Below are positions 1 to 38,026 of a stretch of 38,026 nt of DNA, piece after piece (the first letter of the stretch is position 1; every line of letters starts with the position of its first letter). A program made the translations under genes and the position numbers. The DNA lies in IMG/VR virus record IMGVR_UViG_3300032288_003199, positions 1-38,026 of that record; one strand, given 5' to 3'. This stretch comes from a virus. The notes under the pieces are model-generated. The model worked only from the letters and a program-made list of their open reading frames with translations. It did no database searches and was not told the origin of the DNA.

Positions 1-123
1 AGCCATAATAATCTCCTATATGTTCCTAGTAGGAGGCATACTGCTGCAAACTAGCAGCCGTAGCCATAATCTGTTGAGCCTTCTGCAAACGCAACTGAGC
101 AATATAATCCTCAAGTTCCGCCT
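1..123. repeat. Terminal direct repeat, left copy (identical to 37904-38026)
   Basis: The first 123 bases are identical to the last 123. They carry the 3' end of the gene at 26-460 and the start codon and ribosome binding site of the gene that reads on at the other end of the window. Genes run continuously across the join, so the sequence is circular or circularly permuted, with a unit length of 37,903 bp. A repeat this short, lying inside coding sequence, looks more like an assembly overlap of a circular contig than a true packaged terminal repeat. Confidence 0.95.
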
Positions 124-460
124 GAGCATCAGCCTCCTGCATCGCAATATTATTTAAATCATCCTGAATTGCTTGTGTTTCCGTACCCAAATCCCGTTGA
201 AACTTCTCCGCATACCTACTAAGACCCGAACGGCGAATACCCGACTTAACACTCGGACCACCCAAACCACGCTGACCAAAACTAGAAGCCAACGGCTGAT
301 AACCCTCAGAATAAACACGGCTAACATCCTCAAGACGGCGCTTACCACGCTTCTGTCCCTGAAACGCTGCAGCCTGATTAGCAAGACTGGCACGCTGACG
401 GCGGCGCAAAGCGCCCGCCTCAGCCACCCCATAATCGCCATAATAATCTGTCATGCTCAT
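26..460 (-). CDS. Putative internal virion or virion-associated protein
   Basis: Not recognised by family. The product is 144 residues. It starts at ATG 460 and ends with TAG at 26-28. The N-terminal half is basic and Gly/Ser-rich. The C-terminal half (about 85-140) is a charged helix rich in Gln, Ala, Glu and Leu, probably a coiled coil. It lies between the tail fibre genes and, 19 bases further on across the circle junction, a 398-residue Ala/Gln-rich virion protein and a giant internal protein. By position it is inferred to be a small ejected or internal virion protein. The intergenic gap holds an AGGAG site for the next gene. Confidence 0.75.
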   Translation of the reverse strand: MSMTDYYGDYGVAEAGALRRRQRASLANQAAAFQGQKRGKRRLEDVSRVYSEGYQPLASSFGQRGLGGPSVKSGIRRSGLSRYAEKFQRDLGTETQAIQDDLNNIAMQEADAQAELEDYIAQLRLQKAQQIMATAASLQQYASY

Positions 461-466
461 AATGAA

Positions 467-604
467 CTAACCCTGTTTCAATGTTTTTAACTCGTTATTC
501 ATTTCATTTATTTGCTTAGTGATATCAGTAAAAATTTGACGCAACACATCCGCATCAACACTAGTAAGAATGTTAATCAGAGGCAGATTCAAATTTTCAG
601 CCAT
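467..604 (-). CDS. Small hypothetical protein, 45 residues
   Basis: ATG at 604 shares its A with the TAA of the upstream fibre gene (TAATG), and TAG lies at 467-469, six bases before the next start. The 45-residue product begins MAENLNLPLINILTSVDADV and then becomes a charged helix rich in Lys, Asn and Gln. It has no membrane segment and no known domain. Coupled start and stop at both ends, and exact tiling of an otherwise empty gap in a packed operon, support a real gene. It may be a small tail accessory or chaperone, but that is a guess from position. Confidence 0.7.
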   Translation of the reverse strand: MAENLNLPLINILTSVDADVLRQIFTDITKQINEMNNELKTLKQG

Positions 605-900
605 TATCCAAACACCTGCGAACCTAACACAACTTGGTCACTATCACCAGTAACGCTTGTGCCCGATGACGCTGCCGTTAAACGACCTTGCGAATCAACT
701 GTAATGTTCGCTGTCGTATAAGACCCAGCCGTAACACCAGTCGCAGACAAAGAACCGCTCGTGATAGCACCAGCATCAATGTTCGTACCTGCTGCCAACG
801 CTTCGCAAAAAGTTTTAATAGCAGAAAAGTTGCTATTAACCTCGGCAGCAACCGCAGTAGTGCCATTAACAAAACTGTAAGGAATAGTAAGTGTAGCCAT
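604..900 (-). CDS. Short tail fibre-like protein
   Basis: A 98-residue product. Its N-terminus (YSFVNGTTAVAAEVNSNFSA) matches the recurrent motif at the head of many phage fibre and fibre-like modules, in which a helix AEVNxNF follows a short beta-strand. The rest is Ser/Thr/Gly/Ala-rich beta-type sequence (TAGSYTTANITVDSQGRL), typical of trimeric fibre shafts. ATG at 900 overlaps the TAA of the tail-hub gene. It is likely a small fibre or fibre cap attached to the tail hub. The receptor is unknown. Confidence 0.75.
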   Translation of the reverse strand: MATLTIPYSFVNGTTAVAAEVNSNFSAIKTFCEALAAGTNIDAGAITSGSLSATGVTAGSYTTANITVDSQGRLTAASSGTSVTGDSDQVVLGSQVFG

Positions 901-2501
901 TAACCTTTAACCCTTCGTGATTGAAATTTGTAACCAATACTATTGATACCCCATTTTTTACCTAACTCGCCAGAAAACTGTAATTGGACACATCTGGCAA
1001 GACCTAAATTGGAACCAGTAACAACAACAGCGCTAGCAGCACCAGCACCCCAAATATCAGTACCCCATATACCACTACCCCACTGCATCGCAGTTGTATC
1101 AGGAGTCAAAGTCAAATTAAAAGTCCTACGCTGATTACCGTCAGCCTCATCAAAATTGTGGTAAACATCAACAGTAATAACAGTTGCTGCAGTAGGTTCT
1201 TTCAAAACAAAATCAGGACGGCGAAACATCTTCTTTTGAATATACGAACCAGCATCAAACCATTTAGTCCGATAATAAGTAACAAAACTAGAAGCAGTCC
1301 CATCCAAATTATCTTGCTCCTCATCGTAGTTGTCCACCGAAACAACACGCCCAATGTTCGCATGACACAACAAACCAAACGCCTTACCGCTAGAGTTCTC
1401 CCAATTTATCCCACCAACAAGCCCAAATGAATCCGATGACTGAAACATCGTATAAGTACCAGCATCACTAATAGATGGGTCATAAACAAAATTGACTGTC
1501 GCTTTCGTAGCAGCAGAACCAGTTGTAGAATACGGCACAGCAAACCACACACGATTATTAACCCAAGAAACATCAACAGGCTTATTGGTCACATCCAAAT
1601 AATTTAAATCCATAATCGGCTGCAACTGATTAAAAATATTTTTAATACTAGAACCATTATAGTAATGAAAACCCTCAGGGTAAGAAAAGAAATATAAACC
1701 AACATCGGACTGCGCAGCATTCCGAGGTGTGCTAATACCTAAATGGTTGGATAACTCAACGACAGTAAAACTGTTAGAATCGTAACCAAACAACACAAAA
1801 ATGGCTCTAGGTTTAAAAATAACTAACTGACCTGAAACAACAGCCAAACCAGTAATACCGTTACCGCCACCCTCAACATCTAAATAGTCGTCAGTCATCC
1901 AATCCTCAGGCAAAGAATCGTGCGACCAACGCACACGATTCGGATGCGAAGTGCCATCCTCAATAGTATTAGCGGCAAACATTTTGTTAGCGTGGACAGC
2001 CAACAACTTTGCGCACGGCATAAACCCACCCGTAGGAGAAATATACGGCTGCCAAGTAGGACCACTAGCAGTTAAAGCACTAGCATAAGTATTAGCAGTC
2101 TCCCACTTATAGCCGCCATTGCCGCTAGTACCAGTAGAAATATATAAAGTTTTACCCCATTGAGCAAACCCAGCACCCCAACTAGAACCAATAGCAATAT
2201 CGTTACCAGACGAATACTGCAACACAGAAAAATTTGCCCCAGTAGAACGATAAACCTTAGTGCTGTTAGACAACATTATTTGTGGTGCATCACCATCAAA
2301 CCGAAACAACCTATGAGGATTCCAACTAGGGACAACCGTACTATTTATAGCCGTATAGCCACCACGAGAAAACACCCCACCCCTAGGGTCCACATCAACA
2401 TTTAACATCTTAGGCGACTCATTTTCAGCCAACTGAAACTGGTCAGCACGCAAATTTAGCCCACCAGTAAAATCCTGTTGCTCATAAATACCAACAGTCA
2501 T
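900..2501 (-). CDS. Putative tail hub/nozzle beta-propeller protein
   Basis: A 533-residue beta-rich protein of the type found after the head-tail adaptor in short-tailed phages. It begins with a GGLNLR motif and a short stretch of DVDPRGG, then has repeated propeller-like blades with the sequence SGQLVIFKPRAIFVLFGYDS followed by SDVGLYFFSYPEGFHYYNG. This resembles P22 gp10 and T7 gp12-type tail proteins in style, but the exact family is not established. ATG at 2501 is chosen because its A is shared with the TAA of the upstream gene (TAATG). A start 36 bases further upstream would overlap that gene for no reason. Role: closing and stabilising the head after packaging and forming the tail nozzle. 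Confidence 0.75.
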   Translation of the reverse strand: MTVGIYEQQDFTGGLNLRADQFQLAENESPKMLNVDVDPRGGVFSRGGYTAINSTVVPSWNPHRLFRFDGDAPQIMLSNSTKVYRSTGANFSVLQYSSGNDIAIGSSWGAGFAQWGKTLYISTGTSGNGGYKWETANTYASALTASGPTWQPYISPTGGFMPCAKLLAVHANKMFAANTIEDGTSHPNRVRWSHDSLPEDWMTDDYLDVEGGGNGITGLAVVSGQLVIFKPRAIFVLFGYDSNSFTVVELSNHLGISTPRNAAQSDVGLYFFSYPEGFHYYNGSSIKNIFNQLQPIMDLNYLDVTNKPVDVSWVNNRVWFAVPYSTTGSAATKATVNFVYDPSISDAGTYTMFQSSDSFGLVGGINWENSSGKAFGLLCHANIGRVVSVDNYDEEQDNLDGTASSFVTYYRTKWFDAGSYIQKKMFRRPDFVLKEPTAATVITVDVYHNFDEADGNQRRTFNLTLTPDTTAMQWGSGIWGTDIWGAGAASAVVVTGSNLGLARCVQLQFSGELGKKWGINSIGYKFQSRRVKG

Positions 2502-3211
2502 TAGTTCCCAAGCGTCCTTCCAAGTTCCTGCATCCAACCCTTAAAGGTTGGTCTGCCACGAGTTTGTCCATGCGACAACACTAAATGTGCATGACTAGTT
2601 GGTTTAATTTCGGCGTTTCGTGCCAACGAAACACCCTCATCAAAAGCACGCTTATACTCAGCCGACATACCAGTATCCTCAAGACGCTGATAGATACGAC
2701 TGCACGCATAATACACCAATGGCAAATGCAAATTCTTAGACGCATCAACATTACCTGCGCTAGTAATCCAATCCGTAGGCTCACGATAACCACGACAAGT
2801 CAAAGTCCGAACATTGTTCGGCTTCGGATACAAATGAATCTCACCATTCCAAACAGCATAAAACAACGGATTAGAAGAAGTATCATAAGTACCGATATAG
2901 GTTTCTTCAGCCATATCGTAACCAATCATGTCCAAACGGGCACCAACAGCCGTATTATCCACAATAGAAATAACTTCACGAATAGGGTCAGCCGTAAAGT
3001 TTGCAATCGTATAAGCCCGTTGCTCCGCAACAGTATTAAAAGTAAAAGTTTCCTCCAAAAACTTCCATCTTTTCTCTAAGTCCAATATGCGGTAATAGCC
3101 GTCACGAATATACATATTCAACAAACTGTCAGGCAAATCAGCAGTATCCAAATCCGTGATATCACGGACAAACTGACGGATAGTGGCGGCGGTCTGGGCT
3201 ACATAAGCCAT
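2501..3211 (-). CDS. Putative head-tail adaptor protein
   Basis: A 236-residue protein. An N-terminal helical part (TAATIRQFVRDITD, then a DSLLNMYIRDGYYRILDLEKRW helix) is followed by beta-strands containing IHLYPKPNNVRTLTCRGYRE and a C-terminal helical pair. This arrangement, with the typical L-Y-P-x-P strand, is that of adaptor proteins that dock under the portal ring (P22 gp4/T7 gp11 class). The gene directly precedes the hub-like gene and is coupled to it by TAATG. ATG at 3211 overlaps the previous stop. Family assignment is by pattern only. Confidence 0.75.
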   Translation of the reverse strand: MAYVAQTAATIRQFVRDITDLDTADLPDSLLNMYIRDGYYRILDLEKRWKFLEETFTFNTVAEQRAYTIANFTADPIREVISIVDNTAVGARLDMIGYDMAEETYIGTYDTSSNPLFYAVWNGEIHLYPKPNNVRTLTCRGYREPTDWITSAGNVDASKNLHLPLVYYACSRIYQRLEDTGMSAEYKRAFDEGVSLARNAEIKPTSHAHLVLSHGQTRGRPTFKGWMQELGRTLGN

Positions 3212-3450
3212 TATGAAACCTTCTTAGTTTTCCCAACCTTACGGTTATGCCCCACACAAAACTGCGAATCCTTGACAGCGAACCCCTCACAGGTGTCCTC
3301 GTTAGCGGCACATTTGCCCTCACGACCCAAATACGGGGCGCTAGGAGGTGCCAGACGGGCACCATCAGTATGCGCTAGACGGTATCCATCAACTTTAGTT
3401 CCATAATAAGATTGGAACGGAACTGCTTGAGATTGGGCGTTTGTAGTCAT
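3211..3450 (-). CDS. Small protein with a C/C/C/H metal-site motif
   Basis: About 79 residues from ATG 3450. A TTG at 3474 would add eight residues, and neither start has a clear ribosome binding site. The C-terminal half holds Cys47, Cys54, Cys65 and His68 (C-x6-C-x10-C-x2-H, ending CVGHNRK). This resembles the short cysteine motif seen in small phage and plant-like proteins that probably bind zinc. A basic tail follows. The function is unknown. It sits between basic virion-region proteins and the adaptor, to which it is coupled by TAATG. Confidence 0.65.
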   Translation of the reverse strand: MTTNAQSQAVPFQSYYGTKVDGYRLAHTDGARLAPPSAPYLGREGKCAANEDTCEGFAVKDSQFCVGHNRKVGKTKKVS

Positions 3451-3483
3451 CACAAATGCCGTATCTGTTCCCAAATATGGGTT

Positions 3484-3900
3484 TTATTCGCCACCCAACA
3501 ACATACTCAACATACGCAACTGTTTAGCCGCCTCAGTTGCCGACCTAGCAGTTTTATATGTTGGACCACCAAGTTTAGCAAGTTTACCCATAGGCAAAAA
3601 ATTTACTGCACCCCAACCAGCATTACCAGCAACAGTACCAGCAGTCATAGGTTTACCAGTAGCCAAATCATAACCTAAAGAACCCAAACCACCAGTAGTC
3701 CAAGAATCCGCTTCACGAACCAACTTAGGACCAAGTTTACCTACAGCCTTGGTAGCGGCAGCGTTCGCTGCCGAACCATAACTTGCACGACCAGCACCCT
3801 TCATTTGACCAGTAGATTTACCTAAAAACTCCAACAAATCATCAAGGTCAAAACCGCCTTGAACCTTACTGGCTTTACGACCCTTAGGTTGTTTAGCCAT
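3484..3900 (-). CDS. Gly/Ala-rich hypothetical virion-region protein
   Basis: A 138-residue product that is not recognised. It has a basic N-terminus (MAKQPKGRKASK), a Gly/Ala/Ser-rich middle with small-residue helices, and a C-terminal helix ending in MLSMLLGGE. Such sequences occur in internal virion proteins that contact DNA or membrane. It follows a very basic gene by five bases and precedes the small Cys/His protein. Structural role inferred from location only. Confidence 0.65.
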   Translation of the reverse strand: MAKQPKGRKASKVQGGFDLDDLLEFLGKSTGQMKGAGRASYGSAANAAATKAVGKLGPKLVREADSWTTGGLGSLGYDLATGKPMTAGTVAGNAGWGAVNFLPMGKLAKLGGPTYKTARSATEAAKQLRMLSMLLGGE

Positions 3901-3905
3901 AATGA

Positions 3906-4436
3906 CTACTTCTTTTTGTTGTTTTTGTTGCGCATTTCAGCACGCTTCTGCTGACGCTTCGCAATATTCTCAGGCGAATTTTTGCCACCCTTAGCCTTAT
4001 ATGCTTCTTTGCGTTCGGCACGGCGAGCAGCCTCAGCAATTTGCTGACCCTCAGATTTTTTGGCTTCTCTTTTAGCAACATTAGGCAAATTCTTTTTTAA
4101 ACCCTTGTCGGCACCCTTAGCGTCACGAATCTGTTTCTTTGTAACAGGCTTACCCATTTTTTCACGAATAGCCAACAAACTAGGGTCTTTCTTAGCAAGA
4201 CGCTTATTAACTTGGTCTGCTTTTAATCTGCGGTCCCATTCACGCATCAACTGCTGTGTACCTTTTTGGCGTTGTTCAGCAGACAACGATGGACCTTGTG
4301 CGGCACGCTTAGCGGCACGCTGAGCAGCCGTAGGGCGTGGCGGTTTATTAACTAATGGTTTTGCGCCTTTTTTCATGGCGTTGTTTACAACTTTTTCTAA
4401 AAGTTCTTTTAGAAAATCGCCTTTACCTTTAGCCAT
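3906..4436 (-). CDS. Highly basic Lys/Ala-rich protein, 176 residues
   Basis: Nearly a third of residues are Lys or Arg, with Ala, Gln and Glu making long charged helices. It ends in a run of Lys and Asn (NKNNKKK). No catalytic motif is visible. The composition suggests a DNA-binding or DNA-condensing virion component, or a scaffold-like helper, but this is inference. It is the largest of a cluster of small basic genes between the capsid and adaptor genes. ATG at 4436 overlaps the end of the upstream repeat protein. Confidence 0.65.
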   Translation of the reverse strand: MAKGKGDFLKELLEKVVNNAMKKGAKPLVNKPPRPTAAQRAAKRAAQGPSLSAEQRQKGTQQLMREWDRRLKADQVNKRLAKKDPSLLAIREKMGKPVTKKQIRDAKGADKGLKKNLPNVAKREAKKSEGQQIAEAARRAERKEAYKAKGGKNSPENIAKRQQKRAEMRNKNNKKK

Positions 4437-4738
4437 TATATTCCCCTTCTTGGTTTTCTTGGCAAACCAGGTGCTTTTGGCATTGGTCGTGGTTTAATCC
4501 GCCTACTAGGACCCTTTGGCATTGGCATTGGTCGTGGTTTCGGACCATCATCTTTAGGACCTTTTGGCATCGGCATCGGGCGTGGTCGTCTACGGCGACC
4601 ACTCTTCTCTGTTTCTGTTGGTCTAGGGTCAGTAACACCCTTACGATTAATCGGACGACCTATACGCTTCGGTCCTTTGTTTTCGTTTATCAAGCGCTCA
4701 ATCATTTTGCGCAAGTCATCTTGCATATCATTAGCCAT
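4436..4738 (-). CDS. Basic protein with Pro-Arg-Pro-Met-Pro repeats
   Basis: 100 residues. The first 22 form an acidic/charged helix (MQDDLRKMIERLINEN). The remainder is proline- and arginine-rich and built on repeats of PRPMPMPKGP (two full copies and a third shortened copy PRPMPKAPG). It has no known domain and is probably extended and disordered. It is one of a series of small basic late genes and is coupled on both sides by start/stop overlaps. The repeat may bind nucleic acid or a virion protein, but this is not shown. Confidence 0.65.
   Translation of the reverse strand: MANDMQDDLRKMIERLINENKGPKRIGRPINRKGVTDPRPTETEKSGRRRRPRPMPMPKGPKDDGPKPRPMPMPKGPSRRIKPRPMPKAPGLPRKPRRGI
4472..4591 (-). 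repeat. Tandem coding repeat (PRPMPMPKGP units)
   Basis: Three imperfect copies of a unit reading, on the plus strand, ggaccctttggcattggc followed by attggtcgtggttt. The copies begin near 4472 (partial), 4509 and 4558. They encode the Pro/Met/Pro repeat of the surrounding gene. Copy number could vary between related phages by slippage or recombination. Confidence 0.75.
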
Positions 4739-5082
4739 TATTTTTTCTTCGCATTTCGTTTGGTTTGTTCAGCAACCTGTTTAGCGGAACCTTTACCATA
4801 AATTTTGTCAAATTTGCGTGGGGACAAAGATTGATTTTTTGGAAACTGTGTGCCACGAATATTAGATTTCTTGTATTGGTCTGCATACATGTTTAAAACA
4901 ACATTGTCTTTTTTTCCAGCACCTTTTATGCTGTCTTTAACATTACGGCGCAACGGACCACGCATAACCGAATATCGGGATGCGGCACGCTTGACTGCTT
5001 TTAATGCCGCCTTGGCGGTATCATCAACAAAACCTTGTGGGCGAGCCACACCATCAAACGCCTTGCGTGGCTTACTTGACAT
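4738..5082 (-). CDS. Small basic protein with KPRKxFDGIxRP N-terminus (copy 1)
   Basis: 114 residues beginning MSSKPRKAFDGVARPQGFVD. The two genes just upstream start with almost the same sequence, so three adjacent genes share an N-terminal tag of about 15 residues while the rest of each differs. The remainder here is basic and mostly helical. The function is unknown. A shared leader followed by divergent bodies suggests a common targeting or assembly signal, or duplication followed by divergence. Starts at ATG 5082, overlapping the previous gene by 11 bases. Confidence 0.65.
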   Translation of the reverse strand: MSSKPRKAFDGVARPQGFVDDTAKAALKAVKRAASRYSVMRGPLRRNVKDSIKGAGKKDNVVLNMYADQYKKSNIRGTQFPKNQSLSPRKFDKIYGKGSAKQVAEQTKRNAKKK

Positions 5083-5305
5083 ATTTTTTAACTCGCTTAC
5101 TTTTGTTTTTTACAAACTTTTGTGACCGACCACGCATATCCGCCTCAGCAATATACTGATTCTTATAATCGTTCGGAACACCCTTACGGTCCAAAACTTT
5201 GTTTGCCATTTTTTTAGATTCTCTATCAGAACCATAAATAGCATCCACACTCATCATCTTTGGACGACCAATACCGTCAAACGGTTTACGAGGTTTACTT
5301 GCCAT
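5072..5305 (-). CDS. Small basic protein with KPRKxFDGIxRP N-terminus (copy 2)
   Basis: 77 residues from ATG 5305, beginning MASKPRKPFDGIGRPKMMSV. A longer frame open to 5419 is not used as the start, because the conserved N-terminus at 5305 lines up with the neighbouring copies. The body (DAIYGSDRESKKMANKVLD and a basic tail) is unlike the other copies. It overlaps both neighbours by 11 bases. Function unknown, probably expressed late with virion proteins. Confidence 0.65.
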   Translation of the reverse strand: MASKPRKPFDGIGRPKMMSVDAIYGSDRESKKMANKVLDRKGVPNDYKNQYIAEADMRGRSQKFVKNKSKRVKKYVK

Positions 5306-5495
5306 AATACTTTTTAGCCATACTTTCTGTCTTAGCCATAGCACGGCGCTTAACCTTGCTGCGAGCAACCTGCTGTTGAACCTTAGAGGACATAACTTTC
5401 TTAGTTGCCGCTTTAGCAAGCGGTTCTACAATGTCATCTATAATGCCCTTAGGACGAGCAATACCATCAAATGCTTTACGAGGCTTACCAGACAT
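5295..5495 (-). CDS. Small basic protein with KPRKxFDGIxRP N-terminus (copy 3)
   Basis: 66 residues beginning MSGKPRKAFDGIARPKGIID, the first copy in transcription order. The rest is a Lys/Ala/Val-rich helix ending in YYGK. ATG at 5495 shares its base with the TAA of the small gene before it (TAATG). No known domain. See the neighbouring copies for the shared signature. Confidence 0.65.
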   Translation of the reverse strand: MSGKPRKAFDGIARPKGIIDDIVEPLAKAATKKVMSSKVQQQVARSKVKRRAMAKTESMAKKYYGK

Positions 5496-5626
5496 TAGTA
5501 GCCCTTCTTAGCCGACTTACTCTTAGACTTGCTGCCCTTACCCTTTGAAGGATAGTTAGATGTTTTTGTCCCAGCCTTCGGCTTAGCGTCAGCATGCGAG
5601 GACAAAATACGGTATTTAACTGGCAT
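5495..5626 (-). CDS. Very small Lys/Ser-rich protein, 43 residues
   Basis: ATG at 5626 has a clear AGGAG site 7 bases upstream and the gene ends in a TAATG overlap with the next one. The product starts MPVKYRILSSHADAKPKAGT and ends in a Lys/Ser/Gly-rich basic tail (KGSKSKSKSAKKGY). It is the first gene after the strong hairpin at 5648-5678 and leads the set of small basic late proteins. No domain is known. Nucleic acid binding is plausible from charge alone. Confidence 0.65.
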   Translation of the reverse strand: MPVKYRILSSHADAKPKAGTKTSNYPSKGKGSKSKSKSAKKGY

Positions 5627-5647
5627 AATCAACTCCTAGAAATATAC

Positions 5648-5678
5648 GGTTGGATGGGGGTTGCCCCCCATCCAAACC
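5648..5678 (-). terminator. Strong GC-rich hairpin after the capsid genes
   Basis: GGATGGGGG (5652-5660) pairs with CCCCCATCC (5665-5673) around a 4-base loop. The stem extends through TT/AA and, past one bulged A, GG/CC. It lies just after the decoration protein gene. On the minus strand it is followed by CCGTATATTT rather than a clean run of T, so it may be a partial terminator, an attenuator or an mRNA 3'-end stabiliser. It would let capsid genes be made in excess of the small basic genes that follow. Confidence 0.7.
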
Positions 5679-5689
5679 ATTATGAATTA

Positions 5690-6103
5690 TCAGACTCGGT
5701 AAATGTTTACCGTGTTTGCTGCGGTGAAAACACCAACAAACGATGCTGAACTTGCATGCGCAATTGACGCACTACCTACAAGCGTGACACCAGAAGCGCC
5801 AGCCGTAAGAGTGATTGCATGCGATGAAGCAGCAAGGTTTACAACTGAGAACTCAAAAGAAGTTCCAACTACTTCATCACCAAAAGCCGCACCCAATTGA
5901 GCACCTGTTGGGGTGGTCAAAAGACGGGTTGTTGATGGAGTCATTGTGTAAACGACTTTCTTTGCTCCAGCAAGTGTTGCTGCAACTTGTGTTGTATCCT
6001 CGTTAGAGGCTGCAACAACAGTTGTTTTTTCTTCCTTGGCTGCCCAAGTTTCCAAACGCTTGCGTGAAATCGCACCGTCTGTATCGTTACCTAATAGTGG
6101 CAT
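5690..6103 (-). CDS. Putative capsid decoration/head fibre protein
   Basis: 137 residues, directly after the major capsid gene, with a good AGGAG site. After a short charged N-terminus (about 1-28) the rest is beta-type sequence rich in Ala, Ser, Thr and Val. It ends in a jelly-roll-like stretch (FEFSVVNLAASSHAITLTAG, then GVFTAANTVNIYRV), a pattern common in small proteins that coat phage heads. Role inferred from position and sequence style. An alternative is a head-completion protein. Confidence 0.65.
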   Translation of the reverse strand: MPLLGNDTDGAISRKRLETWAAKEEKTTVVAASNEDTTQVAATLAGAKKVVYTMTPSTTRLLTTPTGAQLGAAFGDEVVGTSFEFSVVNLAASSHAITLTAGASGVTLVGSASIAHASSASFVGVFTAANTVNIYRV

Positions 6104-6134
6104 TGTAGTTTCTCCTAGTTTTTGTAGTTGTTAA

Positions 6135-7076
6135 TTAAGCGGTCTTTGCAGTAAGTTTGCCTTGCTTCTTACGGTTACGGCAAGTCAAGTTGCCGTAGCA
6201 CATAATCAAAGCGTAGCGTGCATCCAAATCTTCTGGACGAACAAAGTCTGTCTGCTGGAACCACTTAGCCGAGTGACCGACAAGTGTGAGATATTTGGTG
6301 TTCAAGAAGAACATGACACCTGCTGTGCACGACACATCGTACATTACAGGACTAGCCTTGAACAACAGGTTCTGGAAACCAGCATCTGCTGTCTTGGTGT
6401 CTGTGTAACGAAGGTTTGGTTGCAACAGAGCCTCATACTTCTCGTACAGTGTTTGTGTTGTCAAAACCACATCTGGGTGGTCGTTACCAACTGACACTGT
6501 GTTGTAAGCGGTTGCCATCTGAGCAAGAGTCAAAGCAGTTGCAGTGTTCTCCTCGTATGATGCCCACCAGCCGTTGCCTGTGCCTGCTGGGTCAATGTTG
6601 CCAACTGAACCAGTTGCTTCAACAATGTTACCCAAACCGTTCCAGTTCTTGCCACTGTTGCCAGTGCCGTCACCGTAGAACATTGTGTTGAAACCTTCAC
6701 GCATTGACTCTTCAGCCTGCATGATTTTGGCTTCCAACAAGTTGATGATTTCTTGTTCACCGTTGTTCTTGGCTTCTTCAATGCCGCTAATTGAGATTGA
6801 ACCAGCGTACTGTTTCCAATCGTATTCAGCAGCCGAAATGCCAGCCTGTGGTGTCAATGAAATTGAATCATAACCCGAGTATGAGCCAATTGTGTCGTTG
6901 GTTGCATACACAAGTGGTTCAACAATCTTTGTACCACCATTGAGCATGCGGATGCGACCTTTTTCGTTCAACATGTAAGTCAGCGGACGAGCCGTGAAAA
7001 TGTTGTCTGTCAATTGGTCACGATAGTTTGCGAGCGTTGTAGTGAGCAACGCATCAAAATTGCTGTTACCAGCCAT
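6135..7076 (-). CDS. Major capsid protein
   Basis: 313 residues. It forms the icosahedral shell. The N-terminal region is helical (LLTTTLANYRDQLTDNIF, then RPLTYMLNEKGRI). It is followed by the capsid-like strands KIVEPLVYATNDTIGSYSGY, the long E-rich helix with EEAKNNGEQEIINLLEAKI, and a GFNTMFYGDGTGNSGKNWNG loop region typical of HK97-fold capsid proteins. It lies between the scaffold and decoration genes and has a strong AGGAGA site, as expected for the most abundant virion protein. Confidence 0.9.
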   Translation of the reverse strand: MAGNSNFDALLTTTLANYRDQLTDNIFTARPLTYMLNEKGRIRMLNGGTKIVEPLVYATNDTIGSYSGYDSISLTPQAGISAAEYDWKQYAGSISISGIEEAKNNGEQEIINLLEAKIMQAEESMREGFNTMFYGDGTGNSGKNWNGLGNIVEATGSVGNIDPAGTGNGWWASYEENTATALTLAQMATAYNTVSVGNDHPDVVLTTQTLYEKYEALLQPNLRYTDTKTADAGFQNLLFKASPVMYDVSCTAGVMFFLNTKYLTLVGHSAKWFQQTDFVRPEDLDARYALIMCYGNLTCRNRKKQGKLTAKTA

Positions 7077-7112
7077 GTTAATTTCTCCTAAAAATAGTTG
7101 TTAATGAAATGA

Positions 7113-7904
7113 TTACAGTTCAGCACCGAGTTGCCGTTTAGCAGCAGCCCAAGCATCACGAACATTGGTAATAGCCTCAACAGACTCAGTAGTTGTGCTA
7201 GCAGGATTAGACCCACCAGCAACAACAGCAGCCTGACGCTTAGCATCAACAACCGACTTCTCGGTTTGTTGCTTCTTCGCTTCAGCCTGTTTTTGAATGT
7301 TTTGTTGTGCCATAATTTTGTCAAACATAAGTTGCTTATATGTTCCTTCTAAATCGGTTGTGCCAAGCCGCAAAGCGGTTTGAACAACAGTCGGAACATC
7401 AAAATCGCTGTAACGCTGCTGAAGCCTTTGAATTTCTTTCTCAACCTCCAACTGGGATTGATACTCTTCAAAAGATGCAACCCGCTTGTCCAGTTCACGC
7501 ATTTTCTGTTCCTGCGGGTCAAGTGACTGAAAATCATCAACCTCATCAGCAACAGCAGCCGCCTGCGCACGACTAATGTTATAATGCCTAGCAAGTAGGT
7601 CAATAGTCGCCTCAGGGTCACGCTCCAAAGCCGCTTGAATAGTGGCAGCATACTGCATTTGACTGCGTTGCTCTGCCAACTCCTGCGTCTTACGAGTGTA
7701 ATCAGCCTGTCGTTGATAACCAGCAAGCGCTTCCGACAACGGAACTTGTAGTTCCTCACCATCTAATTTGACTTTAACTACATGATTAGCGTAGTTCTCT
7801 GTCTCCAAATATGGCAAATCAGAAACTTGCGTTTCCATTCCAACATCTTCGGTTGTCCCAAAATTGGGGTCCATGTTTTCCTGTGTTGCGATTTCATCGC
7901 TCAT
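7113..7904 (-). CDS. Capsid assembly scaffolding protein
   Basis: 263 residues, acidic and largely helical, located between portal and capsid genes. After a disordered acidic N-terminus comes a short strand segment (VVKVKLDGEELQVPLSEALA) and the motif GYQRQADYTRKTQELAEQR, which is typical of phage scaffolds. A long coiled coil rich in Gln, Glu and Arg follows. The C-terminus ends in a basic helix (RDAWAAAKRQLG) that would bind the capsid. A GGAGA site precedes ATG 7904. No protease gene is evident nearby, so the scaffold probably leaves intact. Confidence 0.85.
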   Translation of the reverse strand: MSDEIATQENMDPNFGTTEDVGMETQVSDLPYLETENYANHVVKVKLDGEELQVPLSEALAGYQRQADYTRKTQELAEQRSQMQYAATIQAALERDPEATIDLLARHYNISRAQAAAVADEVDDFQSLDPQEQKMRELDKRVASFEEYQSQLEVEKEIQRLQQRYSDFDVPTVVQTALRLGTTDLEGTYKQLMFDKIMAQQNIQKQAEAKKQQTEKSVVDAKRQAAVVAGGSNPASTTTESVEAITNVRDAWAAAKRQLGAEL

Positions 7905-7963
7905 TATATTTCTCCAAGAGTCCGTAAAAAATGGTTGCTCTCATCAATAGATTAGGCTGTTCC

Positions 7964-9697
7964 CTAGATGGCTGGAGGTTGCCCCATTGTCTCTGCACCA
8001 AGTTCAGGTTGAGGAGGTAGTGGCATTCCCATACCAGCACCCTCAGGTGCCATACCACCCTCAGGTGCGCCCATAGGCGCACCCGTAGGCTGTTGCGGAG
8101 CAGCCATAAACTGTTCAGGTGACTTCACACCAAAACCAAACTGCAACACATGAGCAGCCAATTTACGCATATCAATAACACCCAAACTTGCAAACGGTGC
8201 CATAGCATCAACCATCTGCAACGCCATTTGACGGCGGAACGACTCGTTCTGTGGCTGGGTAGAACCAGCCTCAACCTCAAAGTCAAAATCGCCCTCAAGA
8301 TACTCACGGTCATAAGTAATCCAAACCTGCTCACCGTTCTTAGCGGTAATACGGGCAACCTGTTCACCAGTCATAAACTGCTGTGTCAAAGCCACAAGCC
8401 GTCTAGCAACCTGTGCCACTGACTGTTCAACCATAGCCAACTTGTCAGCCGTTCTAGCATTAGCCGCATCTTGCAGCAAGGACGACTCGGTAGCAGTACG
8501 GCGAATCTCCGTGCTGGCACCACGCATAAACTCTGACACACCAGAAATACGGTCAATATCACTAATAATCATATTGGACTGATTATAAAACTCTGGTGGT
8601 GTAATAGTCGCTGGCAAAGCCATCATCACATTCGGCAACGGCTCATCCGTAATAACAGGAACCATCACATTATCTTCTTCGGACTCCAAGGCGGTACGAC
8701 CCAACTGGTCAAACGCCGATTCTTTGTATAGATATTTGCGTGCAAACCGTTTACGATGATTCATCATCTGTGTACGGGTTTCATTCAACTCTTTTTGTAG
8801 CGGTTCAATAGCCTCAAGTTCACCAATCGGATAAAAGGTGTCTGGCACATCATAATCACGCAACATAACAAACGGATGACCAAACGAATACGGCATCTTC
8901 ATGGGTTTAACCAAAAACTGTTCACCATCTTCAGCAAATACGCACATCGTTTTGTTGGCAATATCGTAATACTCCCAAATTTCTGCATAGCCAGCATTCT
9001 TGTCGTTTACTTTGCGGCGGCTAGGGTCATCCGAGTAACGGCTAACAGCCATAACACTCACAGCCTCACGGGCTGTTTTGTTGTAGCGTTTATCTGACTT
9101 AACATCAGCCAAAGGACGGCGAATGCGTTGAGCAATCCAACGCATATCACTCATACTGGTTGCATCAGCATCAACAAACACATCCATTGGGGACACCCGT
9201 TCAGCAAACGGTGAGTCCTCTAAAATAACAGAATTAGTAGTAGATTCTCCACCTTCAATTGGGTCAGAAACATCGCCATCTTCTCCAATCATTTCCTCTT
9301 CAACAAAACGGTAACCAACCTTAATCCAGCCGTGACCATACATAATGAAATCTTTGACCGCACGGCGAAATTCCGTTTTAATATCACGATGCCTCCACCA
9401 ATAATTCACAACCGCTTCAGCAATAATCGCATTAGGAGCATTTTCAGGTTTAACCGCATTAACAACAATCTTCGGATAATTAATGGCGATACTAGGTGCA
9501 ATAACATTGATAGTAGAAAACACAATGTTAATCAACAAACGGTCCTCGTCACTATAATGCTCATAATGACGACCTTTATACAGGTCAGTTAAACGCTTCC
9601 AAGTAGCGTCATAACCATCGTTCTTACGCCAACGCTTAGAGAACTCTAGTTTCTGTTTATATTGTTTAAGATACTCTGATGTCGGTTTCCGTGCCAT
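7964..9697 (-). CDS. Portal protein
   Basis: 577 residues. It forms the dodecameric DNA gate at one capsid vertex. Recognisable portal features are the N-terminal WKRLTDLYKGRHYEHYSDED region, INIVFSTINVIAPSIAINYP, the YWWRHRDIKTEFRRAVKDFI helix with YGHGWIKVGY, and the wing and stem region GELEAIEPLQKELNETRTQM followed by ISGVSEFMRGAS. The C-terminus is Gly/Pro/Met-rich and low in complexity. ATG at 9697 shares a base with the TAA of the small membrane protein gene. It lies between large terminase and scaffold genes, the usual place. Confidence 0.92.
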   Translation of the reverse strand: MARKPTSEYLKQYKQKLEFSKRWRKNDGYDATWKRLTDLYKGRHYEHYSDEDRLLINIVFSTINVIAPSIAINYPKIVVNAVKPENAPNAIIAEAVVNYWWRHRDIKTEFRRAVKDFIMYGHGWIKVGYRFVEEEMIGEDGDVSDPIEGGESTTNSVILEDSPFAERVSPMDVFVDADATSMSDMRWIAQRIRRPLADVKSDKRYNKTAREAVSVMAVSRYSDDPSRRKVNDKNAGYAEIWEYYDIANKTMCVFAEDGEQFLVKPMKMPYSFGHPFVMLRDYDVPDTFYPIGELEAIEPLQKELNETRTQMMNHRKRFARKYLYKESAFDQLGRTALESEEDNVMVPVITDEPLPNVMMALPATITPPEFYNQSNMIISDIDRISGVSEFMRGASTEIRRTATESSLLQDAANARTADKLAMVEQSVAQVARRLVALTQQFMTGEQVARITAKNGEQVWITYDREYLEGDFDFEVEAGSTQPQNESFRRQMALQMVDAMAPFASLGVIDMRKLAAHVLQFGFGVKSPEQFMAAPQQPTGAPMGAPEGGMAPEGAGMGMPLPPQPELGAETMGQPPAI

Positions 9698-9894
9698 TAT
9701 TTGTCCTTACCTTTATGCCAGCCAATATGTTCATCCAACTTACTACCAACCTTGTCCACTTTGTTAGCAACCTGTTTCAACAAGTGTCTTGCTTCCGAAT
9801 GTTGCTCAGTGTTTTCTTTTCGCATCATATTAATTAAAACCACCATTGGACCCGTAATTACAGCAACCACAATAGGGACAATGACGGCTTCCAT
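9697..9894 (-). CDS. Small membrane protein with cytoplasmic-type helix
   Basis: 65 residues from ATG 9894 (a GTG at 9897, overlapping the upstream TAG, is equally possible). One membrane span (VIVPIVVAVITGPMVVLINM) is followed by a charged helix ending in DEHIGWHKGKDK. Similar one-span proteins are often listed as holin-like or DUF2746-type proteins in actinophages. It lies away from the lysis genes, between the zinc-site protein and the portal, so a holin role is uncertain. Confidence 0.65.
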   Translation of the reverse strand: MEAVIVPIVVAVITGPMVVLINMMRKENTEQHSEARHLLKQVANKVDKVGSKLDEHIGWHKGKDK

Positions 9895-9896
9895 CA

Positions 9897-10118
9897 CTAC
9901 ATCCAGTTAGTTACAGGTTCAGCGTTGATGCCGTGAATAGCGGCATCCTCAACTTGTTTCCGTTGCCGTTCACGAACCGTAGGACCATGAAAATCCTCTT
10001 TACCGTAAGTAAACCCCAAACGAACACTTTTTACATGGCAACTAAAGCAAACAGCCCCCCTGCGAGGCATTTCGTCAGCAATAAAGTTTTTTTGACACGA
10101 TTCACACTGAATATCCAT
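9897..10118 (-). CDS. Small zinc-ribbon protein
   Basis: 73 residues with two CxxC pairs (Cys5, Cys8 and Cys24, Cys27: CESC and CFSC), the classic zinc-ribbon layout, then a basic helical tail. It lies between large terminase and portal genes, a position often taken by HNH or other packaging-associated small proteins. It lacks HNH catalytic residues, so nuclease activity is not supported. A DNA or protein contact role in packaging is only inferred. Confidence 0.7.
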   Translation of the reverse strand: MDIQCESCQKNFIADEMPRRGAVCFSCHVKSVRLGFTYGKEDFHGPTVRERQRKQVEDAAIHGINAEPVTNWM

Positions 10119-10145
10119 ACAAACATACTGGTTCTGTTCCCAAAA

Positions 10146-11741
10146 CTAGCGTAAAGCACCATCCCGAACATTATGAGCACCAATAGGCACCCTATTGGAC
10201 GACTGATTACTCATCAAATGCTGCTCCCACCACAACAAACTATTCTTAGGGATAACAGAATTACCCCGATACTCAGGCAACCACACATACTTCAACATCT
10301 GATTAGCAATAGCCAAACTAATAGTACGGTCATCATAAGGACTACCAGCCATCTTGCCGTTCGCCTTACGAACAAAAGTTTTCAACTCAGCCACAGTCTT
10401 ATCACAATAAACCTCTAAAGAACCAGTACGCAAAGCGCCAGCCAACTCGTCAATAGCCAACGGTTTACTAGCAACAGTTGTACGCCAACCCAAAGTATCC
10501 GTAGCCTGAGGCGTAACCTTAGATAAACGGCGCTGCTTATAAAGATTACGGTAACCCAAATTCTGTGCAGCCTTGAGGGTTGTCAAACCATGATTATTAG
10601 ACTCAATACCCAACAACGCTGTGTTATACCACCAACCCATCTGAGCCAACATTTCACCAAAAATATCTGGCTCAACATGTCCATGCCAATGCGCCACAAC
10701 ATAACCATAAGTGGCGTTAATAACATGAGCAGAACTATAGTCGCCATGTTGCAAACCTTCCGCAACATCCGAACCAATCACATAAACAGCCTCAGGGTCA
10801 GGGAACTCCCAAACAGAAAAATTGCCGTTCTCTGTAGGACGAAACTCAACAACATTATTAGAATACGCATGCAAAAACCCAACCTCAGGTTCAACAGTTT
10901 CAAAAGTATTCAACAAATCTATATCAAAAACAGGGTTACCTGACTTAATAAACGCTTCCTCAGGGAAGCGTGGATACTCTTGATGCAACTGCCAAGAAAC
11001 CATATTCTTTTCCTTGACCGCATACCAATCCTCGTCACGGTCACCAGCCGACCAAGGAAAAAAGATACCAACAAACTGATTAGCGCCAGTCTGCGAACCA
11101 ACCCACAAACTATGAAAAAAATTGCCTGAACCGTTAGCGGTGGACAAACAAATAACACGACCACCAACATCCGCAATAGGTTCAATAGAAGCCCACGCCT
11201 CCTCAGGATTAGGCAAGAAAGCCATTTCGTCCACAATAACCAAATACACCGACTCACCACGAGCAGGGTCATTACCTGACGGCAAAGACTCAACAGCAGA
11301 CTCATTATCAAACACCATCTTCAACTGATGTTCAGTAACCTGCTTAGGACCTTTCTGTTTCATCCAATACGGCAAAAATTTGTAACCATACTTGCTTTTA
11401 GATAACAACTTCATTGCTTCACGCTCCGTGCGTGACAACATAACCACGAAACGGTCAGACCAAAAAAATGTTAGCCAAAACGCATAAGCAGCAGCCAAAG
11501 TAGAAAACCCAATCTGACGAGCCTTGAGGACTACTGAATATCTAGAGTCAAGCCAAGTACGAACAGAATCTATTTGTGCTTCACGCAACTTGAAAAGAAT
11601 GCGTGCACGCTCAGGATGTTTAATAAACCAATAGTTTTCACAAAAATGAACAAAAGCCGCTAACTGTTCATCAATACTGGCATTCTCGGGACCACGACAC
11701 AAACGCCACTCTTTTTCATTTAAAAGTTCAGATAATTCCAC
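10146..11741 (-). CDS. terL: Terminase large subunit
   Basis: 531 residues, the ATP-driven packaging motor and headful or site-specific nuclease. The ATPase domain has a Walker A-like motif KARQIGFS (73-80), Walker B VYLVIVDE (165-172) and coupling motif STAN (201-203). The RNase H-like nuclease domain shows acidic positions in IGSDVAEG (Asp324), LLGIESNNHG (Glu380) and SPYDDR (Asp470/471). GTG at 11741 overlaps the TAG of the transglycosylase gene. The lysis cassette sits upstream and the portal block downstream. The small-terminase-like gene is over 5 kb away at the head of the operon. Confidence 0.95.
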   Translation of the reverse strand: MELSELLNEKEWRLCRGPENASIDEQLAAFVHFCENYWFIKHPERARILFKLREAQIDSVRTWLDSRYSVVLKARQIGFSTLAAAYAFWLTFFWSDRFVVMLSRTEREAMKLLSKSKYGYKFLPYWMKQKGPKQVTEHQLKMVFDNESAVESLPSGNDPARGESVYLVIVDEMAFLPNPEEAWASIEPIADVGGRVICLSTANGSGNFFHSLWVGSQTGANQFVGIFFPWSAGDRDEDWYAVKEKNMVSWQLHQEYPRFPEEAFIKSGNPVFDIDLLNTFETVEPEVGFLHAYSNNVVEFRPTENGNFSVWEFPDPEAVYVIGSDVAEGLQHGDYSSAHVINATYGYVVAHWHGHVEPDIFGEMLAQMGWWYNTALLGIESNNHGLTTLKAAQNLGYRNLYKQRRLSKVTPQATDTLGWRTTVASKPLAIDELAGALRTGSLEVYCDKTVAELKTFVRKANGKMAGSPYDDRTISLAIANQMLKYVWLPEYRGNSVIPKNSLLWWEQHLMSNQSSNRVPIGAHNVRDGALR

Positions 11742-12160
11742 TACTTACCCCAAGGCTGCCAACCATTATTGTTTCGTTCTTCAGAATACTCAAAAATAGC
11801 CAAAGCAGCACGCAAATTAACAGTTGGATTAGATAATTGTTTACATGAACTAAGAATCCCCTGTGACTGCAACCAGCCACTAGGAAAATACTTATTAGGC
11901 AAACACCAAAACTGGTTAATTTGTAGCAAACCCCTAGAACCACCATTTGGGTCAGTTGGATTAAATACACTAGGCATACACCTAGATTCACGCCACATCA
12001 CATAATCCAAATCAGATAAATCTGACCTAGACCAACCCACATCCAACGCATCATCCAACCAATGCGCACACTTACCAACCAACTCCTTAGAGATAGCATG
12101 CGCATGACTAATAGGCATGATTAAACAAATAGCAACAATGGATAAAAACCATTTACGCAT
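11741..12160 (-). CDS. Secreted lytic transglycosylase-like lysis protein
   Basis: 139 residues from ATG 12160, chosen because AGGATGG lies about eight bases upstream. The in-frame ATG at 12169 has no usable site. A signal peptide is plain: MRKW, then the hydrophobic FLSIVAICLIM, then AHA-type cleavage near residue 22. The mature part is lysozyme/SLT-like, with Glu58 in MWRESRC as the likely catalytic acid, GGSRGLLQIN (73-82), and a NLRAALAIFEYS helix. Four cysteines (31, 61, 86, 106) could form disulfides outside the membrane. It cleaves the glycan strands of peptidoglycan and, unlike holin-dependent endolysins, is likely exported by Sec. Confidence 0.85.
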   Translation of the reverse strand: MRKWFLSIVAICLIMPISHAHAISKELVGKCAHWLDDALDVGWSRSDLSDLDYVMWRESRCMPSVFNPTDPNGGSRGLLQINQFWCLPNKYFPSGWLQSQGILSSCKQLSNPTVNLRAALAIFEYSEERNNNGWQPWGK

Positions 12161-12181
12161 AAACACCATCCTAACGGATTG

Positions 12182-12724
12182 TTATTTCGGTTGTTCTACA
12201 AACTCTTTCACAGCCGCAGGAACATCGTCCCCAGCAACATAACGAATATGCCAAGGTTCGGATTGAACCTCGTGACTAAAACCAAACTTGTCCTCGTTAG
12301 CCAAAAGCCACTCTAATATCTTACCATTAGCGTTAGCGACATCAACAGCCAAACCAAGCATGTGACGGCTACAAGTTTTAGCGTCATCGTTTGGTGCAGC
12401 CAAAGGCGCTAAACCTTTTTTAAGCCACCACTTCTGACCATTCCAAGTTCTACTAGTAGAATTAGCAACAGGTTCTTTCCTGTAGCGTTGCAAAAACGCA
12501 GCCTTCTGCTGCTCAATGCTACGAAACTGGTCGCCTAAACTAGTTGGCTTTAAAGTAATGCCATCTTTAGCGGCAGCAGCAACCATTGCATCCCACGCAT
12601 CCGCAGCACACAACTCCATTTTGCCACCACTAACAGTTTTACGCAAAATATCTGGCGTAACCTCACTAGGTTTCTTACCTGCTAGATGACTACAGTATTT
12701 TACTTCAACAACAGGATACGGCAT
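12182..12724 (-). CDS. M15-type (VanY-like) D-Ala-D-Ala carboxypeptidase/endolysin
   Basis: 180 residues. The zinc site of peptidase M15 is visible: SRHMLGLAVDVAN (His121 and Asp128) and EPWHIRY (Glu156, His159). Upstream is a GDQFRSIEQQKAAFLQRY substrate-binding helix. There is no signal peptide, so it would need holin-made lesions to reach the wall, where it would cut peptide stems. It is coupled to the holin-like gene before it by TAATG and followed by the exported transglycosylase, making a two-enzyme lysis cassette. Confidence 0.9.
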   Translation of the reverse strand: MPYPVVEVKYCSHLAGKKPSEVTPDILRKTVSGGKMELCAADAWDAMVAAAAKDGITLKPTSLGDQFRSIEQQKAAFLQRYRKEPVANSTSRTWNGQKWWLKKGLAPLAAPNDDAKTCSRHMLGLAVDVANANGKILEWLLANEDKFGFSHEVQSEPWHIRYVAGDDVPAAVKEFVEQPK

Positions 12725-12954
12725 TATTTGCCGAACGCCTTGCTGATTTCTTCAGCCGACAACTCGCCATCAACACTAGCGGCAGCCAACTTTTGAACAA
12801 CACCAAACAACGCTGTCAATCCAGCAACACCAGCAGACTTAACAACATCAACACCCAAAATAGCGCCACCAGTAATAATTGGCAACGCACTAGCAATAAA
12901 CAAAGAAACCAGTCTTTGTCCAAGGTCCAACATTTTTGCAATAGACTTATTCAT
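12724..12954 (-). CDS. Holin-like small membrane protein
   Basis: 76 residues. A hydrophobic stretch of about 17-58 (LVSLFIASALPIITGGAILG, then VVKSAGVAGLTALFGVVQKL) could make two membrane spans. It is followed by a short charged tail with DGELSAEEI. Its place directly before the M15 endolysin, with overlapping start and stop codons, fits a holin or holin partner. A neighbouring gene is also holin-like, so the two may work as a pair (holin and antiholin). Confidence 0.7.
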   Translation of the reverse strand: MNKSIAKMLDLGQRLVSLFIASALPIITGGAILGVDVVKSAGVAGLTALFGVVQKLAAASVDGELSAEEISKAFGK

Positions 12955-13118
12955 TAGTTATCCTTTTGACTAAAAGTGATTATGGAATGAACCATAATCG
13001 CTACACCAGTAAGAAACACTGCCTGACGCAAAGTTGGACCAGACAAGGTAATTAAAACCATGCCAGTTCCCGCCCATGTCCACGCATTATCCACAAGGTA
13101 ATCCAACAACTTTTTCAT
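12954..13118 (-). CDS. Second small two-span membrane protein (holin candidate)
   Basis: 54 residues, too short for standard gene calling. It begins MKKLLDYLVDNAWTWAGTGM and has two hydrophobic segments (about 12-29 and 33-49), with charged residues at both ends (QKDN at the C-terminus). ATG 13118 overlaps the TAA-side end of the PA14 gene and its own TAA overlaps the next ATG (TAATG). The compact two-span form and lysis-cassette position make it a holin candidate as good as its neighbour. Confidence 0.75.
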   Translation of the reverse strand: MKKLLDYLVDNAWTWAGTGMVLITLSGPTLRQAVFLTGVAIMVHSIITFSQKDN

Positions 13119-14617
13119 TATCGTTTAACCCTAGGAGCAGGCAACATTGTTAATGTTGCCCCAATAGCCACCAAAGTACGGCGCTGACTCACAGGGATGT
13201 TTGACCCAGTTGGTACATAATTTTCAAATTGTGAACCAAAAATGTCAATCACCGCCTCAAATGCTTCACGAACCTCTTTTGGTGCTGATTGGACAGCCTC
13301 CACAATTAACGCCGCTTGTTCCTCAGATAACTCAGCAGGGACAACCTCAGAAAACAACTGTTCAGCCTCAGATTGTGTAATAACTTGCAAAACAGCCACA
13401 TTAGACACCAACTCTGCTGCTTGTTCACTAGTGATATTAGCAGCCAACACAGTTTCTATAATGGCAACAATTTGCTGTGGTGTTGCTTCATCAATGGATT
13501 CTATAATCGCAGAAAACTGTTCATCATCAATAGGTTCATCTTCAAGGAACAGTACACTGGTGGTTGATGAATCCGTTTCTTGTATTAGTGTTGTTTCTGT
13601 TGTATATTCCTGCGGCTTTGTTGTGTCTGTTGGCTGTTCTGTTTCGTCAAGAACAGGCTCGTCTAGAATCTCGGGAACGGATGTCTCGTCAGGCTCAACA
13701 GGTTCTGGGAGAGTCTCGTCAGGAACGGTTGTAGATGTTTCGGGTTCTGTTGTTTCGGGTTCGTCAATGGTGGTTTCGGGTTCGGGTGTGGTTTCTTCAG
13801 GTTGAGGCTCGGTGGTGGGACTAGGAGCAGTTGATGTTTGAGGTGGCGTATAAGGTACTTCAGTTGTTGTGGTCGGGGTTACTGTTGTACTTGTCGTGGA
13901 TGTGGTTGTTGATGTCTGAACTGGCTCTGTGGTTGTGGTCGTTGTTGTGGAAAGGATTACTGTAGTTGTCGTTGCAGGGACAGTCGTTGTTTCCGCAATA
14001 GTAGTACTTGTCGTCACCGCAGTCGTGGATGTTGTACTTGGAACCCATGAAGTAGTTGTCTCCTGAACAGTAGTAGTTGTAGTTGTTGATACAGCATTAG
14101 TTGTAAACGCTTCATCTGGCACTATCGCCCAGCCTGTATTGTTAATGTTCCACGCCAACATGTAACAGGTTCCGCCACCGTGTTCATAGAACCAACCGTC
14201 AAGCGGATATAAGCCAGCAGAGAATGATTCGGTTGTTTGCGCCGACCATGAACAGCCTTTATCATTCCAAGTGCCGAACTCTGTTAAACCAATTTTGACT
14301 GTCCCACCGTCATCGGCAGCGACCATAAACTTGATTGTGTTATTTGCTGGTATCTCAATGAAGCCCGTGTAGTGGACCATAAACATATCGTTTGGGCAGT
14401 TACCGAATGGTTCGCCGTTGAAGTTTCGGTTGATGTTGTTCTCTGTTTCGCTGTGGCAGACAGGGTAGATGTCATCTGATTGTGTTGGCGGTATGTCGTT
14501 AATCGTGTAGCCGACAGCATTCAATCCTGCTATTGGTTCTGCGTTGGCGTTTTGCGGTATAACCGCAAACAGTATTGCTGGTAACGGTATTAGCCAGCGT
14601 GTTAAATGCCTGCCCAC
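13118..14617 (-). CDS. Secreted PA14-like surface protein with Thr-rich stalk
   Basis: 499 residues from GTG 14617, one base after the previous stop. It has a signal peptide (about 1-26: hydrophobic LIPLPAILFAVI with cleavage near NANA). A PA14-like beta domain follows (about 30-172), with MVHYTGFIEIPANNTIKFMV, AADDGGTVKIG and WFYEHGGGTCYMLAW. Next come about 170 residues of Thr/Ser/Pro/Glu-rich stalk, then a helical C-terminal part with repeated EQAA/EAEQ motifs. It ends in a short hydrophobic segment and a basic end (LVAIGATLTMLPAPRVKR). It looks like a bacterial cell-surface protein. In a phage it could be a carbohydrate-binding adhesin, or a host-surface protein that blocks superinfection. 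Confidence 0.8.
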   Translation of the reverse strand: MGRHLTRWLIPLPAILFAVIPQNANAEPIAGLNAVGYTINDIPPTQSDDIYPVCHSETENNINRNFNGEPFGNCPNDMFMVHYTGFIEIPANNTIKFMVAADDGGTVKIGLTEFGTWNDKGCSWSAQTTESFSAGLYPLDGWFYEHGGGTCYMLAWNINNTGWAIVPDEAFTTNAVSTTTTTTVQETTTSWVPSTTSTTAVTTSTTIAETTTVPATTTTVILSTTTTTTTEPVQTSTTTSTTSTTVTPTTTTEVPYTPPQTSTAPSPTTEPQPEETTPEPETTIDEPETTEPETSTTVPDETLPEPVEPDETSVPEILDEPVLDETEQPTDTTKPQEYTTETTLIQETDSSTTSVLFLEDEPIDDEQFSAIIESIDEATPQQIVAIIETVLAANITSEQAAELVSNVAVLQVITQSEAEQLFSEVVPAELSEEQAALIVEAVQSAPKEVREAFEAVIDIFGSQFENYVPTGSNIPVSQRRTLVAIGATLTMLPAPRVKR

Positions 14618-14618
14618 A

Positions 14619-14813
14619 TTACGGTTCGGCTACTGGTGTGTAGGGTGGAGAAAATGTTTTTGTGGCACTATTGTATGTGTACCCAATTCCCGCTGGATTT
14701 GTTTCGTCGTACTCAACAAATTGGTCGCCGTTTGGAAGCGAATCAATAAAACTTTGTTCGGCAACAATAATGTTTACAACAAAATTTCCAAAAATCTGAG
14801 CAAAAGTTTTCAT
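14619..14813 (-). CDS. Small fibre-associated protein (tail fibre chaperone-like)
   Basis: 64 residues from ATG 14813, which overlaps the TGA of the fibre gene (ATGA). An upstream in-frame ATG at 14837 would run 28 bases into that gene. The sequence KTFAQIFGNFVVNIIVAEQS, with YDETNPAGIGYTYNSATKTF, is a short beta-type domain commonly found as a tail or fibre-attached module or as a fibre assembly partner. It directly follows the glycine-rich fibre gene. Confidence 0.7.
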   Translation of the reverse strand: MKTFAQIFGNFVVNIIVAEQSFIDSLPNGDQFVEYDETNPAGIGYTYNSATKTFSPPYTPVAEP

Positions 14814-15742
14814 GGCAATAAGAACCTCACAATACATATGCCCTTAAAACCACTCCAGCCACCTCGTATTGCGCCATTGTTGTCAATGGCACCGCCACCA
14901 CCACCCGAACCGTAAGATGTTCCAGCACTTCCTATAACCGAGTTTGCGCCTTGGTCGCCATTACCGCCACCACCTGTACCACCAAGTCCTCTAGTTGCAC
15001 TTCCACCATAGTTTTGCCCTTGACCACCGCCACCACCAGCCGCAAAGCGAGTAATTCCTGCTAAAGTTATTGGAAAATTTGCAGCAGTTAAATTACTATC
15101 TATCGTTGTAAGCAATAACCCAGCACCACCATCACCAGCCTTCCCAGAAGGTGTGCCACCAAGTGCGACATTTGAAGCCTGACCTGCGCCACTTGCACCA
15201 CCGCCACCACCACCAGAACTAAGATGTCCACCACTACCGCCAGCATTTGTATTATTGCCAGTTCCAGCAGGGCTAGTTGTGATTGCACCACCACCACCAC
15301 CACCAGAAGAACCACCTGTGATACCAGCATTGTAATTTACGCCACCACCACCTCCACCCAAAGAGGTTATAAATGTACCAAAACTTGTTGAACCACCAAC
15401 ATTTCCACCGTTGTTTGCAACAGGAATAGCACCAGCGCCAATAGTTACACTAACATTGGAAGTTATTGCACAACTTGTCCAATAATCAATTTCAGCAGCA
15501 CCACCACCACCGCCACCGTTGGTGCTTGAGCCAGAACCACCACCCCCAACAGTACAGACATCAACCACTCCATAACTGTTAGCCGAAACGGTTAATTCTC
15601 CAGATGAAGTAAATACGATGTACTGATATCCACCAACAGTTACAGTTTCTTGACCACCCGACAATTTTAATGGATTTAAGTGTTTGCCCCAATTGCTTAT
15701 CAAAGGGTCATATAACTGTGTGCGTGGAGAATATTTAGACAT
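14810..15742 (-). CDS. Glycine-rich tail fibre/adhesin
   Basis: 310 residues. After an N-terminal beta part (QETVTVGGYQYIVFTSSGEL) more than half is Gly-rich, with many GGGGG, GGSGG and GGGN runs. This is the layout of phage receptor-binding adhesins whose polyglycine helices form a compact tip (T4-like gp38 style), although no homology is claimed. The C-terminus (GWSGFKGICIVRFLLP) resembles the end strand of Gly-rich domains. Likely receptor-binding, and probably fast-evolving. Confidence 0.8.
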   Translation of the reverse strand: MSKYSPRTQLYDPLISNWGKHLNPLKLSGGQETVTVGGYQYIVFTSSGELTVSANSYGVVDVCTVGGGGSGSSTNGGGGGGAAEIDYWTSCAITSNVSVTIGAGAIPVANNGGNVGGSTSFGTFITSLGGGGGGVNYNAGITGGSSGGGGGGAITTSPAGTGNNTNAGGSGGHLSSGGGGGGASGAGQASNVALGGTPSGKAGDGGAGLLLTTIDSNLTAANFPITLAGITRFAAGGGGGQGQNYGGSATRGLGGTGGGGNGDQGANSVIGSAGTSYGSGGGGGAIDNNGAIRGGWSGFKGICIVRFLLP

Positions 15743-15752
15743 TCAACAAGCC

Positions 15753-16121
15753 TTACGGAGTGATTCTGTTTACGAAACCAAATATCTCAATTTTGTTTGC
15801 CGTACCAGCAAACGCCGAAACAGTTAATGCAGCCGAACCCGTGCCACTCAAAATAAGACCAGCGCATACAAGTGTTAAGCCTGAAGGCGTAGCAGGGATA
15901 CTTACTTGAATTAAATCTGATGTTGTTGTTGCGCCACCAAATTCAACAGTCAAAGTAACAGCAGTTGAATGAATGTTGTTTGCATACAACCAAATCTCAT
16001 CAAGAATAGTTGCACTAGTTCCCGTAGCGTGAATTGTTGTGCCGAGCGTTGCGGTTGCAGCAACAGCAATACCACGCCCGTTAGTGCTACCTGAAAGTTT
16101 TTGTTTGCTAAAAGTTGCCAT
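15753..16121 (-). CDS. Beta-rich structural protein, 122 residues
   Basis: Preceded by a strong AGGAG site. The sequence is beta-type and rich in Thr, Ala, Gly and Val (TVEFGGATTTSDLIQVSIPA, then LILSGTGSAALTVSAFA), typical of small head- or fibre-associated proteins. It lies among fibre genes, 31 bases after a fibre gene. It could be a fibre shaft segment or decoration protein. Function not determined. Confidence 0.65.
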   Translation of the reverse strand: MATFSKQKLSGSTNGRGIAVAATATLGTTIHATGTSATILDEIWLYANNIHSTAVTLTVEFGGATTTSDLIQVSIPATPSGLTLVCAGLILSGTGSAALTVSAFAGTANKIEIFGFVNRITP

Positions 16122-16153
16122 TGTTATCTCCTAATAAGTGGTTAAATCGTTCC

Positions 16154-16594
16154 CTACAAGAATACTGCTGCTTCAATAGGGTTGAAAGCCGCCACAGGAG
16201 TGCTATTAACCCACGCTGAACCATTGTAAGACAACAACTGTCCGCTAGAAACACTAGTTATCATAACATCATTAAGGTTGTCTAGGGTGGATGCGCTAGC
16301 GGCAGCAGTAGCAGCCGCATCAGCATAAGCCGTAGTAGCAAGTTTTGTGCTATTGTCGCTAGCGCTTTGAGTAACACCAGTAGTTCCAGTAGGAAGTGAC
16401 GGAGTACCAGTAAAAGTAGGGCTAGCCAACGGAGCATAAGCACTCAGGTCTGGTGCAACAGCAGTTTTAAGATTGGCTACAGTAATTTTTTTGGTTTCAA
16501 CAGCCGAACTATCAACAATAGGCAAAACATCTGCGGCTGCATCAACACCAGCAGCAGCAAGTGCCGTCAATTGAGAAATTTTTAAATCCGCCAC
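16154..16594 (-). CDS. Tail fibre protein
   Basis: 146 residues from GTG 16594, which overlaps the TAG of the previous gene. It opens with MADLKISQLTALAAAGVDAA, a common fibre N-terminus. It carries the fibre signature APLASPTFTGTPSLPTGTTG, followed by STKLATTAYADAA and YNGSAWVN, which is found in many phage fibre shafts. Likely the trimeric shaft linking hub and tip. Confidence 0.85.
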   Translation of the reverse strand: MADLKISQLTALAAAGVDAAADVLPIVDSSAVETKKITVANLKTAVAPDLSAYAPLASPTFTGTPSLPTGTTGVTQSASDNSTKLATTAYADAAATAAASASTLDNLNDVMITSVSSGQLLSYNGSAWVNSTPVAAFNPIEAAVFL

Positions 16595-16884
16595 TAGTTA
16601 TTAGCCTCCATTAAAATAAATGAACCATCCTCTAATAATAAATCTGTTCCATCTTCAGACTCAAGGTTAGAAACCGCAAAATCTGGGTCATTCCAATACG
16701 AATTAGCCAAATCTCCAAGAGTTGTCCCCGCAGCACCAGTAGCAGCATAAAACTCGTAAGCAAGCGTATTACGAAAATTGTAACCATTGTCCTGAGCAAA
16801 GGCGTACATCAAATCACCCAAAGTGGACAAACTAGGATACTGCGCCTTCAAAGCAACAAACATCGCATCATTAGTAGTAGCCAT
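16594..16884 (-). CDS. Hypothetical protein, 96 residues
   Basis: Acidic product with ALKAQYPSLSTLGDLMYAFA and an Asp/Glu-rich C-terminus (SEDGTDLLLEDGSFILMEAN). No recognised domain. It is the second gene of the late operon, between the small-terminase-like gene and the fibre genes. The end motif (DGSFILME) resembles short repeats in phage fibre-adjacent proteins, so a structural role is possible. Confidence 0.65.
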   Translation of the reverse strand: MATTNDAMFVALKAQYPSLSTLGDLMYAFAQDNGYNFRNTLAYEFYAATGAAGTTLGDLANSYWNDPDFAVSNLESEDGTDLLLEDGSFILMEANN

Positions 16885-16886
16885 AA

Positions 16887-17336
16887 CTATAGACTTTTCA
16901 GTTCCCTAGCAAAGTCGGCAGTTTCCTGCCGAATATGTTTCTCACCCAAAGCAGCCCTAGCAATCAAAGCATCCAACTCGGCATCCGAAATTTCATCCAA
17001 CTTCTGAGAATGCTCAACCTTGATTTGAGTAGGAGCCAACCTATTAGTAGCCTGAAGATACAACTGAGCAGCCTTATTATCACCATCCAACGCCTTGGCA
17101 TATAATGCGTCCAATAATTTCTGTGACCTCTCAGGGCTGCCTTGTAGGTCCTCAACCCGTTTAGCCCACTCAGCCTTAAAGGACGGTTTCTTTTGCCAGC
17201 GTCTAAGAGTCGTAGGGTCAATACCTTCCTGCTGAGCATACTTCTCCTGACTGGCAGGCACCCGTGCAGACGCTGGCGTACATAACCAGTTCAAATATTT
17301 TTCTTGCCGCACATCTAGGATGTTTTCTTTGTCCAT
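16887..17336 (-). CDS. Putative terminase small subunit (HTH)
   Basis: 149 residues. An N-terminal helix-turn-helix (about 8-55: QEKYLNWLCTPASARVPASQ, then KYAQQEGIDPTTLRRWQKKP) resembles phage phBC6A51-type and transposase-like HTH proteins used as small terminases. The C-terminal part (SQKLLDALYAKALDGDNKAA) resembles the oligomerisation helices seen in such proteins. It is the first gene of the late operon, unusual because the large terminase is over 5 kb downstream. Alternative: a late transcription regulator. ATG 17336 follows a control region rich in inverted repeats. Confidence 0.65.
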   Translation of the reverse strand: MDKENILDVRQEKYLNWLCTPASARVPASQEKYAQQEGIDPTTLRRWQKKPSFKAEWAKRVEDLQGSPERSQKLLDALYAKALDGDNKAAQLYLQATNRLAPTQIKVEHSQKLDEISDAELDALIARAALGEKHIRQETADFARELKSL

Positions 17337-17352
17337 GCTACTAGTGTAAAAT

Positions 17353-17371
17353 TTGTTCCTGTAGGGAACAA
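17353..17371. promoter_or_regulatory. 7-bp inverted repeat in the late-operon leader
   Basis: TTGTTCC (17353-17359) and GGAACAA (17365-17371) flank a 5-base spacer. It lies about 17 bases upstream of ATG 17336 and just downstream of a minus-strand TATAAT (17380-17385). It could be an operator or an mRNA hairpin in the leader of the late operon. Confidence 0.5.
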
Positions 17372-17379
17372 CGGGGGGG

Positions 17380-17385
17380 ATTATA
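17380..17385 (-). promoter_or_regulatory. Candidate late promoter -10 element
   Basis: A perfect TATAAT on the minus strand, set between runs of C (eight upstream, seven downstream). It points toward the late operon, with a predicted start about 17373. No clear TTGACA lies at the usual distance, so it may need an activator or a phage factor. Confidence 0.45.
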
Positions 17386-17414
17386 GGGGGGGGTAAGGAA
17401 TACTGGATACTGTA

Positions 17415-17470
17415 GTCACCGAGCCATAGCGAGGTGACAATACTGGTAGTTAAACAGTTTGTGCTGTTTA
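17415..17470. promoter_or_regulatory. Divergent control region with two inverted repeats
   Basis: GTCACC (17415-17420) and GGTGAC (17433-17438) form a 6-bp inverted repeat. TAAACAG (17451-17457) and CTGTTTA (17464-17470) form a 7-bp one. The octamer AATACTGG occurs twice (17399 and 17439), 40 bases apart. A TACAAT at 17469-17474 may serve rightward transcription toward 17494. The density of symmetric sites between divergent early and late operons suggests repressor or activator binding. Confidence 0.5.
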
Positions 17471-17493
17471 CAATACAAGAAGCGTGGACAAAA

Positions 17494-17841
17494 ATGAAAC
17501 CAAAATATTATGCATACAATCCAAAGGGTGCTGCGAAGTATGCTAAGGATAAGGGTCTTGATGATAAGGCTGAAAAACGCCGTCAATCTGCTATGGTTAT
17601 GGAAGCAGATTTGAATGACCAGTCAAAAGGTGCCGCAGATTTTATAAACAAAAAGTACGGTAAAACTGGTTCTGGTTTTTTTTCGTCATCAGATTACAAC
17701 AATTATCAAGAATTTGAAAACTCGGTATTGGATGTAATGTCCGAAGGTGAGATATCAAGTTTGTTTCCGCCTGAAGTTTGGCAACGGGCTGCAAAACGGT
17801 ACACTAAACAAATATTTAAACCTAAATCAACCAAAAAATAG
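17494..17841 (+). CDS. Small basic hypothetical protein
   Basis: 115 residues from ATG 17494 (KPKYYAYNPKGAAKYAKDKG). An upstream GTG would lie inside the inverted-repeat region and is unlikely. Lys-rich, with no known domain. It is the first rightward gene and heads a group of four small basic genes (to 18621) whose next members resemble families of unknown function shared by phages and large DNA viruses. Function unknown. Confidence 0.6.
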   Translation: MKPKYYAYNPKGAAKYAKDKGLDDKAEKRRQSAMVMEADLNDQSKGAADFINKKYGKTGSGFFSSSDYNNYQEFENSVLDVMSEGEISSLFPPEVWQRAAKRYTKQIFKPKSTKK

Positions 17842-17843
17842 TA

Positions 17844-18239
17844 ATGGCATATAGTAAGCCAGAACTAAGAAAAAGGATAGTTGCATCCGTTAAGGCTGGG
17901 ACTGCTGGTGGTAAAGCAGGGCAGTGGTCTGCTCGTAAAGCACAAATAGCAAACAAACGGTATCAGTCAGCAGGTGGCGGATTCAGTGGACCTAAGACTG
18001 CGGCACAGTCATCGCTCAGTAAATGGTCGGACCAGAAGTGGCGTACCAAATCAGGTAAACCATCCACTGTTGGACCTAAGGCTACTGGTGAACGGTATTT
18101 GCCGTCAGCAGCCATCAAATCTCTTAGCAGCAAAGAATATGCTGCAACTAGTGCAGCCAAACGCAAAGGCACCAAGGCTGGTAAACAGTTTGTTAAACAA
18201 CCCAAAACCATAGCCCAAAAGACAAGGAAATACAGATAA
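17844..18239 (+). CDS. DUF5872-like basic protein
   Basis: 131 residues: YSKPELRKRIVASVKAG, then GGKAGQWSARKAQIANKRY, WSDQKWRTKSGKPS, GERYLPSAAIKSLSSKEYAA and a KQPKTIAQKTRKYR ending. I recognise this ordered set of motifs as a small protein family (DUF5872) found in phages, and in similar form in large algal viruses. Function unknown. The strong positive charge and conserved Trp/Lys motifs suggest nucleic acid or ribosome contact. ATG lies three bases after the previous stop. Confidence 0.75.
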   Translation: MAYSKPELRKRIVASVKAGTAGGKAGQWSARKAQIANKRYQSAGGGFSGPKTAAQSSLSKWSDQKWRTKSGKPSTVGPKATGERYLPSAAIKSLSSKEYAATSAAKRKGTKAGKQFVKQPKTIAQKTRKYR

Positions 18240-18358
18240 TGCCATACAGCAAATATAGCCCGAAACAGAAACGGTTAGCAGCAGTTGCTGCACCACACAA
18301 AAAAATAACACAAGCCGACATTATTGCTATAAAACAGAAAAAGAAAAAGAAAAAATAA
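18239..18358 (+). CDS. 39-residue basic protein of the same gene set
   Basis: It starts at ATG 18239, sharing its A with the TAA of the previous gene, and ends at TAA 18356-18358, overlapping the next ATG. It begins MPYSKYSPKQKRLAAVAAPH, then has KKITQADIIAIK and a run of Lys. Very small proteins of this form are recalled beside DUF5872- and DUF6321-like genes in other phages. That is memory, not a search. Function unknown. Confidence 0.75.
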   Translation: MPYSKYSPKQKRLAAVAAPHKKITQADIIAIKQKKKKKK

Positions 18359-18621
18359 TGCCAAAAACAGCAGCATGGACAAGAAAAGAAGGCAAAAACC
18401 CTAAAGGCGGATTAAACGCCAAAGGACGAGCATCATACAAAGCCCAAACAGGAGGCACACTCAAGCCACCTGTCAGCGCCAAACAAGCAGCCAAATCACC
18501 AAAAGCGGCAGCACGCCGCAAATCATTCTGCGCACGAATGGGCGGCATGGCAGGACCAATGAAAGACTCCAAAGGACGACCAACACGCAAAGCCCTAGCA
18601 TTAAGAAAATGGGACTGCTAG
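18358..18621 (+). CDS. DUF6321-like basic protein
   Basis: 87 residues with motifs I recognise from the DUF6321 family: NPKGGLNAKGRASYKAQTGG, LKPPVSAK, KSFCARMGGMAGPMKDSKGR and PTRKALALRKWDC. Function unknown. It is shared by phages and some algal viruses. It closes the four-gene basic cluster and is followed by hairpins at 18647-18708, which may end its transcript. Confidence 0.8.
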   Translation: MPKTAAWTRKEGKNPKGGLNAKGRASYKAQTGGTLKPPVSAKQAAKSPKAAARRKSFCARMGGMAGPMKDSKGRPTRKALALRKWDC

Positions 18622-18646
18622 AAATATAAAATTTTTATATATTATA

Positions 18647-18666
18647 TTTGGGTCGGGGGACCCAAA
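18647..18666 (+). terminator. Hairpin after the small basic gene operon
   Basis: TTTGGGTC (18647-18654) and GACCCAAA (18659-18666) pair perfectly around GGGG, 26 bases after the stop at 18621. No T run follows on the plus strand, so it is a weak terminator or a processing/stability hairpin. Confidence 0.5.
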
Positions 18667-18675
18667 CAAATGACG

Positions 18676-18774
18676 GGGTGGGGGTATCCCGCACTATAAA
18701 AATAGTGCTCCAACCCTAGGCTATAAGAATCATACACGAGAGTGCATGCCGTACCCCCTCATGCTCCCCCACCC
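18676..18774. promoter_or_regulatory. G-run with two competing C-run partners and an internal palindrome
   Basis: GGGTGGGGG (18676-18684) can pair with CCCCCACCC (18766-18774). The overlapping GGGGGTA (18680-18686) can instead pair with TACCCCC (18752-18758). Between them GCACTAT (18691-18697) and ATAGTGC (18702-18708) form a perfect hairpin with an AAAA loop. The alternatives cannot coexist, as in a switch or attenuator, but no ligand or function is shown. The G runs could also form a quadruplex. Confidence 0.4.
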
Positions 18775-18787
18775 GAGGATTTGACCT

Positions 18788-18903
18788 TGTGGATAAGTTG
18801 ATATTTTGGTGATATATCAGACCATAATCATTATGGGTTTTGATGGGTCGCCTGATGTGAGCATCATGCCCATCATGTGCCGATGATGCATGCCATGATG
18901 TGG
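18788..18903. other. Candidate replication origin (DnaA box, AT-rich palindrome, ATGATG motifs)
   Basis: TGTGGATAA (18788-18796) is the exact complement of the consensus DnaA box TTATCCACA. Next is an AT-rich stretch with GATAT/ATATC symmetry and a palindrome, CCATAAT-C-ATTATGG (18822-18836). Then follow several CATCATG/CATGATG motifs (about 18862-18900) in both orientations. It lies in the only long noncoding stretch of the genome, just upstream of the candidate structured RNA and the replication-side genes. A phage using the host initiator would need such a site. Confidence 0.5.
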
Positions 18904-19042
18904 GCTATTCGGGCATGTAGCGGACTGTGAAACTGACTATGGGCAATGGGTGGGGTTTTGCCAACCATGTGTTTAGCGTGTGAATTTCGGTGTGCATTAT
19001 GCGTAGGGAAACAGGCGGAATAAAAGGCGTGGGGTTGGTGGC
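18904..19042. other. Noncoding stretch, little seen
   Basis: G/T-rich, with no credible gene. One imperfect hairpin is visible (ATGGgTGG at 18946-18953 with CCAaCCAT at 18961-18968, one G/A mismatch). It links the candidate origin to the promoter at 19043. It may be part of a longer RNA or a spacer. Confidence 0.5.
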
Positions 19043-19071
19043 TTGACTTTTGGTTTTGGTTGGTTCATAAT
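19043..19071 (+). promoter_or_regulatory. Sigma70-type promoter upstream of the structured RNA
   Basis: TTGACT (19043-19048) and CATAAT (19066-19071) are separated by exactly 17 bases. Each differs from consensus at one position. The predicted start is near 19078, about 26 bases before the first strong helix of the candidate RNA at 19104. This is the best -35/-10 pair noticed in the window. It is on the plus strand, facing the early operon. Confidence 0.6.
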
Positions 19072-19077
19072 ATGGGG

Positions 19078-19469
19078 GTCGGAATCGGTGGCAACATTGA
19101 ACGACAGAACACGCCATTGTCATTGGTGGCTCATAAGTGTTCGCTGTGGTTAGCGATGGCAGGTTGCCTCGGCTAGCCAAGTGCTTAGATGGCGAGATGC
19201 TAAGCGGTTGCAATTTGGGTGCAGTGATTCTGCATTGGCATTAGGTGAAGCCGTGAGCGGTTCGGTTGCAACGATGGAGGCGATTCGTGCTGTGCACTTT
19301 TCGCCTTGCGGATTCGTGATTTGGGGCAGATTAGCAGGTGCCCTGATTACTTGAGCGATGATGCAAGGACAACGGGGGGTGGTGGGCACGAATTGCGGAG
19401 CAATTCGGGGTGTGGTACCATTGTGCCTTTACGAACGGGTTGCGATTAGGTGGGGCTAGTGTCCTTGCA
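19078..19469 (+). ncRNA. Candidate large structured RNA (or structured 5' leader)
   Basis: There is no credible gene, yet nearly every segment pairs locally. Helices by eye: 19104-19112 with 19137-19147 (9 bp, 2-base bulge) capped by 19113-19118/19125-19130; 19148-19154/19172-19178, capped by 19158-19161/19165-19168; 19183-19188/19200-19205; 19207-19213/19266-19272 enclosing 19220-19224/19230-19234 and 19247-19253/19258-19263; 19278-19283/19301-19306 with 19287-19290/19294-19297; 19324-19328/19339-19343; 19362-19371/19460-19469 (10 bp) enclosing 19385-19389/19423-19427 and 19390-19396/19400-19406. A promoter ends just upstream. The class is not identified. It could be a phage giant-RNA type such as GOLLD or ROOL, or a regulatory leader for the gene at 19550. 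Confidence 0.5.
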
Positions 19470-19549
19470 ATAGTGCGATTCTGTTGCCATCTACGATGCG
19501 ATTATGCAGATTGAGTAACGATTACCGACATGAACTGGGAGGTTCATTT

Positions 19550-19720
19550 ATGAAGGTTGGCGATGAGGTTGAGTTTGTGCGTGGTAAGCGCACTGGGCAG
19601 GTTTGGGTTGTGGCAGAGTTTCACAGCGCCGAGCAGGTTCTCGTGAAGCCTACGGCTTCACAGATTGTGTTACTATTGGCAGATATTGACAACCTTAAGG
19701 TTGTCGGGGAGGCAAAATAA
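19550..19720 (+). CDS. Small SH3/KOW-like protein
   Basis: 56 residues from ATG 19550, preceded by a strong CTGGGAGGT site. The open frame extends upstream to 19484 but without any ribosome binding site. The sequence KVGDEVEFVRGKRTGQVWVV has the short beta-barrel pattern of KOW/SH3-like domains that bind RNA, DNA or protein. It then continues with LLLADIDNLKVV. It is the first gene after the candidate structured RNA, so its own translation may be influenced by that leader. It is coupled to the next gene by TAATG. Confidence 0.7.
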   Translation: MKVGDEVEFVRGKRTGQVWVVAEFHSAEQVLVKPTASQIVLLLADIDNLKVVGEAK

Positions 19721-20040
19721 TGAAATTGGCACATATTAACCCGAATGAGTCGGGGCGATGGTTTCGGTTGGGTTCTGAGCGTAAATGTGGGCGTTGGAGT
19801 TATGCCGATGACACGAACCCTGAGGGTGTGCGTGTTCGTTATGTGATTCATCACAACACGATTATGGGCTACTTCAAAGAATGCTCACCGAACAAGTGGC
19901 TTTTCTTGCCACTTTCAACGGGTTGGGGCAGTGCATCTGACCAGCAGGGCATGAACAAGATTATGCCTTCGGCATGGCGTTATCGCCGAAATGGTGGTCA
20001 TGCCCGTTATGAGTTCAACGGAGTTGAATACAAGTTTTAA
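19720..20040 (+). CDS. Hypothetical protein, 106 residues
   Basis: Not recognised. It is rich in aromatic and charged residues (RWFRLGSERKCGRWSYADDT, YVIHHNTIMGYFKECSPNKW, STGWGSASDQQGMNKIMPSA). It is soluble, and the alternating strand and loop pattern suggests a compact beta fold. It shares its first base with the stop of the preceding gene. It lies in the early block, so possibly a host takeover protein. Confidence 0.7.
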   Translation: MKLAHINPNESGRWFRLGSERKCGRWSYADDTNPEGVRVRYVIHHNTIMGYFKECSPNKWLFLPLSTGWGSASDQQGMNKIMPSAWRYRRNGGHARYEFNGVEYKF

Positions 20041-20042
20041 GT

Positions 20043-20061
20043 TAGCGGTTTGCTATACTTA
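20043..20061 (+). promoter_or_regulatory. Early promoter-like motif (extended -10), copy A
   Basis: The 19-base element TAGCGGTTTGCTATACTTA matches 16 of 19 bases of the copy at 22759-22777. It contains TGCTATACT, an extended -10. No TTGACA is found at normal distance. Transcription would start near 20066, ahead of the MoxR-like gene. Confidence 0.5.
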
Positions 20062-20077
20062 ATTGAATACGATGGTG

Positions 20078-20118
20078 GACGAGCATGGTGCTTGTCATTA
20101 GGTGTTCGTGAACGAACA
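20078..20118 (+). promoter_or_regulatory. Leader of the MoxR-like gene with two hairpins
   Basis: GACGAGCA (20078-20085) pairs with TGCTTGTC (20089-20096), 8 pairs with one wobble. TGTTCG (20103-20108) pairs with CGAACA (20113-20118) around TGAA. Both precede a GGGAGGT ribosome site near 20143. A structured leader is likely. Its ligand or role is unknown. Confidence 0.45.
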
Positions 20119-20150
20119 GCCATTACACAACAATACGACTGGGAGGTTGT

Positions 20151-21377
20151 ATGTCAGCAGTAAAATCCAAGCCGATTAACGGCTACTATCCCAATACACA
20201 AGAATGCAGTTTTGCCGATGGTTCTCGTAAGCCATTGGTGCAGTGCACCAAGAATGAACTAATTGCACTTTGCAATTATCTCAACATCAAGTTTGTGGGT
20301 CGCCCACCGATGCACTTTTCACCTTTGGTGATTGAGAATGCAATCAAGCAGAATTTGCGTGAGATTCATTACACACCTTCGGTGCCGTCAGTGCCTCAGC
20401 CTGCGGTTGCTGGTTCGTTGGATGGTGCGATTCAACTTGTGGTGCATAATGCGGTGCAAGTTGCATTGGACAAGTTCAAGGCTGGTGTTGATGAGACACA
20501 AGTTGTTCAACTTGTTAATGATGCGATTCAGCCGTTGTTTACTGGCTTCAAGCATGAGGTGACCACTTTAGTGGATGAGATTCGTCCTAAGGTCACTCAA
20601 GTGGTGCTTGATTCCAAGCCTGCGAAAACTCTTGAGGGTGTGCAACACTTTCAGTTTGCTCAGGTGTTGCAAGCGGTTTCACGCCGAGTGAATATGTGGT
20701 TGGTTGGTTCGGCTGGCTCAGGTAAAACTGAGATTGCCCGACAGACTGCCGAGGCACTTGATTTGCCATTCGCTAGCATCAACTGTACATCTACGATGCA
20801 GGACTATCGCATCACTGGCTACAAGGATGCAAACCGCATCTATGATACGACACAGTTTCGTAACATATTTGAGAATGGTGGTGTGTTCGTGTTGGATGAG
20901 ATTGACAATGCGAATCCGAACATTCTCGGCATATTGAACAGCGCTTTATCCAATGGATATATGGCGTTTCCCGACAAGCAGGTTGCCCGTCACAAGGATT
21001 TCGTGGCGATTGCTACAGCCAACACCTTCGGTGCTGGTGCCACGATGCAATATGTTGGTCGCAACCCGATTGACGGTGCCACGATTGACCGCTTTGTACA
21101 GTTGCACATCAAGTATGATGAGGCGATTGAGCAGGCTATGTTGGATGCTGTTGGTTTGGAACCTACGGTTTCAGCCAAGTGGCTCATCAATGTTCGCACT
21201 GCCCGTAAGAATGTTGAGACTGCTGGTCTCAAGATGATTATTTCGCCTAGGGCGACCAAGAATGGTGCGGAGTTGATTGCTGGCGGTTGGTCAGTGCGAG
21301 ATGCGTGGGATGCTTCGGTGCTCAAGGGTGCCAAGGCTGACCAAGTGGACAAGGTAATGGTCGGTGTTTCCCTCTAG
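20151..21377 (+). CDS. MoxR/CobS-like AAA+ ATPase
   Basis: 408 residues. The N-terminal 165 residues are a helical/linker region with no clear domain. The AAA+ core follows with Walker A GSAGSGKT (186-193), Walker B VFVLDE (245-250), sensor 1 ATAN (288-291) and an arginine finger region TIDRF (311-315). The layout fits the MoxR/CobS branch, which remodels proteins and works with a von Willebrand-A-type or other partner encoded next to it. The following gene is such a partner candidate. It has a strong GGGAGGTT site. Its target is not known. Confidence 0.88.
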   Translation: MSAVKSKPINGYYPNTQECSFADGSRKPLVQCTKNELIALCNYLNIKFVGRPPMHFSPLVIENAIKQNLREIHYTPSVPSVPQPAVAGSLDGAIQLVVHNAVQVALDKFKAGVDETQVVQLVNDAIQPLFTGFKHEVTTLVDEIRPKVTQVVLDSKPAKTLEGVQHFQFAQVLQAVSRRVNMWLVGSAGSGKTEIARQTAEALDLPFASINCTSTMQDYRITGYKDANRIYDTTQFRNIFENGGVFVLDEIDNANPNILGILNSALSNGYMAFPDKQVARHKDFVAIATANTFGAGATMQYVGRNPIDGATIDRFVQLHIKYDEAIEQAMLDAVGLEPTVSAKWLINVRTARKNVETAGLKMIISPRATKNGAELIAGGWSVRDAWDASVLKGAKADQVDKVMVGVSL

Positions 21378-21430
21378 GGAAGCATCGGCTATTATCACCG
21401 AAACGATTATAGAAACTGGGAGGTTTCATC

Positions 21431-22279
21431 ATGCAAGTACATATCACGAAGAACAGTCGTGGCGATGAACTGTACATTGAACAGTTTGAGTCACTCGGAG
21501 AGTTGTTGCGCCATGCTGGCGCTAACAAGTCGCCCAAGTCATCCAATGGCAACGACAGCAGTTTCACGCTGACTAAATCCTTGCAGGATGCTGTTGAGTT
21601 GGGTCTCAAGGGCTATACGGATGTGCGTCCCGATGTGGAGGCACAACTCAGCGAACTTGAGTCGCATATCGCCGAGCATCTTGATGTTGCCTTTCAGGCT
21701 TGTCATTCGGTTGTCGGTGGGTCGGTTGATGTCGCCCGATTCATCCAAGGTGAACCCGAGTGCATGGTTGATTATGTTGCCGAACCTCAGGCTCGTATGG
21801 GTCGTGTGGTCAAGGTGCTGGTCAATATGGTGTTCTCGTCATTCGTGAACACTGCGGATATTGTCAAGCGTGGTGTTGTTGTGTGTGCTTTGATTGACAC
21901 TTTGCACAAGTTGGGTGTCGGTGTTGAGGTTTGGTCAGAGGAGCCTACGGCTCACAAGCATATTGACAAGGGTGATGTGTCATCGCATCTAGTCAAGTTG
22001 CATGATTCATCGGAGATGTTGGACATTGACAATTTGATGTTCGGTCTCTGCCATCCGTCAATGCTTAGGCGTATCGGGTTCAGTGTTACTGAGCAGTCGG
22101 GTTGGAAGCATGCTAAAGAGGTTACTGCTGGTGGCTACGGCTATCCGAATAACCTTGAGTGTGTGGCTCGTATCGGTGCTGATGTCACTATTGGCAAGGT
22201 GCAGGATTGCAAAGGCGACATGTTGGCTGACCCTTGCAAGTGGGTGCTCGGTACGGTTGCAGGGTTGGGTTTGGTTTAA
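21431..22279 (+). CDS. DUF7192-like partner of the MoxR-like ATPase
   Basis: 282 residues. The middle part (ARMGRVVKVLVNMVFSSFVN, then KRGVVVCALIDTLHKLGVGV) resembles the Rossmann-like strand-helix repeat of von Willebrand A-type proteins and matches what I recall of DUF7192 from actinophages. The usual metal-binding DxSxS is not evident, as expected for such divergent members. Gene order ATPase-then-partner fits MoxR/CobS-CobT type pairs. The gene is followed at once by the hammerhead ribozyme, so its mRNA 3' end would be made by self-cleavage. Confidence 0.75.
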   Translation: MQVHITKNSRGDELYIEQFESLGELLRHAGANKSPKSSNGNDSSFTLTKSLQDAVELGLKGYTDVRPDVEAQLSELESHIAEHLDVAFQACHSVVGGSVDVARFIQGEPECMVDYVAEPQARMGRVVKVLVNMVFSSFVNTADIVKRGVVVCALIDTLHKLGVGVEVWSEEPTAHKHIDKGDVSSHLVKLHDSSEMLDIDNLMFGLCHPSMLRRIGFSVTEQSGWKHAKEVTAGGYGYPNNLECVARIGADVTIGKVQDCKGDMLADPCKWVLGTVAGLGLV

Positions 22280-22290
22280 CGAAGTTAGGA

Positions 22291-22357
22291 GGACGAAACA
22301 CCTACAGCGTGTTGTGTGTTGTGGGTGTCTAACCGTGTTGCGGTTGCTGATGAGTCC
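22291..22357 (+). ncRNA. Type II hammerhead ribozyme
   Basis: All conserved parts of a hammerhead are present, in permuted (stem II open) order. Stem II 5' strand GGAC 22291-22294. Core GAAA 22295-22298. Stem III 22299-22310 with 22316-22327 (12 pairs, 4 wobble; loop GTTGT). Cleavage triplet G22327-U22328-C22329. Stem I 22330-22335 with 22341-22346 (6 pairs, loop TGTTG). Core CUGAUGA 22347-22353. Stem II 3' strand GUCC 22354-22357. An outer 4-bp helix (22282-22285 with 22364-22367) may extend stem II. Predicted cut after C22329. It lies between the stop at 22279 and the ribosome site of the gene at 22385, so it would separate the upstream and downstream mRNAs. Confidence 0.88.
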
Positions 22358-22384
22358 AGTTTGACTTGATTATGGAGGTTGATT

Positions 22385-22597
22385 ATGGGTTACGAAGTAA
22401 TAGTTAAATGGATACCCGAGGACATACAGTATCACCAGCCTGATTGGCATGAGTCCAAGTGTGAGTTTGTGTTGGATGAAATTTCGCACCAACTGCATGA
22501 GCGTGTTGTTGAATACGGCAACGAAGTTCTTGAGGGTTTGTTGTCCGATTGGATTGATGAAAGCGAAGAGCACTATTGTGAAGAAGAGGAGGCGTGA
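22385..22597 (+). CDS. Small acidic hypothetical protein
   Basis: 70 residues from ATG 22385 with a clear GGAGGT seven bases upstream. A TTG at 22379 lies too near the ribosome site. The N-terminus has GYEVIVKWIPEDIQYHQPDW and the C-terminus is very acidic (DESEEHYCEEEEA). No domain known. Its leader is the 3' product of the hammerhead ribozyme, so its mRNA would begin with a 5' hydroxyl at about 22330. It is coupled to the following membrane gene by TGATG. Confidence 0.7.
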   Translation: MGYEVIVKWIPEDIQYHQPDWHESKCEFVLDEISHQLHERVVEYGNEVLEGLLSDWIDESEEHYCEEEEA

Positions 22598-22743
22598 TGA
22601 GTTTCGGTGAATTGTTTATCGGTCTGATAGTTTTTCAGGCTGTGATTGTGTGGGTGTGCTATTTTGTGCTCACTAACGAGTCAGGTTCACAGCGATACCA
22701 GCATGGTCGTGACTATCCGTATGACCAAGATTTGGATTGGTGA
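22597..22743 (+). CDS. Single-span membrane protein, 48 residues
   Basis: ATG 22597 shares its A with the TGA of the previous gene. A hydrophobic span (about 5-24: ELFIGLIVFQAVIVWVCYFV) is followed by a charged, Tyr/Asp-rich tail (QHGRDYPYDQDLDW). Too short for routine detection. It could be a small inhibitor, exclusion or anchor protein. No homolog recalled. Confidence 0.65.
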   Translation: MSFGELFIGLIVFQAVIVWVCYFVLTNESGSQRYQHGRDYPYDQDLDW

Positions 22744-22777
22744 TTGACAACTGCGTACTAGCGGTCTGTTATAGTTA
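22744..22777 (+). promoter_or_regulatory. Early promoter, copy B of the TAGCGGTyTGyTATAsTTA motif
   Basis: TTGACA (22744-22749), a perfect -35, is followed by the 19-base element at 22759-22777 containing TGTTATAGT (extended -10, TATAGT at 22770-22775). The -35 to TATAGT spacing is 20 bases, long for a sigma70 promoter, so the extended -10 may dominate. The motif matches copy A at 20043-20061 in 16 of 19 bases. Confidence 0.55.
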
Positions 22778-22797
22778 TAGTAATGGTTTAATGATTT

Positions 22798-22848
22798 GCC
22801 ATCTGACGATGGCATCTAGTATGGATGATTTGTCCATGCTAATTAGCA
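22798..22848 (+). promoter_or_regulatory. Structured leader with hairpin and palindrome
   Basis: GCCATC (22798-22803) and GATGGC (22808-22813) form a hairpin. TGCTAATTAGCA (22837-22848) is a perfect 12-base palindrome. A GGAGGTT ribosome site follows before 22871. The palindrome may bind a regulator. Confidence 0.45.
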
Positions 22849-22870
22849 ATATGCAACTTAGGAGGTTGTA

Positions 22871-23491
22871 ATGTTAGGCATAACAATGGGTGCCGTCATA
22901 GGCACAGAGGTAGGTAAGGAACCCGAACCCTGCATTATCGGTGATATCGCCGATATTCAGGCTAAGGTTGGCGGTCACTTTGATTGTGTCCGCATCAATG
23001 TGGGTAGTGACCCGTCAGCCGATGATGTGTTCACTTTGGTGGGCTATGTTCACGATGAGGGCAGGATTTTGAATCCTCCTTTGGAGATTAATCTCATGGC
23101 TTCCATGATTTTCAATCAAGAAATTCGTGGCAACTGTGTCATTCTCAGTGGCACCAATCCCGAAACCAAGGCGTATGACGGTGAGAATTACGATTTGCCT
23201 GCCGTGTTCTACGAATATCTGTGCAAGCAGATGACCAAGGACATTGAGCAATCAGTTTCGTTCACTCGGTTGCTGGCAAGTTCGGTCAGTTTGTCATACA
23301 AAGCAAAACAAATTTCTAAAGAGGAATTTGATTATATCCATGAAACGATTGGCAAGTTGCATGGCAACGCTGTTGGTGGCGACCTTGACAGCATGCCTGC
23401 GAAACTCAAGGCGTTGCTTGAGAAGTGCATGCAATATATGGCTACCGAGGTTGGAACTTTGCTCGGTGTTGAAATTGAAGAGGAGGAATGA
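22871..23491 (+). CDS. DUF3846-like protein
   Basis: 206 residues from ATG 22871 with a strong AGGAGGT site. The N-terminal part (IADIQAKVGGHFDCVRINVG, then HDEGRILNPPLEINLMASMI and IRGNCVILSG) fits the pattern of the DUF3846 domain, common in actinobacterial plasmids and phages. The remainder is a helical, Glu-rich extension ending in EEEE. Function unknown. The place in the early block fits an anti-restriction or host-modulating protein, but nothing direct shows it. Confidence 0.7.
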   Translation: MLGITMGAVIGTEVGKEPEPCIIGDIADIQAKVGGHFDCVRINVGSDPSADDVFTLVGYVHDEGRILNPPLEINLMASMIFNQEIRGNCVILSGTNPETKAYDGENYDLPAVFYEYLCKQMTKDIEQSVSFTRLLASSVSLSYKAKQISKEEFDYIHETIGKLHGNAVGGDLDSMPAKLKALLEKCMQYMATEVGTLLGVEIEEEE

Positions 23492-23730
23492 TGTCCAATT
23501 TGGGTGTTTCGGACGAGTGCAATGCACCAGTTATGCCTGTTGTATCTGCTCGCCCGAAGAAGGTGGTGGGGCGCAAGCCCCATCGCCGAGTGTTGTCACC
23601 TGCTGGCACCTATAGGTGTCCGAAGTGTGCTAATGAGATAATTGTGTTTGTTCGCATGTCGGCTTTGCCGTTGTGCATTAATCATTCGGCATCCAGTGGG
23701 GGTGCCGTGTCTATGGAGGAGGTTAAATAA
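23491..23730 (+). CDS. Small zinc-ribbon-like protein
   Basis: 79 residues from ATG 23491; ATG 23488, overlapping the TGA of the previous gene, is also possible. Metal-binding residues Cys43, Cys46, Cys62 and His65 (CPKC and CINH) form a zinc ribbon. A basic stretch (RPKKVVGRKPHRR) precedes it, suited to nucleic acid. Function unknown. It is coupled to the next gene by TAATG. Confidence 0.7.
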   Translation: MSNLGVSDECNAPVMPVVSARPKKVVGRKPHRRVLSPAGTYRCPKCANEIIVFVRMSALPLCINHSASSGGAVSMEEVK

Positions 23731-23939
23731 TGTTGAAACATAAATGGAATCCCGAAACTATGCGTAGCGGTTTTTATGCGATGCTACAGCATGCAGAACT
23801 GCAAGAGATTGAGCATGAAACCGATGTGGTTTTGGGTTCGTATTGGTCGGGCATCAAAGATGCTTTGCTGGTTGCGGTGGACATATTGGGTGAAGGTGCG
23901 GACAATCTTGAGGATGCTTGGTGGGAGGCGATTAAATGA
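23730..23939 (+). CDS. Hypothetical protein, 69 residues
   Basis: Helical and acidic, with a Trp-rich end (SYWSGIKDALLVAVDILGEG, then LEDAWWEAIK). No known domain. ATG overlaps the preceding stop and its own stop overlaps the next start by four bases, so it is part of a tightly coupled row of small early genes. Confidence 0.65.
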   Translation: MLKHKWNPETMRSGFYAMLQHAELQEIEHETDVVLGSYWSGIKDALLVAVDILGEGADNLEDAWWEAIK

Positions 23940-24142
23940 GATTAAAAAATGTTGAGGTGCCGTTCCCGAAGTGCCCTAGGTGTGATGGGTTTATTCCGAA
24001 CGACAAGGATGCTGGCAAGTATGCTGGTGCCCTTAGTCGTTTGGATAACCGCACCGAGGTGTGTTCTAAGTGTGGGGAGATTGAGGCGTTGGAGCAGATG
24101 ATGTACGGAAAAGTTTACAACTTTTTAGAAGGCAGGTCATAA
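23936..24142 (+). CDS. Small zinc-ribbon protein
   Basis: 68 residues with Cys13, Cys16, Cys43 and Cys46 (KCPRCDG, then VCSKCGEIEALE). The sequence between (GALSRLDNRTEVCSKCGEIE) matches a family of short phage proteins that carry this signature and are often annotated only as hypothetical. A zinc ribbon binding DNA or RNA is likely. The gene is coupled to the following HTH-like gene. Confidence 0.75.
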   Translation: MRLKNVEVPFPKCPRCDGFIPNDKDAGKYAGALSRLDNRTEVCSKCGEIEALEQMMYGKVYNFLEGRS

Positions 24143-24882
24143 TGAAACATGATGATTTAGCGGATGTTAAACCGTTGGGTGTGCGCATACAGATATCTGA
24201 TGGTGTGCATGGTATGTGGATGGGGCGACAGTTGTGCGAGGTGCGTGGCTATAGTGCGCCTTGGACAACAGAGAAAATGTTGGATTATTTCCAAGATTTA
24301 TGCACCTTTTATGATGCTTGGTCGGAATCTATTTCGCATGTGGCGTTGCCTGATGCGATGTCCGAACTACAAGCGTTGGATTTGGAGGGCGATACTTTCA
24401 ACAAGTGGAAGTTGATTCGTGCCTATGTTGAGGGTGCCTATAGCAAGTTCCCGAACGAGTCGTTGCTTTCCATAATGGTTGCGTTGGGGATTACCCCAAC
24501 ACAATATCTACAGGCGTGTACTACTGGTGGGTTACCGAAATGTTTTGAAGCGACCCCCGATTTCATTAGTCGGCTTGAAGAATATTATTTGTCGCACGAA
24601 AAAATTGTGTGGGTTGAAATCGCTAAAGAGTTCGGTATCAGCGCCCATATCGCCAAGAATATTTGCCGAGTGTTTGATAAACGGCATGTCGCCAAATATG
24701 GCGACCTTGCAGGTCAGCGTAAATATGCCCGAGAACTGTTGAACGACTTGTCGTTGAACACGGACGAGACACCTACGCATATCACCAAGGAGGTGTTTGA
24801 CCGTACTGGTGTGCGGTTTGATTTGTCTGCGGTTACGAAAATTCGTAAGCGTAAACGCAACACCGAACCACTAGAGTTATAA
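24142..24882 (+). CDS. Hypothetical protein with HTH-like segment
   Basis: 246 residues. A helix-turn-helix-like stretch is visible (KIVWVEIAKEFGISAHIAKN, about 154-173) and the C-terminus is basic (IRKRKRNTEPLEL). The N-terminal part has HGMWMGRQLCEVRGYSAPWT and a LDYFQDLCTFYDAWSE helix with no recognised domain. It may be a DNA-binding regulator of early or late genes. The evidence is weak. Confidence 0.6.
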   Translation: MKHDDLADVKPLGVRIQISDGVHGMWMGRQLCEVRGYSAPWTTEKMLDYFQDLCTFYDAWSESISHVALPDAMSELQALDLEGDTFNKWKLIRAYVEGAYSKFPNESLLSIMVALGITPTQYLQACTTGGLPKCFEATPDFISRLEEYYLSHEKIVWVEIAKEFGISAHIAKNICRVFDKRHVAKYGDLAGQRKYARELLNDLSLNTDETPTHITKEVFDRTGVRFDLSAVTKIRKRKRNTEPLEL

Positions 24883-24906
24883 TCACAAACTACCCATAGG
24901 AGCAAT

Positions 24907-25749
24907 ATGAAACTGGATACTGTAAACAAGCGCATTTATGTGCGCCAATCATGGTTGAACGATGTGTTGATGTGTCCCGAACGGGCACGACTCGCAACGA
25001 AAAATCCGCAGATGCGGATGGCTAGTGATGCGACCATCATTGGTACGGCTGTGCATCATGCGATTGAAACTTTTATCAACACGGCTGACGAAGAAGGTAT
25101 GGTCGGTCAAGAAGTTGAAGAGATGGTCAAGTGTGCCATCGCCGAGTATCAGCGTTTGGCGTTGGAACCGCACCGCAAAACTGGTATTGATGAAACCAAA
25201 ATTTTGTCGTACATTGATGCGATGTGCGTTGCGTGGTACACAACGATTATGCCATTCGTGGAACTGGGTGGCAAAACCGAGCACCGTTTCGTGTTGCCTA
25301 TTGGTATCAATATTGGTGGCTACGATACCTATATTGAGGGCACGATGGATTACATTACGCCGTCTGGTGTTATCTGGGATTGGAAAACGGCTGGGCGTTC
25401 ATATTCGGGTGCAGAGAAACAAAAGAACGCTGTGCAGGCATCCATGTATGCGATGGCGGCGTGCATTGAGGGCATGGTGCCGAACGAGAATGATATTGAG
25501 TTCAAGTATGGTGTGATGATTCGGCAAGAAACCCCGAAGGGGCAGGTTGTTTCGTTGCATCGTAATCAGGAGCATGTTGAGTGGATTCGTAACCAAATCA
25601 TTTCGGCTTGCCGAATGGGTGTGTCTTTGGGTGTTGATACAGGCTGGTTGTTGAACGACCAAGGCAATCTGTGTTCATCCAAGTGGTGCGATTTTTGGTC
25701 TATGTGCAAAGGCGCAACAATCTCCGAGCAGTCGTTGTTGCTCAAATAG
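24907..25749 (+). CDS. Cas4/RecB-like PD-(D/E)XK nuclease with Fe-S cysteines
   Basis: 280 residues. Elements of the Cas4/RecB/AddB nuclease fold appear in order: Cys23 (MCPERARL), His50 (GTAVHHAIE), Asp148 (GTMDYITPS), Asp158 and Lys160 (WDWKTAGR), then the QASMYAMA helix, and Cys256, Cys261 and Cys267 (LCSSKWCDFWSMC). One N-terminal plus three C-terminal cysteines is the usual 4Fe-4S arrangement. It probably acts as a single-stranded DNA exonuclease in phage recombination or DNA end processing. No CRISPR array is present. It has a clear AGGAG site. Confidence 0.85.
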   Translation: MKLDTVNKRIYVRQSWLNDVLMCPERARLATKNPQMRMASDATIIGTAVHHAIETFINTADEEGMVGQEVEEMVKCAIAEYQRLALEPHRKTGIDETKILSYIDAMCVAWYTTIMPFVELGGKTEHRFVLPIGINIGGYDTYIEGTMDYITPSGVIWDWKTAGRSYSGAEKQKNAVQASMYAMAACIEGMVPNENDIEFKYGVMIRQETPKGQVVSLHRNQEHVEWIRNQIISACRMGVSLGVDTGWLLNDQGNLCSSKWCDFWSMCKGATISEQSLLLK

Positions 25750-25760
25750 CGAGGACGAAC

Positions 25761-26075
25761 ATGCGTGAACCGATTGAATTAACGGTTGCTACTGCGGTGG
25801 CATCAGGTCTCCCGTTGTCCTTGCCTATTGTGGAGGTGCAGTGGATTGATGCTGTGGGTTCAGGTGACCGTTGGGATACACCTGAGAATGTTGATTCCAT
25901 GATTCCGTCAAAAAGTTTTGCTGTCGGATATTTGTGGCATGAATCCCGAACACATGTAACATTAATTATGTTAGTGAACGATGTTGGTACCGTAGGTCAT
26001 TCGTTGGTGATTCCGAAAGGAATGGTTGTGAATGTGCGCACACTTGTGCGTGACAACACCGCACCATCAGAATGA
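25761..26075 (+). CDS. Hypothetical protein, 104 residues
   Basis: From ATG 25761, chosen for a GAGGA site and because it follows the nuclease stop at 25749. The frame stays open further upstream but only inside that gene. Soluble, mixed alpha/beta: ELTVATAVASGLPLSLPIVE, then KSFAVGYLWHESRTHVTLIM and VIPKGMVVNVRTLVRD. No known domain. Downstream lies a promoter and leader for the replication genes. Confidence 0.65.
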   Translation: MREPIELTVATAVASGLPLSLPIVEVQWIDAVGSGDRWDTPENVDSMIPSKSFAVGYLWHESRTHVTLIMLVNDVGTVGHSLVIPKGMVVNVRTLVRDNTAPSE

Positions 26076-26081
26076 TACAAT
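26073..26081 (+). promoter_or_regulatory. Extended -10 upstream of the replication genes
   Basis: TGATACAAT (TG at 26073-26074, TACAAT at 26076-26081) is a fair extended -10. Its predicted start is near 26088, just before the leader hairpin. No close TTGACA was found. Confidence 0.45.
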
Positions 26082-26093
26082 GTTTTTTATTAA

Positions 26094-26143
26094 GGCTGAT
26101 GGAGTGCCACATGGCAAGTGTGACAACCTCCCCTCCGTCAGCC
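26094..26143 (+). promoter_or_regulatory. Strong leader hairpin before the replication operon
   Basis: GGCTGATGGAG (26094-26104) pairs fully with CTCCGTCAGCC (26133-26143), 11 pairs with one wobble, enclosing TGCC/GGCA (26105-26116). The ribosome site at about 26193-26198 sits in a small CACC-GAGGA-GGTG hairpin. This suggests control of translation at the replication operon by an RNA structure or a bound protein. Confidence 0.5.
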
Positions 26144-26203
26144 GATTTGTAAGTAATAAAATAGGGAGAGCAATAACAAACAAAACACCGAGGAGGTGCC
26201 GAA

Positions 26204-26674
26204 ATGAATACCATAAGTAAAGACCAATCCATAATCACTCAGGTCGCAGCGAAGATTGCTGCCGACTTGACACCGAAATCAGATGATGTGCAAATCAACA
26301 TCGCCAACTGGCTGTTGGCGTTTGATGCGACATCGGATGCGTTGCTGGAGAAACACGGCATGACACAACTGGACGACCAACAGGTTGCCGAGATTGTGCA
26401 ACAAGTGTTCCCGAACTCAGTGACGGTCACACAAACACCAGCGCCACAGTGGGCGACACAGCAAGCACAACCGCAAACCTCAGGGTTTCAGGTTCGTATC
26501 AAAGGCAAACAGCACGGAGACATCCCTGCATGGTTGCATGCCGAGTGCGCCAAGAAAGGCGTGACCGAAGTGTGGGATAACCGTGATGGATTGTCCGCTA
26601 ACCCGAAGCGTCCTTGGTTCAAATCAACGACATCTAACGATGCGTTTTGGGCACCGAGACCTGCTAGGTCATAA
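26204..26674 (+). CDS. Hypothetical replication-region protein
   Basis: 156 residues from ATG 26204. The N-terminal helical part is followed by a Gln/Pro/Thr-rich linker (about 75-95), then a compact C-terminal domain with GDIPAWLHAECAKKGVTEVW and NPKRPWFKSTTSNDAFWAPR. I recall this C-terminal pattern in actinophage proteins near helicase and primase genes but have no function for it. A role in DNA binding or as helicase loader is possible because it directly precedes the helicase gene (TAATG). Confidence 0.65.
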   Translation: MNTISKDQSIITQVAAKIAADLTPKSDDVQINIANWLLAFDATSDALLEKHGMTQLDDQQVAEIVQQVFPNSVTVTQTPAPQWATQQAQPQTSGFQVRIKGKQHGDIPAWLHAECAKKGVTEVWDNRDGLSANPKRPWFKSTTSNDAFWAPRPARS

Positions 26675-27741
26675 TGCAAGACCCCGACTTCAAGGGGCGA
26701 TGGTCAGCGTTAGGGCGGGGAGAACAACTCCCCGCCTTTGACGCATCTAAGACCCCCGCACACTTTTTTAAACCACTAGCGCTTGCGGCTGACGAATATG
26801 TATATTGGGCACAGAACCCTGACGAACGAATCTACTTAGGCTTTCCCGACATTGATGGGCAGATGCGTGGCATCGCACCATCAGAAATGTGTTTGATAAA
26901 CGGCTACAGCCATAGCGGTAAAACTTTGTTTCTGTTACAAATCTTGTTGGCGAACAAAACAAAACCCGTAATCTACTTTTGCCCTGACGAACCACGAACA
27001 TTGACGCTAATCAAGTTGGCGTGTTTGACGCATGGCATTGACGCAAACTTGTTGGAGCAAGAAATCAGCCGAGGTGTACCCGAAGCGATTGAGTTGCTAC
27101 GCAAAACCTCAACCGAAGAGTTCCCGAACCTAGCGGTCTTTGACCAAATGCTGTCCCTAGCGGACATGGAACGAGCATTGGGTGAAGTGCGTGACGCTTG
27201 GGGTCAGCCAGCGTTAATCGTGTTTGACTACTTGGAACTATTGACTGGTGGCGGTGAAGATGTGCCATCCAAAGCGAACACACTCAAAGGTTTCGGTAAA
27301 CGCCATAATGTTCCATTATTGGTGTTGCATCAATCATCTAGGTCTGCTGGTGCGGATGGGCGAAAAATGACTATATCTTCAGGTGCATACGGTGGTGAGC
27401 AACAATCAGCGCATGTAATTGGTGTTCGCCGTAAACGCTTTGAGATAGAAGCACAGATTCGTGAAATTGAGGACAAACTAGATAAATCCAACAGCACAGA
27501 ACGACTACTGGAACGCTTGGATTCTTTGCGGTACGAACAGCGTATCCACATGAATACGGTGACAATCAACTTGGTGAAATGCAAACGCCCAGCATCAACA
27601 TTGTTGGATGACATGGATTACGAAATTGAACAAGGCACAGGCAGACTGATTCGGCTCACGAACCACAATCTGCCGTCATATATTCATAATCAACCAACCG
27701 CACCTGAACAACTAGAGTTGGCGGTAATGGAGGACTGGTGA
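26674..27741 (+). CDS. DnaB-like replicative helicase (RecA-fold ATPase)
   Basis: 355 residues. The ATPase domain has Walker A NGYSHSGKT (76-84), Walker B LIVFDYLE (181-188) and a following VLHQSSRS (218-224) with the glutamine typical of DnaB-type helicases. The usual N-terminal DnaB domain is not evident, so this is a short form that may act with the primase gene immediately downstream. It ends in a GTGA overlap with that gene. Confidence 0.85.
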   Translation: MQDPDFKGRWSALGRGEQLPAFDASKTPAHFFKPLALAADEYVYWAQNPDERIYLGFPDIDGQMRGIAPSEMCLINGYSHSGKTLFLLQILLANKTKPVIYFCPDEPRTLTLIKLACLTHGIDANLLEQEISRGVPEAIELLRKTSTEEFPNLAVFDQMLSLADMERALGEVRDAWGQPALIVFDYLELLTGGGEDVPSKANTLKGFGKRHNVPLLVLHQSSRSAGADGRKMTISSGAYGGEQQSAHVIGVRRKRFEIEAQIREIEDKLDKSNSTERLLERLDSLRYEQRIHMNTVTINLVKCKRPASTLLDDMDYEIEQGTGRLIRLTNHNLPSYIHNQPTAPEQLELAVMEDW

Positions 27742-28634
27742 TACACGACCAAATCGTTGGCATGTTCACTTCGCTGTTTCGTGGTCGTGGCGATGTGTAC
27801 GGACATGAAGAAGGTAGATGCGTCAAAGAACCATTGACACACGAAGTTTTTAAACGACACCTAGAGGGCGTTCAAGCAATCGGTGTGTATCCGATGGTGC
27901 CCATCAACAATGTGCAACATGTTGCATGGGGATGTTCCGACATTGACATAGAAGATTTGGCTGGTGCCCGAAAAATCCAGTCGGCGCTATCTGCCGTGAA
28001 TGTCACTTCGTTCGTGGAGCGTTCACGCTCCAAAGGTTACCATATTTGGGTGTTCGCCGAGAATGTTGTCCCTGCATCAGACATGCGCAGAATGTTGTTG
28101 TGCGCCCATCAGGTCGCAGAATATCCTGCACGAGAAGTAAACCCGAAACAAGAAACATTAGCCAAAGGTCAATACGGCAACTATGTTCGTTTACCGTATT
28201 TTAACGCCGAGGACATGACCGACTCACATAGACGCATATTGGATGACAATAATCAGGCTGTGTCTTTACACGATTTTGTTTCGGCGGCAATCTCGTCACG
28301 AGTTCGCCGAGAACATATTGCTGACCTAGCGAAGTTGTGGAGAGAACCAATCACAGCACCTGCCGTGATTGACATGTCGCAATCCGTCAGCGTTAAAGAA
28401 GCGCTGACACAACTCAGCCCACTAGGCAAAGTGATATGGCGTGACGGACCGCTACCAACGAAAGACCGTTCAACCACACTGGCACGCTTAGGGCATGAGT
28501 GTGTGCGGTCATGTATGTCGCCCAGCGAAACAAAAATTATTTTGGTTGATGCAGATAAACGGTGGGGCAAATATCATTTGCGCCCTAACGGCGAACTTGA
28601 AATAGACAAACTTGTTGTCAGAGTGTTCTCGTGA
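27738..28634 (+). CDS. Archaeo-eukaryotic-type primase
   Basis: 298 residues from GTG 27738, with GGAGG four bases upstream. Motifs expected of an AEP primase are present: DID (68-70), the SKGYHIW histidine motif (98-104), REVNPKQ (132-138) and GNYVRLPYF (147-155). It would make primers, and perhaps extend DNA, next to the helicase. No separate DNA polymerase gene is seen, so the host polymerase is expected to take over. Confidence 0.85.
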   Translation: MIHDQIVGMFTSLFRGRGDVYGHEEGRCVKEPLTHEVFKRHLEGVQAIGVYPMVPINNVQHVAWGCSDIDIEDLAGARKIQSALSAVNVTSFVERSRSKGYHIWVFAENVVPASDMRRMLLCAHQVAEYPAREVNPKQETLAKGQYGNYVRLPYFNAEDMTDSHRRILDDNNQAVSLHDFVSAAISSRVRREHIADLAKLWREPITAPAVIDMSQSVSVKEALTQLSPLGKVIWRDGPLPTKDRSTTLARLGHECVRSCMSPSETKIILVDADKRWGKYHLRPNGELEIDKLVVRVFS

Positions 28635-29089
28635 AAAAACCGTTTGACCAATCCATGTATGACGCTGACGACCCAGCGAAACAACAAATTTTGGATTGGC
28701 TGACATCTCAAGGTTTCAACGGCGAAATCAACCCCGACCAATATGGCATAGACATAATCGGCGACTTTGGCGGCGAACCATTCGCCGCAGAAGTTGAAGT
28801 GAAACATAATTGGGTTGGTGAGCGGTTCCCGTTCAAAACCGTACATTTCTCTGCCAGAAAACTCAAATTTCTGGACAGACCCGTAAACACATGTTTTATG
28901 ATGTTGAACCACGATAGAACACATGTCCTAATAGTGGGGAAACCTTATCTACAATCCGCTATAATCGTTACGAAAGATACTATATATACAACCGAAGAAC
29001 AATTTATTGAAGTACCACTTGCCTACTGTTCAATAGAATCTTTAGAAAGTAAGCAAGATGACAACGGAACGCAACGCAGAATCTTTTAG
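28631..29089 (+). CDS. Putative PD-(D/E)XK-fold protein
   Basis: 152 residues from GTG 28631 (GTGA overlap). Asp41 (YGIDIIG) and E56-V-K58 in AAEVEVKH follow the D...ExK pattern of restriction-like nucleases. The N-terminal helix (AKQQILDWLTSQGFNGEINP) also fits. The acidic residues are right but family membership is not confirmed. A nuclease acting on replication or repair intermediates, upstream of RusA, is the likely role. It overlaps the RusA gene by 32 bases. Confidence 0.65.
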   Translation: MKKPFDQSMYDADDPAKQQILDWLTSQGFNGEINPDQYGIDIIGDFGGEPFAAEVEVKHNWVGERFPFKTVHFSARKLKFLDRPVNTCFMMLNHDRTHVLIVGKPYLQSAIIVTKDTIYTTEEQFIEVPLAYCSIESLESKQDDNGTQRRIF

Positions 29090-29429
29090 CAACGAATCAA
29101 TTTCAATATTTGTTCCCGTGAAACCCGTCCCCAAGGGACGACCTCGTATGACTAGGCGTGGGCGTGTGTTCACACCGCAACGCACATTAGATGCCGAGGC
29201 TCTTGTCCGTGAAGCATACGGTGACCGACCAAAGTTTGAAGGTCCAGTGTCTTTGGTGTTGAACTTTGCCGAGGATGGCACATTGATTGTGATATGTCCG
29301 TATTATGGCAGCGATTCTCGGCTGCGGGGCGACATAGATAACTATATTAAAACCATAATGGATGGCTTGAATGGTGTTGCTTGGGATGACGATAAACAGG
29401 TGTTTCATGTTGTGGCGGAAAAACAATGA
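29058..29429 (+). CDS. rusA: RusA-type Holliday junction resolvase
   Basis: 123 residues. The family signature is clear: KPVPKGRPRMTRRGRVFTP (22-40) and RGDIDNYIKTIMDGLNGVAW (90-109), with the metal-binding acids Asp92, Asp94, Asp102 and Asp110/111. It would cut branched DNA left by replication and recombination before packaging. It is short but complete, and overlaps the preceding and following genes. Confidence 0.9.
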   Translation: MTTERNAESFSNESISIFVPVKPVPKGRPRMTRRGRVFTPQRTLDAEALVREAYGDRPKFEGPVSLVLNFAEDGTLIVICPYYGSDSRLRGDIDNYIKTIMDGLNGVAWDDDKQVFHVVAEKQ

Positions 29430-29596
29430 AGCGTGTAATGGTTTGGATGTGGGAACACAACATAGAAACAGTTGATTCAAAAGGTAAAAAGGTTTTTGTT
29501 TCAGCGCTCAGCGAGAAACCTGTTGAGGGTGGTAAGCGCAGGCGTGTAGCACATTACAGAGAAAAAGAACATCGCCGTAAGCCCAATGAAGTATGA
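29426..29596 (+). CDS. Small basic protein, 56 residues
   Basis: ATG 29426 overlaps the RusA stop (ATGA). It begins MKRVMVWMWEHNIETVDSKG and is rich in Lys and Arg towards the end (GGKRRRVAHYREKEHRRKPN). Too short for routine calling, but it fills the gap between two real genes. It is likely an early accessory protein. Function unknown. Confidence 0.65.
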   Translation: MKRVMVWMWEHNIETVDSKGKKVFVSALSEKPVEGGKRRRVAHYREKEHRRKPNEV

Positions 29597-29924
29597 ACCA
29601 ATCGCACGACAGGGAGCCTCGTTTTATGAAATCCTTATGCAACCGTTCATGGATAATGACATGTCTGCGCCAACAGATTGGGAACTCATTGACCTCGTTC
29701 AAGAGGTGTTTGATACACTTGATGACGCTGACAAAGAGATTTTAAACGAAATCTTTTTTCAACAAAACACTTATGAAGTTGCTAAAACGAACATAGGTAT
29801 TAAAGCCAAATCGCATGCGTGGCGCAAGACACGCAGAGCGTTGAACAATCTTAAAAAAGCATTATTGGAAAACGAAACATTCAGGAGCAAGTATGCGAGC
29901 ACCTATACCGACAACTTGGGATGA
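29586..29924 (+). CDS. Sigma-70 region-4-like HTH protein
   Basis: 112 residues. The C-terminal half (DDADKEILNEIFFQQNTYEV, then AKTNIGIKAKSHAWRKTRRA, then LNNLKKALLE) resembles the region 4 helix-turn-helix of sigma factors, in which the HTH binds -35 DNA and the Arg/Ala/Leu helix follows. No region 2 is seen. It may be a phage sigma-like or anti-sigma-type regulator that redirects host RNA polymerase to late genes, since no phage RNA polymerase is present. Confidence 0.7.
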   Translation: MKYEPIARQGASFYEILMQPFMDNDMSAPTDWELIDLVQEVFDTLDDADKEILNEIFFQQNTYEVAKTNIGIKAKSHAWRKTRRALNNLKKALLENETFRSKYASTYTDNLG

Positions 29925-30444
29925 AGCCTCTTTGCAGGCGTTGGAATATATTACGAACATTGTTTCTACGGTCAGGTTTGAGGAACCTGTTTGGAAGAAA
30001 TATAACGCCATCTTAGATAGTCTCGCTAATTTTGTTACTTGGCATGAAGCCGCCAGCGAAGCGCAGGCGGTGTCTGTAATGGTTGATGCAGGATGTATGG
30101 CTATGCACTCGTTGGTGCCCCTCACATTGGGCATGGACAAAACGGAGATGCACAAACTGTTGTGCCGTAAACAGCATGATTATGGGCATGGGAACATCAG
30201 TAAGTTTGGTTTGGTTGGTGTTGCTGTGCGTATGTGCGACAAGATTGCCCGAGCAGAAAACATGACCAAGAAAGGTGGTGCCAGCGCACAAGTCACCGAA
30301 CCTTTGAAGGATGCGTTTGATGACATTATCGGCTATGCGGTTATAGCGGTGATGTTGTATCGGGGAACTTTTATGTTGCCTTTGGATTCTTCTGAGTCCG
30401 CTAAACAAAAATATATGCCACAACAATTGGAGTTAGAAATATGA
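29893..30444 (+). CDS. NMAD1/DUF1599-like protein (MazG-type helices)
   Basis: 183 residues from ATG 29893 with AGGAG upstream. The motif KQHDYGHGNISKFGLVGVAV, followed by MCDKIARAENM and EPLKDAFDDIIGYAVIAVML, matches the nucleotide-modification-associated domain 1. This domain is linked with modified-base or nucleotide-pool enzymes, with a helical MazG-like fold. No base-modifying enzyme is visible in the window. It may hydrolyse nucleotides. Confidence 0.8.
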   Translation: MRAPIPTTWDEASLQALEYITNIVSTVRFEEPVWKKYNAILDSLANFVTWHEAASEAQAVSVMVDAGCMAMHSLVPLTLGMDKTEMHKLLCRKQHDYGHGNISKFGLVGVAVRMCDKIARAENMTKKGGASAQVTEPLKDAFDDIIGYAVIAVMLYRGTFMLPLDSSESAKQKYMPQQLELEI

Positions 30445-30647
30445 GCGAACAAGAACCAACCAGCCTGTATGGTGCCCGAGGCAAAAAAATTGATATCGGT
30501 GGAACAGAACTGCAAATAGATGACGAGTTTATGGTCGCAACATTGTTGGCTGTAATCGCCGTGTTAAACACTATTCACGCAGGCATTGACGAACACATTT
30601 CTATAGTAGGACAAAAAATTTATGACGAAATCACAAAAGCCAACTAA
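30441..30647 (+). CDS. Hypothetical protein with hydrophobic helix
   Basis: 68 residues. A hydrophobic stretch (EFMVATLLAVIAVLNTIHAG, about 29-48) could be a membrane segment or a buried amphipathic helix. The flanks are acidic. It is coupled to the previous gene by a four-base overlap. Its downstream neighbour begins inside its last codons. Function unknown. Confidence 0.65.
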   Translation: MSEQEPTSLYGARGKKIDIGGTELQIDDEFMVATLLAVIAVLNTIHAGIDEHISIVGQKIYDEITKAN

Positions 30648-30786
30648 TCTAGAACTGTTTGAAGAGATGGTTGTTCAACTTATCGCCGAAGCCCGAAGGC
30701 TGGGTTTACCAAACGCCCGTGTTCGTGACCTGCAGGAAACCAAAGTTGTTATCAAACAGATTCGTAAAGCACGGGAAAAACTATAA
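30622..30786 (+). CDS. Small helical protein, 54 residues
   Basis: ATG 30622 lies in the end of the preceding gene and TAA 30784-30786 overlaps the next ATG (TAATG). The sequence starts MTKSQKPTNLELFEEMVVQL and continues with IAEARRLGLPNARVRDLQET, a basic helical protein. Too short for routine gene calling. No domain known. Confidence 0.65.
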   Translation: MTKSQKPTNLELFEEMVVQLIAEARRLGLPNARVRDLQETKVVIKQIRKAREKL

Positions 30787-31034
30787 TGGACCCACAAAGT
30801 TTTGACCCCGATGACCTGTCGGAAATGTCCACGATGTTTGCACGCATAATGTCTGACAGCGACCAAGGATACACAATGGAGTTCTCCATCAGCCGACTAC
30901 AAGCCAAAGACCTGATGAACATGTGGACAAAAGCCTGTTTAGGTGACCCTGTATCTACAGCCCAATGTTTGATTGAGTACGGAAAAATAATGTTAGAACT
31001 GCAATATGCTCTAACTAATGACGAACGAGACTAA
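30786..31034 (+). CDS. Last early-block gene, 82 residues
   Basis: Acidic and helical, with SDQGYTMEFSISRLQAKDLM and a CLIEYGKIMLELQYALTNDE helix. No domain known. It is the final rightward gene. Its TAA (31032-31034) overlaps the stop of the leftward gene at 31031-31129, so there is no separate terminator between the operons. Confidence 0.65.
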   Translation: MDPQSFDPDDLSEMSTMFARIMSDSDQGYTMEFSISRLQAKDLMNMWTKACLGDPVSTAQCLIEYGKIMLELQYALTNDERD

Positions 31035-31129
31035 TCCTCTTCGCTGTCATCCAGTTTTTCGCCACACACAGGATTCTGTGGCAACGGCTTTTGCCGTTCC
31101 AAACATGCACACAATTTTGCTTTAAACAT
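31031..31129 (-). CDS. 32-residue last gene of the late operon
   Basis: ATG 31129 shares its base with the TAA of the giant virion gene (TAATG) and TAG lies at 31031-31033. It reads MFKAKLCACLERQKPLPQNP, then VCGEKLDDSEED, with cysteines as CAC and VCG. Too short for routine detection. The exact coupling at the start supports it, but the small size lowers confidence. It contains a 6-bp hairpin (AACGGC-TTTT-GCCGTT, 31083-31098) that may act as a two-way terminator between the operons. Confidence 0.55.
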   Translation of the reverse strand: MFKAKLCACLERQKPLPQNPVCGEKLDDSEED

Positions 31130-34100
31130 TAACCCTCGGATGGAATAAGATTTCGTTCAATCATTTCTTTAGTAAAATCTTTCAAAGTGAACTGACGATT
31201 AATCAACTCACTACGAACATTATCATCCTTAATAATTGTAATCGGAATACCCAACTCATTCAACCACGATTGACCCGTTCGTGTAGCATAATTTTCTTTG
31301 CCACCCAAACTACCGCCAGACAATCTTTGTATTCTGGAAATCAACGGAATAGCGTTACCCAACGCATATTGAGTAAAACCTTTAATAGTCTTATTGCCCT
31401 GCTTGTCATAAATAGGGTCAAACCCGATTGACTCCAAAACATTAACGGCGGCAAGTTCCAAACCACGAGCAGGTGTACGCTCAGGGAAAGGACCGACATC
31501 AATACCAAGTTGCTTGCCAGCAATATATTCAAAAGGCAACTTGTATATTGGGTACGCTTGACCAACCAAACGGCGTGGGTCCAAAATAGAACGCAAACCC
31601 TCCTGCAATCTTTGTTGAGGCATATCAGGTTGAATCGTGTAATAACCTTCACCTAGCAACGGCACATTACCACGACCAACACCCAACGGCTCACGAGATT
31701 CTTGCCATTCAGGAATAATTTGTTCGCTATCAACAGGCAAAGTCTGTTGAACTTTCTCATAAATGTTGTATGCGTTTGGACGCATAAACTGGTTCGTTAT
31801 CTGATTCGGAATGTTCCGTGTTGTCCAAATCCAAAACGGCACAAACTGTAAAGCAACCTCATCCAACTTGGACAAATCAGTATAATCAAAATGATAGCGG
31901 GTTACCTTCGCAACAGCATCATCGTAACTACCACCCTTCAATATGGTGTCTAACGCCATCGGAAAACGCACGGCTGCTTCAACACGAGTGTTCGCACGGC
32001 GAACACCCCGAGTGTACGAGTTCGTAGAGAACCCTTGCCTGCGAACAAAATCGGCTGCGTTCTCCGCAGCAGGTTGCATCCGTGTACCAAAACTAGCGGA
32101 ATCCAAACCAGTTTTATTTAACAAATTGATTACACGCTCACCGAGCGTTCCAGCGATAACGGGTTCACGCAAATCCGCAAACGACCCCTGTAAGCCCGTA
32201 GCAATCGCCGCACGCAACGCCTGCTCGTACTGTCCACGCAACACAGGGTCCACAATGCCCAACTCATCCAACCATTTAGCAGGACCATACTTGTTCAATG
32301 CGTTCATAGCCTTAACGCCGTTCACGGCGGTCATACCATCAACACCAGCAACAGCATTCATAAACATAGACGAATACGAGTTACGAACAACAAAACCGAG
32401 ACTGGTTACCGCATAAGTTTTAAACAAATCATTTGCGGCAGACAAAAACTGTCGCACCATACCAGCATTTGACTTAGCCAAAAGTTTTTGCAAATTAGGT
32501 TTCCACACAGACAACAATTGCTCAGGTGCCTGCACACCCAACCCTAAAATTGCTTCCCAACCTTCAAGCACCCGTGCTTCAACGGGTGCCATAATCGCAC
32601 CAAATCTACCAGTTCTAACAATCTCTATTAGTTCTGCGCTAGCAGTAACAGCATCTTCTGCTTCTGCCAAACCAATTTCACCAACATGCAACAATTCTGT
32701 TACACGCTCATATGCTGCTTTAACAGTCTTGTCTTTAATATATTTGGTTGATTCAACACTGCGTTGCACACTACGCACCCATTCACGGGCAGCGACACCA
32801 GCCTCGCCCCGTGCTGGCATATTCAACATCGCCTGCCCAACAGCAGCAAGTTCATTACGCAAAGCATTACCCGTGCCATCACTCCATTGTTTTAATGTTT
32901 TGGCTTGGTCAAACAAAACCCCCAAACGGTCTTGATATTGTAACAACTTTGTTTCAGCACCCTTAATGGAACCAGCACCACCAACTTTGATATTGCCAAC
33001 AGCCTGAGCAATAGAACGCTCTAAGTTTCTGCGCAACTTCGCTTCCTGCTTGGTTGCCGCCTCCAACGCCTTGGTGATACCAGCACGGTCCAACACAACC
33101 TTCTGACCACCAACAGTAACAGTTTGTTTCCTGCCTTGAATTTCGGCAACCTGCGCTCGTGCACCAGCAACAACCTGCTGTCGTTGCACCTTCTGTTGCG
33201 CCAACATTTCTTTCTGAGCAGTCAATTCACGAATACGGTCATTAATAGCGGTACGAGCAACATCAACTTCTTGTCGTGCGCCAGCAGCCTCAGCCAAACG
33301 ACCCGCAGCAGCCTCGCTGGCAGTCGTATAATCGGAACGCAATATAGAACCCAACACAGGATTGTCGGCACCCTGAACAGGTGCCGTAGTAGAATTAGAC
33401 GGAGTAACCATATAATCCTGCGGTTTAACAACAACAATCGCAGTATCTTCAGCCGTATCATCAAACAACTTCGCAGGCAACAACAATCCGTCCATCTGTC
33501 TCTCTAGGTCGGCAGCCAAAGCCACATCGCCCAACGCCGCATCTATAATCATTCTGCCAGTTTGTTCCGCAGCAGGGTCACCCGACATGTGCGCAATACC
33601 AACCATGCTTGCAACAAAATCATCATAAATGTTTTTAACAATGTCAGGGTCACCACCAGCAGGCATCTCACGACCAGCGTTATCCAATATGTCATCAATC
33701 AAATTCACCAAATCTGGATAACCACGCTCAATCTCTGGGTCCAACGGCAAACCCTGCTTCAAATCATAATAGGTTTTGATAAACACCCTGTTGGCATCCA
33801 AACCAGCGTCTTGCAGTTGTGTATCAATGCTTTTAACAAAGTTATCTGACCCAAAAATTTCTTGAATGCCATCCGATGTCCGTGAATCAACAACCTTGTT
33901 GTCAGGGAAAGCGTGGACACCAATGACATCGGGAGCGCCTTGGAATATTGTTGGTTCGCTATGAAGCAACTGAAACGGTGCATCAGGCGAACCCAAATCT
34001 GTTTGACTGGTATATAGAAAACCATTATCAGGCGCATAGGTTTGTGCGGAACGCACCTCACCCATAATGCGATAACCATTCAACAAATCTTTATAGTAAC

Positions 34101-36672
34101 CTTCTTGCTGCACCAGCGCAGCATATTCAGGGCTGTTCGGGTCCACCAAATCTAGTTGTGTGTTGATTTGACGCAACTCTGCTTGTACGGCTCGTGCTTC
34201 ACGAGAAGCAGGAGCACCCCGTGCAGCCATAATACGGTCAGCCAAAATGTTTATATCATCAGGAATCCGTCTAGCGTTCGGAAACATCGCCATATATGTT
34301 TGCTGCAAAGTGGTACGCACTTCGGACAAACCGCCGTCACCAACTTCAATGGCTCGGCGCAACTCTTTAATTTCCGACAACAACACCGAATGCGCCGCAT
34401 CAAAGTTTTCACGCATAGACACCTCAACGGTGCTTGCCATCGTGCGTGCACGACTCAAATCAAACTCTAATTTTTGCAGTTTTGCTACAGTTGCTTTAAT
34501 TTCACGCTCAGTAAGTTTGCGTTGTTTTAGGTTTTCTTTAACCAAATCGTCAGCATATTTCATACCCCGACTAACAATGTCACGCAAAGTTTGACGCTGA
34601 CTAGCGGCACCTTGACGCAACGAATTACGAACAGCCAACAAACCTTTATGGGATTTGATTAACTCTGATGCCAACATTTTATTTGGAATTTCCACATCCA
34701 ACAATTTTTGTGCAGCATCATCACCATAAGCCATCAGCCTTCTAGTAAACACCTCACGGCTTTTTTGTTTAGCCAAAGAATACGCATACGAATCAGCAAT
34801 ATTGCCGATATCCGTTTCAAAAAAATTTATGTTGGTGCCTGAAACTTCTTTAAAAATTTTGTTAATTTCGTCAATGCCACCTTTTTCCAATATGCGACCC
34901 ATAAACTCTTCGCCAGCCTTCAGGCTGCGATACTTCAAAGGTGCACCAACAGTAACAATTTCGTTGTAACTCAAGTTGTTTGTGTTGAAAACAATCTTTT
35001 TACCAGTCCTAGGGTCTGCAATTGTTATTCCCTTATCATTAAAAGCGTTGATAGAACGCAACCAGTTTTTTGCATCTTTACTGATTGTGTGATGCACATA
35101 GTTATCAATAAAACTAAAATCAGGAATATCAGTTCCATAATCAAGACCGAACCGTTTATATTGCTGTTCAACAGCCTTGTAGGCACCATCTTGCCAAGCC
35201 TTGTAGCGTTTAATCAACGCATCTTCAATATCGCTTCTAGGCAAATCAGGATTCTCAATAAGACTAATTAGTTTGCCAGCAACACCCTGTTCACGGGCTT
35301 CATTGATAATTTCTTCAACACCATCTTTGAATGCATTATATGCAAAACCTGTTTCGCCTTTAGCAGCATTCGCAGCAGACCAACCAGCCAATCCACGAAT
35401 AACACCAGATTCGCTAAGCATGTATTCGCCACCACGCACACTTTTTCTTCCAGCCCCAGCCAACAACGCCCTACTAGCAGGAGCAAGAACAGGGACAACA
35501 TCTAAACCTTTTGCTTTCAAAGGCAATGAAGCGGTTGCACGAGCAACATCACCAATCTGCGCACGAGTCAAAGCCCAACCCTTACCAATAACATCGGCAA
35601 CAGGTTCAGTCCACTGAACAGGTTTACCAGCCAAACGCAAACCAGTATTAATACCCTCAGCCAAACGAATCTCTCTAGGAATAGCCCACATACCAATACG
35701 GCTAATCTCGTTCGCTTTGCCAATCAACACAGGATACTTTTCCAACATTTCTGTTGTCATAAACTTTGCTGCTAATGCTGTGCGTCCAGCCTTACCAACA
35801 TATTGAACCTCGCCAACACCCGTAACATAGTTCAACGGTTTAGTGATTTCTTCCGCAATAAGATTTTGTGCAGCACCAATAAACTTGTTACGCTCAACAT
35901 TACGCTTAGCGATAATCGTTTTCTTCAAACCCCAATCAGGGTCTTTGGCTTGATTAACTAAATCAATAACACTGAACTGAACTTTGTCCCCGCCAATGTC
36001 AGGTCGTTTCAATAACTCTTCTTTGGTGTTACCCATACTGATAATGTCGGCACCAACTTGAAAAAGCGGATTTGAAACAAAACCCGCAGTTCTTACAATA
36101 GATTTTAATACAGGGTTTTTAACGCTGAGTTGCAAATCCGATAACTCTTTGCTGGCGGACTGACCAATACGATTAACAGGATTAATGATTCCGCCAAGTA
36201 AACCAGCCCAAGCCTTGCCTTGGGATTCTAAAGAAAAATCTCCACCAGCCGTAGTCACAGTTTTATAACTAGACTTAAACGGAGACAAAACTTTAGAGTA
36301 CGCTACATCTTGCAGTTTTTTAAACAATGATGGTGCTGGACCGCCAGTAGAAACCTGTCGTCTTTCACCAGCCGCAATACGGTCTGCTTCAGCAATTAAC
36401 TCTTGTTTTTGTTTAGGGGTTAAAGTTTCTGAAAGACGGATTCTTTCCTGAACTGTTCGTGTACCAGTAAACAACTTTTGTTGTTCTTCTGTTGTAGTAG
36501 ATTTTTCTTCTTTAGCAACAAAAGGTTTTGTTGATGTTTCAACAGTTGGTTTTGGGGTTTTAGGAGCATTTTCCCCATACAGCGTTTTATAGTAATCTTC
36601 CAGTTTTGGTGGCGTGGGCGGTGTTTTACCGCTTTTGCGAAAAGCAGTTACTGGATTCGGTGTAATCGCCAT
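31129..36672 (-). CDS. Giant internal virion/ejection protein
   Basis: 1847 residues from ATG 36672 (a TTG three bases upstream is not preferred). Long helical and coiled-coil regions rich in Ala, Gln, Glu and Arg fill much of it, including stretches near 680-790 and 1200-1330. The C-terminal part holds the motif HFDYTDLSKLDEVALQFVPF, then WIWTTRNIPNQ, which recurs in large virion proteins of short-tailed and actinobacterial phages. It lacks a visible lysozyme or protease domain. It is likely ejected with DNA to build a trans-envelope channel, as T7 internal proteins do. It is the longest gene by far, over 14% of the genome. Confidence 0.8.
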   Translation of the reverse strand: MAITPNPVTAFRKSGKTPPTPPKLEDYYKTLYGENAPKTPKPTVETSTKPFVAKEEKSTTTEEQQKLFTGTRTVQERIRLSETLTPKQKQELIAEADRIAAGERRQVSTGGPAPSLFKKLQDVAYSKVLSPFKSSYKTVTTAGGDFSLESQGKAWAGLLGGIINPVNRIGQSASKELSDLQLSVKNPVLKSIVRTAGFVSNPLFQVGADIISMGNTKEELLKRPDIGGDKVQFSVIDLVNQAKDPDWGLKKTIIAKRNVERNKFIGAAQNLIAEEITKPLNYVTGVGEVQYVGKAGRTALAAKFMTTEMLEKYPVLIGKANEISRIGMWAIPREIRLAEGINTGLRLAGKPVQWTEPVADVIGKGWALTRAQIGDVARATASLPLKAKGLDVVPVLAPASRALLAGAGRKSVRGGEYMLSESGVIRGLAGWSAANAAKGETGFAYNAFKDGVEEIINEAREQGVAGKLISLIENPDLPRSDIEDALIKRYKAWQDGAYKAVEQQYKRFGLDYGTDIPDFSFIDNYVHHTISKDAKNWLRSINAFNDKGITIADPRTGKKIVFNTNNLSYNEIVTVGAPLKYRSLKAGEEFMGRILEKGGIDEINKIFKEVSGTNINFFETDIGNIADSYAYSLAKQKSREVFTRRLMAYGDDAAQKLLDVEIPNKMLASELIKSHKGLLAVRNSLRQGAASQRQTLRDIVSRGMKYADDLVKENLKQRKLTEREIKATVAKLQKLEFDLSRARTMASTVEVSMRENFDAAHSVLLSEIKELRRAIEVGDGGLSEVRTTLQQTYMAMFPNARRIPDDINILADRIMAARGAPASREARAVQAELRQINTQLDLVDPNSPEYAALVQQEGYYKDLLNGYRIMGEVRSAQTYAPDNGFLYTSQTDLGSPDAPFQLLHSEPTIFQGAPDVIGVHAFPDNKVVDSRTSDGIQEIFGSDNFVKSIDTQLQDAGLDANRVFIKTYYDLKQGLPLDPEIERGYPDLVNLIDDILDNAGREMPAGGDPDIVKNIYDDFVASMVGIAHMSGDPAAEQTGRMIIDAALGDVALAADLERQMDGLLLPAKLFDDTAEDTAIVVVKPQDYMVTPSNSTTAPVQGADNPVLGSILRSDYTTASEAAAGRLAEAAGARQEVDVARTAINDRIRELTAQKEMLAQQKVQRQQVVAGARAQVAEIQGRKQTVTVGGQKVVLDRAGITKALEAATKQEAKLRRNLERSIAQAVGNIKVGGAGSIKGAETKLLQYQDRLGVLFDQAKTLKQWSDGTGNALRNELAAVGQAMLNMPARGEAGVAAREWVRSVQRSVESTKYIKDKTVKAAYERVTELLHVGEIGLAEAEDAVTASAELIEIVRTGRFGAIMAPVEARVLEGWEAILGLGVQAPEQLLSVWKPNLQKLLAKSNAGMVRQFLSAANDLFKTYAVTSLGFVVRNSYSSMFMNAVAGVDGMTAVNGVKAMNALNKYGPAKWLDELGIVDPVLRGQYEQALRAAIATGLQGSFADLREPVIAGTLGERVINLLNKTGLDSASFGTRMQPAAENAADFVRRQGFSTNSYTRGVRRANTRVEAAVRFPMALDTILKGGSYDDAVAKVTRYHFDYTDLSKLDEVALQFVPFWIWTTRNIPNQITNQFMRPNAYNIYEKVQQTLPVDSEQIIPEWQESREPLGVGRGNVPLLGEGYYTIQPDMPQQRLQEGLRSILDPRRLVGQAYPIYKLPFEYIAGKQLGIDVGPFPERTPARGLELAAVNVLESIGFDPIYDKQGNKTIKGFTQYALGNAIPLISRIQRLSGGSLGGKENYATRTGQSWLNELGIPITIIKDDNVRSELINRQFTLKDFTKEMIERNLIPSEG

Positions 36673-36712
36673 CAATTATGCCTAGTTTGTTCCCATAATG
36701 GGATTATGAAAC

Positions 36713-37909
36713 TTAAAACTCGCTACGCCTTGCTGCCCGAATGGCAGCGATTGCTGCTTCTCGTTCACGCTTCTTGCGTTCTTCTTCAGCAGCCACATTA
36801 GGGTCCACAGGAGGTGGAGTAACAGGCATTTGAACAGGAACATCCACAGGAGCCGCAGGGGCTTCCCCATACGCTGCTGCTTCAGCCCGAGCCTGAGCAG
36901 CCCTAGCCTCAGCGTCCTGTTGTGCCTGTAAACGCTGCATAGCCAACTGATTAGCCAAATCTGAATACTTAGCGTTGATTTGATTTTGATACGCTGTTTG
37001 ACCTGTAGCCAACTGCTGACGACCAGCAGCCGCAGCACCCACACCAGCATTACGCAAAGCGTTCATATAGTTTTGTGAACCAACATTTAACTGCCCAGCA
37101 GACTGCCGTGCCAATTGTGCATATTGTGCGGCTAAAGCCGCATCCATAGCCGACTGACCAGTAACACCAGCCGTGCTAGCACCCTCAGCACCCAAAGCAC
37201 CCATCAACGGATTCACAGGTTGAGTCGTGGATAAATCCACCAACGGCACATCAGAATACGCTGTAGGCGTAACCAGCGAGGACAAGAACTGGTTTTCAGC
37301 ACCACTAATCTGACCTTGACCAGCCGACACTGCCTGTAGCAACGCATCCAAATCTGCTTGTCGGCGTGACGGCAAATCCTCTAATTGACCACCATAAAGA
37401 GCATCTGTTTGCGCACCTTGACCAGCATAAATATCTGCAACCTTGCTATAGGCAGCAAATTTGCGTTGCCGTTCGGCAACCGCATCTGCTTTTTCTTGAG
37501 CCGTAGCAGCAGCATCATCTAATACTTTTTGTGCTTCACGGTCAGCCTTGTCATATTCGGCTTGAATTTTTAATCGTGCAAGTTCATTAGCCAAACGCTG
37601 AGCCTCAGTCAAAGCACCACTAGAACCGCTACCAGTTCCATCAGTTTTAGGACCAAATTTTTCCTCTGATTTTTTTCGTGCTTTAATAGCATCTGCTTGA
37701 GCCTTGGCACGGTCAGATTGTGCTTCTAAAGCACGCTGTCTGGCTTCAGAAGGCGAAATATAACCACCACCAGTTACTGCACCACCAGTACTAGTAATAT
37801 TTTGACCCGAAGAACTTAAACCATAAGCCCGAGCAATAGCAGCAAGACGGTCAGCCTCAGACTGAGTACCTTTGGGCGCTACACCCTTATGTCCTTTTTT
37901 GTGAGCCAT
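36713..37909 (-). CDS. Ala/Gln-rich internal virion protein
   Basis: 398 residues from ATG 37909, the same start that appears at 6-4 in the left copy of the repeat. A basic Gly-rich N-terminus (MAHKKGHKGVAPKG) is followed by charged helical segments with many Ala, Gln, Glu and Arg (EAQRLANELARLKIQAEYDK), a Gly/Ala-rich central region and a Pro-rich linker (VPVQMPVTPPPVDP) before a basic end. No catalytic domain. By its position before the giant protein, it is probably an internal virion or ejection partner. Confidence 0.7.
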   Translation of the reverse strand: MAHKKGHKGVAPKGTQSEADRLAAIARAYGLSSSGQNITSTGGAVTGGGYISPSEARQRALEAQSDRAKAQADAIKARKKSEEKFGPKTDGTGSGSSGALTEAQRLANELARLKIQAEYDKADREAQKVLDDAAATAQEKADAVAERQRKFAAYSKVADIYAGQGAQTDALYGGQLEDLPSRRQADLDALLQAVSAGQGQISGAENQFLSSLVTPTAYSDVPLVDLSTTQPVNPLMGALGAEGASTAGVTGQSAMDAALAAQYAQLARQSAGQLNVGSQNYMNALRNAGVGAAAAGRQQLATGQTAYQNQINAKYSDLANQLAMQRLQAQQDAEARAAQARAEAAAYGEAPAAPVDVPVQMPVTPPPVDPNVAAEEERKKREREAAIAAIRAARRSEF

Positions 37910-38026
37910 AATAATCTCCTATATGTTCCTAGTAGGAGGCATACTGCTGCAAACTAGCAGCCGTAGCCATAATCTGTTGAGCCTTCTGCAAACGCAACTG
38001 AGCAATATAATCCTCAAGTTCCGCCT
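37904..38026. repeat. Terminal direct repeat, right copy
   Basis: Exact copy of bases 1-123. Joining 37903 to 1 restores a continuous operon through the junction, which shows circular or permuted DNA. Confidence 0.95.
37929..38026 (-). CDS. Partial second copy of the gene at 26-460
   Basis: The terminal repeat contains the 3' end (about 32 codons, through TAG at 37929-37931) of the same gene that is complete at 26-460. It is cut by the window end. It is not a separate gene, only the repeated copy of the circle junction. Confidence 0.9.
   Translation of the reverse strand, partial: AELEDYIAQLRLQKAQQIMATAASLQQYASY

Follow-up and report, generated by a model that had tools for sequence, protein, structure and literature searches.

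The window, that is, the whole 38,026-base virus record analysed here, contains portal, terminase, DnaB-like helicase and AEP primase genes, and its source is a tailed phage. A MoxR-like AAA+ ATPase gene and a DUF7192 gene follow each other on the plus strand (Table 1), the latter ending in a TAA stop codon at 22277-22279, and 11 nt after this stop begins a motif with all the parts of a type II hammerhead ribozyme. The 70-aa open reading frame (ORF) beyond it has homologues that are 82-96% identical in two related loci (L001 and L024). A preliminary description of this DNA had set the ribozyme after a stop codon and before a ribosome binding site, next to MoxR- and DUF7192-like genes; both the placement and the neighbours were confirmed.

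A search of bacterial genome contigs with the helicase, aimed at the host, returned no relative. Homologues of DUF7192 in named phages come mostly from Mycobacterium and Gordonia phages, so an actinobacterial host is suggested, although this is only a guess. The largest gene of the record (31129-36675, minus strand) encodes a 1848-aa protein with no PHROG match.

In many genes of this phage group the Shine-Dalgarno (SD) sequence caps a hairpin whose arms differ from gene to gene around a constant ACU[GGGA]GGU-like tip, as in the MoxR hairpin ATACGACT[GGGA]GGTTGTAT. Such hairpins precede the window start codons at 19550, 20151, 21431 and 22871 and also occur in L001, L007, L021, L024, L051, L063, L071, L083, L098 and L113. 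Stems of at least 6 bp were found at 41% of the relatives' genes with GGAGG and at 36% of those of the window (n = 14), against 10-12% with shuffled arms; unrelated viral loci gave 6% versus 4%. The hairpin looks like a shared translational control leader.

Anatomy and detection of the ribozyme

Table 1. Features of the ribozyme and of its neighbourhood, in window coordinates.
Feature	Position	Strand	Basis or remark
MoxR-like AAA+ ATPase gene	20151..21377	+	PF07728, phrog_249
DUF7192 gene, upstream neighbour	21431..22279	+	PF23822, phrog_1909
A flanking the 5' side of stem II	22290	+	A in 325/331 viral relatives among the matches listed
Type II hammerhead ribozyme, whole motif	22291..22357	+	Direct reading, fold, type scan, covariance model
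Stem II, 5' strand GGAC	22291..22294	+	4 bp with GUCC 22354-22357
Core G12, A13, A14 and A15.1 (GAAA; GAA = 22295-22297)	22295..22298	+	Direct reading
Stem III hairpin, 12 bp	22298..22328	+	Closing pair A15.1-U16.1; direct reading, folds
Predicted cleavage site 22329^22330, after C17 (C22329)	22329..22330	+	Direct reading and established hammerhead chemistry
Stem I hairpin, 6 bp, loop UGUUG	22330..22346	+	Direct reading, fold, loop statistics
Catalytic core CUGAUGA (C3-A9)	22347..22353	+	Direct reading
Stem II, 3' strand GUCC	22354..22357	+	Direct reading, fold
3' tail AGUUUGACUUGAUUA	22358..22372	+	Candidate post-cleavage hairpin partner; folds, relatives
Shine-Dalgarno GGAGG of downstream gene	22374..22378	+	Direct reading
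70-aa ORF without family match, downstream neighbour	22385..22597	+	ATG at 22385

Three helices of 4, 12 and 6 bp surround the core, and core and helices alike are those that define a hammerhead. Direct reading, folding and a type scan agree on the type II topology, in which loops close stems I and III and stem II is open. Stem III pairs 22298-22309 with 22317-22328 (three of the 12 pairs are G-U) around a loop at 22310-22316, and by itself is a stable 12-bp hairpin of -16 kcal/mol. The GUC cleavage triplet ends at C22329, with U22328 and C22329 as the UH dinucleotide. Stem I is made of 22330-22335 and 22341-22346, and its loop holds the conserved U as U22336. The minimum-energy fold of 22286-22362 is the hammerhead structure (-26.8 kcal/mol, z = -2.65). 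On direct reading, the CUGAUGA, GAAA and GUC elements and the stem lengths (I, 6 bp; II, 4 bp; III, 12 bp) of the preliminary description were all correct and correctly placed, and its type II assignment, permuted order and predicted cleavage site were borne out by reading, fold and covariance model. The chemistry of hammerhead cleavage is established. An extension of stem II by 8 bp, predicted for the window and for L001, is absent from other relatives and for this reason is not claimed.

A hammerhead descriptor (at least 4 bp in stem II, 6 bp in stem III and 6 bp in stem I) matched once in the window and never in 400 Markov-simulated windows; when the window was scanned for hammerheads of every type (I, II and III), neither a type I or III motif nor a second type II copy turned up. 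The Rfam hammerhead models, proposed earlier as a check, gave no match at gathering, nor up to E = 10 in 401 bases. The element does not reach the gathering threshold (37 bits) of RF02276 (Hammerhead_II), whose consensus has a stem II of 2 bp versus 4 bp in the window; Rfam misses the element because its type II model describes this shorter stem. The same model passes its cut-off for 4 of the 46 descriptor matches in nine viral loci (L115, L090, L029, L110, L061, L042, L086, L001 and L024). Our own covariance model was trained on 55 type II hammerheads of viral origin and excluded the window's relatives apart from the distant L126; its sole match in 38 kb is the element, at 22289-22359 (53.4 bits, E = 6.4e-13). 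Detection by this independent covariance model shows that the Rfam null reflects a limit of the Rfam model. A nucleotide search of phage records gave no match.

Relatives and placement in viral contigs

In the nearest relative, L001, where DUF7192 is 94% identical, the same ribozyme carries two substitutions in stem III, C302U opposite G324 and U303C opposite G323 (numbered by the last three digits of the window coordinate), and both pairs are kept. In L007, L071 and L083, whose MoxR and DUF7192 proteins are 46-53% identical to those of the window, a hammerhead also lies directly behind DUF7192, with stems I and III that differ and yet are fully paired. The site is occupied in all four loci, over DUF7192 identities of 51-94%. 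The conserved stems that the preliminary description had suggested looking for are therefore present, re-paired, at the same site and at about 50% protein identity. A hammerhead stands directly before MoxR in L083, L051 and L113, and before a DUF3846 gene in L007, L071, L021 and L063. As relatives carry the ribozyme before, behind or on both sides of the MoxR-DUF7192 pair, the spot directly behind DUF7192 is common, not obligatory. Our covariance model gave a match in 12 of 13 records searched, GenBank MW202803 included; it detected no hammerhead in Mycobacterium phage LeBron (NC_014461), a carrier of the MoxR-DUF7192 pair.

Covariation counts from our alignment A1 are inflated, since the descriptor that picked its members requires paired stems; an unbiased test of pairing uses patterns that fix stem II and the core alone. 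Three such patterns gave at least 120 matches each in viral contigs. Among the distinct matches listed, 318 of 338 also form stems I and III with a UH between them, and none does so after shuffling of the interior, so the listed matches are real hammerheads and very numerous; non-redundant viral type II copies number more than 300 among them.

These copies occupy a characteristic position. We looked for a stop or a start within 60 nt, with the mirror strand as control, around the 304 non-redundant copies with enough flank. Among these matches listed, the stop of a sense ORF of 70 codons or more lies at most 60 nt upstream in 232 (mirror strand, 81), overlapping the first base of stem II in 58 and directly abutting stem II in 41, and an SD with a start codon lies at most 60 nt downstream in 264 (mirror strand, 35). 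Because these flanks far exceed those of the mirror strand, the element is sense-strand punctuation between cistrons, and the window copy shares this stop-to-SD placement. Many viral contigs carry hammerheads of type I or III as well; an SD and start within 60 nt downstream were present for 51/110 type I and 11/30 type III copies, as opposed to 264/304 of type II, among the matches listed. In loci selected for type II, the hammerheads that fall outside the search patterns comprise 62 of type II, five of type III and two of type I.

Some loci are densely populated. On the minus strand of L197 (9152-12752), eight type II hammerheads lie in about 3.6 kb between successive minus-strand ORFs, so that a ribozyme parts nearly every gene from the next. 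L115, L097, L110, L090 and L329 hold 7-11 hammerhead copies each, and one phage, L418 (1892-6179), has five type I/III-pattern hammerhead cores in 4.3 kb.

Loop contacts and the 3' tail

Among the matches listed, loop I begins with U in 99-100% of the copies of this subclass with a 4-bp stem II, and the window carries both subclass marks, U22336 and A22290; the third position of its loop I is U, where A is commoner. The conserved loop-I U and the A before stem II may point to a non-Watson-Crick contact between loop and flank. A pseudoknot between loop I and the 3' tail was not enriched over permuted tails (331 viral copies among the matches listed), and in the window this pairing reaches a weak 4-bp version at most, with two G-U pairs. 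As this pseudoknot is not enriched, rate enhancement would have to use other loop contacts.

In a minority of copies the tail complements the ribozyme itself. In one type of tail, the sequence NUCAG, placed where stem II ends or close to it, is complementary to the core CUGAN, and the core base N7, unpaired in the hammerhead, covaries with it: after removal of similar tails in the viral type II set (L003-L357), CUGAU met AUCAG in 43 copies and CUGAC met GUCAG in seven, with three exceptions among those classes and one other (Fisher p = 1.8e-6, phylogeny uncorrected). In the other type, the element pairs with UGA and the 3' strand of stem II, whose sequence it follows, matching its own strand in 33 of the 338 copies listed, where tails permuted 2000 times among ribozymes gave 15.2 on average and 24 at most. 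The window's lineage has a tail of this second type, in which GACUU (22363-22367 in the window) is complementary to GAGUC (22352-22356), that is, to core G8 and A9 and the stem II strand. Such covariation of tail with core implies an alternative hairpin that would sequester the core.

Folding suggests when this hairpin might form. For uncut RNA extending to 22384, the probability of stem II is 0.99 and that of the anti-hairpin about 0, and we rejected the hairpin as an OFF state preceding cleavage, to which these pair probabilities lend no support. In a cut 3' product ending at 22368-22378 the anti-stem hairpin is the minimum-energy fold; in longer downstream RNA of the window the SD region competes with it. 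Averaged over the viral copies listed, the tail raises core pairing slightly (0.513 vs 0.487), a small effect that is expected because the tail feature is confined to a minority. We tentatively suggest, at somewhat less than even odds, that some phage type II hammerheads, those in the lineage of the window among them, are one-shot RNA switches in which cleavage is followed by tail-core pairing that locks the product. The partners in such a lock, put forward with the same reserve, would be CUGAU/AUCAG, CUGAC/GUCAG or GA with the stem II strand (GAGUC/GACUY). If this is true, the lock adds another protective hairpin close to the 5' end created by cleavage, and tail covariation offers a possible mechanism for irreversible cleavage.

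Proposed role and comparison with known ribozymes

We put at about 0.85 the probability that this type II hammerhead is functional and serves to cut between cistrons, and transcript processing appears the best reading of its role: the ribozyme probably cuts a shared mRNA into two hairpin-capped pieces. If, as we assume, the MoxR/DUF7192 block and the downstream gene lie on one transcript, the early RNA would fold as it leaves the polymerase and cleave itself at 22329^22330. The upstream mRNA would then end in the stem III hairpin, and the downstream mRNA would begin with the stem I hairpin and a 5'-OH at U22330. Ends capped in this way should withstand exonucleases and 5'-end-dependent decay, and because both new ends would be hairpin-capped the two gene blocks would gain separate mRNA lifetimes. 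With lower confidence, stem II may open after cleavage and GACUU may pair with GAGUC, leaving the ribozyme locked open and religation prevented. From geometry, the type II order alone closes both cut ends in hairpins, unlike types I and III; this geometry, the closer SD and starts and the type II-rich loci fit a role in making hairpin-capped, separately stable mRNAs, a possible reason why phages carry ribozymes at all.

Other explanations have to be set against this one. An intact ribozyme might be mainly regulatory, with the tail, pairing of the SD region or a factor switching cleavage and tuning the downstream gene. The covarying tails described above and the ability of the window's SD region to pair with the tail would suit such a switch, and regulated cleavage of phage copies has been discussed by Perreault et al. 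(PMC3088659); however, stem II is almost fully formed in the uncut RNA while the anti-hairpin is nearly absent, the loops have no ligand-binding insert and many copies have no such tail, and we judge a mainly regulatory role unlikely.

That cleavage has been lost and the motif is a decaying remnant seems very improbable to us: the U at the third position of loop I, where A is commoner, might hint at decay, but the core is without substitution, both stem III substitutions in L001 preserve pairing and the ribozyme is kept across about 50% protein divergence. Stem III, stable as a lone hairpin, might instead act as a terminator, an RNase site or an mRNA stabiliser, its likeness to a hammerhead being secondary. 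Yet it is not an intrinsic terminator, as there is no U-run and a terminator scan gave no terminator-like match at the site, and relatives keep the whole catalytic core while the stems change, which makes a simple hairpin element hard to credit. The simulated windows and the conservation in relatives reduce a chance match to a negligible option. Processing by a probably active hammerhead stands as our preferred reading.

The space between phage genes thus appears to be routinely punctuated by type II hammerheads, to an extent that the public RNA-family model largely misses. Natural type II hammerheads were described in 2011, in clusters flanking single prophage genes, and were proposed to divide long phage transcripts into gene-length mRNAs; tandem phage-type hammerheads cleave in vitro and in E. 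coli (PMC3088659). A 2023 paper found bacterial hammerheads enriched near Mu-like phage genes, for a reason still unexplained (PMC10085705). The preliminary description had presented the placement behind a MoxR/DUF7192-like pair as undescribed: the link to these genes does seem to be so, whereas gene-flanking type II hammerheads of phages and the proposal of a processing role were already published (PMC3088659). The open-licence literature yielded no paper on DUF7192, and none came up on covariation between tail and core, a feature that, in its minority of copies, is possibly new.

The window element and its subclass share with RF02276 and the type II hammerheads of Perreault et al. the order GAAA, stem III, H17, stem I, CUGANGA, the open stem II, the phage or prophage home and the position between genes. 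They differ in having 4 bp, not about 2 bp, in stem II, a long stem III, the conserved loop-I U and A before stem II, and a sub-threshold score. The loop I-tail pseudoknot, part of the published type II consensus, occurs in about 40% of all hammerheads and in the majority of type II, being common and not obligatory (PMC3088659); the present subclass is not enriched in it. In an Agrobacterium tumefaciens prophage, hammerheads likewise sit beside phage genes, flanking ardA, and these clusters cleave in vitro and in E. coli, with processing proposed (PMC3088659), but the genes are others and the copies clustered, while the window has a single copy. HHphage of haloviruses HF1 and HF2 lies upstream of a virus early gene with a mapped 5' end near the cleavage site; it differs in its archaeal virus host, variant core and proposed salt dependence (PMC3088659). 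Phage hammerheads of types I and III have the same core and are common in viral contigs, but are less strictly intergenic than type II. All together, the kind of ribozyme and its proposed processing role have been known since 2011, and what is new is its abundance, its sense-strand stop-to-SD placement and the tail covariation of a minority.
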